From a virus: a stretch of 38,070 nt of DNA. Both the position numbers and the translations under genes were made by a program. Below the pieces are notes generated by a model. The model did no database searches. It worked only from the letters and a program-made list of their open reading frames with translations, and had not been told where the DNA came from. The DNA is taken from positions 1 through 38,070 of the IMG/VR virus record IMGVR_UViG_3300040801_001641; one strand, given 5' to 3'. Below, piece by piece: positions 1 through 38,070 of this stretch (position 1 is its first letter; each line of letters opens with the position of its first letter).

Positions 1-38
1 GGGGGCAACAGGGAGCGATAGTGCTCCAGGGGGTCCAT
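1..38 (-). CDS. 5' end of a leftward gene cut by the window edge
   Basis: An ATG on the minus strand begins 1 nt beyond the stop codon of the ssDNA-binding protein gene and stays open for 12 codons to the window edge (MDPLEHYRSLLP). The tight spacing fits the compact leftward operon. There is no clear Shine-Dalgarno sequence. In phages carrying the DUF2800/DUF2815 pair a DNA polymerase often follows, but too little is visible here to assign any function. Confidence 0.4.
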   Translation of the reverse strand, partial: MDPLEHYRSLLP

Positions 39-39
39 C

Positions 40-756
40 TTACCGGGCCAGGCGGCGACGCGCGGGCTTGACCGGGGGAGCTGGCTCGTCGTCATCGACC
101 TCCTCTTGCTCCTCCTCGACATCCTCCTCCTTGGCCTTCGCCTTCTTGCCGCCCCAGTCCTGCTTGGCAGGGGCCGGCTTAGCCGCCGAGAGGCTGCGGC
201 GGCGCGGTGGCGCAACCGTCTCCTCCTCGTCCTCGTCGTCGTCGAGTGCCGTGAAGTCGTCTTCTGCCGTGGTCCCCCCGCCGAGGCGCTCACCATCGCG
301 GACAAACTGGACATTGCCCAGGCGGGCGCTCAGGCCCTTGGACTTGTCCACGTCGTAGGCGAAGGGGCTGACGCTCACGTTCACGTAGCAGCCGGCGTAG
401 ACCTCGTCGGGGTCGGTGATGGGCATCATCTTCCGGTCCACGACCTGGGGCTTCTTGGTGCTGTGGACATTGATGAACAGCTTGCCCTCGTAGGCAGGGT
501 CATCCTTGCCCTCGTCGTCGGCATTGCGCAGGCCACGCTTGAAGCTTGCCTGCGTCAAGAACTTGTCGAACGCCTTCTGCCCCCACTTGTCGACGCCGGC
601 CTGGTAGAGCGCGTCCTCAAGCTCCTGGGTTGTCGGGTCATCGGGATCGAGGATGAGGCTGGCCCCATATTCCTCCTTGGTGCCATCCTGGTTAGGGACG
701 GGCTCGAAGAGATCCGGGTAGGACAGGCGAACATTGCGAAGCACGATGGTTGCCAT
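40..756 (-). CDS. DUF2815-like single-stranded DNA-binding protein
   Basis: A 238-aa protein beginning MATIVLRNVRLSYPDLFEP, the typical opening of the DUF2815 phage family, which is related to T7 gp2.5-type ssDNA-binding proteins. The folded part spans about residues 1-155 (LFINVHSTKKPQVVDRK, AGCYVNVSVSPFAYD). The tail from about 160 alternates acidic runs (DDDEDEEE, EEDVEEEQEEVDDDE) with Pro/Lys/Arg stretches. Acidic tails in such proteins recruit replication partners; here the tail ends unusually in basic ARRRLAR instead of acid. Its role would be coating ssDNA during replication or recombination. AGGAGA lies 8 nt before the ATG. It sits downstream of the 118-aa-frame gene and of the Fe-S nuclease, a standard DUF2800-DUF2815 replication pair. 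The family call is by motif resemblance only. Confidence 0.85.
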   Translation of the reverse strand: MATIVLRNVRLSYPDLFEPVPNQDGTKEEYGASLILDPDDPTTQELEDALYQAGVDKWGQKAFDKFLTQASFKRGLRNADDEGKDDPAYEGKLFINVHSTKKPQVVDRKMMPITDPDEVYAGCYVNVSVSPFAYDVDKSKGLSARLGNVQFVRDGERLGGGTTAEDDFTALDDDEDEEETVAPPRRRSLSAAKPAPAKQDWGGKKAKAKEEDVEEEQEEVDDDEPAPPVKPARRRLAR

Positions 757-781
757 GGGAGTGTCTCCTGGTTGGCGTGGA

Positions 782-1078
782 TTAGCCCTGAGCGAAGCGC
801 GCAGAGCGGAGGTGGTTCAAGCGGTTGATGTAGGTCCGGCGGTCTTCCAGGAGATCCTGGCGCTCGTCGGCGAGCTGGCGATACAGGTCGACCCGATCCT
901 GAGCGTTGTACATGAGGTGATCCATGTGATCGCTGTTGGTGGAGATTGCTTTGTTCAGGTGCTCGACGACCCGCAGCATGACGTCCTCGTTGTCGAGGTC
1001 GATGTAGCGAAGGAACGGAAGACCAGCGTCATCCATGGACAGCACGCGGGCCTCGTAGGCGAAATCAGCAGATTGCAT
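782..1078 (-). CDS. Small protein of unknown function in the replication operon
   Basis: A 98-aa product starting MQSADFAYEARVLSMDD. The frame is open a further 20 codons upstream, but the ATG at 1078 is chosen because it follows the leader CCGGAGAACACC, used before several other genes of this phage. The protein is mostly helical and charged (LNKAISTNSDHMDHLMYNAQDRVDLYRQLADERQDLLEDRRTYINRL), probably coiled coil, with no catalytic motif. It is the first gene after the promoter at 1114-1143 and precedes the ssDNA-binding protein gene by 25 nt. The function is not recognised. Confidence 0.75.
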   Translation of the reverse strand: MQSADFAYEARVLSMDDAGLPFLRYIDLDNEDVMLRVVEHLNKAISTNSDHMDHLMYNAQDRVDLYRQLADERQDLLEDRRTYINRLNHLRSARFAQG

Positions 1079-1113
1079 GGTGTTCTCCGGTTGGTCTGTG
1101 GTGTGGAGCCTGC

Positions 1114-1143
1114 ATCTTAGGGGGGATCTCTCCCCCAAGTCAA
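1114..1143 (-). promoter_or_regulatory. Leftward sigma70-type promoter with GC dyad in the spacer
   Basis: On the minus strand TTGACT (1143-1138) and TAAGAT (1119-1114) are 18 bp apart. The spacer holds a dyad GGGGGA-GAGA-TCCCCC that could be an operator. The -35 lies 7 bp beyond the stop of the nuclease gene. It would drive the small gene at 782-1078 and the ssDNA-binding protein gene. Confidence 0.7.
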
Positions 1144-1150
1144 CATGTGT

Positions 1151-2263
1151 TTACCAGTCGAGCGCGCTGAACTCGCGGGCGTAGGGCAGCTCGGGCCGGC
1201 GGTCGGATTCCGGGGCCAGGGTGGGAGCGCCCTGGGGCTTGGTCATGTACATCGACAGGAGCGGCGCGGCGTTCTTGCCGGCTGCATCGATGGCCTTAGC
1301 CGGGGACAGGAGCGTGCGCGGGGCCAGGACGTCCATATCCAGCCCCTCGTCTGCCAGCTCCTCCATGATCTCCTCAGGGGCCCGTGCCCACGTCCGGTAG
1401 GTCTGCTTCTCGACCACCTTATAGCCAGGGATCTGCGTGCCCTCCAGGGCCATGGATAGCCCGACGGTGCGGGCCTGGTCGAGCAGCTTCTGCAGACTCT
1501 TCTCCCGGCTCAGCAGTGCGGAGATGTCCTCCGGCAGCAGGCCCTGGGCACGGGGGCTGGCCTCCAGCTCCTCAAACGGGGCCAGGGTCCACTCCCGGAA
1601 CGAGGGGCAGATGCTGGACGCGCGGCAGTATTGGCACTGTGCCTCGCCAGGATTCAGCGCCAGCTCCTCGCCGGCTTCGAAGTCATCCAGGATGATGCCC
1701 AGCCGCGAGATGAACTCTTCCAGCTCCTGCGGGGTGACGTCTACGAGCTGAAGCTCGGCGGAGATACGGGGCTGCAGGATGCCGACGGTGTAATGATGCC
1801 GAGGGCCGAGCTGTTCGATGGCACCTAATAGATAGGCCAGGAGCTGCGGGTTGCCGCGCGGGCTAACCGCGTTGCGCCCGTACTTGAGGTCGATGACAGT
1901 CAGCCGGCTCTTGTTCTCGATGACCACATCTGAGGTGCCCCAGATCAGATCCGGATCCTGCAGATCGAGGAACGTCCCGATTGGCAGTTTGACCTCTGCG
2001 TGGATCGTGGCACCGTTGGCATACTTGAGCACGGTGTCCACGGCGGCGCGGACATGGTCTCGCATCTCCTGGGGGAGCGCCCCCGGCAGGCGCTTACGCT
2101 TACCGGTGAGCAAGGACTCGAAAGCCTCATGGGCGCGGGTGCCCTCCTCTGCGGCGGCGCTGCCCTGATCGGGCGGGGCCTGCTCGCACAAGGCGATGCT
2201 GCCTGGACACTCCAGGATGCGGTGCAGGGCGGACGGGCTGACGGTTGCGTGCAGTTCGGGCAT
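1151..2263 (-). CDS. DUF2800 family Fe-S RecB-like (PD-(D/E)XK) nuclease
   Basis: A 370-aa protein with the hallmarks of DUF2800, a phage branch of Cas4/AddB-like exonucleases. Seen: H45 in EEGTRAHEAFE, D112 in GTSDVVI, D125-x-K127 in VIDLKYG, and Q140-LLAY motif: together the PD-(D/E)XK core. Four cysteines, C19 (ECPGS), C210, C213 and C219 (CQYCRASSIC), are placed like the split 4Fe-4S ligands of Cas4/AddB. The start is supported by the family-typical N terminus (HATVSPSALHRILECPGS) and by CCGGAGCACCTC before the ATG. It probably resects DNA ends in replication or recombination with the ssDNA-binding protein encoded downstream. Transcribed from the TTGACT/TATGAT promoter at 2296-2325. Activity itself is inferred. 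Confidence 0.88.
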   Translation of the reverse strand: MPELHATVSPSALHRILECPGSIALCEQAPPDQGSAAAEEGTRAHEAFESLLTGKRKRLPGALPQEMRDHVRAAVDTVLKYANGATIHAEVKLPIGTFLDLQDPDLIWGTSDVVIENKSRLTVIDLKYGRNAVSPRGNPQLLAYLLGAIEQLGPRHHYTVGILQPRISAELQLVDVTPQELEEFISRLGIILDDFEAGEELALNPGEAQCQYCRASSICPSFREWTLAPFEELEASPRAQGLLPEDISALLSREKSLQKLLDQARTVGLSMALEGTQIPGYKVVEKQTYRTWARAPEEIMEELADEGLDMDVLAPRTLLSPAKAIDAAGKNAAPLLSMYMTKPQGAPTLAPESDRRPELPYAREFSALDW

Positions 2264-2295
2264 GAGGTGCTCCGGTTGGGGTGAAAGGAACGTCC

Positions 2296-2325
2296 ATCAT
2301 AAGGTGGGGGGTAGACGGCAGTCAA
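2296..2325 (-). promoter_or_regulatory. Strong leftward promoter for the nuclease operon
   Basis: Minus strand TTGACT (2325-2320), 18-bp spacer, TATGAT (2301-2296): five of six matches in each box. The transcript leader is short, about 30 nt before the ATG at 2263. Its -35 box is 3 bp from the -35 of the rightward promoter, forming a back-to-back pair. Confidence 0.8.
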
Positions 2326-2328
2326 CGC

Positions 2329-2357
2329 TTGACAACGGAAAATTCGCCGAGGACAAT
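2329..2357 (+). promoter_or_regulatory. Rightward promoter for the helicase gene
   Basis: TTGACA at 2329-2334 and GACAAT at 2352-2357 with a 17-bp spacer. A perfect dyad GTCAA-CGC-TTGAC (2321-2333) covers both divergent -35 boxes, so one bound protein, or polymerase itself, could couple the two directions. Confidence 0.75.
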
Positions 2358-2391
2358 GAGGGCTCGTCACCCCTTTCCACCGGAGAACAAG

Positions 2392-3699
2392 ATGAACCTG
2401 ACCCCCTCGCAAGACCGCGCCATGGCAGCTTTCCAAGACTTCCGCGCCGGAGACGGTACGGTCTTTGGCCTTTATGGCGGACCTGGCACCGGCAAAAGCT
2501 TCCTGACCGCTCGCATCCTTGAAGACATGCGCGAGCCGGTCGTCGCAGCTCCGACCCACAAGGCTATCAACGTGACCCGCCGGTTCCTCGACGGGGTCGA
2601 CCTTGACTGGGAGCAGGGCTACGACGAGCGCTTCCACGCGCCAGGGCGCATCATCACCGGCACCACGGCTTCGCTTTTGGGTATCTGCCCGGTGATCACA
2701 GACGACCAGGGCACCGAGGTTAAATTCGGAAAGGGCGGGCGGGGCATGCTGGACAAGATGATGCCCAAGTGGATCCTGATCGACGAGGTGAGCATGCTGC
2801 CGCTGCCCCACTTCCGCGACCTTTTCGAGCGCTGCCGCATGGCCGGCACCAAGATCGTGATCGTCGGCGACAAGAATCAGCTCCCGCCGGTCAAGGCGCA
2901 GCCGATCCCCCTGGATGACATGCCCGAGCAGGCCACGCTGACCGACGTCATGCGCCAGCGTGATGGCTCCAAGATCCTCGACGTGGCCTATGCGATCGTG
3001 CGGGAAGAGCCCTGGCGGCACATCACCGGGCCCGGCGTTACCCACAGCAAGAACCTCCTGCGCGACTTCCTGGAGGACGTCAAGGAACCCGCAGGGGCCC
3101 CGGAAGAAGAGCGGGCGGTCTATATCGCCTATCGCAACGTGATGGTCGACATGGCCCAGGAGGCTGCCTGCCAGGCGGTTTACGGGCACGGCATGAAAGA
3201 CTTCAGACCCGGTGAGTTGGTCGTCTCAGAGTGCAACCTGACGGCCAATCGGGTGATGGCGGTCGCCAACCAAGACGAGATCGTCATCGAGTCGATCAGC
3301 GAGACGCAGGGCGACAACGAGCCTGGGCTCTACTGCACCTTCCGGGTTAGGGGGCGGGTCCACGGGGCCTACTATCTGCCCGAGGAGCAAGCTAACGACC
3401 AGCGCAGCTTTTATAACGTGGAGCTGAAGCGCCGGATGGAGTGGGCGCAGGAGCTTCAGCAGAAGGTGAAGAAGGACCGCTCGGTGGATGGGATGCGCCG
3501 GCAGGCATGGGTGGACTTTTTCAACTGGCGGGATCAGACTGTAATCCGCTTCCGGCACCCGTTCGCGATGACGGCGCACAAGTCGCAGGGGTCGACTGTC
3601 CGCGCCGTTTATGCCAACGCAACGGACTTGGAGCGGTACAACCGGGCTGCACTGTATGTCGCCGTGACGCGCCCTAAGGATCGTGTGGTGCTCGGGTAG
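2392..3699 (+). CDS. SF1 DNA helicase, Dda/RecD-like
   Basis: A 435-aa protein containing the complete SF1B motor: Q-motif-like N terminus (LTPSQDRAMAAF), Walker A GGPGTGKS (29-36), APTHKA motif Ia, Walker B LIDEVSML (DE at 131-132), motif III GDKNQLPP (159-166), motif V TAHKSQGST (about 394-402) and motif VI YVAVTRPKDRVV near the C terminus. The length matches T4 Dda (439 aa). It would translocate 5'-3' on ssDNA and help origin opening, fork restart or recombination. The frame is open 37 codons further upstream, but this ATG has CACCGGAGAACAAG directly before it and the promoter -10 lies inside the longer version, so 2392 is preferred. A strong terminator follows at 3710. Confidence 0.9.
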   Translation: MNLTPSQDRAMAAFQDFRAGDGTVFGLYGGPGTGKSFLTARILEDMREPVVAAPTHKAINVTRRFLDGVDLDWEQGYDERFHAPGRIITGTTASLLGICPVITDDQGTEVKFGKGGRGMLDKMMPKWILIDEVSMLPLPHFRDLFERCRMAGTKIVIVGDKNQLPPVKAQPIPLDDMPEQATLTDVMRQRDGSKILDVAYAIVREEPWRHITGPGVTHSKNLLRDFLEDVKEPAGAPEEERAVYIAYRNVMVDMAQEAACQAVYGHGMKDFRPGELVVSECNLTANRVMAVANQDEIVIESISETQGDNEPGLYCTFRVRGRVHGAYYLPEEQANDQRSFYNVELKRRMEWAQELQQKVKKDRSVDGMRRQAWVDFFNWRDQTVIRFRHPFAMTAHKSQGSTVRAVYANATDLERYNRAALYVAVTRPKDRVVLG

Positions 3700-3709
3700 C
3701 AGGCAAAGA

Positions 3710-3733
3710 AAAGCCCGCCGGAAGGCGGGCTTT
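3710..3733 (+). terminator. Intrinsic terminator after the helicase gene
   Basis: A perfect 10-bp stem AAAGCCCGCC / GGCGGGCTTT with loop GGAA starts 10 nt after the helicase stop codon. The U run is short (TTT inside the stem end), so some read-through into the primase gene is possible. No convincing new promoter is seen between it and the primase. Confidence 0.75.
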
Positions 3734-3769
3734 AAGCTCCAGGTATCCCCCTGGTGGTCCTGACCGGAG

Positions 3770-6109
3770 ATGAGAGAAACCGCACGACACCACTCGTACG
3801 AACACTTGACCCAACAGCTAGGTACAAATGCCATGCCCAGTCTACTGCATGATTTGCTCGATGTCTGCCCCCAAGGTGCAAATGTTTTCGGCACCGGCTT
3901 CGCCTGTGACCCCAATGATGAGAGAGCCGACTGGTCAGCCAAACCGCTTACCGAGCGCTCGGCGATCTATTGGTCACCCAATGCCCACAGCAACCTGTTC
4001 CTCTGCGTCAGTGCCTTCACGGGGCTGAAGCGGCGCAAGGAGGCGTTCGTTGCCCAGCTCGCCATTATGATCGACGACATCCAGCAGGACATCGACGAGG
4101 CCATGCTGCCCGAGTCGCTGCCCCCGACCTGGACGGTGCAGACGTCACCCGGCAGCCAGCAGGGATGGTGGGTGCTGGAGGATCCGATCGTTGACATGGT
4201 CATCGCCGAGAACATCATCGCAAGCCTGCAGGCAGCCGGGTTCCGCAAGGCGAGCGGAGGGGACACGGGATTCAAAGGGGTCACGCGATATGGTCGACCG
4301 CCTGCTGGCAGGAACACAAAGGCGAAGTACCGGCAGGAGGATGGCACGTTCCCACGGGTCACGGGCGAGCGCACAGGTGAGCGTGTGACCGTCGACGAGT
4401 TCATCGAGGCGTTCGGGCTCGACCGGGACGCGATCTACTCGGGGAAGCGCCTGTCAGCCCCTGGGAAGGGCGAGCTGGGCGGGGAGCAGCCCCTGGAGGA
4501 CGTCAGCGCTGCAGCCGGCGTGGATCCGCTCCTGCCGTTCCTGGTGCAGCAGGGCATGGTCAAACAGATCAAGACCAACGGCTGGGTGGACGTCACCTGT
4601 CCCTGGGTCCATGAGCACACCGGCGGGGCGGACAACGGCACGGCTTACCTCCTAGCCGCTGCCAGCACCAAAGGGCATGGAGGTTTCGAGTGCCACCATG
4701 GTTCGCACGCTGACAAGACCATCGAAGACCTCAGGGCTTGGGCCGAGGAGCATGGCTGGGACAATCCATGGGTCCAGACTGAGGAGGAGGGCGCGGTGCT
4801 CACAGAGGGCAGCAAGGACGTCATCGACGAGATCAACGAGCGATTCACTTTCATCCAGAGTGAGAATGCCTGGCTCGACCACAAGACCATGGGCCTAGTG
4901 TCCGGGGAGGCCCTGACCCGCAACTACTCCGATCGGCTGGCGCAGAAGGTCAGCAAGGCGGGCACCCGGTTCTTCGGGGTTGAGGAGCGCACCATCGACA
5001 ACAATGGCAACCCAAAGAAGGCCTTCTATTCCCTCATCAACTGGCTCAATGGGGTCGGAGGCAAGCGGGCCGATGCACTGGGGTGGTATCCAGGGCGGGA
5101 CCGGATCTATGTCGAGGACAAGATCTCCTTCGCCAACACCTTCACCATGCCGGTGATCAGGCCCCATCGCTCAGATGGGCTCGCCAAGCCCTGGATCGAC
5201 CATGTCCACCGGCTCTATCCGGGTGAGGCCGCGCACATCCTGAACTTCTTGGCGTTCACGCTGCAGCACCCATCGGTCAAGATCAACCATGCGGTGGTGC
5301 TGGCCGGCGACCAGGGCATCGGCAAGAACCTCATGCTACAGCCCCTGGAGCAGCTCAGGGGGTTCACCCGGTCGACGACCATGGACATGGTGATGGCGGG
5401 GTTCAACGAGTGGCTGGAGGCCAAACTGGTCATCACCAACGAGGCCAGCCAGCTCAAGCAGCACACCCCGCGCGAGGTGCAGTCCAGACTCAAAAAATTC
5501 TGGGCTAGCCCTCCTGAGCACCTGGAGCTAAATCGCAAGTATCAGCGGGTCCGCCTGATCCCCAACCTGCAGTCGCACGTCCTGACGACCAACCACCTGG
5601 GCTCGCTGCATATCGACGAGCGCGAGCGGCATGTCATGGTGTGCCTCTCAGAGATCGAGGCACCGGACCCGGCATACTTCGCCACCCTGGGCGGCTGGCT
5701 GACCTCAGAGGGCTGGCGCGACGTCCTGGAGTACCTCATGGGCCGGGACGTGACCCGGTTCAATCCCAAGGCACCCCCGCCGCGCACAGCCGCCCTGGAG
5801 GCCATGCGCGAGCTGTCCATGGACACTGCCAGCCTGGAGCTGCGGGAGCACCTGGAGGGCCAGGAGGTGGTCTGCCTGACGCAATTGGTCAACACCCTCA
5901 AGATGGTCGACCCCAACCGCTGGAACCACCGCACGGTCACGGTGACCCTGCATGAGCTGGGCTGGGTCAAGGTCAACAACGACGGGGACGCGCGAGGTAA
6001 GTGGGCCTATGGCCGAGGTAAGGTGGTGATCTACGTGCCCAGGGGAGTACACAAAACAGAGGCAAAACGGCTTGTTCTAGCCTGGCTGAAGGCGAACAAG
6101 CCGGAGTAG
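3770..6109 (+). CDS. Primase with C-terminal SF3 helicase domain (DUF5906-like)
   Basis: Up to 779 aa. The N-terminal third looks like an archaeo-eukaryotic-type primase: IMIDDI (100-104), TSPGSQQGWWVL (125-136) and the RYGRPPAGRNTKAKY signature (173-187). A zinc-binding segment follows (C277, H281, H283, C308, H309/H310, H313). The C-terminal half is an SF3-type ATPase: Walker A GDQGIGKN (513-520), LVITNEAS (553-560) and HVLTTNH near 600. Phage P4 alpha protein has the same combination and also binds the origin. The putative iteron origin starts 65 nt downstream. The start is uncertain: ATG 3770 has GGAG directly abutting it, while ATG 3833 (22nd codon, MPSLLHDLLDV) has a weak AGG 10 nt upstream; codons before 3833 show little GC3 bias, so the protein may be 758 aa. 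Confidence 0.85.
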   Translation: MRETARHHSYEHLTQQLGTNAMPSLLHDLLDVCPQGANVFGTGFACDPNDERADWSAKPLTERSAIYWSPNAHSNLFLCVSAFTGLKRRKEAFVAQLAIMIDDIQQDIDEAMLPESLPPTWTVQTSPGSQQGWWVLEDPIVDMVIAENIIASLQAAGFRKASGGDTGFKGVTRYGRPPAGRNTKAKYRQEDGTFPRVTGERTGERVTVDEFIEAFGLDRDAIYSGKRLSAPGKGELGGEQPLEDVSAAAGVDPLLPFLVQQGMVKQIKTNGWVDVTCPWVHEHTGGADNGTAYLLAAASTKGHGGFECHHGSHADKTIEDLRAWAEEHGWDNPWVQTEEEGAVLTEGSKDVIDEINERFTFIQSENAWLDHKTMGLVSGEALTRNYSDRLAQKVSKAGTRFFGVEERTIDNNGNPKKAFYSLINWLNGVGGKRADALGWYPGRDRIYVEDKISFANTFTMPVIRPHRSDGLAKPWIDHVHRLYPGEAAHILNFLAFTLQHPSVKINHAVVLAGDQGIGKNLMLQPLEQLRGFTRSTTMDMVMAGFNEWLEAKLVITNEASQLKQHTPREVQSRLKKFWASPPEHLELNRKYQRVRLIPNLQSHVLTTNHLGSLHIDERERHVMVCLSEIEAPDPAYFATLGGWLTSEGWRDVLEYLMGRDVTRFNPKAPPPRTAALEAMRELSMDTASLELREHLEGQEVVCLTQLVNTLKMVDPNRWNHRTVTVTLHELGWVKVNNDGDARGKWAYGRGKVVIYVPRGVHKTEAKRLVLAWLKANKPE

Positions 6110-6111
6110 TG

Positions 6112-6140
6112 AGAAGGGGCCGAAAGGCCCCTTCTTATTT
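6112..6140 (+). terminator. Intrinsic terminator after the primase-helicase gene
   Basis: A perfect 10-bp stem AGAAGGGGCC / GGCCCCTTCT with GAAA tetraloop, followed by TATTT, begins 2 nt after the stop codon. It separates the replication operon from the AT-rich origin-like segment. Confidence 0.88.
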
Positions 6141-6173
6141 GGTGCAGAATGATCGTTAATGTATACACTAAGA

Positions 6174-6430
6174 TGCGTCCCTTGAATGTCCCTTAATTGT
6201 GCCTTAAATGTCCCATGAAAATTTAAGCTAAGTCATTGGCAAATTAACTCTTTCTACTACTTTTGCGTCCCTACGTCCCTTAATATGATAAGTTTAGTAT
6301 AAATGTATAGTGGTATAGGGGGCGGCTATAGGGGAAAGGCACTGAGGGGGAAAGAAATAGGAAAAAAGGGACGCATGGGACGCAAACGCCGAAAACGCTA
6401 TATCTGGCAACGGCTTAGCGTGCGTCCCTG
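6174..6430 (+). other. Putative replication origin: iterons plus AT-rich segment
   Basis: This gene-free segment is far richer in A+T than its surroundings. Four tandem 11-bp repeats occupy 6175-6185, 6186-6196, 6197-6207 and 6208-6218 (consensus ATGTCCCTTAA; the first reads GCGTCCCTTGA). More GYGTCCC copies lie at 6265-6271 and 6273-6283, two inverted copies (GGGACGC) at 6368-6374 and 6377-6383, and one direct copy at 6422-6428. Between them 6280-6320 is almost pure A/T with ATATGATAAG-like sequence, a plausible unwinding element. No open frame of note is present. Position next to a P4-alpha-like primase-helicase gene supports an origin; binding and origin function are inferred. Confidence 0.6.
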
Positions 6431-6478
6431 GGGGGCTGAAAAGGCACGCACCCGGATTTGCACACGATACGGGGCTAT

Positions 6479-6506
6479 TTGACTCATTCGACCAGCATTG
6501 TATACT
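6479..6506 (+). promoter_or_regulatory. Late promoter for the virion operon
   Basis: TTGACT (6479-6484), 16-bp spacer, TATACT (6501-6506); GGGAG lies 6 nt before the ATG at 6539. No other promoter of this quality is seen before 30.4 kb, so it likely transcribes all packaging, structural and lysis genes. Confidence 0.78.
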
Positions 6507-6538
6507 GGCGTTTCCAATCAACTGACCGGGAGTAGACG

Positions 6539-6940
6539 ATGACAATACATACCATGCTGGGTATCAACGGCGACGAGGGCTCTTTCGGCATGCCGATGGA
6601 TGAGGAGCAGTGGGGCCATGTGTTGCACCTTAGTGAGAGCTACTTGGGCATCCCGGAGGAGGAACGAGCGCTCTTGCTTGCTTTGGTGGGGGCGACGGTC
6701 TTCCGCGAGCTGCACACGCCCAGCATGTCGGCTGCTGACTTTGTTATGACCCTCTTGAACCTGACCCTGGGCACGGCGATCCTTAGGGACAAGCTCCTGC
6801 CCGTTCGGGACGAGATCAAGGGCCCGGCTTTCCTGTTGATCGATCTCACCAGGCTGCGGGCCGGCGAGGATTGGGTGTTGCTGCGCCCTCTTGCTGATTC
6901 GGACTTGCAGATTATCAAGGGGTCAGCGAAGATGAACTAA
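6539..6940 (+). CDS. First late-operon protein, unknown function
   Basis: A 133-aa protein starting MTIHTMLGINGDEGSFGMPMDEEQW with GGGAG well placed upstream. It is acidic at the N terminus and then mostly helical, with a hydrophobic middle (ERALLLALVGATVFRELH, ADFVMTLLNLTLGTAIL) that could be a buried helix bundle rather than membrane helices. It is the promoter-proximal gene of the late operon, 19 nt before the next gene. No family is recognised; a regulatory or packaging-associated role is possible but not shown. Confidence 0.75.
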   Translation: MTIHTMLGINGDEGSFGMPMDEEQWGHVLHLSESYLGIPEEERALLLALVGATVFRELHTPSMSAADFVMTLLNLTLGTAILRDKLLPVRDEIKGPAFLLIDLTRLRAGEDWVLLRPLADSDLQIIKGSAKMN

Positions 6941-6959
6941 CGAATACAGGAGAAAACAT

Positions 6960-7271
6960 ATGGCAGTTCAACCTAAGCGCTTGTTTGTTCCCGGCGGCCC
7001 CGGCGGGCCTGGCCGGCCTAAGGTCACGCCGGAGGACCGGGCCATCCGGGCCAAGCGGGAGGAGTGGCTGGCGACGCTCGACAAGGACGTACCGGCGATC
7101 CTAAAGGGTCTCGTCGCGCGGTCCCTCAAGGGGGACAACACCGCAGCCAAGATGCTCCTGGATCGTGTCCTGCCGATCAGCACAGCCCACGTCGATGCGC
7201 TGATGCAGGAGCTGGAGGAGCTGCGCCAGCGGCTGGATGCGATCAAGCCCCGTGCGGTGAGCAATGGCTGA
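6960..7271 (+). CDS. Possible small terminase / DUF5681-like protein
   Basis: A 103-aa basic protein: a Gly/Pro-rich N terminus (FVPGGPGGPGRPKVTPEDR) followed by a helical part (AILKGLVARSLKGDNTAAKMLLDRVLP) and a C-terminal coiled coil (VDALMQELEELRQRLDAI). The layout GxPGRPK, then 'A..Gd..AakllldrvlP', resembles DUF5681-type proteins found directly before large terminase genes. Its place two genes upstream of the large terminase favours a DNA-recognition (small terminase) role. It overlaps the next gene by 8 nt. A clear HTH is not visible, so the call is tentative. Confidence 0.6.
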   Translation: MAVQPKRLFVPGGPGGPGRPKVTPEDRAIRAKREEWLATLDKDVPAILKGLVARSLKGDNTAAKMLLDRVLPISTAHVDALMQELEELRQRLDAIKPRAVSNG

Positions 7272-7581
7272 CAGTCTCGCCAGCATCAAGCGGATCCTCC
7301 GGGAGCTGAAGGAGCAGCTCCCGGAGCACGCGGAGGTCGTGGACTTCGATCTAGCGTTCGGGCGCGAGCTGCGAACGCCGATCGAGCCCCATGATCAGAT
7401 TCTGGACATGCGGCAAGGCCGGGCCCTCGCGGTGCCCGCCCCAGCGGGCTCTGAGCGGCTCAGAGACACTCCCCGCCCTCCGCCCCCACCCAAGCCCCGT
7501 AAGCGCGGCTGGAAGCGCCCAGACAAGATCAGGCCCCCTCTGGACCAGGAGCGGGCCCTGCTGTTCGGAGGGCCCCGTTGA
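7264..7581 (+). CDS. Pro-rich small protein before the large terminase
   Basis: A 105-aa protein with a helical N terminus (SLASIKRILRELKEQLPEHAEVVDFDLAFGRELR) and a long basic, proline-rich C terminus (PRPPPPPKPRKRGWKRP). Start and stop overlap its neighbours (8 nt before; TGATG junction after), indicating translational coupling within the packaging genes. It may belong to the packaging complex together with 6960-7271, but no domain is recognised. Confidence 0.65.
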   Translation: MADSLASIKRILRELKEQLPEHAEVVDFDLAFGRELRTPIEPHDQILDMRQGRALAVPAPAGSERLRDTPRPPPPPKPRKRGWKRPDKIRPPLDQERALLFGGPR

Positions 7582-9011
7582 TGGGCTACAAGATCCAAGG
7601 CGATCCACCGGGCCCGGTGGCTCAGGCGTTTCTGGAGGACCGCTCCTACTTCAGTGCCATTATGGGACCACTGGGGTCAGGCAAGACCAACACCGCGATC
7701 CTCAAGATCCTTAGGGTCGCCGAGGAGCAAGAGCCCAATGCCGATGGGGTCAGACCCGTCCGGCTTATCGCCATCCGCAACACCTACCCGGACCTGGAGG
7801 CCACGACCATCCGGGACTGGTACTCGATCACCCAACCCCTGGGCAACCTGCGCATGTCGCATCCACCAACGCAGTACATGCGCTGGCGCATGCCTGACGG
7901 CTCGGTGGTGGACCTGGACGTCATGTTCCTGGCCCTCGATCGCGAGGAGCATGTGCGCAAGCTCCGGGGCGCGCAGGCATCCATCGTCTGGCTCAACGAG
8001 ATGAAGGAGCTGCCCAAGGCAGTGCTGGACATGGCAACGCGTGCCCTGGGGCGCTTCCCATCGAGCGCCCTGGGCGGCGTGCGCTGCACGCGCGAGACGA
8101 TGATCGGCGACTTCAACGCACCCGACGAGGACCACTGGGCGGCTGACATCATGCGCGGCGACACCCCCGGCTGGCGCGTCTTTGTGCAGCCTGGTGGGGT
8201 CATCAGGGTCGGAGCGGACTGGAAGCCCAACCCCGAGGCGGAGAACATCAGCAACCTGCCCGAGGACTACTATGCCAAGATGCTGGCGAACAAGGCGGAC
8301 CAATGGGTCCGAGTCAACCTCGCCAATCAGCTCGGCTCCAGCGTAGACGGCAAGCCTGTCCATCCCGAGTACAGCCCGCAGTACCATGAGGGTGAGTTCG
8401 AGCCCGACCCCAACGAGCCCATCCTGTCGGGCCAGGACTACGGGCTCACCCCGGCTGCCGTGCTGTTCCAGATCGTCAACGGGCAGATGCGCGTCATCGA
8501 CGAGGTGGTCACCCACAACTTCAGCGCCATGGAGCTGGCAGCGAGCATCAAGGAGCGCATGATGGAGCCCCGCTACGCCGGCCTGGTCTATCGCATGGGC
8601 TGGGGTGATCCAAGCGGCGGCACGGGCTCGCAGGCGGACAAGAACACGCCCTTCAGGGTGATGATCCAATCGGGTCTGCCCACCGTGGCAGCCGGCACCA
8701 GCAACGCGTTCACGCCACGGCGCGAGGCGCTGGGCTCACGGCTACGCCGCTTCACTCAAAAGGGCCAGCCTGCCCTCCTGGTGCACAAGCGATGCACCAC
8801 ACTTCGAAAGGGCCTGGCTGGACACTACGCTTTCAAACGGGTCAAAGTGCTTGGCGATGACAAGTACCATGACGTGCCAGACAAAACGATCTATTCTCAT
8901 GTCTGTGAGGCGCTTCAGTATGCCTGCGTAGGCGCAGGAGACGCGCGGGACTTCACGGGCGGTAAACAATGGGGCGGTAGCCTCAAACAAGGGATCTCCC
9001 ATGCAAGATGA
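7581..9011 (+). CDS. terL: Terminase large subunit
   Basis: A 476-aa packaging motor. ATPase: Walker A MGPLGSGKT (28-36), an IAIRNTYPDLEATT segment after it, Walker B IVWLNE (135-140; N replaces the usual D before the catalytic E, which also occurs in other phage terminases). Nuclease domain: acidic clusters LSGQDYGLTPA and MGWGDPSGG in the second half. It pumps DNA into the prohead through the portal encoded next and cuts the concatemer. The ATG overlaps the previous stop (TGATG); a TTG one codon upstream is an alternative start. The last 11 nt overlap the portal gene. Confidence 0.92.
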   Translation: MGYKIQGDPPGPVAQAFLEDRSYFSAIMGPLGSGKTNTAILKILRVAEEQEPNADGVRPVRLIAIRNTYPDLEATTIRDWYSITQPLGNLRMSHPPTQYMRWRMPDGSVVDLDVMFLALDREEHVRKLRGAQASIVWLNEMKELPKAVLDMATRALGRFPSSALGGVRCTRETMIGDFNAPDEDHWAADIMRGDTPGWRVFVQPGGVIRVGADWKPNPEAENISNLPEDYYAKMLANKADQWVRVNLANQLGSSVDGKPVHPEYSPQYHEGEFEPDPNEPILSGQDYGLTPAAVLFQIVNGQMRVIDEVVTHNFSAMELAASIKERMMEPRYAGLVYRMGWGDPSGGTGSQADKNTPFRVMIQSGLPTVAAGTSNAFTPRREALGSRLRRFTQKGQPALLVHKRCTTLRKGLAGHYAFKRVKVLGDDKYHDVPDKTIYSHVCEALQYACVGAGDARDFTGGKQWGGSLKQGISHAR

Positions 9012-10974
9012 CATTTTGAGACACATCCAGCATGAGCTGGGGCAGGCCGAGGTTCTTGACGTCGATGAGGCTGCGGATTACTTCAATGCCCAGCGACCGC
9101 TCCCCATGGATCGGGACGACCAGACGTCCGCAGAAGATGCGGTTAAGTGGTCCGAGGTGGTCTACCCCGAGGTCCGCAACGCGGTCATCGCCACCCTGGC
9201 CGAGGTCATGCCTGGCTTCTTCAGCGACCAACCGGTCGAGTTTCCCCCCACAGCTCCCGAGGACGAGCAGCAGGCCGAGGTCGAGTCCCGCCTGGTGTCG
9301 CACGTCGTGTTCGACATTGCAAAGGGGTTCGAATCGCTCATGCGGGCCATGCAGGACGGCTACCTCTACCGGGCCGGCGCGGTCCAGATCTACTGGCTGG
9401 AGCGTGCCAAGGTGGTGGGCCAGCGGATCGAGTCTGTCCCCGAGGATGTTGTCATCCAGATGCTGAATGAGAATCCCGAGCTGTCGGCGGAGGAGCGCAA
9501 GGACAAGCAGGGCTGGGATGTCGACCAGTTCGAACACCTTGTCGAGTCCCGTCCGGTGGTCGAGTGGGTGCCCATCGACGAGCTGCGGGTGGACAAGAAC
9601 CAGACCCTGGTCGACCTGGATGACGCGCGCTTTGTGTCGCGTGTCCGCCTGATGACCAAAAGCGAGCTAATCGCTCTTGGCTTCGACAAAGATGTGGTCG
9701 ACGCCATCGCGCCCTATGGGGGCTCAGTGTCGGTGGTCGATGAGTCGGCGCAGGAGGTGATGGTTGCCGAGTCGCACATCCTGTTCGATACCGATGGGGA
9801 TGGGATCGCCGAGCGGCGCAAGGTGATGACCGCTGGCGGATCCGATGGGGATCAAGTGCTCCTCGATGATCGGCCCTGGGATGAGCAACCCTTCGCCCTG
9901 GGCGTGCCCTACTTCGGGCTCAAGAATTGGCAGGGCATCAGTCTCTACGACCGGCTCAAGGTGCTGCAGGATCTGCGCACCGACCTGTTGCGGCAGATCG
10001 TGGACACCGGCTGGCGCAACCTGATCGGGCGCTTCTGGGGGCTGGAGATGGCCTTCAACCCCAACGACCTGGCGGCGAGCCGGCGGGGCGGCATGGTCCG
10101 GGTCAACACCCCGCAGGCCATCGGGCCACTGCCGGACGCGCAACTGTCCCCGATGACCTTCCAGCTCCTGCAGTCCCTGGTGGACATGCGGCGGGAGTCC
10201 GGCGGCGGCGCGGTCGACACTGCACCCCAGATCCAGCAGATGGGCGGCGACACGGCTCACGGGATCGAGCGCCTGGTGTCCGCCATCGAGCAGACCAACG
10301 CGCTTTCAGCCCGGATCATGGCCGAGACGCTGATGAAGTCCACGTACCGCAAGGTCCACCGACTGCTGCGCAAGCACTGGCAGGGCGTGCTGCAGAAGAA
10401 GCAGACCGGACGGTGGTTGGTCGAGATGCCCCAGCAGTGGTCGCCACGCGATAACGTGGAGGTCCGGGTGGGGCTCAGCCTGGGTGATCGGAGGGCACAG
10501 GCGCAGCAGCTCGACACCGTCATCGCACGCCAGATCGAAGCCCTCGCGCAGGGCCGGGATGGGGTGCTGGTGGATCTGCCGCAGCTCCATAATGCCTTCC
10601 TCGATCAGGCCCGGTTCCTGGGGCTCAGCGCTCCGGAGCAGTACTGGATCGACCCGCAGTCGCCCCCAGCACAGCAGGCGGCGCAGGCCAAGCAGCAGCA
10701 GATGGAGCAGCAGCAGCAGATGGCACAGCAGGCCGCGCAGCAGGCGGCTCAGCAGCAGGCCGAGCTGCTGGTGACGATCGAGAACATCAAGGCCGAGGTC
10801 GACAAGTACAAAGTCGACTGGGACCATGTTGCCAAGGTCAACGAGCAGTTCATCAAGCTCCTCGATCTGTCCGCTCGGCACACGACCGAGGACATCAACG
10901 ACGTGGAGCAGTTTGCCGGGGCCATCAACCAGAAGGGACAAAGCAATGGCGAACCCGTACGACACGGGGATTGA
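9001..10974 (+). CDS. Portal protein (P22/epsilon15-like)
   Basis: A 657-aa protein. An acidic helical N terminus precedes a long alpha/beta body with the podoviral-portal-like segments VKWSEVVYPEVRNAVIATL, GVPYFGLKNWQGISLYDRL and TFQLLQSLVDMRRESGGGA. The C-terminal quarter contains a Gln/Ala-rich helix (about 555-590, QQQMEQQQQMAQQAAQQ) like the barrel region of long portals. It forms the 12-fold DNA channel at the head vertex and the packaging and tail docking site. GGGATCTCCC precedes the ATG. It overlaps terL by 11 nt and the next gene by 29 nt. Confidence 0.88.
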   Translation: MQDDILRHIQHELGQAEVLDVDEAADYFNAQRPLPMDRDDQTSAEDAVKWSEVVYPEVRNAVIATLAEVMPGFFSDQPVEFPPTAPEDEQQAEVESRLVSHVVFDIAKGFESLMRAMQDGYLYRAGAVQIYWLERAKVVGQRIESVPEDVVIQMLNENPELSAEERKDKQGWDVDQFEHLVESRPVVEWVPIDELRVDKNQTLVDLDDARFVSRVRLMTKSELIALGFDKDVVDAIAPYGGSVSVVDESAQEVMVAESHILFDTDGDGIAERRKVMTAGGSDGDQVLLDDRPWDEQPFALGVPYFGLKNWQGISLYDRLKVLQDLRTDLLRQIVDTGWRNLIGRFWGLEMAFNPNDLAASRRGGMVRVNTPQAIGPLPDAQLSPMTFQLLQSLVDMRRESGGGAVDTAPQIQQMGGDTAHGIERLVSAIEQTNALSARIMAETLMKSTYRKVHRLLRKHWQGVLQKKQTGRWLVEMPQQWSPRDNVEVRVGLSLGDRRAQAQQLDTVIARQIEALAQGRDGVLVDLPQLHNAFLDQARFLGLSAPEQYWIDPQSPPAQQAAQAKQQQMEQQQQMAQQAAQQAAQQQAELLVTIENIKAEVDKYKVDWDHVAKVNEQFIKLLDLSARHTTEDINDVEQFAGAINQKGQSNGEPVRHGD

Positions 10975-12712
10975 CCCTAACCGGGTCTTTCGGGGGTTGG
11001 GGGATGCCGGGCGGACCATGCTCGGTGGGATGGTCGCGCATCCGCTTGCGGTGCTCGGAGGGCTCGCCCGGTTCACCGAGCCGGGTGGCAATGTGGCCTA
11101 CGCCAAGCAGACCCAGGATGACATCCTGGAGCGAGCTAACGAGTACTTCGCGCCCCGGACCTTCGATGGTGAGATGACCCTGGAGGCCATGAGCAAGATC
11201 ATGGGCGAGCCCATGCGCTTCGCCGAGACGGTTGCCCCTGGGGTGGTCGAGAAGGTTCGATCGGGCATGGAAAGCCTGGCCGAGGCAGCGGGCCCGACGG
11301 GGCGCTACATTGCCGGGGTCGCTCCGACCCTGCTAGGCGGCGCTTACGGGGGCTACGCCTTGGGGGCCAGGGCAGGGGCTAAGGCGGCTCAGCGCACGCT
11401 GGAGGATCTCCCCTACCATGTCACGACCGATGCAGCAGGCCGGCGCAAGATCGTGCCCAAGACCCCGCAGGAGGCTGCCGAGGAGCTGTCCAAGCTGTTC
11501 GAGGGCTCGACTGACGGCATCACCGGGATCTACAGCTCAGTGGACAAGCAGGCGGCTATCGCCCGCGCCTTCGAGCTGGGAGCGAAGGGGTCACCCCAGT
11601 ACAAGAAGGCAATCTTCGACGCCTGGAAGCAGCAACGCCCGGACCTGATGGAGTTGCACGATGTTCGCGATTACGACGAGCTAGTGAGCCGCTCGTACGA
11701 GGCGCTCGGGCGCGAGGTCGACGCACAGTTCAGCCGGCTGCCCGTGGCGACCACCTTCCACGATGGGGAGCTGGAGTACCCCAGCTCCTCCGCCATGATG
11801 GATGATGTTCGACAGGGTCAGAACCTCAACGTGTTCCAGGGCGGCGAGCCCCACCAGTTTCTGGGCAAGGTCGACCCGGTGACAGGTTTGTCACAAAATG
11901 ACAAATTCCGCGCGGTTCACGACCTGATGCACGTCCGCACCGACACCGGGTTTGGCCCCAAAGGTGAGGAGCGTGCCTGGTATGGGCACAGCAAGACACT
12001 GTCCCCCTTGGCCCAGATCGCCCTGGCCTCCGAAACAAGAGGACAGAACTCCCTGGTCAACTACTCTCCGCTCAATGCCGAGGTTCACCGGGACATCATC
12101 AAGGCCAAGGAGGCACTGCTCAAGGATCCCGAGAATCCCGAGCTGCAGGCGCGGCTCAGCGAGCTGAATACCCAGCGGCAGTATGCCCCTCAGGTGGGTG
12201 TCGCTCTGCCCCCGGAGATGCTGGACCCCGATTTCTCGGGCAAGATGCCGGGCTATGTCCCCAACGAACCGGACATGCCCTCGACGCTCTGGGGCCTGCA
12301 CTACGGCAACAAGGACGTGCCATATGCAGACCCAGCCAAGTACGGCACAGGTAAGCGCGGCGAGGAGCGCAACCGGCTGGCGAACGACTGGAAGAAACCC
12401 CGGACCTTCTTCTACACCGACGAGACGGTGGGTGAGAATGGGCTCGGGCCCCATCGACGTCACTCGATGCTGAAAAACGTGTACGATGCGTCCGAGGACC
12501 AGCAGAAGCTTAAGCTTCTGGCGGACACCCTGGCCTACTCCCCGCTCTATTCGCCGATCAATCCGGGCAACAGGATGGCCCCGGTGGCGGCGAACAACCT
12601 GGAGTCGCTCGTCAGGGCTTACGGGTACGAAGGATTGAGCTATCCTGACTTCTACCAAGGGGCCGGAGCTGCGGCCATGTTTACCCCTCAGAGGCTAGTG
12701 AAACCACGATGA
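10946..12712 (+). CDS. Large polyvalent-type protein with FRAVHD...ETRGQNS domain
   Basis: A 588-aa protein of the 'polyvalent protein' class described from phages and conjugative elements. An N-terminal part (1-130) has Gly/Ala-rich helices that could insert in membranes (YIAGVAPTLLGGAYGGYALG). The central region (about 225-390) carries a recurrent phage domain with FRAVHDLMHVRTDTGFGPKGEE, AWYGHSKTLSPLAQIAL and SETRGQNSLVNYSPL; the conserved His, Glu and Arg residues suggest an enzyme, activity unknown. Start 10946 is chosen for AAGGGACAAAGC before the ATG; the frame is open 40 codons further but overlaps the portal too deeply. It overlaps the next gene by 4 nt (ATGA). Lying between portal and scaffold, it may be packaged and injected, which is inference. 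Confidence 0.72.
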   Translation: MANPYDTGIDPNRVFRGLGDAGRTMLGGMVAHPLAVLGGLARFTEPGGNVAYAKQTQDDILERANEYFAPRTFDGEMTLEAMSKIMGEPMRFAETVAPGVVEKVRSGMESLAEAAGPTGRYIAGVAPTLLGGAYGGYALGARAGAKAAQRTLEDLPYHVTTDAAGRRKIVPKTPQEAAEELSKLFEGSTDGITGIYSSVDKQAAIARAFELGAKGSPQYKKAIFDAWKQQRPDLMELHDVRDYDELVSRSYEALGREVDAQFSRLPVATTFHDGELEYPSSSAMMDDVRQGQNLNVFQGGEPHQFLGKVDPVTGLSQNDKFRAVHDLMHVRTDTGFGPKGEERAWYGHSKTLSPLAQIALASETRGQNSLVNYSPLNAEVHRDIIKAKEALLKDPENPELQARLSELNTQRQYAPQVGVALPPEMLDPDFSGKMPGYVPNEPDMPSTLWGLHYGNKDVPYADPAKYGTGKRGEERNRLANDWKKPRTFFYTDETVGENGLGPHRRHSMLKNVYDASEDQQKLKLLADTLAYSPLYSPINPGNRMAPVAANNLESLVRAYGYEGLSYPDFYQGAGAAAMFTPQRLVKPR

Positions 12713-14832
12713 ACGCCCTGCTGAAGAAGATGGCTGACTCATTCAAGCGTCCTGACCCCGATGGTCGGACCCGGACCAAAGGGGCCACGCGGAAAGAGCT
12801 GATGGCCCAGGTCGCGGTCGGTCTGCTCCCTGACGAGAAGAGAAAGTGGAGCAAAATCCTCGACTCGCACCCGGCAATTAACGCTGAGCGTCAATACTTC
12901 ACCCCGGAAGAGATACGGATCATGCTCAAGTCGCCGACCATGGTCCGCGATGCAGAAAAGACACTCAAGGCCATGCCCAAGGCCAAGGATATGGGCTCGG
13001 TCATGCAACTGGGGCAGTCTAAGCTGGGGTGGTATGAGCAGAGCGCCAAGGCGATCGAGGAGGCGTTCGGCAAGGAGGATGCGCCGATCTTCGCGCGGAT
13101 CCTGGCCGCGACGAGCCCCCAGACCACCGTCGACAAGAACCTGCAGCACTCGCTGAAGTTTTGGGAAGCATGGACCGCAGCAAACCGCCCAACAGACGAG
13201 AAGTCGATCAAGGCCATCCGCAAAAGAACAGGCGGTATGGAGACTTACGACAACAACCTCATCAATGCTGTGAAAGGTGCGGTGCTCTCCGGCCCAAAAG
13301 TCAATAGCTTTGGGCGCAACCTCCAGAACCTTGCGATGTTCGTAACTAACGACGTCTGGAACGCCAAGGGCATGGGCATCGAGCAAACCAATTTCGCCGG
13401 GGTCAAGCCCAAAGGCAACCCGGACAACCCTGGCTACTCTGGCGGCTACCTGGCGGCGAACGCGCGTGTCAGGAATGCGGCGGATCAGTTCGGGTGGACC
13501 CCGGCAGAGGGCCAGGAGACATACTGGTCGACCCTCTACACGCTCGGGCAGAAGGGTGGCGTGCTCGAAAACCTGGGGCGCAAGACACATCAGGACGTCG
13601 GCGGCACCCCTGACTTCGCACAACTCTTGCGGAACCCCAAGTACGCCGCGCTGGCTCCATCGATGAGCGAGAAGTTCGCCAAGATCACGCCTTCGCCTCG
13701 CCAGATCGACGACATCCCGCTGATGGAGGGGCTGACCCCTCAGGACATCGCACGGGCCCAGCGTGGCGGGCTCACCAACCTGCAGAGGGACAAGGACGCC
13801 GCCCTTATGGAGACGCGCCAGAGGTCGTATGGGCAGGGCACCACGCCTGCTCTCGATCAGCGCATCGCCCCTGCGACCATGCACCATGAGGGTGTCCCCT
13901 ACGCGCACGCGGGGCTCGGGGGTGACCTTGAGAAGGACACTGAGAAAGCCCTGCACCTGTTCAGCAAGAAGGTCACTGAGCCCTTCATCGATGCCTTCGG
14001 AAACGACCGCCTGCTAGCCGCGATGGGGATCGATACCCAGCTCCGCCGGCAGTACGGGCAGGGTGCATATCAACCCCCTGATGCGGACCTAGAGGCGAAT
14101 CCTGTTGCGGTCACGGGCACCATGCTCGACCTGACCAAGCAACGCCAGCCGCGCGCGCGGGACGTCCAGGCGTTCGACACCGTGTCCAAAATCAAAAGCT
14201 CGATGACAGCACAGGGCGCGTCACCCTACAGCATCCCGATCCTCGACCCCGAGGGGGACGCACTCTACCGCCCGCGCGGTAAGCAATCTGATGGCCCCTG
14301 GAAGGACAACATCCGGGCGCAGGCCATGCAGAACGCCGGGAAAGACCTCGCCGTGGCTGACATGGGCCGGGGCTCGCTCCGCCTTGGCTTCGGAGATGAC
14401 TCGGTCTACGACATGCCGCGCCCCATCGATACCGAGCTGAAGCACTTCCCCAACGCGGGAGCACTGCTTCCGGACATGCCCCCTGGCCCCATGGATTCGA
14501 TTCATGGGGTGCCAGTGCGCAACGCCGGGGGCTATCCCTCCTTCGAGGATGAGTGGACCAAGCCCCAGCAGAACCTGATCAGCAATCAGGTGTTGCAGGC
14601 ATATGAAGCGCTGCCGATGAAGACACGGCGAGCCTTGGATGCCGAGATCCAGGACATTGCCCCACAGTTGCTCGATGCCTACCAAAAGAAGAAGGTCAAG
14701 CGGGAGGACTTTCTCCGCTATTTGCACCTAATGAAAGAAGGCGGGCTGCCGGCAGTGCGCGAGGCCATCGAGGCGGGCGAGAAGCTCATCCAGGCACCAA
14801 CAGGGTCTAACCCCTTTGGAGGGTATGCATGA
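12709..14832 (+). CDS. Large phage protein with DNA-glycosylase-like helical domain
   Basis: A 707-aa protein. Residues about 95-290 match a helical domain common in phage polyvalent proteins: WYEQSAKAIEEAFG, IFARILAATSPQTTVDKNLQ, GPKVNSFGRNL, VTNDVWNAKGMG and FGWTPAEGQETYWSTLY. The order 'fG.d..a..iAA.SPqt.v..N', 'GpKv..F..NL', 'vt.DvW' recalls helix-hairpin-helix DNA glycosylases, with GPKV in the hairpin position and the Asp in VTNDVW near the catalytic Asp position; this is an inference from pattern. The remainder is low in recognisable motifs. Translation is coupled to the upstream gene by ATGA and to the next by ATGA at its end. Likely cargo or internal virion protein, unproven. Confidence 0.7.
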   Translation: MNALLKKMADSFKRPDPDGRTRTKGATRKELMAQVAVGLLPDEKRKWSKILDSHPAINAERQYFTPEEIRIMLKSPTMVRDAEKTLKAMPKAKDMGSVMQLGQSKLGWYEQSAKAIEEAFGKEDAPIFARILAATSPQTTVDKNLQHSLKFWEAWTAANRPTDEKSIKAIRKRTGGMETYDNNLINAVKGAVLSGPKVNSFGRNLQNLAMFVTNDVWNAKGMGIEQTNFAGVKPKGNPDNPGYSGGYLAANARVRNAADQFGWTPAEGQETYWSTLYTLGQKGGVLENLGRKTHQDVGGTPDFAQLLRNPKYAALAPSMSEKFAKITPSPRQIDDIPLMEGLTPQDIARAQRGGLTNLQRDKDAALMETRQRSYGQGTTPALDQRIAPATMHHEGVPYAHAGLGGDLEKDTEKALHLFSKKVTEPFIDAFGNDRLLAAMGIDTQLRRQYGQGAYQPPDADLEANPVAVTGTMLDLTKQRQPRARDVQAFDTVSKIKSSMTAQGASPYSIPILDPEGDALYRPRGKQSDGPWKDNIRAQAMQNAGKDLAVADMGRGSLRLGFGDDSVYDMPRPIDTELKHFPNAGALLPDMPPGPMDSIHGVPVRNAGGYPSFEDEWTKPQQNLISNQVLQAYEALPMKTRRALDAEIQDIAPQLLDAYQKKKVKREDFLRYLHLMKEGGLPAVREAIEAGEKLIQAPTGSNPFGGYA

Positions 14833-15107
14833 CCAAGCATCATCACATTGACGAGGGCGCATTAGACCTGGGCCCTCCTCTCTCCGACGGGCACCGGGCG
14901 GCAATCTGCAGCCTGGTGGAGTCGGGGGCCCTTGACATGGCAGTCGGGGCAATCGAGCGCCGGATAGTGGCGCGGTGGGTCGTGACGGCTGGGTGTGAGC
15001 CCGAGATCCTTCTGACCCTTAAGAAGAAGCAAGAAGCTTTGCGAGAGCTAGAGCAAGACATTCGTAGACTTTACAAAACAATAGGGCCAAACTATGTTCG
15101 TTCTTGA
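14829..15107 (+). CDS. Small protein between polyvalent genes and scaffold
   Basis: A 92-aa protein (MTKHHHIDEGALDLGPPLSD...) with GGAGGG 7 nt before the ATG. It has a helical N-terminal half and a C-terminal charged coiled coil (ILLTLKKKQEALRELEQDIRRLYKTI). It overlaps the polyvalent gene by 4 nt and the scaffold gene by 14 nt. No family is recognised; head assembly is suggested only by position. Confidence 0.7.
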   Translation: MTKHHHIDEGALDLGPPLSDGHRAAICSLVESGALDMAVGAIERRIVARWVVTAGCEPEILLTLKKKQEALRELEQDIRRLYKTIGPNYVRS

Positions 15108-16053
15108 AGAGGAACCCCTTGAGCAAAGGGAAGAAGACGATGCGCTGAGCAATGCGCCCCTGTCCGGCCAAGACGGCGATGAGGACAAGCCGCTCGATCC
15201 GCCCTCCGAGGAGGACTCAGACGAGCCGTTGGATATCAAGTCGATTGCTGACCTGGCAAAAGCGATCGATGTGGATCCAGAGTACCTGTACAGCCTGCAG
15301 TTTCCCTTGTCTGGCACCGATGAAAAGGTGACCCTGGGGGAGATCAAGGATCGGCTACAGCAGGCACAACGGCAGCAGGCTGAGATCGAGCAAAAGGCCA
15401 AAGCTCTTGAGCAAGAGCGGCTAAGCCTGAGCCAGAGTACACGTCAGGTGCAGGAGGCCCAGACCCAGTTTACTGAGGAGATGTCCAAAGCTCAGCGCGA
15501 GATGGTTGCGCTGGAGGCCAAGTTTGACATGGTCGATTGGACGCGCCTCGAAGAGCTGGATCCGGGCAGGGCAGCCAACGAACGGCAGAAGCTCCTGAGC
15601 CAATATGTCGCCGCCCGCGAGCGGCTGCAGGAGGCACAGGGCAAGCATCAGCAGGTTCTGCAGTACCAGCAGTACTCCGCGAAGCAGTACCACGATCAGG
15701 AGCTGCTCCGCCGGATTCCGGACTGGCAGGACCAGAAGAAGGCGGCGGAAGAGGTCCAGGGCGTCGTGGACATGGCGCGAGAGCTGGGCTTTACCGACGG
15801 TGAGCTGATGACTGCTGTCGACGCGAGGCACCGGCAGGTGCTGTATATGGCCTGGAAGTGGCATCAGCTACAAAAGGGCCGGACTGCCGTCGAGCGTAAG
15901 CCGCCCAAACCCCTCACCGGCGGGCGTGGCCTGACCAAGGGTGCAGCCGCGAAGGCGAAAGAAGCGGATCTGATTCGTAAGGCGCGGAATTCGAATCGGC
16001 GGGAAGACAAGACCGCTGCAGCGATTGCCGTACTAACCAACTCGCTCAAGTAA
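15094..16053 (+). CDS. Capsid scaffolding protein
   Basis: A 319-aa, very charged protein directly upstream of the capsid gene. An acidic N terminus (EEEPLEQREEDD, PPSEEDSDEPLD) is followed by a segment resembling a small folded domain (SIADLAKAIDVDPEYLYSLQFPLSGTDEKVTLGEI) and then a long coiled coil rich in Gln/Glu (about 85-210). The C terminus is basic (RKPPKPLTGG, KGAAAKAKEADLIRKARNSNR), as expected for a scaffold that binds the capsid protein inside the prohead. The call rests on composition and gene order, not on a diagnostic motif. Confidence 0.78.
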   Translation: MFVLEEEPLEQREEDDALSNAPLSGQDGDEDKPLDPPSEEDSDEPLDIKSIADLAKAIDVDPEYLYSLQFPLSGTDEKVTLGEIKDRLQQAQRQQAEIEQKAKALEQERLSLSQSTRQVQEAQTQFTEEMSKAQREMVALEAKFDMVDWTRLEELDPGRAANERQKLLSQYVAARERLQEAQGKHQQVLQYQQYSAKQYHDQELLRRIPDWQDQKKAAEEVQGVVDMARELGFTDGELMTAVDARHRQVLYMAWKWHQLQKGRTAVERKPPKPLTGGRGLTKGAAAKAKEADLIRKARNSNRREDKTAAAIAVLTNSLK

Positions 16054-16065
16054 GGAGGCCCTTCA

Positions 16066-17109
16066 ATGGCCGCAACGAATACGGATACCTTCAACCTCAA
16101 GTCTGTCGACTTCGGGGGCATCATCCATGAAGATGTGATGAACAAGGTCTGGAACATTGACCCCATCGATCTTCCCTACCAGGATCTTGCCGGCGTCGGC
16201 GAGCCCTTCAAGAACACGTACAAGTCGTGGGTCAAGGAGTCCCTGGCGGCTCCAGACATCACCAATGCGCGTGTCGACGGGGCGGATGCCGGCGCGGCTG
16301 GGTCGTCCACTGAGGAGCGCATCGGCAACCACATCCAGCTCTCCGACAAGGTCGTCAAGGTCAGTACTGGTGCCCAGGCGGTCGATACCATCGGCTACGC
16401 CAACCGGCTCGTCCATGAGCTGATGATCAAGCAGAAGGAGCTGAAGCGGGACATGGAGGCCATCCTCCTGAGTAACCAAGCGTCTGTCGAGATGACCGAC
16501 GTGGTTGCCGGCAAGACCGCTGGGATCGGCGCGATGTTCGAAACGAACATCATCAATGGGGCCACGGCTGGCTTCGCGACTGGGATCTTCCCTGCTCCGA
16601 CTCCTGGCGCGGCACGGGCGCTCACCGAGGAGGATCTCCGGGATGGTTCCGAGGCGGCTTACACGGCTGGCGGCAACCCCACCAAGCTGATGTCGACGCC
16701 GAAGATGATCCGCAAGATCTCCGAGTACCTGTTCACGGCGGCTGCCCGTATCGCCACCCTGATGTCTGATGCCAACAGTTCGACGACCAAGAACTATGGC
16801 AAGCAGGGTGTCACGGCGATCGGCGCGGTCAACACCTTTGTGTCGGACTTCGGCACGCTGGAGTTGGTGCCCAACCGCCTGCAGCAGACCTATCTGGTGG
16901 GCCCGACGGCATGCGTCAACGTGTACATGCTCGACCCGGACTACTGGGATGTCAGCTACCTGCAGGGGATCAAGACCGAGCCCCTCGCGAAGACCGGCAC
17001 GGCGGACAACCGCCAGATGTCTGTCTACTATGGCAACCTGGCCCTCCAGGAGAAGTCGAGTGCCGTGGTTATGGGCATCAACCCGTCTCTTGATCTGACT
17101 GCGGCTTAA
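16066..17109 (+). CDS. Major capsid protein, SU10-like (DUF5309)
   Basis: A 347-aa protein matching the SU10 major capsid pattern: VWNIDPIDLPYQDLAGVG near the N terminus, then YKSWVKESL, an Ala/Gly-rich loop, RIGNHIQLSDKVVKVSTGAQAVDTIG and HELMIKQKELKRDMEAILL, the spine-helix region of this HK97-fold family. The C-terminal part holds QTYLVGPTACVNVYMLDPDYWDVSYLQ. AAGGAGG precedes the ATG by 8 nt, the strongest ribosome site in the operon, fitting the need for high expression. A GC hairpin follows the stop. Confidence 0.9.
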   Translation: MAATNTDTFNLKSVDFGGIIHEDVMNKVWNIDPIDLPYQDLAGVGEPFKNTYKSWVKESLAAPDITNARVDGADAGAAGSSTEERIGNHIQLSDKVVKVSTGAQAVDTIGYANRLVHELMIKQKELKRDMEAILLSNQASVEMTDVVAGKTAGIGAMFETNIINGATAGFATGIFPAPTPGAARALTEEDLRDGSEAAYTAGGNPTKLMSTPKMIRKISEYLFTAAARIATLMSDANSSTTKNYGKQGVTAIGAVNTFVSDFGTLELVPNRLQQTYLVGPTACVNVYMLDPDYWDVSYLQGIKTEPLAKTGTADNRQMSVYYGNLALQEKSSAVVMGINPSLDLTAA

Positions 17110-17126
17110 TCGTCGCGCGTAACGAC

Positions 17127-17150
17127 GGGGGCAGGGGTGACTCTGCCCCC
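17127..17150 (+). terminator. GC hairpin after the capsid gene (weak terminator or stabiliser)
   Basis: Stem GGGGGCAG / CTGCCCCC with an 8-nt loop, 17 nt after the capsid stop. No U tract follows; instead AGGAG and an ATG come next. It may protect capsid mRNA 3' ends or attenuate downstream expression rather than fully terminate. Confidence 0.5.
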
Positions 17151-17164
17151 CTAGGAGCACTTAG

Positions 17165-17216
17165 ATGTGGTCAACCAAATTCGTAAACGGACGCGCGGTG
17201 GAGGCGTTTGAGCCCG
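17165..17216 (+). other. Well-initiated frame that ends 17 codons before the next gene's frame
   Basis: AGGAG lies 8 nt before ATG 17165, a far better start than any in the frame of the following gene. This frame reads MWSTKFVNGRAVEAFEP and then continues in implausible, Pro/Arg-rich sequence. A +1 shift at CCC-G (17213-17216) would fuse it to the MDILHMEHRF frame, giving a 139-aa protein. Either a programmed +1 frameshift, a real mutation or a sequencing error is possible. Confidence 0.45.
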
Positions 17217-17585
17217 ATGGACATCCTGCACATGGAGCACCGGTTCAAAGCCGAGATCAAGCTGGAGGAGGACAAGACGCTGGTCCTCCGGACGCACCAC
17301 CAAGACGACGACGTGTCCGAGCTGAATCAATCGCTGAGAAACTCGGGCCTGCTACGTCCCGGTCGAAATAGCGCGCCCCTCCACCCCGACGGGGCGGAGA
17401 TGATCTACTGGTTCCAGGCCGATCAGCACGCCTGGGCAGTGCATAAGAAGCGTTTCCCTTTCCTGCACCAAGACCTCCACAGCAAGGATCAGCTCCGGCG
17501 CGAGGCGGCTGCCGCTGAGATCGCCCGGCAGCATCCCGAGTGGTTGGTCTGTGCACCCAAGCTGCGAGTCGTGGGGCAGACATGA
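17217..17585 (+). CDS. Conserved-looking head-region protein of unknown function
   Basis: A 122-aa product if translation starts at ATG 17217 (MDILHMEHRFKAEIKLEEDKT); TTG 17208 is an alternative start and a frameshift from ATG 17165 a third. It is soluble, charged and mixed alpha/beta, with DGAEMIYWFQADQHAWAVHKKRFPFLHQDL in the middle. The GGAGG before ATG 17217 is 12 nt away, too far for an ideal site. Gene order (after capsid, before the propeller gene) suggests a head or completion role, but no family is recognised. It ends with a 4-nt overlap with the next gene. Confidence 0.7.
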   Translation: MDILHMEHRFKAEIKLEEDKTLVLRTHHQDDDVSELNQSLRNSGLLRPGRNSAPLHPDGAEMIYWFQADQHAWAVHKKRFPFLHQDLHSKDQLRREAAAAEIARQHPEWLVCAPKLRVVGQT

Positions 17586-18775
17586 GCAGAACCCTGGTCG
17601 GATACAACCACGCAGTCCTCGCTCAAGCCCTGAGGAAGGGGCTCGCCATCCGGACATTCCCCAAGCGGGCAGGAGCGCCCTGGGCCTGGCCCGAGCTACC
17701 GGATGAAGAAGTCTTCATGGCGCAGTTTCTGAAGGAGTCAATCGGGTCAGACCCGACTGAAGAGCTGCTGCTGACTTCGGCAAATCTGTCAGTCGACGCG
17801 TCCTGGGCCGGGGGTGTTCTCGGGCCCGATGGGGTCATCTACTGCAGCCCCTTGGGGTCGCCCTCTGTGCTGATGATCGACACCAAGACAGGCACGGCAT
17901 CCAGAACGGACTTCGGGCTCGACCTTTCGGCGGCTGCGAAGTTTGTCGGGGGAGCGCTGGCCCCCAACGGCAAGATCTATTTCAGCCCCTACACCGGGAC
18001 TGTGGCCCTTGTGATCGATGTCGCCGCGCAGACGGCTGAATTGACCGATTTTGGGCTCAATTTGACCGGAAACGCAAAGTGGCAAGGCATGGTCATGGGG
18101 CTGAACGGCAAGCTTTATTCGATGCCTTTTGCCTCTGCAAACGTGCTCGAAGTCACTCCAGGCGACCCAGGAACGGCGGTACTCAAGGACTTTGGGTTGA
18201 GCAGCATGAGCAACCCATCGAAGTGGTGCGGTGGGGTGCTCGCCCCCAATGGCAAGATCTATGGGGTTCCATATGCTTCATGGAACGTGCTCATCATCGA
18301 CCCAGTAGCGGACACTGCGCAAAGAACTGACATGGGACTCGATCTCAGTGACAGTACGAAGTTTCAGGGTGGGGTGCTGGGTGTCGATGGCAAGATCTAC
18401 TGCGCGCCGTGGTCCTCGACCACTATTCTCATCATCGACCCCGAGACAAATACTGCAGTGCGCTCAGCGATGGGGGCGGATCTCTCCGGGACCAATAAGT
18501 GGGTCGGAGGTTTTTCTGCCCCTGACGGGAAGATCTACTTCATGCCCTATTCAGCTCCGGATACGCTGGTCATCGACCCCCTGGCCGGGACGGCTGAGCG
18601 GGTGCCGATCACGACAAGCCCAGGTACAGGCTACGGAGGCGTGATGTCTGCTTTCGGGGATGGGTATATGATTCCCCGTGCAACGAGAGCAGATGGCGCG
18701 ATTACACGCCTGCGCTTCAATAAGCGGTATTCAGCGTCACTGGTTCTCGATCCTCGCTTTAACCAAGCATTCTAA
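17582..18775 (+). CDS. Beta-propeller repeat protein in the virion gene block
   Basis: A 397-aa protein. After an N-terminal segment (1-70) there are six full repeats and a partial seventh starting near residues 75, 121, 167, 215, 261, 307 and 351, about 46 residues each, with consensus KWxGGVLAPNGKIYxxPY...VLIIDP...TAxRTDFGLDLSG. Such repeats build beta-propellers (YncE/SMP30/NHL-like). The start is ATG 17582, overlapping the previous stop (ATGA). No signal peptide or catalytic motif is visible. A virion decoration, tail or glycan-binding role is possible; the position between capsid and lysis genes supports a virion protein. Possible recent acquisition, since the repeats are highly regular. 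Confidence 0.75.
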   Translation: MSRTLVGYNHAVLAQALRKGLAIRTFPKRAGAPWAWPELPDEEVFMAQFLKESIGSDPTEELLLTSANLSVDASWAGGVLGPDGVIYCSPLGSPSVLMIDTKTGTASRTDFGLDLSAAAKFVGGALAPNGKIYFSPYTGTVALVIDVAAQTAELTDFGLNLTGNAKWQGMVMGLNGKLYSMPFASANVLEVTPGDPGTAVLKDFGLSSMSNPSKWCGGVLAPNGKIYGVPYASWNVLIIDPVADTAQRTDMGLDLSDSTKFQGGVLGVDGKIYCAPWSSTTILIIDPETNTAVRSAMGADLSGTNKWVGGFSAPDGKIYFMPYSAPDTLVIDPLAGTAERVPITTSPGTGYGGVMSAFGDGYMIPRATRADGAITRLRFNKRYSASLVLDPRFNQAF

Positions 18776-18785
18776 GGAGCAATTG

Positions 18786-19211
18786 ATGAAGACGATCGAC
18801 AAGATGACCCATGACGACATCAAGGCGCTGCAGGAGCAGATGCTGAGTCTGGGATACTACGGTGGAGCGGTAGACGGTGTCTGGGGGCCGGCCACGGCGA
18901 AGGCATACCAGCACTATCTGACCCGTGTTACCCGGACGACCCCTGAGGACGTCATCGTGGCCCCCGCCGCTCCCAAGCCCTGGTGGACCTCGATCACGCA
19001 GAACGGGGCCCTGGTGCTGCTCCTGGTCACGATCGCAAAGATGTTCGACATCGATGCCAACGTAGCTATCATGGAAAGCATCATCAGTCACGGGATCGAG
19101 CTGATCCTCGCCCTGGGTATCCTCTTTGGCAACTCCACCCGCAAAAAGAGCCTGGATACTGATCTGGTGTTGCCTGGCGTTCGCCTGTCCAAGCTGTTCA
19201 AGCGGGGTTAG
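18786..19211 (+). CDS. Peptidoglycan-binding domain fused to holin-like membrane segments
   Basis: A 141-aa protein. Residues 11-45 form a peptidoglycan-binding type 1 motif (LQEQMLSLGYYGGAVDGVWGPATAKAYQHY). Two hydrophobic segments follow at about 74-86 (GALVLLLVTIAKM) and 103-115 (GIELILALGILFG), and the C terminus is basic (TRKKS, SKLFKRG), as in holins. AAGGAG precedes ATG 18786 by 7 nt; the frame is open upstream but lacks a site. The lysis genes that follow support a holin or lysis-timing role. The wall-binding domain is on the same chain as the membrane helices, which is unusual for a holin. Confidence 0.7.
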   Translation: MKTIDKMTHDDIKALQEQMLSLGYYGGAVDGVWGPATAKAYQHYLTRVTRTTPEDVIVAPAAPKPWWTSITQNGALVLLLVTIAKMFDIDANVAIMESIISHGIELILALGILFGNSTRKKSLDTDLVLPGVRLSKLFKRG

Positions 19212-19231
19212 ATGCCTGCCTGACGTGATCC

Positions 19232-19265
19232 CCGACCTGGACGAGCCCTGGCATACCCAGGTCGG
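19232..19265 (+). terminator. Hairpin in the lysis-gene intergenic gap
   Basis: A 9-bp perfect stem CCGACCTGG / CCAGGTCGG with a 16-nt loop lies in the 89-nt gap before the RMF-like gene. There is no U tract. TAGAAT follows at 19268-19273, a good -10 sequence but without a matching -35, so no promoter is called. Confidence 0.4.
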
Positions 19266-19300
19266 CATAGAATGCAACATACCCCTAGGAGGGCCCTGAG

Positions 19301-19561
19301 ATGGCCGGAAAGCTCGTCAGAATCGATACCCCCACAGCCCCACCCCTACGCCTGCGCGAGGCCGAGGCGTATTGCGAGGGCCGGCGTGCAGCAGCAGACG
19401 GGGGCCTGGTCGGGGACAACCCGCATACGGTCCTGAATCCGCCCCTGGCCCCTCACTGGGAAGCAGGATTCGACTCATGGACTGCCGATCCAGCGGGGCT
19501 GAACACCAAAGACTTCTGCGCGCTTCGCTATGGTGGGGGCTACGTTCCGCCAGAGGGCTAA
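19301..19561 (+). CDS. RMF/CrpP-like small protein
   Basis: An 86-aa protein with AGGAGGG before the ATG. Residues 21-62 (AEAYCEGRRAAADG...NPHTVLNP...HWEAGFDSW) have the pattern of ribosome modulation factor and the related CrpP proteins: Ayx-x-G-x-x-A, Asn-Pro, then Trp-x2-Gly-x-x-x-Trp. RMF (55 aa in E. coli) makes inactive 100S ribosome dimers. The rest (TKDFCALRYGGGYVPPEG) is not part of that domain. It lies between holin-like and other lysis genes in the late operon. A ribosome-directed role at the end of infection is an inference; many phage RMF-like proteins are uncharacterised. Confidence 0.65.
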   Translation: MAGKLVRIDTPTAPPLRLREAEAYCEGRRAAADGGLVGDNPHTVLNPPLAPHWEAGFDSWTADPAGLNTKDFCALRYGGGYVPPEG

Positions 19562-19565
19562 TCAC

Positions 19566-19688
19566 ATGAAACGTGAAACAGTCGATCGTATCTCGGAGGT
19601 AGCGGACTATTTTTTCGAAGGAGCTTTTATCGCTTTTGTTGGTTCGATCAGTTTGCTGCTCTATTTAACCACGATAGGGGCGGTTTGA
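19566..19688 (+). CDS. 40-aa single-span membrane protein in the lysis cassette
   Basis: A short gene starting ATG 19566 with GAGGG 8 nt upstream and stopping immediately before the next ATG. The product begins MKRETVDRISEVADYFFEG and then has one hydrophobic span (AFIAFVGSISLLLYLTTIGAV) to the C terminus. Codon use is richer in A/T than its neighbours. Size, topology and position suggest a holin, antiholin or other lysis regulator; nothing more specific can be said. Confidence 0.65.
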   Translation: MKRETVDRISEVADYFFEGAFIAFVGSISLLLYLTTIGAV

Positions 19689-20024
19689 ATGATGAATGTT
19701 GAGTGCACTGTGGATAAGGATTTCCCTGCATGCCAGGATCGCGAACTTGTTGCCCGTATGTATTCGATGGAGCGGGAGCTTCACGTTATGCGAATCCATG
19801 TCGATACGCTGAATCAGAAGATGTCGGTTTTGTCCGCCTGGGCCGAGGCGGATCGAGTGAAGTCGGCGTGGTTCTACGACAATCAGACCGACATCAAATC
19901 GCTGATCGAGTCAAAACGCTGGGCGAGCATCACCCGTCACGTCGTGGCCTGGGTGATGGGCGCAATCCTATCCGCCGTGGTGTTCTGGAACACCGTGTGG
20001 CCCCTCTTCAACAATGGGGAATGA
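19689..20024 (+). CDS. Coiled-coil protein with C-terminal membrane anchor, lysis cassette
   Basis: A 111-aa protein (ATG 19689, a second ATG follows directly). Residues 20-75 are a charged amphipathic coiled coil (ELVARMYSMERELHVMRIHVDTLNQKMSVL), and 82-107 a single hydrophobic segment (ITRHVVAWVMGAILSAVVFWNTVWPLF). N-terminal soluble coil with a C-terminal anchor is seen in some phage lysis accessory proteins and spanin-like factors. There is no lipobox. The endolysin gene starts 1 nt after its stop codon. Confidence 0.65.
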   Translation: MMNVECTVDKDFPACQDRELVARMYSMERELHVMRIHVDTLNQKMSVLSAWAEADRVKSAWFYDNQTDIKSLIESKRWASITRHVVAWVMGAILSAVVFWNTVWPLFNNGE

Positions 20025-20025
20025 C

Positions 20026-20379
20026 ATGTCCGAGCAGCTCTCGAAGAACTTCAACCGGGTCGAGTTCGCCTGCCGATGCGGGTGCGGGAGTGACCACGTC
20101 AAGCCCGAGCTGATCGCAGTGCTGCAGCGCCTGCGGGATAAGGTGAAGCGTCCCGTGGTCATCCTGTCCGGGGTCCGGTGCCTGAAGCACAACAAAAGGG
20201 TAGGAGGGGCCAGCCGCTCGCGTCACCTCGTCGGCGACGCCGCAGACGTCCGGATCAAGGACATGACACCGCGCCAGGTCGCGAAGATCGCCGACAGTCT
20301 GATGCCGGGGACCGGCGGGGTCAAAGCGTACTCAACCTTCACGCACATCGACACCCGCCCCGGTCTTTGGCGGGCGTAA
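20026..20379 (+). CDS. Endolysin, peptidase M15 (zinc D-Ala/L,D carboxy- or endopeptidase)
   Basis: A 117-aa enzyme with the M15 zinc site: H67 and D74 in SRHLVGDAADV and H107 in THIDT, plus the substrate-site segment LSGVRCLKHNKRVGGA. It would cut peptide cross-bridges of peptidoglycan at lysis. No signal peptide is present, so a holin must release it. ATG 20026 (MSEQLSKNF) has GGGGA upstream; ATG 20014 is in frame but lacks a site and overlaps the previous gene. A Cys-rich N terminus (FACRCGCGSDHV) is typical of this phage M15 group. Confidence 0.88.
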   Translation: MSEQLSKNFNRVEFACRCGCGSDHVKPELIAVLQRLRDKVKRPVVILSGVRCLKHNKRVGGASRSRHLVGDAADVRIKDMTPRQVAKIADSLMPGTGGVKAYSTFTHIDTRPGLWRA

Positions 20380-20391
20380 TAGGAGCGCTCC

Positions 20392-21180
20392 ATGCCTGTC
20401 GAGAATCTGATCGGGTCGAAGTATGTCGACTCTCTAAACGCAGAATGGCCCCTTGATGGGGATTCCTCCGCCCAGGGCGCTCCTCACCTGCGCGGGGTGA
20501 AGAACACCCTCAAGAACACCTTCCCCAATCTGACAGGAGCGGTCACCCGCAATCAGGCGAACCTGAACACGGGTGCGGTCCCGGTCGATGCGGTGATGGT
20601 CTTCTACCAGGCAGCCGCTCCGCTGGGATGGACTCGCGTATCAGTGGGGACGACCTACGGCTTGCGCGTGGTCGACTCTTCGACGCCTGGTGGCGTGGGC
20701 GGGGGCTCGCATGACCCCGTGGTCATGGACAAGGTGCCCAGCCACACTCATGCGGTCAATGGGGCCACAGGGAATGCCAATGCCAACCACACCCACACGT
20801 TCAACGTGAACACGGGTGGGGAAAGTGCAGACCATGCACATTACGTCACGGGGAACACAGGTGGGCGCTCAGCGGCGCACAACCACGGGGGTGTCCTCCG
20901 GGCCGGGGGCTGGACCGGTGCGGTGGCAGCGGCTCACCCAGACCGCGCCCTGGGCACGCCGAGCGTGACCGATGCAGAGTCACAGGAGCATGTTCATAGC
21001 TTCTCGGCCTGGACGGGTGGACGCAATGCCGGGCACACTCACAACGTGAGCGGGACGACGTCAGGGTATAGCGCTACACATGCCCACGCGGTCAACATCA
21101 CCAGTGCGGCGAACGCCGGGGCTGCCAACTGGCTGCCCCGCTACATGGATGTCATCCTGTGCAAGAGGGTCGCACTGTGA
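20392..21180 (+). CDS. Tail fibre/collar protein with seven HxH motifs
   Basis: A 262-aa protein. The N terminus (YVDSLNAEWPLDGDSSAQGAPHL / KNTLKNTFPN) is the fibre opening common in podoviruses, then comes a tail-collar-like segment (VPVDAVMVFYQAAAPLGWTRV). The C-terminal half carries seven His-x-His motifs at 118-120, 133-135, 148-150, 163-165, 200-202, 215-217 and 230-232, i.e. 15 residues apart within two blocks. In the T4 gp37 tip, HxH motifs of three chains bind iron along the needle axis; this protein probably forms a similar trimeric metal-stabilised needle. It ends with a GTG overlap into the next gene. Confidence 0.8.
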   Translation: MPVENLIGSKYVDSLNAEWPLDGDSSAQGAPHLRGVKNTLKNTFPNLTGAVTRNQANLNTGAVPVDAVMVFYQAAAPLGWTRVSVGTTYGLRVVDSSTPGGVGGGSHDPVVMDKVPSHTHAVNGATGNANANHTHTFNVNTGGESADHAHYVTGNTGGRSAAHNHGGVLRAGGWTGAVAAAHPDRALGTPSVTDAESQEHVHSFSAWTGGRNAGHTHNVSGTTSGYSATHAHAVNITSAANAGAANWLPRYMDVILCKRVAL

Positions 21181-21446
21181 AAACGTGCCCCTTAGGTCAC
21201 ACCTGTGAGCAGTGCCTCTGGAACACCCATCTGCAGGGCGTGAGCCCTCAGACGGGGTTGCCGATCGATGAGCAACGGTGCGCCATCGCATGGCTGCCCC
21301 TGCTCCTGGTCGAGAACTCGCAGCAACAGCGGCAGACCTCTGCCGCCGTGGAAAGCTTCCGCAACGAGATGGTGCGGGACAACCAGGGGCTGCAGGCCCT
21401 TTTGTTCCACGCCGCTCAAGGGGGACTGACCCATGAACCAGAATGA
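21177..21446 (+). CDS. Small zinc-finger-like phage protein
   Basis: An 89-aa protein starting with GTG 21177 (GAGGG 7 nt upstream; GTG overlaps the previous TGA). Cysteines in CPLGHTCEQC and DEQRCAIAW can form a four-Cys zinc site, followed by WLPLLLVENSQQQRQTSAAVESFRNEMV, a helical segment I recognise as widespread in phages but of unknown function. It lies between fibre and adaptor genes. The last 14 nt overlap the next gene. Confidence 0.72.
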   Translation: MKTCPLGHTCEQCLWNTHLQGVSPQTGLPIDEQRCAIAWLPLLLVENSQQQRQTSAAVESFRNEMVRDNQGLQALLFHAAQGGLTHEPE

Positions 21447-22014
21447 GATCTTCATGGCCGCGCGCGAGTATCTGGAGCGCACGGTCGATGAGATGCCCGA
21501 TAGCCTGCTGGAGACGCTGACACGCATGGCCGAGGGCTCGATGTCCCGAGCCCTGCGCGAGCACCCCAACCAATGGCGCACGACTGAGCTAGTGCTCAGC
21601 AGCTCCGAGGAGGGCTACAACCGGTTCGCTCTGCCATCGGATTACCTAGGGGCCATCGAGGTCCGCGCGACCGGGGACAACTCCCGCGTGCTATCCCAGG
21701 TATTCTCGATGGAGGATCTCCTGGACAACCGCTACCTCCTTGGTGCGGGCCAGCTCTTGTGGGTCACTGAGATGATCCCGACCGTGGGCATCACCTATCA
21801 AGCCGCTCTGGCCCCATTGACCAACAGTGCAAGCAACTGGGTCGCGGACAACTTCGGGGACGTCTATGTCTACGGCATTATGAGCGAGGCCGGCGTGCAC
21901 GGGCGCAACAAGAACTGGATCGACATGTGGACAGGGCGTTTCCGCGCCATGCTCGGTGAGATCCAGCTCCAGGGCTGGAATCAGCGGCTCGGCTCCAAGA
22001 AGGTGATCGTCTGA
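21433..22014 (+). CDS. Tail adaptor protein (SU10-like head-to-tail adaptor)
   Basis: A 193-aa protein with a helical start (MNQNEIFMAAREYLERTVDEMPDSLLETLTRMAEG), a beta-rich middle (FALPSDYLGAIEVRATG) and a helical end (NFGDVYVYGIMSEAGVHGRNKNWIDMWTGRFRAMLGEI). This helical-beta-helical plan, length and place before the nozzle gene match podoviral adaptor proteins that sit between portal and nozzle. CAAGGGGG precedes the ATG. Stop and next ATG overlap by 1 nt. Confidence 0.75.
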   Translation: MNQNEIFMAAREYLERTVDEMPDSLLETLTRMAEGSMSRALREHPNQWRTTELVLSSSEEGYNRFALPSDYLGAIEVRATGDNSRVLSQVFSMEDLLDNRYLLGAGQLLWVTEMIPTVGITYQAALAPLTNSASNWVADNFGDVYVYGIMSEAGVHGRNKNWIDMWTGRFRAMLGEIQLQGWNQRLGSKKVIV

Positions 22015-23588
22015 TGCCTCGTCAACGCGTCGACAACCTGGGACAGATCGGCATCAACAGCGACTTGATGCCCCCGTCTCTGCCGATCAATGCCTGGACT
22101 AAGGGCATGAACGTGGAGGTGATGGATGGTGCCGTTGGGCTCTCCTTAGGTGAACGGCGCATCCTCAACCTGGATGTGCGCCCCGAATTCCACTACGCCT
22201 ACACTGACCCCCTTGGTGAGCAGTATCTGGTCATCAGCAACCGGGACAAGGTCTACATCTACCGCGTAGACGAGGGGGATCCCACTCTGCCCCCCGCAGG
22301 CAGCGACATCACCCCAGCCGGCTTTGTCACCCAGGGGCGGATCTCTTTTGCCTCGCTCAATGGGGTACTGATCGTCAACTCCTCCACGTCAGGCCCCTAC
22401 TATTGGTCGGGTGTCTGGGGGACCGATCTAGTCGCCTTGCCGGGGTGGAATGCAGACTGGGTGTGCACCTCCATGGTGGCGTATCGAGAACACCTCGTTG
22501 CGCTCAACATGACCGAGGGGGCTAACCTCTATCCGCACAAGATCAGGTGGTCCAGTGCTGCAGGGCCCGGTGAGATCCCCAACGAGTGGGTGGGCTCGCT
22601 GAGCAATGCAGCCGGCTCGATGATTCTCGGCGACACCCAGGGCACGATCACAGGGGCTTGTGTTGTTCGCGATGGGCTATGGGTCGTCAAGGAGGATTCG
22701 ATCATCCCGGTCAACTGGGTCGGGGGCGACTTCATCATGGTTCCCAGCCGGGCGATCGGCGGGGTCGGAACCCCATTGATCCATGGTTTCGAGGAGTGGC
22801 AGGGCGGGCTTCTGATCCTGACCTCGCAAGACCTCATCCTGTTCGATGGGGTCAATCAGCGCTCGATCGTGCAAGAGCGGGTCAAGACGCTACTCGGGCA
22901 GATCCTGGCCGGCGGTGCGGCTGAGCGCGCCCGGCTGGATGTCTCCTCGACACTCAACCGGGTCATCGTGCAGGGTGTTCTCGGGGGCCGGACTCGGCAT
23001 ACCGACGGGCTTGTTCTTGCCTTCGGCACGGGCGCAGACTCCTGGGGGCACCGTCAGCTCTTCAATGGGTACGGGTTCAGCAATGCGGTCGTGAACCTTT
23101 CAACGGCGGAGGACAACTGGGAAGACCTGACAGAAACGTGGGAAGACTGGGACGTCGCGTGGGCTGTGAACCGGTACACCCCCTCCCAGCCGATCCCGCT
23201 GGCGATGCAGTCCAATGATGCCGACACTGAATGGTGGGCCACGGCTCTTGTCCCCTTCGATTCTTCCGACTACGCCGGCAACCCGCGCACCTCCATGGTC
23301 GAGCGCCGAGGGATCCCGATCGAGGGGTCAGATGGTATCGCCATGGTGACCGAGCTATGGCTCGACCTCTTCAACGAGACCCCGGTGGTCGTGCAAGTGG
23401 GAGCGCAGGTCACGGTCGATGCTCCGGTGCGGTGGACTCCGGAGCGCACGATCCAGCCGGGGGAGAAGGCGCGGATCCCCGTCGGCAAACGTGGGCGCTA
23501 TGTGTGCCTGTCCATTATGGCGCGAGAGACGGGCTTCTGGCGGCTCAGCTCCATGACCATCGACTGGGAGCACGACGGTGAGCGTTGA
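22014..23588 (+). CDS. Tail nozzle / stabilisation protein
   Basis: A 524-aa beta-rich protein. The opening 'LPINAWTKGMNVEVMDGAVGLSLGERRIL' is the typical start of P22 gp10/T7-gp12-type nozzle proteins ('lPpnaws.g.NvrF.dG..'), and many W/G-rich strands (VYIYRVDEG, FIMVPSRAIGGVGTPLI, LILTSQDLILFDGVNQR) suggest a beta-propeller-like body. It would form the end of the short tail. The C-terminal domain (TELWLDLFNETPVVVQVGAQV...) may carry fibre contacts. It overlaps the fibre gene by 11 nt. Confidence 0.75.
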   Translation: MPRQRVDNLGQIGINSDLMPPSLPINAWTKGMNVEVMDGAVGLSLGERRILNLDVRPEFHYAYTDPLGEQYLVISNRDKVYIYRVDEGDPTLPPAGSDITPAGFVTQGRISFASLNGVLIVNSSTSGPYYWSGVWGTDLVALPGWNADWVCTSMVAYREHLVALNMTEGANLYPHKIRWSSAAGPGEIPNEWVGSLSNAAGSMILGDTQGTITGACVVRDGLWVVKEDSIIPVNWVGGDFIMVPSRAIGGVGTPLIHGFEEWQGGLLILTSQDLILFDGVNQRSIVQERVKTLLGQILAGGAAERARLDVSSTLNRVIVQGVLGGRTRHTDGLVLAFGTGADSWGHRQLFNGYGFSNAVVNLSTAEDNWEDLTETWEDWDVAWAVNRYTPSQPIPLAMQSNDADTEWWATALVPFDSSDYAGNPRTSMVERRGIPIEGSDGIAMVTELWLDLFNETPVVVQVGAQVTVDAPVRWTPERTIQPGEKARIPVGKRGRYVCLSIMARETGFWRLSSMTIDWEHDGER

Positions 23589-24588
23589 CCGCAGACCCTA
23601 TACCCCCGCCACTGTGCCCTCGATGCTGACTCCTGGGCTTTTGATGTGGTTGCGCGATGAGTTTCTGAAGCTCAAGACGACCTTCAGCGGGATCTTTGCT
23701 GACCTCAAGGAGCATGCAGAGTTGCTGGTGGCGTTGAACACCCATGCAGTGTTCAAGAATGTCACCGCGCTGCAAGAGATGACCGGGGTGCTGAAGATCT
23801 CTCCAGGAACCTCTACTCCATATGGTTTGATCATCAATTCAACCTGGCCGTCGCAGGATTACTCCGGTCTTCGTTTTAACCACAACAATGTCAGTAAAGC
23901 CATCATTCGTAGCCGCCACGACGGGGCCATCGAGTGCATCAAAGGTGACGATTCGGCGTTTACCACCATTGTCTGCGGCCCACTAGTCGCAGTCGGACAG
24001 ATGACGTCTGCTTCTGTGGTCACTACAGGTAACTGCACGGTCGCGGGGGCAGTGATCACTCAGCCTGCACCATGGGATGATAAATATACCAATGGGCTGC
24101 ATATGCAGAACAATTGGGGAACAGCAATAATAAGGACATACCATAATCCCGGCGTGTCTCAGGAGATTCAGTTCGCTTTTCAAGACGGCACGTCCAACGG
24201 TTATTCGAAGTTTAGGTGGGATGGGCATAACTACGCGCGCCTTAGTTGGTCGCTCTGGTCGGATATCAGGACCAAAGAAGATATTACCCTGCTGGACGCA
24301 TCGGTTGATAAGATCAAAGCCATTCCGGGGAAGCGCTTTACGCGGACTTTCGATGAGAAGCGGATTCCTCAAGCCGGCTTTGTCGCTCAGGACGTGCAGG
24401 CGGTCTTTCCAGAAGCCGTTACGATCTACGAGCCGGCGACTGAAGAAGGGGAAGAAGCGCAGCTCGCCATCGACCCCAACGCAATCCTGGCCCTGGCAGT
24501 CGAAGCTCTTCGGGAGCTGATCGTTAGGGTCGAAGAACTCGAAAAGGCCAAAAAAGATGACGACAAAGCTCCAGCAAGCCCAGCTTGA
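23578..24588 (+). CDS. Tail fibre/spike with C-terminal S74 intramolecular chaperone
   Basis: A 336-aa protein starting at GTG 23578 (GGGAG 8 nt upstream). An N-terminal helix (about 20-65) may attach to the tail; beta-rich sequence follows (85-225). Residues 226-325 form a peptidase S74 chaperone: SDIRTKEDI with the candidate nucleophile S228, GFVAQDVQAVFPEAV (267-281) and a terminal coiled coil (NAILALAVEALRELIVRVEELEK). S74 domains trimerise the fibre and then cut themselves off. The central receptor-facing stretch is rich in A/T codons unlike its neighbours, suggesting recent exchange. It overlaps the next gene by 32 nt. Confidence 0.85.
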   Translation: MSVDRRPYTPATVPSMLTPGLLMWLRDEFLKLKTTFSGIFADLKEHAELLVALNTHAVFKNVTALQEMTGVLKISPGTSTPYGLIINSTWPSQDYSGLRFNHNNVSKAIIRSRHDGAIECIKGDDSAFTTIVCGPLVAVGQMTSASVVTTGNCTVAGAVITQPAPWDDKYTNGLHMQNNWGTAIIRTYHNPGVSQEIQFAFQDGTSNGYSKFRWDGHNYARLSWSLWSDIRTKEDITLLDASVDKIKAIPGKRFTRTFDEKRIPQAGFVAQDVQAVFPEAVTIYEPATEEGEEAQLAIDPNAILALAVEALRELIVRVEELEKAKKDDDKAPASPA

Positions 24589-24979
24589 TGAATGGCCCCA
24601 GTGCGAGCCATTCCTGCGGGCCGCGCTCGAAACGACCAGTGACTGGGCCATCGAGGATGTTGCCCTTGCCGTCATGCAGGGCACCGTCGGGCTCCATGTT
24701 CTGAAGACCACCGAGAACGGTGCTGTCATTGGGGCTGGAGTCCTTTCGGTGGTCACCTACCCCAAGCGCAAAGTGCTGGATGTGCTACTCTTCTCCGGGT
24801 ACGGGGACTGGGCCGAGACATTCGATCAGCTCAAGGCACTGGGGAAAGAACTCGGGTGCGTTGCACTGACCGGGCGCGGGCGCAAGGGCTGGATCCGCCG
24901 GCTGGATGCGTTGCCCCTGAACCAGTGGGAGATCCCGATCCAACTTACTGACCCTTTTGATACTGAGGAGGGGTGCTGA
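24557..24979 (+). CDS. GNAT-like phage protein next to fibre gene
   Basis: A 140-aa protein. The pattern WAIEDVALAVMQGTVGLHVLKTTENGAVIGAGVLSVVTYPKRKVLDVLLFSGYGDWAETFDQLKALGKELGCVALTGRGRKGWIRRLDAL, in short pieces 'GAVIGAGVLSVV', 'KVLDVLLFSG' and 'GRGRKGW', recalls small acetyltransferase-like proteins often found beside phage tail genes; the canonical acetyl-CoA loop (Q/RxxGxG/A) is not clear. AAGG lies upstream of ATG 24557, which overlaps the fibre gene. The function is unknown; modification of a virion or host surface component is speculative. Confidence 0.65.
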   Translation: MTTKLQQAQLDEWPQCEPFLRAALETTSDWAIEDVALAVMQGTVGLHVLKTTENGAVIGAGVLSVVTYPKRKVLDVLLFSGYGDWAETFDQLKALGKELGCVALTGRGRKGWIRRLDALPLNQWEIPIQLTDPFDTEEGC

Positions 24980-24980
24980 C

Positions 24981-26195
24981 ATGGCATTCTGGGCTCCAGT
25001 CGTAGCGTCCATGGCGGGTGCTGCCGTTGGCGGGTTGATGAACCAAAGCACCCCACAGACGCAGTCCACGACTCAACAGGGACAGAGTCAAACCGCAAGC
25101 CAGTTCAATCCCAACCCAGCAGCCATGCCGATGTATGGGATGGTCGGTGGGATCGGGCAGAATATGGGGCAGACCCCTACGCCTTACTTCCCCGGACAGA
25201 CTTACGTCGGTCCTTCTGGCATGACCATGCAGGGCGTCGAGGGGCTCAACAACCTGTCCCCGTGGTATCAGGGCGGGGCTCAGTTGTCCGGCGCGGGCGG
25301 CATGATGATGGGTGCCGGGGCCGGGCAGATGGGCCAGGCAGGCGGCGCTTACAACCAGGCAGCCGGCGGCATGCAGCCGACCCTGAACACCTCCCAGAGC
25401 AACTACAACTACCTGTCTGGGGCGGCAGACGTCGCCAACAACCCCTATGTCCAGGGCCAGCTCCAGGCCAATGCCGATCAGGTCAACCGCAACCTGAATG
25501 AGCAGATGCTGCCGCAGCTCCAGACGGGGGCGCAGTCGGTCAACGCGATGGGCAACGATCGCCTGGGGCTCGCACAGGGCCAGGCCATCGAGGGCGCATC
25601 GCGCCAGCTCGCGGACGTCAATGCCTCGACCATGCTGAGCGCTTACGGGCAAGGGCTGGGAGCGCAGCAGACGGCGCTCGGGCAGACTGGGAATATGCTC
25701 AACAACCAACTCATGCCGGCTAACGCCATGGCGATGAGCGGGCAGGCATACGGTCAGGGTGGGCAGATGCTGAGCCAGGGTGGGCAGATGTATGGGCAAG
25801 CCGGCAACATGATGGGCCAGGATGCCCAGGCGAAGCTCCAGGGTGGGCAGATCGTCGAGGGCTACCAGGGGGCGGCGCTGCAGGACCAGATGAACCGCTT
25901 CAATCACATGTACACTGAGCCCTGGCAGCGCTCTCAGAATATGCAGGGGGCCATCAACACCCTGCAGCCGCTGGGGACGCAGTATGGTTCCGGGGCCAGC
26001 TCCAGTATGGGAACAGCCCCGAATCCCAACTACCTGTCCACCCCGCAGGCCATGCTCGGCGGCGCGTTCGCCGGGCACGGGCTCTACAGCGCGTTCAACC
26101 CCACTCCGCAGGTATCCGGGGCAGGGGGATGGGGCTCAAGCGCACCGATGGGGTATGGGCCAAGCGGTTCTCTGATTGGCGGCGGTTTTTACTGA
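24981..26195 (+). CDS. Gly/Gln/Met-rich ejection (DNA-transfer) protein
   Basis: A 404-aa protein starting ATG 24981 after GAGGAGGGG. A hydrophobic N-terminal helix (FWAPVVASMAGAAVGGLM) is followed by low-complexity sequence rich in Gly, Gln, Met, Asn and Ala with short repeats (AYGQGGQMLSQGGQMYGQAGNM). There is an amphipathic central part (QLQANADQVNRNLNEQMLPQLQ). Similar composition is seen in podoviral proteins ejected ahead of DNA to form a transenvelope channel (P22 gp7/gp20 class). The role is inferred from composition and from neighbouring ejection genes. Confidence 0.68.
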   Translation: MAFWAPVVASMAGAAVGGLMNQSTPQTQSTTQQGQSQTASQFNPNPAAMPMYGMVGGIGQNMGQTPTPYFPGQTYVGPSGMTMQGVEGLNNLSPWYQGGAQLSGAGGMMMGAGAGQMGQAGGAYNQAAGGMQPTLNTSQSNYNYLSGAADVANNPYVQGQLQANADQVNRNLNEQMLPQLQTGAQSVNAMGNDRLGLAQGQAIEGASRQLADVNASTMLSAYGQGLGAQQTALGQTGNMLNNQLMPANAMAMSGQAYGQGGQMLSQGGQMYGQAGNMMGQDAQAKLQGGQIVEGYQGAALQDQMNRFNHMYTEPWQRSQNMQGAINTLQPLGTQYGSGASSSMGTAPNPNYLSTPQAMLGGAFAGHGLYSAFNPTPQVSGAGGWGSSAPMGYGPSGSLIGGGFY

Positions 26196-26205
26196 GGATT
26201 AGTCG

Positions 26206-26697
26206 ATGGCAAGCGCACCTAAACAACCCAAGGCACCTCCGGCCCCGTCCTTGCCTCCGCTCCCCAAGCAGGCACAGGTGGACACGACGTCCTGGAATGG
26301 AATGGGGCCCCAGCTCCCGGCGGACCCTATGTCGATGGGGACACAAGCCACGGGGCAGGGGCTCGCGCCCCCGAGCTGGATGCAGGGCGACATCTGGGGT
26401 GCCCCCTGGTGGGGACAGCAAGCCCCCAATGTCGGTGCCGCAATGATGCAGCAACAGGATCCCGAGGCGTATGCACGCATGCAGGCCATGCAATACGGGC
26501 AGCCCGCCCCTCCGCCTCCGCCGCCCCCTCAACGTAACCCTTACCAGCAGTTTCAGCCGCAGCAGGAATACCCAAGTGGGCGGGAATACTGGGGGGACAA
26601 CTACGGGGGGTTCGGGCAGCGGATCGACCAGTCACGCGAGTGGGATCCTATGCAACAGCAACTGATGAGTGGCATGCCTGGCTACCCGTACCGGTAA
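26206..26697 (+). CDS. Pro/Gln-rich small virion protein
   Basis: A 163-aa low-complexity protein (GAGGA upstream of the ATG). Proline-rich blocks (PKQPKAPPAPSLPPLPKQ; PAPPPPPPPQ) and Gln/Tyr/Gly-rich sequence (QFQPQQEYPSGREYWGDNYGG) suggest an unstructured chain. It lies between two candidate ejection proteins, and may be a linker or third ejection component. No domain is recognised. Confidence 0.65.
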   Translation: MASAPKQPKAPPAPSLPPLPKQAQVDTTSWNGMGPQLPADPMSMGTQATGQGLAPPSWMQGDIWGAPWWGQQAPNVGAAMMQQQDPEAYARMQAMQYGQPAPPPPPPPQRNPYQQFQPQQEYPSGREYWGDNYGGFGQRIDQSREWDPMQQQLMSGMPGYPYR

Positions 26698-26701
26698 CAG
26701 C

Positions 26702-28510
26702 ATGAACTTCGCGCAGATCCAAGCTCTCGGCGTGTCGGCGGCTCAGCGCTACGGAGTCGACCCTGCTCTAGTGCTCGCGGTCATGGGGCAGGAAAGCGCA
26801 TTCAAGACAGGGGCCCTGAGTCGCAAAGGGGCTTCCGGGCTAATGCAACTGATGCCCTCGACTGCCCGTGACCTTGGGGTCACAGACATCTGGGATCCTG
26901 AGCAGAATGTCGATGCCGGGGTGCGGTATTTGGCCGAGCAGCTCAAGACATTCGGGTCTGTCCCCTTAGCCCTCGCGGCCTATAACGCCGGACCAACAAG
27001 GGTCAGGCAGCATGGCGGCATTCCGCCATATCGCGAGACGCAAGACTATGTCCGCCGGATTACCGCCAGGCTGGGCCAGCCTGGACAACCTAATAGCACA
27101 CCCTCTCCGATGCCCCAGGGACCAGGGGCCTCCCCGTCGGAGGGGGTGCCACCAATGGAGACAGACCCCGTGTTCGAAGAGCAGCTTCAGCGCATGGCAC
27201 AGCCGGACTTCATCCAAAAGCTCGCGATGAATCCGACCCTGCAGATCGGGCTCGGGATCCTGGGCAACCCCGCCGGGGCCGGGGCGAACCCCTTGGTCGG
27301 TATCGCTCAGGGCCTTCAGCAGGGTATCGCCGTCAGCTCCAGCGCGCGCGATGCTCAACTCAAGTTCGAGCTGTTCGCCCAGAAAACCCTGGCAGAGCAG
27401 GAGGATCGTCAGCGTAAGCGGGAGATCCAGCAGACCCTCGACCAGCAGGCGGCAAGCCTCGCGCAGTCTGATCCGCTCACGGCGGCTATCCTGCGCTCGA
27501 ATCCCCTGGCGGCTGCCCCGATCCTGGCCCAGCGGGCACAGTCCGGGCGCACGCTCGATGCTGGTGGCGCTATTTTCGGAGGTGCCCCTCAGGGGCCATA
27601 TGCGCCCCCTGGAGCGCCCGCCCCGATGGGGGGTCCAACCCTACCGCCCCAGGAGGCCCCCCAGGGCCCTGTGCCGCAGGCCGGGCCTCCGCAGGCACCA
27701 CAGGACAGTCCCGTGGCTGCCCTGGAAGCAGAGGCGGAGCGGATGGCTCAGATCGCCCAGGCGACCCAGGATCCAGCGACCATGGAGCAGGCGCTCCAGC
27801 TCCGCCAGAAGGCGGCGCAGGCACGCGTGGAAGAACAACAGCGGCTGGCCCAGGAGCAGAGGGCAACCCAGACCCCCGATCAGATCAGGGCGGCTGCAGC
27901 CGATGTGGAGAAGGAGCTGGGGCCGGCACGCGAGGTGATCTCGATGCTGACCAACATCGAAGACCTCCTGAACACCGGGTCGCCCCTGGCTGCCGGCGGG
28001 GCTATCCAGCTCCTGCAGCGGGCTTTCGACCCACAGGGTGTCGTGCGGGACTCCGACGTGGCGCGTATCGTCAACTCGCAGTCCCTGCTCGGGCGCTTCC
28101 AGGCGTTCCTGGGGCACATTGCAAACGGTAATGAGCTGACGGCTCAGCAGAAGCAGGAGATGGTCAGCACGGCGCGGATCCTGGCCGAGAATGCCTCCGC
28201 GATTGCCCAAGGGCGGAAGGAGGCCCTGGAAGCACGGTATGGAAGCTTATATGACCCGATGGCGATCGGGCTGCATCTGAATACGGTGGTGCCTCAAGCA
28301 GAGCAGCAACAAGGGCCGAGCCCCTTCGACGCCCCGGCGGACAACCTCGACACCTACCTGCAGTCCTTGCCGCGCGACCGCCCCTGGACTCCGGAGGAGA
28401 AGGCCAAGGTCGAGGCATTCTTGGACGAGGCACTCCTGCCCAAGGAGAAGCCAAAGCGGGGAGGAATTCTCCCCTGGGTCATGCGCCAGTTCGATGGGGA
28501 CGATGAATGA
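26702..28510 (+). CDS. Virion lytic transglycosylase (SLT domain) ejection protein
   Basis: A 602-aa protein. Residues 1-120 are an SLT lysozyme-like domain: catalytic E31 in GQESAF, GASGLMQLMPSTA (44-56) and LAAYNAGPTRV (91-101). The rest is Gln/Ala/Pro-rich and coiled coil (about 180-480), ending in a basic segment (KRGGILPWVMRQF). As with T7 gp16, it probably opens peptidoglycan locally as DNA enters. Start ATG 26702 fits the domain edge exactly, but the ribosome site is weak; coupling to the preceding stop (4 nt away) is likely. Confidence 0.85.
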   Translation: MNFAQIQALGVSAAQRYGVDPALVLAVMGQESAFKTGALSRKGASGLMQLMPSTARDLGVTDIWDPEQNVDAGVRYLAEQLKTFGSVPLALAAYNAGPTRVRQHGGIPPYRETQDYVRRITARLGQPGQPNSTPSPMPQGPGASPSEGVPPMETDPVFEEQLQRMAQPDFIQKLAMNPTLQIGLGILGNPAGAGANPLVGIAQGLQQGIAVSSSARDAQLKFELFAQKTLAEQEDRQRKREIQQTLDQQAASLAQSDPLTAAILRSNPLAAAPILAQRAQSGRTLDAGGAIFGGAPQGPYAPPGAPAPMGGPTLPPQEAPQGPVPQAGPPQAPQDSPVAALEAEAERMAQIAQATQDPATMEQALQLRQKAAQARVEEQQRLAQEQRATQTPDQIRAAAADVEKELGPAREVISMLTNIEDLLNTGSPLAAGGAIQLLQRAFDPQGVVRDSDVARIVNSQSLLGRFQAFLGHIANGNELTAQQKQEMVSTARILAENASAIAQGRKEALEARYGSLYDPMAIGLHLNTVVPQAEQQQGPSPFDAPADNLDTYLQSLPRDRPWTPEEKAKVEAFLDEALLPKEKPKRGGILPWVMRQFDGDDE

Positions 28511-30375
28511 ACGTCGAAGAGTTCACCCGCCAGCTTCTGATGGCACGGGCGCAGGGCGACCCGGTCATGGAGCAGGAGCTGATCAAGCGCTACCGCGAAC
28601 AGCGGATCGACCGGTTATCCGAAGGGGTTACCGGAGGCATCCGCGCGTTCAATCAGGGCCTGACCCTCAACTTCGCCGACGAGATCGAGGCCGGCATGCG
28701 GGCCCCATTCGAGGACCGAGGCTATCGGGAGATCCGGGACGAGATCCGTAACCAGCAGACCGAGTGGGATGTCGAGCACCCGACGTCTAGCTTTATCGGG
28801 GAGCTAGCCGGGGGCATGACGATGGGGGCCGGCGTGCGTCCCGCGCTGGGGGCCCTGAGTGGCGCAGCACAGAAGGCGATCGAGCCGGTGACGACCTGGG
28901 CCCGGCAGAACCCGGTCAAGGCCATGGGTGCAGCCGGCGCGGTCGGGGGTGGTGTTGCCGGGGTCGGCGGGGCCGAGGAGATGTCCGATGCAGCCGGCGG
29001 GGGGCTTGTTGGCGGGCTTGTTGGTGGGGGCCTGGGCCTGGCGCTCGGCGGGCTTGGAAAAGGGCTCCAGGGGGCCGATCGGGCCCAGCGCGGGCGACTG
29101 CGCGACCAGATCATGTCCAACAAAACACCAGAGCAGATTGCCGATGAGATGCGCGCACGGGGCCAGGATGCCATCCTAGGCGACGTCGACCACAACACCA
29201 GGGGTCTGCTCGGCGGGCTTCTGCGGCGCAACGACGATGCCTCACAGGCGCAAGAGATCCGAGACTTCCTGGATCAGCGTCAGGTGGGGCAGTCCGGGCG
29301 TATCCAAGACATCATCACCGATCAGACGGGTGTGCGGATGTCCGCTGATGAAGCAGAGCAGACTCTGCGCGAAGGGCGTAACAGGATGGCCCAGGGCCTT
29401 TATGGCCCGCTCCGGGGCCAAACCTTCGAGCCATCTGATGCGATGATCGATGGGCTGGCCCTGCCGGGGAACAAGCAGGCAGCCAAGCGGGCCCTCGACG
29501 TGCTGCGGCACCGGACCAACAACCCGGCGCTCACGCAGGAAGACGTCATCGAGGACTTCGATTTCTGGCACCTCTACCAAACCGGGCTGCGGGAGACAGG
29601 GCAGTCTTTAGCGAACCCCAACAACCCGGCAGCCTCGCGCCAGCTCAGCAGTGAACTCGGCGACCACCGGGCGCAGCTCCAGGATGAGATGTTCAGGGCC
29701 GAGCCCTGGGGCGCTCAGTACGAGATCGCAACGGACGCATACCGGGAGGCGTCCAGCGTCATCGATGCGCTCAAGGATGCCGAAACCTTCCGCTCGACCC
29801 CGCTCGATGCGCTCCGCCGGCTTGTGCACGGGGGCCATGGTGTGCCGGGACTCTCCGAGGAGCAGAAGACCGCATTCACGACCGGGATGGTCGATGGGTT
29901 GATGAAGAAGGTCTTGTCGAGCCCAGACTCGGCGAACATGGCGCGCAACCTGATCAAGTCTCCGGACATGCGCGAGCGGCTCAAGATCGTGCTCGGGGAA
30001 CGGGAGGCCAAAGATCTGATCGACATGCTGAAGGGAGAGGTGGAGAAGGCTGCAACCTGGCAGGAGGTGTTCTCCGGGTCACAGACGGCGAACCGGCAGG
30101 CCATGGAGGCTGTGCTGGGTGGGGCTGCAGGAACCAACCTGGCTGACGTCGGGGAAGCGCTGACGAGCGGGGACATGTCTCAGGCAGGGCGCTCAATCCT
30201 ACGGTCCTTGCCGCGCCGTGAGCCGAAGCTGAGCCCCAAGATGCAGGAGTACCTCTACCGGCTCAATCGTGAGACCGACCCGGCAGAGGTCCAGAGGATG
30301 CTGCAGGAAAGCTTCGCTCCCCGTCGATCGAACGTTGGGCCGGCGTTGCTCGGTGGCGGGCTGGGGCTGTTCTAG
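28507..30375 (+). CDS. Large ejection protein with Gly-rich membrane-active region
   Basis: A 622-aa protein overlapping the transglycosylase gene by 4 nt. The N terminus (FTRQLLMARAQGDPVMEQELIKRY) and 'GGIRAFNQGLTLNFADEIEAGMRAPFE' are typical of podoviral internal proteins. Residues about 95-185 are Gly/Ala-rich helices (GAAGAVGGGVAGVGGAEE, GGLVGGLVGGGLGLALGGLG) that could insert in a bilayer. The remainder is helical and charged. It probably forms part of the DNA-translocating channel. It is the last gene of the late operon and ends inside a hairpin shared with the convergent gene. Confidence 0.75.
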   Translation: MNVEEFTRQLLMARAQGDPVMEQELIKRYREQRIDRLSEGVTGGIRAFNQGLTLNFADEIEAGMRAPFEDRGYREIRDEIRNQQTEWDVEHPTSSFIGELAGGMTMGAGVRPALGALSGAAQKAIEPVTTWARQNPVKAMGAAGAVGGGVAGVGGAEEMSDAAGGGLVGGLVGGGLGLALGGLGKGLQGADRAQRGRLRDQIMSNKTPEQIADEMRARGQDAILGDVDHNTRGLLGGLLRRNDDASQAQEIRDFLDQRQVGQSGRIQDIITDQTGVRMSADEAEQTLREGRNRMAQGLYGPLRGQTFEPSDAMIDGLALPGNKQAAKRALDVLRHRTNNPALTQEDVIEDFDFWHLYQTGLRETGQSLANPNNPAASRQLSSELGDHRAQLQDEMFRAEPWGAQYEIATDAYREASSVIDALKDAETFRSTPLDALRRLVHGGHGVPGLSEEQKTAFTTGMVDGLMKKVLSSPDSANMARNLIKSPDMRERLKIVLGEREAKDLIDMLKGEVEKAATWQEVFSGSQTANRQAMEAVLGGAAGTNLADVGEALTSGDMSQAGRSILRSLPRREPKLSPKMQEYLYRLNRETDPAEVQRMLQESFAPRRSNVGPALLGGGLGLF

Positions 30376-30381
30376 CCCCAG
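30361..30381. terminator. Hairpin at the junction of convergent operons
   Basis: CTGGGGCT / AGCCCCAG with a 5-nt loop spans the overlapping stop codons of the rightward late operon and the leftward small-gene operon. It has no T run on either side, so it may be a weak bidirectional terminator or RNA end-protecting element. Confidence 0.5.
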
Positions 30382-30590
30382 AACAGCTTGATGATGGCGG
30401 CGACAACCACGACCACGGTAAGCACCCCGAGCAGGGCAACGAACCCGGTCAGCAGGATGAAGCTCCGAAGGGTCCGCCGCTCTTCATCTCGAAAATCGGC
30501 ATCGGTGGCGTAGCGTCTCAGATACGCCATTTGCTCTTGGTCCTCTTGTGACAAGGACGCGTCCTCGTCTCTACGGTAGTCTTCAGTCAT
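30372..30590 (-). CDS. Small acidic protein with C-terminal membrane span
   Basis: A 72-aa product starting MTEDYRRDEDASLSQEDQEQ (AGGGAGAC before ATG 30590; an upstream in-frame ATG lacks a site). The first 45 residues are acidic and soluble, the last 27 a hydrophobic helix (SFILLTGFVALLGVLTVVVVVAAIIKLFWG). It is a tail-anchored membrane protein and the last gene of the leftward operon, separated from the secreted-protein gene by a GC hairpin. The function is unknown; membrane-level exclusion or lysis control are possibilities. Confidence 0.65.
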   Translation of the reverse strand: MTEDYRRDEDASLSQEDQEQMAYLRRYATDADFRDEERRTLRSFILLTGFVALLGVLTVVVVVAAIIKLFWG

Positions 30591-30606
30591 CGTAAGTCTC
30601 CCTGGT

Positions 30607-30624
30607 GGGGCCATCCATGGCCCC
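30607..30624 (-). promoter_or_regulatory. GC hairpin before the tail-anchored protein gene
   Basis: GGGGCC-ATCCAT-GGCCCC, perfect 6-bp stem, followed on the minus strand by CACCAGGGAG and the start codon. It resembles the hairpin-leader cassettes at 35.8, 36.0 and 37.35 kb. Possibly an RNA-processing or stability element. Confidence 0.45.
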
Positions 30625-30632
30625 TGTTGTGG

Positions 30633-31367
30633 TTAGTAGCCGAAGGGTCCGGGTGTGCGGCCTGCTGGGGCCCCTGTGGCGACAGGAGCGGGCGCAGGAG
30701 CTGCCGGCTGGAACGTGCTAGGGCAACGTGCCCCTAGCGCCTGGCGCATGTCAGGACGCTGGCAGAGGCGGGCTACGGCTGCATCAGTCATGCCCATCGA
30801 CACCAGGGTGCGGGCATCCTCCCGAGCGGTACAGTCCTGGTCCACCAAGCCCCCACCAAACCCGATCCCGAGCCCCGGCGTAGATACATTGGCCCCGTAG
30901 GTGGCGAAGCAGGGCACCGTCGCCCCAGGCACGACCACGGTCGAGTCGGGGGGGTTGGCGATGCGTGCTGTGCCCTCCTGGCGGGTCGTGATCCGTTGGT
31001 CCGCTGGGGCCGATGCGATCGACACTGATTGCACATTGCCGCCGGACGAGGACGAGGCCGAAGCTGCGCCGCCCTCACCCCCGAAGCCCTGGCCCCCTGC
31101 GCCCCCGAGCCCACCCTGGCCCCCTGCGCCCCCGCGTCCACCCTGGCCCCCTTGTCCGCCTGTGCCGATACCGACACCAACACCCAAACCAACCCCGACC
31201 GCCGTGCTCTTGGCCGAGGCTGAGCTGCGGGCGGATGAGGAGGACGAGACGTCGCCGACCGATCCCCCGTTGTCCTGGAAAGGGGGCGGCGTGCCGCCGT
31301 GGGGCGGGGTGGCGAAGGCTGCCAACGGAAGGGCCAGCAGGCCAACTGCGATGATTGAACGTGTCAT
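30633..31367 (-). CDS. Secreted glycine-rich protein with collagen-like tract
   Basis: A 244-aa product with a clean signal peptide (MTRSIIAVGLLALPLAAFA, probable cleavage after residue 19). A Ser-rich linker (VSSSSSARSSASAKS) is followed by Gly tracts with GGx periodicity (about 69-100: GGQGGQGGRGGAGGQGG) and a C-terminal globular part with four cysteines (VPCFATYG, DQDCTARED, LCQRP, ARCPS), which fits periplasmic disulphides. CAGGAGAAAAAGC precedes ATG 31367. Export during infection suggests a role at the envelope, such as superinfection exclusion; this is inference. It overlaps the upstream gene by 4 nt. Confidence 0.72.
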   Translation of the reverse strand: MTRSIIAVGLLALPLAAFATPPHGGTPPPFQDNGGSVGDVSSSSSARSSASAKSTAVGVGLGVGVGIGTGGQGGQGGRGGAGGQGGLGGAGGQGFGGEGGAASASSSSGGNVQSVSIASAPADQRITTRQEGTARIANPPDSTVVVPGATVPCFATYGANVSTPGLGIGFGGGLVDQDCTAREDARTLVSMGMTDAAVARLCQRPDMRQALGARCPSTFQPAAPAPAPVATGAPAGRTPGPFGY

Positions 31368-31651
31368 GCTTTTTCTCCTGGTAGAGGTTGAATGAAGAAG
31401 AAGAGCGGCTGAGCATCCGCGCTCAGGTCGCTCCATTGCATCCCGACGAGCACCCGCTCGCCGGTATCACTCCGCTCGACAGGGCCCACCAGGGTGATGG
31501 GGTCCGCGCCGGTCGGTGGCATGCCGAGATCGTCCAGCAGCTCGGCCTGCACTGGGATAGCTTCCAGGTCGTCGAAGATCTCGACCGGGGGCCAATGGAT
31601 ATCCTGGTTGAACTTCGCCAGGGCTTGAATTGCTGCGTCACGGGCTTTCAC
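31364..31651 (-). CDS. Small protein of unknown function
   Basis: A 95-aa protein starting at GTG 31651 (GGGAG upstream): MKARDAAIQALAKFNQDIHWPPVEIFDDLEAIP... It is acidic with a beta-like second half (DPITLVGPVERSDTGERVLVGMQWSDL) and a hydrophobic FFFIQPLPG end, and is probably soluble. Both ends overlap neighbours (4 and 14 nt), so it is translationally coupled in the leftward operon. No family is recognised. Confidence 0.68.
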   Translation of the reverse strand: MKARDAAIQALAKFNQDIHWPPVEIFDDLEAIPVQAELLDDLGMPPTGADPITLVGPVERSDTGERVLVGMQWSDLSADAQPLFFFIQPLPGEKA

Positions 31652-32015
31652 TGGTCTTTCTCCCTTCCCGCTCCAGCAGAGCGGTTGTGTTGATTAGCCG
31701 GGTGGCAAGCTCCTGGATGAGATCGCTCGACACCCCAAGGGCCTCCCGCGCCAGGTCGTTGTTGCTCAGGACCGATAGCCGGGCCTTCTCCTCCAGCCGG
31801 ACCTGGGGGCGCAGCACGTCCAGCGCGCTGGCCTTGAGTTCGGCCATGAGCCGGGTGAGCACCCCACGCGGGACCGTCACGTAGAGGGCCTGGTCTTGCT
31901 TGGCGATAAGGGTGCCAAGCTCCTGGACGACACCCATCAAGCGGGTGTAGATCAGCTCCTGCCCTGTCTTCTCGGCGAAAGCCCTAAGCTGCGGCATTTT
32001 CGGCGGCGAAAGCAT
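31638..32015 (-). CDS. Helical small protein of unknown function
   Basis: A 125-aa product from ATG 32015 (GGGAGG 6 nt upstream; ATG 31997 is a second candidate). Almost entirely helical: LRAFAEKTGQELIYTRLMGVVQELGTLIAKQ, VLTRLMAELKASALDVL, LSVLSNNDLAREALGVSSDLIQELATRLIN. It overlaps the upstream gene by 32 nt and the downstream gene by 14 nt. No recognised domain. Confidence 0.65.
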   Translation of the reverse strand: MLSPPKMPQLRAFAEKTGQELIYTRLMGVVQELGTLIAKQDQALYVTVPRGVLTRLMAELKASALDVLRPQVRLEEKARLSVLSNNDLAREALGVSSDLIQELATRLINTTALLEREGRKTSESP

Positions 32016-32286
32016 GCTCAACCTCCCTTTTGATGACAGAAGCAATCTGGTTGTAGCGCTTCGCCCCACGCTTAAGGGTCAGATAGTAGGCACCCTGTTT
32101 CGACGTCTCTGGGAAGAAACGGCGGAGCGAGTGGATAGCGAAAGCGCCATCGATGAGAGCCCCGGAAAAGCGGAAGATGGTCTGCCCGTCGTCCCGCAGG
32201 TTCTCCTCGATGTATCGCCCTTCGAAGTGGTTGACGCAGTCATGCACGCGGTCCAGGGTCAGCCGGCCATCAAGCAAGGTCGTCAC
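31984..32286 (-). CDS. Small protein of unknown function
   Basis: A 100-aa product starting at GTG 32286 (AGAGGAG upstream). Features: LDRVHDCVNHFEGRYIEENLRDDGQTIFRFSG, then LKRGAKRYNQIASVIKREVEHAFAAE, a basic helical end. The mixed alpha/beta N terminus could be a small nucleic-acid-binding fold, but nothing diagnostic is visible. It overlaps neighbours at both ends. Confidence 0.65.
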   Translation of the reverse strand: MTTLLDGRLTLDRVHDCVNHFEGRYIEENLRDDGQTIFRFSGALIDGAFAIHSLRRFFPETSKQGAYYLTLKRGAKRYNQIASVIKREVEHAFAAENAAA

Positions 32287-32557
32287 GGTCTAATCTCCTC
32301 TGCAGTATGGTGATGTCCTCGATCAAGGCTGAACGCTCCAGCCCCCTGTCTTCTGCCCTGAGCCGCAGGGCCTCCAGCTCCTTGTCCACAAAGCTCCTCA
32401 GATCCTCCTGTGCCTGCAGCGCACCCTGCAGTCGGTTGGCAAGCTCGCAGGCCAGGACTTCAGTGGCAGTGGGATCAGCGCTCTGCACGTCGAGGGCGAA
32501 GCCCTCATTGATCAAGACCTCATCCGATGACTGCTCGTATTTCGCCCGGTTAAGCAT
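32270..32557 (-). CDS. Coiled-coil small protein of unknown function
   Basis: A 95-aa product from ATG 32557 (AAGGAGA upstream; the open frame extends 12 codons further). It contains a short N-terminal part (MLNRAKYEQSSDEVLINEGFALDVQ) and a long charged coiled coil (LQGALQAQEDLRSFVDKELEALRLRAEDRGLE). It overlaps the genes on both sides by 8 and 17 nt. Confidence 0.65.
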   Translation of the reverse strand: MLNRAKYEQSSDEVLINEGFALDVQSADPTATEVLACELANRLQGALQAQEDLRSFVDKELEALRLRAEDRGLERSALIEDITILQRRLDRDDLA

Positions 32558-32741
32558 CGGTCTTCTCCTTCGCGGCGAGCCAGGCGGACTCAAGGCGCTT
32601 CGCGTATTCCTTGATATGCTCCACCTGGTTCAGTGGGACGATCACGGCGACCTTCTTTAGGCCGGCTTGCGCGAGGCGCTCTGTGCGGAGCAATTGTCGA
32701 TAAGCATCACGCTTTCGCCGTTGTTGCGTTGTCTGGTTCAT
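32550..32741 (-). CDS. 63-aa basic helical protein
   Basis: MNQTTQQRRKRDAYRQLLRTE followed by a short hydrophobic strand (KKVAVIVPLNQVEHI) and a helix (KEYAKRLESAWLAAKE). This 'KVaVIVP...v..IKeya..l' pattern, a basic helix then strand then helix, could be an RHH-like or small DNA-binding protein, but it is not a clear family match. Overlaps both neighbours (35 and 8 nt). Confidence 0.6.
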   Translation of the reverse strand: MNQTTQQRRKRDAYRQLLRTERLAQAGLKKVAVIVPLNQVEHIKEYAKRLESAWLAAKEKTDA

Positions 32742-32979
32742 GGATCTTCTCGATGATCTCTTGACTGATCGCGGCGAACTGCGGGGAGTACGCCGAGACT
32801 ACTCGATAGTAAGCCGACCGCTTACGGGTTGCCGCAACAAAGCGCTGCAATGAGATCACCTGGTACTGCTGCAGCGCGGTGTTCCAGCGGGTTACGAACC
32901 GGTAAATCACGCCAGAGGGGAGCACGTAGCGCCCGTTGCCATAGTCCGAGTCGATGTCGTTAGAGTTGAAACGAAACAT
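32707..32979 (-). CDS. Small protein downstream of the hairpin array
   Basis: A 90-aa protein (MFRFNSNDIDSDYGNGRYVLPSGVIYRFVTRWNT...), beta-rich at first then helical and basic (SLQRFVAATRKRSAYYRVVSAYS). GGAGATAGGC precedes the ATG. It is the first gene after the repeated hairpin array on the same strand; no promoter is seen between, so its mRNA should contain the array or a processed end from it. Function unknown. Confidence 0.68.
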   Translation of the reverse strand: MFRFNSNDIDSDYGNGRYVLPSGVIYRFVTRWNTALQQYQVISLQRFVAATRKRSAYYRVVSAYSPQFAAISQEIIEKIHEPDNATTAKA

Positions 32980-33002
32980 GCCTATCTCCGATGTGGTGTT
33001 TT

Positions 33003-33640
33003 CCTTGCCGTGCCGGGCCCTGCCAAGCAGAGCCGTGCCTGGCCCAACCTAGCCAGACCTCTGGTGGAGAGATCCACCGGTCAACCGTTGCCGGCTGACC
33101 GCTAGAGACTCTAGCCCCTGCCTCACCAAGCCACGCCTAGCCGCTCCCCGCCCTGCCGGACCTGCCGAGCCTCTGGTGGTGATCCACCGGTCAACCGTTG
33201 CCGGCTGACCGCTGGAAACTCCAGCCCTCGCCTCTCCGCGCCGGGGCAGGCCTAGCCGGGGCGCGCCTCGCCACGCCACGCCTTCTGGTGGAAGAGATCC
33301 ACCGGTCAACCGTCGCCGGCTGACCGCTGGGGACTCCAGCCCTTGCCGCGCCGTGCCGAGCCCAGCCGGAGCGCGCCCCGCAGTGCCCTGCCGAGCCTCT
33401 GGTGGATGATCCACCGGTCAACCGTCGCCGGCTGACCGCTGGGGACTCCAGCCCTTGCCGTGCCCCGCCGCGCCCTTCCCCGCCGTGCCAGACCTGGTCC
33501 AGCCAGGGCTAGCCCCGCCGCGCCCTCTGGTGGAAGAGATCCACCGGTCAGGGCTTGCACCCTGACCGCTGGGGACTCCAGCCCTCGCCCTGACATGCCC
33601 CACCGGGACTTGCCAAGCCGAGCCCTACGGGGCCCTGCCT
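33003..33640 (-). repeat. GGCNN pentamer-repeat spacers flanking the hairpin units
   Basis: Read on the minus strand, the six stretches around and between the hairpin units (33583-33640, 33453-33528, 33341-33400, 33226-33286, 33116-33174, 33003-33062) are strings of 10-14 degenerate pentamers, mostly GGCNN, e.g. GGCAC GGCAA, with occasional GGNNN or single-base indels. The 5-nt period is incompatible with a conserved protein frame and no open frame spans the block. It may space the hairpins, bind a protein, or form weak two-tier G-quadruplexes (GGN3 repeats). Confidence 0.8.
33063..33582 (-). ncRNA. Five-copy array of a three-hairpin structured element
   Basis: Units (plus-strand coordinates): 33063-33115, 33175-33225, 33287-33340, 33401-33452, 33529-33582; periods 112, 112, 114 and 128 nt. 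On the minus strand each unit is three abutting hairpins: (a) GCUGG / CCAGC with a 5-nt loop AGUYN (a sixth pair in two copies); (b) a 9-bp stem GGUCAGCCG / CGGUUGACC with loop GCGA or GCAA; (c) GGUGGA / UCCACC with a 3-5-nt loop beginning UC (GGUGG / CCACC in unit 2). Unit 5 has GGUCAGGGU / GCCCUGACC in (b), with compensatory changes; unit 1 has GCUAGA / UCUAGC in (a). All five loops in (b) fit GNRA. The array lies between two leftward genes of one operon and probably is transcribed with them. Function unknown. Confidence 0.8.
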
Positions 33641-34093
33641 TTATTTGCCGCGCAGGGTTTTCCGACAGAACAGGCGGATGCTTCCCAGCTTGGCCTGCTC
33701 GTCTGTCCTGCGTTTCCGTTCGGCTTGCGACAGCTCGTCTACCCTGACGTGCGTGTAACTCTGCTTAGTGTCGCGGAAAAGCTTGCGGAGTCCTTTCGCC
33801 AGCCCATCGGATGCAGTCTCGATCTGCTCGGCTGCTCCCTGCACCCGGTATCCGATGCCCCGCACGTTAAGCAGCTCCCTGTCGTGCACCAGGAGCAGCT
33901 CATCCTTGAGCCGTTCAACGAAGGACATAAAGGCAAAATCAAACGAGTCGAACGCGGCACGGGGGGCCGGCTCAGCCGGCGGGATGATCCCACTGTGCCA
34001 CACAAGGTCCGCCTTGGTGATGGTGTACCCTGGCCCCTGCTTAGCCAGGAACGCGGCTAAGACGACCTCCGGAGTGAGCTGCTCCATGTCCAT
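33641..34093 (-). CDS. Small protein upstream of the hairpin array, winged-helix-like segment
   Basis: A 150-aa product from ATG 34093, coupled to the previous stop as TGATG and preceded by GAGG. The middle (FMSFVERLKDELLLVHDRELLNVRGIGYRVQ) looks like the recognition helix and wing of OmpR-type winged helices ('l.nVrGiGYr'); before it, LTPEVVLAAFLAKQGPGYTITKADLVWHSGII could supply the other helices. The C terminus is basic (DELSQAERKRRTDEQAKLGSIRLFCRKTLRGK). DNA or RNA binding is a fair inference. Its stop lies at the edge of the GGCNN block, so it is the immediate upstream neighbour of the array. Confidence 0.7.
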   Translation of the reverse strand: MDMEQLTPEVVLAAFLAKQGPGYTITKADLVWHSGIIPPAEPAPRAAFDSFDFAFMSFVERLKDELLLVHDRELLNVRGIGYRVQGAAEQIETASDGLAKGLRKLFRDTKQSYTHVRVDELSQAERKRRTDEQAKLGSIRLFCRKTLRGK

Positions 34094-34674
34094 CACCCCA
34101 CCTCTTCAACGCTGAACCGACCGAAGATGCCGCCGCGCTGGGGGCGGAAGTCTCCGAGCCCCACGTACTGCCCAGCGGCTGCTGCGCAACGAAGGACGTC
34201 TGTCTTGTCCATCATGTCGGTGTCGACGATCAGCTCGATTTCGGCCTTCCAGTTAGCAAACTTCGGGCGGTAGCGCATGACCCGCGCTCTGCCCACCACG
34301 ACCCCGCGCACGTCTTGAAACTCTTCGTTGTCGAACAGTTTGTCGGGATCCTGGGGGCCCTTGTAGAGCAAAGGGATCTCCTCCCCGTTCGCCATGATGC
34401 TGCGCTGCATCTGAGCGCCCAGCTTGCTCAGCTTCGCCCCTGCGACAAAGCAGCTCAGCAGGTTGATGGTCGGAATCACGACACGACCCTGCCGGGTGTA
34501 GAGCGACGCGTTGTACTCGCTTCTGGCGATCGCCAGGTGGATGTCATCGGTCTTCTTCGTGATCGCGGTCAGCACCTTGTGCGCCTTGGTCGCCTTGTCG
34601 AGAGGGTTAGCCAGTGTCGCCGCGTGCATCAACATCGGGCTGCTGCTGGTCAAACGAATTGCCATGGTTTCCAT
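34093..34674 (-). CDS. Phage protein of unknown function with GLGDFRP motif
   Basis: A 193-aa protein, first gene after the promoter at 34711-34740. Motifs: SSPMLMHAATLANPLDK, ITKKTDDIHLAIARSEYNASLYT, IPLLYKGPQDPDKLF, VMRYRPKFANWKAEIEL and a C-terminal glycine loop VGLGDFRPQRGGIFGRF. I recognise the overall pattern as recurrent in phage genomes, but no function is established to my knowledge; the Gly-rich loop and ferredoxin-like alternation are reminiscent of RAMP-type proteins, a weak resemblance. ATG 34674 has GGAG 9 nt upstream; ATG 34665 is possible. Confidence 0.72.
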   Translation of the reverse strand: METMAIRLTSSSPMLMHAATLANPLDKATKAHKVLTAITKKTDDIHLAIARSEYNASLYTRQGRVVIPTINLLSCFVAGAKLSKLGAQMQRSIMANGEEIPLLYKGPQDPDKLFDNEEFQDVRGVVVGRARVMRYRPKFANWKAEIELIVDTDMMDKTDVLRCAAAAGQYVGLGDFRPQRGGIFGRFSVEEVG

Positions 34675-34710
34675 CTATCTCATCTCCGGGCTGTGGTTGA
34701 GGGAGGGGCC

Positions 34711-34740
34711 ATCGTTGCATGATGCGCCCCCAGGTGTCAA
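34711..34740 (-). promoter_or_regulatory. Leftward promoter for the array-containing operon
   Basis: Minus strand TTGACA (34740-34735), 18 bp, AACGAT (34716-34711; only three matches). The stretch GGTAAACACTTGTTGAC running from the preceding stop codon into the -35 matches that before the 1138 promoter in all but one position. It would drive genes 34674 down to about 30372 together with the hairpin array. Confidence 0.55.
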
Positions 34741-34747
34741 CAAGTGT

Positions 34748-35041
34748 TTACCAAGTCATCGCGTTCTTGCGCGTCTCGTACTCCAGCCGCGCGGCGTGCT
34801 GGCGGGCCTCCAGCCGGACCAGGGCGACCCGGACCTGATGGGTCCAGCGTATCCATGTCTTGAATCCGACTCCCTTGGTGTCACGATCGAAGCCAAAGAC
34901 GTCGACCCGCTCTGGGTCGTAGTCAGGCGACTCGGTAAAGCGGGCCTCCAGGGTCCGCTTGGTCCGCCGCGTCAGGGCGTCCATGGCAGCAGCTTGGCGC
35001 TCCTTGTCGTCGTGCCTGGGCATCTGAATAACGATTCTCAT
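34748..35041 (-). CDS. Basic small protein of unknown function
   Basis: A 97-aa, strongly basic protein: MRIVIQMPRHDDKERQAAAMDALTRRTKRTLEARF, then DPERVDVFGFDRDTKG and a helical end (QVRVALVRLEARQHAARLEYETRKNAMTW). AGGAGA lies 9 nt before the ATG. Charge and helices suggest nucleic acid contact. Its stop codon is 7 bp from the -35 of the next promoter. No family recognised. Confidence 0.68.
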   Translation of the reverse strand: MRIVIQMPRHDDKERQAAAMDALTRRTKRTLEARFTESPDYDPERVDVFGFDRDTKGVGFKTWIRWTHQVRVALVRLEARQHAARLEYETRKNAMTW

Positions 35042-35058
35042 CTGGGTCTGTCTCCTGG

Positions 35059-35208
35059 TTAGATGAAACCGCCTGCGGCGGCGAACATGAAAGCGAAAAT
35101 GCTCACCGCGATGAAGAGAAGCACGATCTTCATAATCAGCTCGAAGTGCCTGAGAATGACGACCAGGGCGAAGTAGCCGATCACGATACCTGCAGCGATC
35201 TGAAGCAC
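35059..35208 (-). CDS. 49-aa two-span membrane protein
   Basis: A short gene starting at GTG 35208 with AGGAGA 6 nt upstream. The product (LQIAAGIVIGYFALVVILRHF, then MKIVLLFIAVSIFAFMFAAAGGF) has two hydrophobic helices joined by a short charged turn. It lies 13 nt after the next gene upstream. A small early membrane protein of this kind may act in exclusion or envelope remodelling; nothing specific can be assigned. Confidence 0.68.
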   Translation of the reverse strand: MLQIAAGIVIGYFALVVILRHFELIMKIVLLFIAVSIFAFMFAAAGGFI

Positions 35209-35221
35209 GGGGGGTCTCCTG

Positions 35222-35374
35222 TTAGCTTGACGTCAGAATGATCCAATATGTCCACCCACCCTGCCGGGTGCCCCGGCGGAAGCAGGCGGGGTTCTCCAGC
35301 CCCCCGAGCTGCTGCCAGTATTCCTTAGGAACCTTGGCATACAGCGGGCGGCGGCAGCGGGGCTTCTTGCTCAT
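35222..35374 (-). CDS. 50-aa basic protein, Cys-containing
   Basis: MSKKPRCRRPLYAKVPKEYWQQLGGLENPACFRRGTRQGGWTYWIILTSS (in two parts: basic N terminus to LENPACFRRG, then aromatic end). The ATG overlaps the previous stop (ATGA), so translation is coupled; there is no separate ribosome site. It is rich in Arg, Lys and Trp with two Cys. Function unknown. Confidence 0.6.
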   Translation of the reverse strand: MSKKPRCRRPLYAKVPKEYWQQLGGLENPACFRRGTRQGGWTYWIILTSS

Positions 35375-35790
35375 CGCGTGGCGCACACGGGGCCGATGCC
35401 GGCCTCGATGCTCTCCGGTGTCGTCAGGGCCCGTCCGCATGCGCAGCACACGCCCTCATGGTAGAAGGTCGCCTGCGCGGCCTTGTCCCACTTCTTCGCG
35501 ATGACCGCGTCCAGATACCACTGCAGGGCGCGCCCGGCTGGGCTCGGGTTCAGCTTGGCCCTGTGGCCGAAGACCGACGAGGGCGAGATGTAGCCGCAGT
35601 ATTTGTAGTCGCGGCTGTTGTCTGGTCCCACCAGGACGTCGATGAAACGCATCGGGGGCCGATTGTCGGCGCTGGCGTCGCCCATGCGGACGCGGTAGGT
35701 GTAGCGGTGCTCCTTCCCGACCAGGGTGAAGCGACCATGGCCCCCGAGGACATAGGCGAGGGCTTGCTGGGGCTGAAGGGCGTGGCTCAT
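35371..35790 (-). CDS. DUF6011-like zinc-finger protein
   Basis: A 139-aa product from ATG 35790 after the CCGGAGAACACC leader. The C terminus has the DUF6011-type finger: H111, C115/C116, C118 in HEGVCCACGRALTTPESI and C136 in GIGPVC. The N-terminal part (about 18-85) is beta-rich (GRFTLVGKEHRYTYRVRM, MRFIDVLVGPDNSRDYKYCGYI). This domain pair is common in phages and plasmids, with unknown function; nucleic-acid or protein binding through zinc is likely. Followed by a coupled small gene. Confidence 0.78.
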   Translation of the reverse strand: MSHALQPQQALAYVLGGHGRFTLVGKEHRYTYRVRMGDASADNRPPMRFIDVLVGPDNSRDYKYCGYISPSSVFGHRAKLNPSPAGRALQWYLDAVIAKKWDKAAQATFYHEGVCCACGRALTTPESIEAGIGPVCATR

Positions 35791-35809
35791 GGTGTTCTCC
35801 GGTGGTGCT

Positions 35810-35824
35810 GGCCCCCGAGGGGCC
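35810..35824 (-). promoter_or_regulatory. Intergenic GC hairpin plus CCGGAGAACACC leader (copy A)
   Basis: Minus strand GGCCCC-TCG-GGGGCC, then AGCACCACCGGAGAACACC and the ATG at 35790. Nearly the same cassette precedes genes at 36014 and 37329. No T run, so an RNA stability or processing hairpin is more likely than a terminator. Confidence 0.65.
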
Positions 35825-35834
35825 GGGTGGTGTC

Positions 35835-36014
35835 TCAAAATTCGATGTCTTCAAGCCAGTCACGGGGGTCTGCGAGTTCATCGTCGCTGAAGGCTGGACC
35901 GGGCTCATCCCAGCAGGGGTCGAAGTGCTCAGCGTTAAGCTCGGCTATGTAGTCCTCACGGGCATTGAACTCGTAGTCCCGATCCTCTTGGTCGACTGGA
36001 AACTGGCTGTACAT
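35835..36014 (-). CDS. Very acidic 59-aa protein (possible DNA mimic)
   Basis: Starts ATG 36014 after CCGGAGAACACCAC. The sequence MYSQFPVDQEDRDYEF... ends ...DPRDWLEDIEF and contains about 20 Asp/Glu against three Arg and no Lys (net about -17), with several Tyr, Phe and Trp. Composition of this kind is known from DNA-mimic inhibitors such as T7 Ocr and some anti-CRISPR or anti-restriction proteins, though those are longer. Position among early leftward genes fits a host-takeover role. Function is inference from composition only. Confidence 0.7.
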   Translation of the reverse strand: MYSQFPVDQEDRDYEFNAREDYIAELNAEHFDPCWDEPGPAFSDDELADPRDWLEDIEF

Positions 36015-36035
36015 GTGGTGTTCTCCGGTGGGGCT

Positions 36036-36051
36036 GGCCCCCGAAGGGGCC
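36036..36051 (-). promoter_or_regulatory. Intergenic GC hairpin with UUCG tetraloop (copy B)
   Basis: Minus strand GGCCCC-TTCG-GGGGCC: the C(UUCG)G closing makes an especially stable RNA hairpin. It is followed by AGCCCCACCGGAGAACACCAC and the ATG at 36014. Confidence 0.68.
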
Positions 36052-36060
36052 GGGTGGGTG

Positions 36061-36282
36061 TCAGCAGAAGTAGGCGCGGACTGTCTGCTCAGCGCAGAAC
36101 CAAGCCTGGCGGGCTGCTTCCGCCTCGTCGAAGCTCTCGACGCTGTTGAAGTCCAGCGCGTCGACCTGCTCGTCGATGCTCTGGAAGTACGCCGACTCGG
36201 CGACCTTGCGAGCTGCGAAGCGATGGGCTTCTGGAAGACGGCAGACCAGGACTTTCAGGGACATCGGGACTTGATGGTTCAT
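36061..36282 (-). CDS. 73-aa protein of unknown function
   Basis: MNHQVPMSLKVLVCRLPEAHR then a helical acidic part (AESAYFQSIDEQVDALDFNSVESFDEAEAARQAWFCAEQ). The leader CCGGAGAAAACC precedes the ATG. It is the first gene from the promoter at 36330-36359, with a GC-rich leader of about 40 nt. No motif recognised. Confidence 0.68.
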   Translation of the reverse strand: MNHQVPMSLKVLVCRLPEAHRFAARKVAESAYFQSIDEQVDALDFNSVESFDEAEAARQAWFCAEQTVRAYFC

Positions 36283-36329
36283 GGTTTTCTCCGGTGGTGG
36301 GTGGGTGGCAGGGGTTGACCTGGGGGACC

Positions 36330-36359
36330 ATCTTACAGGGTGTGATTCTCACAGGTCAA
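36330..36359 (-). promoter_or_regulatory. Leftward promoter with TGTGA dyad
   Basis: Minus strand TTGACC (36359-36354), 18 bp, TAAGAT (36335-36330). Within the spacer is the perfect dyad TGTGA-GAA-TCACA (36341-36353). An inverted copy of the -35 region (GTTGACCTG, from 36314) lies beyond the -10. The -35 starts 8 bp after the radC stop. The module is duplicated at 37680-37708. Confidence 0.75.
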
Positions 36360-36366
36360 CACTTTT

Positions 36367-36858
36367 TTACAGCAGTCCACGCTCAGCAAAACTGAGGCTG
36401 CCCTCGCTGCCCAGGATGATGTGGTCGAGCACCCGGACGTCGATCAGCACCAGGGCGTCCTTCAGCCGGGTGGTGATCCGGTGGTCCGCCGTGCTCGGCT
36501 CGGGATCCCCCGAGGGGTGGTTATGGGCGAAGATCACGGCAGCCGCATTGTGCGCGAGCACCTCCTTAACCACCTCCCGAGGGTAGACCGATGCACCGTC
36601 GATGGTGCCCCGGAAAAGCTCCCGGTAGGCGATGACCCGGTGCCGGTTGTCCAGCAGCAGGCACGCGAACACTTCATGCTCCAGCCCCGCGAGCTGCAGC
36701 CGCAGGTAGTCGCGGGTTGCCTCAGGCGAGGTCAGGACCGTGCCCACCTTCTTCAGCCGGCGGGCCAGGATGCGCAGGGCCTGCGCGATGATCTTGTCCT
36801 CGTCGACCGTGGCGGGGGCCGCGCAGTAGGCGGGCGCTTCTTCTGTTCTGATGGTCAT
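36367..36858 (-). CDS. radC: RadC-family JAMM protein
   Basis: A 163-aa protein with the RadC/JAB metalloprotease-like core: E62 in [11 protein letters not shown] and the metal motif H112-N-H114-x7-S122-x2-D125 ([14 protein letters not shown]). Length fits the catalytic domain without the N-terminal helix-hairpin-helix of full RadC, common in mobile elements and phages. RadC's biochemical role is still unclear; proposed are DNA-repair or anti-defence functions. GAGGGG precedes ATG 36858, which is close to the upstream stop. Confidence 0.9.
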
Positions 36859-36859
36859 C

Positions 36860-37126
36860 TCAGCGCCCCTCTGGTGCGGATACCAAGCAAAGCTTGAATT
36901 TTCTGATGTAACGCTTGGCCCCGCTGATGGTGCGGAAGACCCCGAAACGGACCCCTAGCGCATCGTAGACCCCATAGCCGATAGCCCGCTTTGTGGTCCC
37001 GTCGGGGTTCACATCATGGAGCACATCGAACACCACCCGGAGGTGGACCCGGTTGCCGGGGGCCAGCTCGCCGAAGGAGCGGTTGATCTTGTACTGGTCC
37101 TGCATTGACCATTGCTTGGTGTTCAC
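36860..37126 (-). CDS. Small beta-rich protein of unknown function
   Basis: An 88-aa product starting at GTG 37126 (AAGGAG 7 nt upstream; ATG 37105 is in frame but lacks a site). Segments [55 protein letters not shown] suggest a compact beta-sheet with one helix and a basic end, as in small nucleic-acid-binding proteins. It lies 1 nt before radC. No family recognised. Confidence 0.68.
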
Positions 37127-37137
37127 AGTGCGTCTCC

Positions 37138-37329
37138 TTATTGCCAGGGGTACACGTTGCTTGTCAGAGCGCCTTGGAGAAGGCGGATGTGGGCCTGCAC
37201 CTTGGCGCGTCCCCAGCCGCCCCGCACGGGGTTGCAGGCGAGGAACATGGCTGCGTTCGGGCCCTTGGCGCGGATCACGTTGCGAAGCAGGCGGATGATC
37301 TCGCGTTCGTTGCTCAGGTCTTCTCTCAT
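37138..37329 (-). CDS. 63-aa helical basic protein
   Basis: MREDLSNEREIIRLLRNVIRAKGPNAAMFLACNPVRGGWGRAKVQ and a short tail. The leader CCGGAGAACACC gives a firm start. Mostly helical with a central GGWGR turn. Function unknown; it sits between the hairpin cassette C and the beta-rich small gene. Confidence 0.65.
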   Translation of the reverse strand: MREDLSNEREIIRLLRNVIRAKGPNAAMFLACNPVRGGWGRAKVQAHIRLLQGALTSNVYPWQ

Positions 37330-37348
37330 GGTGTTCTCCGGTGGTGCT

Positions 37349-37365
37349 GGCCCCCCGAGGGGGCC
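37349..37365 (-). promoter_or_regulatory. Intergenic GC hairpin plus leader (copy C)
   Basis: Minus strand GGCCCCC-TCG-GGGGGCC: one base pair longer than copies A and B with both sides changed together, then AGCACCACCGGAGAACACC and the ATG at 37329. Confidence 0.65.
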
Positions 37366-37375
37366 TGGTGGTGGT

Positions 37376-37633
37376 TTACTTGCCGGCCAACTTGACGATC
37401 GCGTGGGCTTCTTGCCAAGAGTCGAATTCCGCGACCATGTAGTCGACCCACCCGACCTTGTGAAACCGATTCTTCTCTAGTTCGATCAACTTCTCAGCCT
37501 TCTTGATCCGGGCCTGGAGCTGCGCCTTTGTTGTGCACCCGCCGCCTGTATACCCTTCATCAAATTGCTTGAGCGATTGGCTCAGGAGGATGGCTGCGGA
37601 ACCGTCGATCTTTCTCAGGACTACGAATTTCAT
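37376..37633 (-). CDS. 85-aa protein, first gene of the rightmost leftward operon
   Basis: Starts ATG 37633 (MKFVVLRKIDGSAAILLSQSL) after the leader CCGGAGAAAGCC; the frame is open further but runs through the promoter. It has a beta hairpin start, a Gly/Cys turn (EGYTGGGCTTKAQLQARI) and a helix-beta-helix end (GWVDYMVAEFDSWQEAHAIVKL). Directly downstream of the dyad promoter at 37680, so expression is probably controlled by whatever binds CGTGA-N3-TCACG. Function unknown. Confidence 0.7.
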   Translation of the reverse strand: MKFVVLRKIDGSAAILLSQSLKQFDEGYTGGGCTTKAQLQARIKKAEKLIELEKNRFHKVGWVDYMVAEFDSWQEAHAIVKLAGK

Positions 37634-37679
37634 GGCTTTCTCCGGTGGTGGGTTGGTGGCAGGGGTTGACCTGAGGACC

Positions 37680-37708
37680 ATTTTACAGACGTGATTTTCA
37701 CGAGTCAA
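37680..37708 (-). promoter_or_regulatory. Leftward promoter with CGTGA dyad
   Basis: Minus strand TTGACT (37708-37703), 17 bp, TAAAAT (37685-37680): five of six at both boxes. The spacer contains the dyad CGTGA-AAA-TCACG (37690-37702). It matches the 36330 module over about 60 bp including the leader, and lies back-to-back with the promoter of the RHH gene. Confidence 0.8.
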
Positions 37709-37714
37709 CGCTTT

Positions 37715-37743
37715 TTGCAAAAAAGTTTGCGCCGGGTTACAGT
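37715..37743 (+). promoter_or_regulatory. Rightward promoter and operator of the RHH gene
   Basis: TTGCAA (37715-37720), 17 bp, TACAGT (37738-37743). Two dyads overlap it: GTTTGC...GCAAAC (37725-37750) and TTACAG...CTGTAA (37737-37759). TTACAG also overlaps the -10 of both duplicated leftward promoters (37683-37688; 36333-36338), which suggests a shared regulator. Confidence 0.55.
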
Positions 37744-37774
37744 GGGCAAACGCCTGTAAACAAAGGAAAATCAC

Positions 37775-38002
37775 ATGAGCATCGAGATACCACCGGTCGC
37801 CCCGGTGATGAGCAAAATCCTGAGCACGCGGATGCCTCAGGATGACGTGGATCAGATCTACGAGATCGCCGATCGGCACAATTCAAGCGTGGGAATGGTC
37901 CTGCGGGTGCTGATCAAGGAGGGGCTCAGCGCATACCAGGCACAGCAAAATGATCAAGCACAAGCTCCTCGTCGCGCGCGTGCGAAGCGAGCGACCGCTT
38001 GA
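37775..38002 (+). CDS. Ribbon-helix-helix (Arc/CopG-like) transcriptional repressor candidate
   Basis: A 75-aa protein. Residues 12-55 (KILSTRMPQDDVDQIYEIA / DRHNSSVGMVLRVLIKEGLSAYQ) fit strand-helix-helix: a basic strand STRMP, a first helix, the turn HNSSVG and a second hydrophobic helix. The tail is basic (RRARAKRATA). AAGGA precedes the ATG by 7 nt. Such dimers bind short dyads. Divergent position from a promoter that contains a CGTGA dyad, with a further dyad in its own promoter, suggests control of the early leftward operons and itself. Family assignment by pattern. Confidence 0.75.
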   Translation: MSIEIPPVAPVMSKILSTRMPQDDVDQIYEIADRHNSSVGMVLRVLIKEGLSAYQAQQNDQAQAPRRARAKRATA

Positions 38003-38070
38003 CGATCTCATCGACGGTATCCGCTGCAAGAAGCATGTGCCCGGTCACGGCTTGCCGCTGACCGGGCCGA
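37950..38070 (+). CDS. Partial gene overlapping the RHH gene, cut by the window end
   Basis: ATG 37950 opens a frame that stays open to the window edge (MIKHKLLVARVRSERPLDDL...CKKHVPGHGLPLTGP). Third codon positions are mostly G/C, as in real genes here. It overlaps the RHH gene by 53 nt and lacks a ribosome site, so the true start may be different. No function can be assigned; a Cys/His pair is visible. Confidence 0.42.
   Translation, partial: MIKHKLLVARVRSERPLDDLIDGIRCKKHVPGHGLPLTGP

Follow-up and report, generated by a model that had tools for sequence, protein, structure and literature searches.

Viral Interference Programmable Repeat (VIPR) systems were reported in a 2026 preprint (PMC13142463). 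In these systems RNAs built of pentanucleotide repeats let a CRISPR-like protein recognise the DNA of rival genetic elements. The RNAs, termed vrRNAs, are encoded by the phage and are about 100 nt long. Each consists of a tract of 9–16 YNNGG repeats, hypervariable at NN, and ends in a structured 3′ tail that does not vary. The vrRNAs are arrayed in a minimal locus beside vap and vipr, the latter encoding a RAMP homologue with an RRM core and a G-rich loop. Double-stranded DNA is recognised through the NN dinucleotides, which base-pair with it while skipping one base from each dinucleotide to the next; the complex acts as a transcriptional repressor of competing phages. Experiments have been published on the SUSP1 and P. 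fulva systems, and type II VIPR comprises Escherichia phage SUSP1 and a Pseudomonas fulva prophage clade. A tail pseudoknot is given as a feature of the SUSP1 clade only and does not define the family (PMC13142463).

How does an environmental phage locus with tandem structured repeats compare with these systems? The DNA analysed here is a stretch of 38,070 nt from a virus (the window; IMG/VR record IMGVR_UViG_3300040801_001641). A GGCNN periodicity was noted in its sequence first, and searching the literature for phage pentanucleotide repeats then led to PMC13142463. Very probably, the region with these repeats belongs to a phage VIPR system, of which it forms the downstream vrRNA array. VIPR itself is already known, and what is new here is a well-preserved further example in this phage. 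The original prediction, which started from the repeats, knew of no phage element described with such a layout; that view has to be given up, as VIPR vrRNA arrays are described in the preprint (PMC13142463).

The structured part of the array consists of five units of 51–54 nt, each of which forms three hairpins joined without a single linker nucleotide. These tails lie on the minus strand at 33529–33582 (tail 1, whose middle stem differs by compensatory changes), 33401–33452 (tail 2), 33287–33340 (tail 3), 33175–33225 (tail 4) and 33063–33115 (tail 5), exactly where units of three abutting hairpins had been placed, with starts at 33063, 33175, 33287, 33401 and 33529. The hairpins had been read on the plus strand; the hairpins stand, and of the two strands the minus one is functional. 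In the plus-strand middle stem, A·C mismatches occur in four of the five units, and because these are G·U pairs on the minus strand, the minus-strand fold is the stabler one, by 6–8 kcal/mol in tails 2–5 (e.g. −33.8 vs −27.5) and by 3.5 kcal/mol in tail 1 (−36.6 vs −33.1). On the minus strand the middle loop is a GNRA tetraloop (GCAA or GCGA) closed by G·U pairs. These pairs and loops imply that the structured molecule is minus-strand RNA, and likely genes on both sides of the array are coded on that strand too. Across the five units and two relatives, 99.3% of the cells are paired, as against 16–52% when the partners are slid by 1–3 columns. All this bears out the earlier idea of a structured RNA array. 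Rfam gave no match to the units at E ≤ 1, and no DNA-level relatives were found in searches of phages and IMG/VR. A hammerhead ribozyme was considered and rejected, with no Rfam match at E ≤ 1 and no core motif seen in the units; here the window differs from VIPR arrays in which hammerheads are interspersed between the vrRNAs.

The sequence between the units had been described as far less conserved than the units themselves. The conserved units hold, but the spacers are not filler: on the minus strand they are in-phase runs of GGYNN pentamers, guide-carrying in the VIPR reading, that end directly before hairpin 1. A scan of the whole window (38,070 nt) found six such tracts, all on the minus strand, and none elsewhere. 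They lie at 33585–33639 (tract 1; 11 pentamers in an in-phase run, eight of them exact GGY), 33455–33524 (tract 2; 14, 11 exact), 33343–33397 (tract 3; 11, nine exact), 33228–33282 (tract 4; 11, eight exact), 33118–33162 (tract 5; nine in phase, eight exact, with a 1-nt phase slip just upstream) and 33005–33059 (tract 6; 11, ten exact). Over the six tracts, 54 of the 67 pentamers are exact GGY and 13 depart from it. The unit spacing of 112, 112, 114 and 128 nt follows from differing pentamer numbers (9–14), and the earlier argument that protein coding does not explain the spacing and conservation of the units is upheld.

The invariable structured 3′ tail follows five of the six tracts. Tract 6 has no tail and runs into the leader of the gene at 32707–32979; a guide that has decayed and a leader acting in cis are both possible readings of it. 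GGYNN tracts that are tail-less or carry a short hairpin and run into start-codon leaders were also seen in three related loci (L008:2652–2921, L013:2921–2965 and L068:2855–2939), where they stand around or before vipr, while tract 6 precedes gene 32707–32979.

Directly upstream of the array, on the same strand, lie homologues of the two genes expected in a VIPR locus. The vipr homologue (34093–34674, minus strand; 193 aa) is RAMP/Cas7-like and matches phrog_4652 with an E-value of 1e-54. It is 39% identical over its length to ALH47069.1, a protein encoded in the VIPR locus of phiSUSP1, the phage on which experiments were done, with conservation of GLGDxRP...FGRF; it is 46% identical to a protein of LESphi2 and also aligns with one of Medea1 (both Pseudomonas phages). 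A moderately confident AlphaFold2 model (pLDDT 72, built from four sequences) resembles Csm3/Cas7 chains, the RAMPs of CRISPR complexes: Foldseek returned eleven matches at E ≤ 1e-3, every one to a chain from a Csm or a type VII complex, with a best E-value of 1.4e-4 and TM-scores of about 0.5. The vap homologue (33641–34096, minus strand; 151 aa) overlaps the end of vipr, matches phrog_5926 with an E-value of 5e-17 and aligns weakly but collinearly, at 22–33% identity, with the genes that follow vipr in LESphi2, Medea1 and phiSUSP1. PHROGs and Pfam gave no toxin match among the neighbouring genes, and no cas operon was seen there. Elsewhere in the window, a 48-nt repeat occurs in five copies that are 60–94% alike (35786, 36016, 36278, 37329 and 37629) as minus-strand leaders; on that strand it reads CCACCACCGGAGAA(A/C)ACCAT(G), a Shine–Dalgarno-like leader ahead of several small genes. 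A RadC-like JAB domain protein is encoded at 36367–36858 (minus strand) among small early genes.

Single-sequence protein scans of IMG/VR gave no match, and an alignment was needed as the query. The alignment-based scan found 18 vipr loci in GTDB genomes and 245 in IMG/VR; the best 80 of these 245 were kept, and 101 related loci were examined in all. GGYNN tracts are present in 91 of the 101, with 186 tracts on the vipr strand, four on the other strand and none in shuffled copies. The tract scan used on the window likewise detects tailed GGYNN tracts in LESphi2, Medea1 and phiSUSP1. In the public records of LESphi2 and Medea1, vipr and vap are annotated merely as hypothetical proteins, and GGYNN tracts with structured tails stand there unannotated (positions 4584–4888 of the LESphi2 locus, L003, and 6074–6133 of the Medea1 locus, L004).

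The tails that follow the tracts in relatives repeat the plan of three abutting hairpins. A strict test, which demands perfect stems and no linkers, is passed by 39 of the 109 distinct tails, compared with 0.7 in shuffles, and many of those that fail have an interrupted middle stem. Homologues with conserved pairing, which the original prediction had proposed to look for, were thus found in number, and their covariation is strong. It was assessed in an alignment of 32 tails chosen for showing the three-hairpin plan. In hairpins 1 and 2 of these chosen tails, 92.6% of the cells are paired (68.6% shuffled, 29–54% slid), 102 cells are double-changed against 35 in shuffles, and the covariation score is 0.543 (0.155 shuffled, at most 0.118 slid). 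Hairpin 3, with at least 4 bp and 0–1 nt after hairpin 2, is found in all 32 chosen tails where 5.75 would be expected; because the tails were chosen, this count is not a family frequency, and the covariation is the stronger evidence. The covariance-model search that had been suggested was run with a model built from the window's five tails and two from Thiocystis violacea. It matched close tails (up to 60 bits) in another Thiocystis-family genome outside the model (L120, L123), Rfam itself being without a match; among loci totalling 214 kb that had been collected for other purposes, it gave nothing better than E = 0.15. There is also a capsid relative in a Thiohalocapsa phage. This relative and the nearest tails, which come from the Thiocystis family (Chromatiaceae), suggest a Chromatiaceae-like host.

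Do the tracts in this clade follow the published targeting code? We compared 127 distinct tracts of at least nine repeats with 729 kb of mostly vipr-flanking DNA. A best match covering at least 85% of the NN bases was found at a skip of one base for 13 tracts, and at skips of 0, 2, 4 and 5 bases for 1, 0, 2 and 0 tracts; near-identical loci account for a few of the 13, and the independent events are correspondingly fewer. Examples at the 1-nt skip are the tract at L038:4076, which matches 21 of 24 NN bases at L044:3082, inside the vipr gene of L044; that at L025:2871, with 20 of 22 at L035:3732; and that at L085:4073, with 19 of 20 at position 2215 of the Medea1 locus. The counts independently support the published 1-nt-skip rule in the clade with the three-hairpin tail, and one possible reading is that some relatives would target other VIPR loci.

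The window's own guides gave no convincing 1-nt-skip target, either in IMG/VR (cores of tracts 1–4) or in 194 Thiocystis-family genomes (tracts 1, 2, 3, 4 and 6). The 18-base cores of tracts 1, 2 and 4 had no match in IMG/VR, and the 16-base core of tract 3 had 15, about the chance expectation. The best of these, L106, matches tract 3 at 21 of 22 bases in a gene read as ParB-like; it is not taken as a target, the probability of such a match by chance being about 7% among 15 preselected matches and the skipped bases falling off the codon wobble positions. In the 194 Thiocystis-family genomes, matches with 2–3 mismatches occur at about the level of reversed-pattern controls, tract 1 excepted. 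This tract has six matches against none in the control, all with three mismatches; the five that were fetched lie in ordinary-looking cellular sequence, two of them in genes read as BamA-like. Within the window, tract 3 (antisense) has a contiguous 28/30 match to 35519–35547 in a DUF6011 gene (35371–35838); a higher score was reached in one of 60 shuffles and nearly reached in others, so that the match is not significant and is probably due to chance.

Structured RNA in tandem copies next to small phage genes also recalls type III toxin–antitoxin systems of the ToxIN type, in which the RNA repeats sequester an endoribonuclease toxin; tandem structured repeats in phage or plasmid DNA are indeed what the window and ToxI have in common. 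An antitoxin-like or decoy role had been among those originally offered. The partner does not support it: where ToxIN would have a ToxN-like endoribonuclease, the neighbouring gene here encodes a Vipr homologue, a Cas7-like RAMP, and no toxin is matched in Pfam or PHROGs. Nor, to our knowledge, are hypervariable GGYNN tracts between units — here variable guides, in the VIPR reading — a feature of ToxI, which counts further against an explanation to which we attach next to no probability. The tandem near-palindromes could likewise be expected of an element that acts as DNA in replication or packaging, of a transposon or of an artefact of assembly, but the G·U pairs, GNRA loops and covariation are specific to one strand, and many phages and prophages that are unrelated to each other have the same tail beside vipr and on its strand. 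Since the guide tracts differ, the array is not an assembly duplication. The replication or packaging role that had been suggested, and the transposon or artefact that had been allowed for, thus find little room here, and we regard this whole class of explanation as extremely improbable.

Cis-acting hairpins for mRNA processing, stability or attenuation within an operon, with the pentamer tracts as spacers, would agree with units that lie between genes on one strand and with a last tract that leads straight into a gene leader. They would leave unexplained that the tails recur both upstream and downstream of vipr, always after GGYNN tracts, that GGY is kept while the NN positions vary, and that the clade carries a 1-nt-skip signal; we therefore hold this to be very unlikely as the account of the array, while processing by the tail is possible as part of the VIPR reading.

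The architecture of tract and tail, the vipr and vap homologues, the predicted RAMP-like fold, the conservation of the tail structure and the 1-nt-skip signal of the clade together lead us to read the locus as a VIPR array. As in type II VIPR (SUSP1 and the P. fulva prophage clade), vipr and vap are encoded by the phage and accompany arrayed guide RNAs of about 100 nt, with GGY/NN pentamers and a fixed structured 3′ tail. The window differs from the type II systems of PMC13142463 in being from a GC-rich environmental phage and in having one tract without a tail, and from SUSP1 in the tail itself, which has three abutting hairpins and no pseudoknot that we could see, where SUSP1 has a pseudoknot and a hairpin. 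With class 1 CRISPR-Cas it appears to share the RAMP fold of effector subunits (Csm3/Cas7), as modelled, and a guide RNA with a constant handle; unlike those systems, the window has no CRISPR repeats and no cas operon among the neighbouring genes, and its guide is an interrupted GGY/NN code.

From PMC13142463 we infer, by analogy, the transcription and processing of the vrRNAs, their binding by Vipr, DNA targeting and a role in inter-phage conflict. The minus strand would be transcribed with or after vipr and vap and on through the array, and the transcript would be processed into about five vrRNAs of roughly 100–125 nt, each with a GGYNN tract as guide and a three-hairpin 3′ tail as fixed handle. 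Vipr, a small Cas7/Csm3-like RAMP, would coat the tract; the NN dinucleotides would pair with double-stranded DNA, skipping one base between them, and the bound complex would repress transcription of competing phages, prophages or satellites. Among the roles originally offered, a protein-binding RNA array is the one that fits such a presumed interaction with the RAMP homologue. The three-hairpin tail, in its difference from the SUSP1 pseudoknot, may be a clade-specific variant, or it may be the form shown for the P. fulva clade in the supplement of PMC13142463. A more speculative and rather doubtful proposal is that this tail forms a distinct class of VIPR handle, a coaxial stack in place of a pseudoknot, which would also set the cutting of a polycistronic vrRNA precursor, and that the tail-less or short-tailed tracts (tract 6, and those before vipr in L008, L013 and L068) would be cis-acting leaders bound by Vipr for autoregulation.

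VIPR has been proposed as an ancestor of the CRISPR effector machinery and as a programmable DNA-binding system. To this family the locus adds a GC-rich environmental phage with an array of five to six guides, and sequence by itself identifies the three-hairpin tail as a strongly covarying RNA in many relatives. Unannotated guide arrays adjoin pairs of 'hypothetical proteins' in public phage records, for example those of LESphi2 and Medea1.
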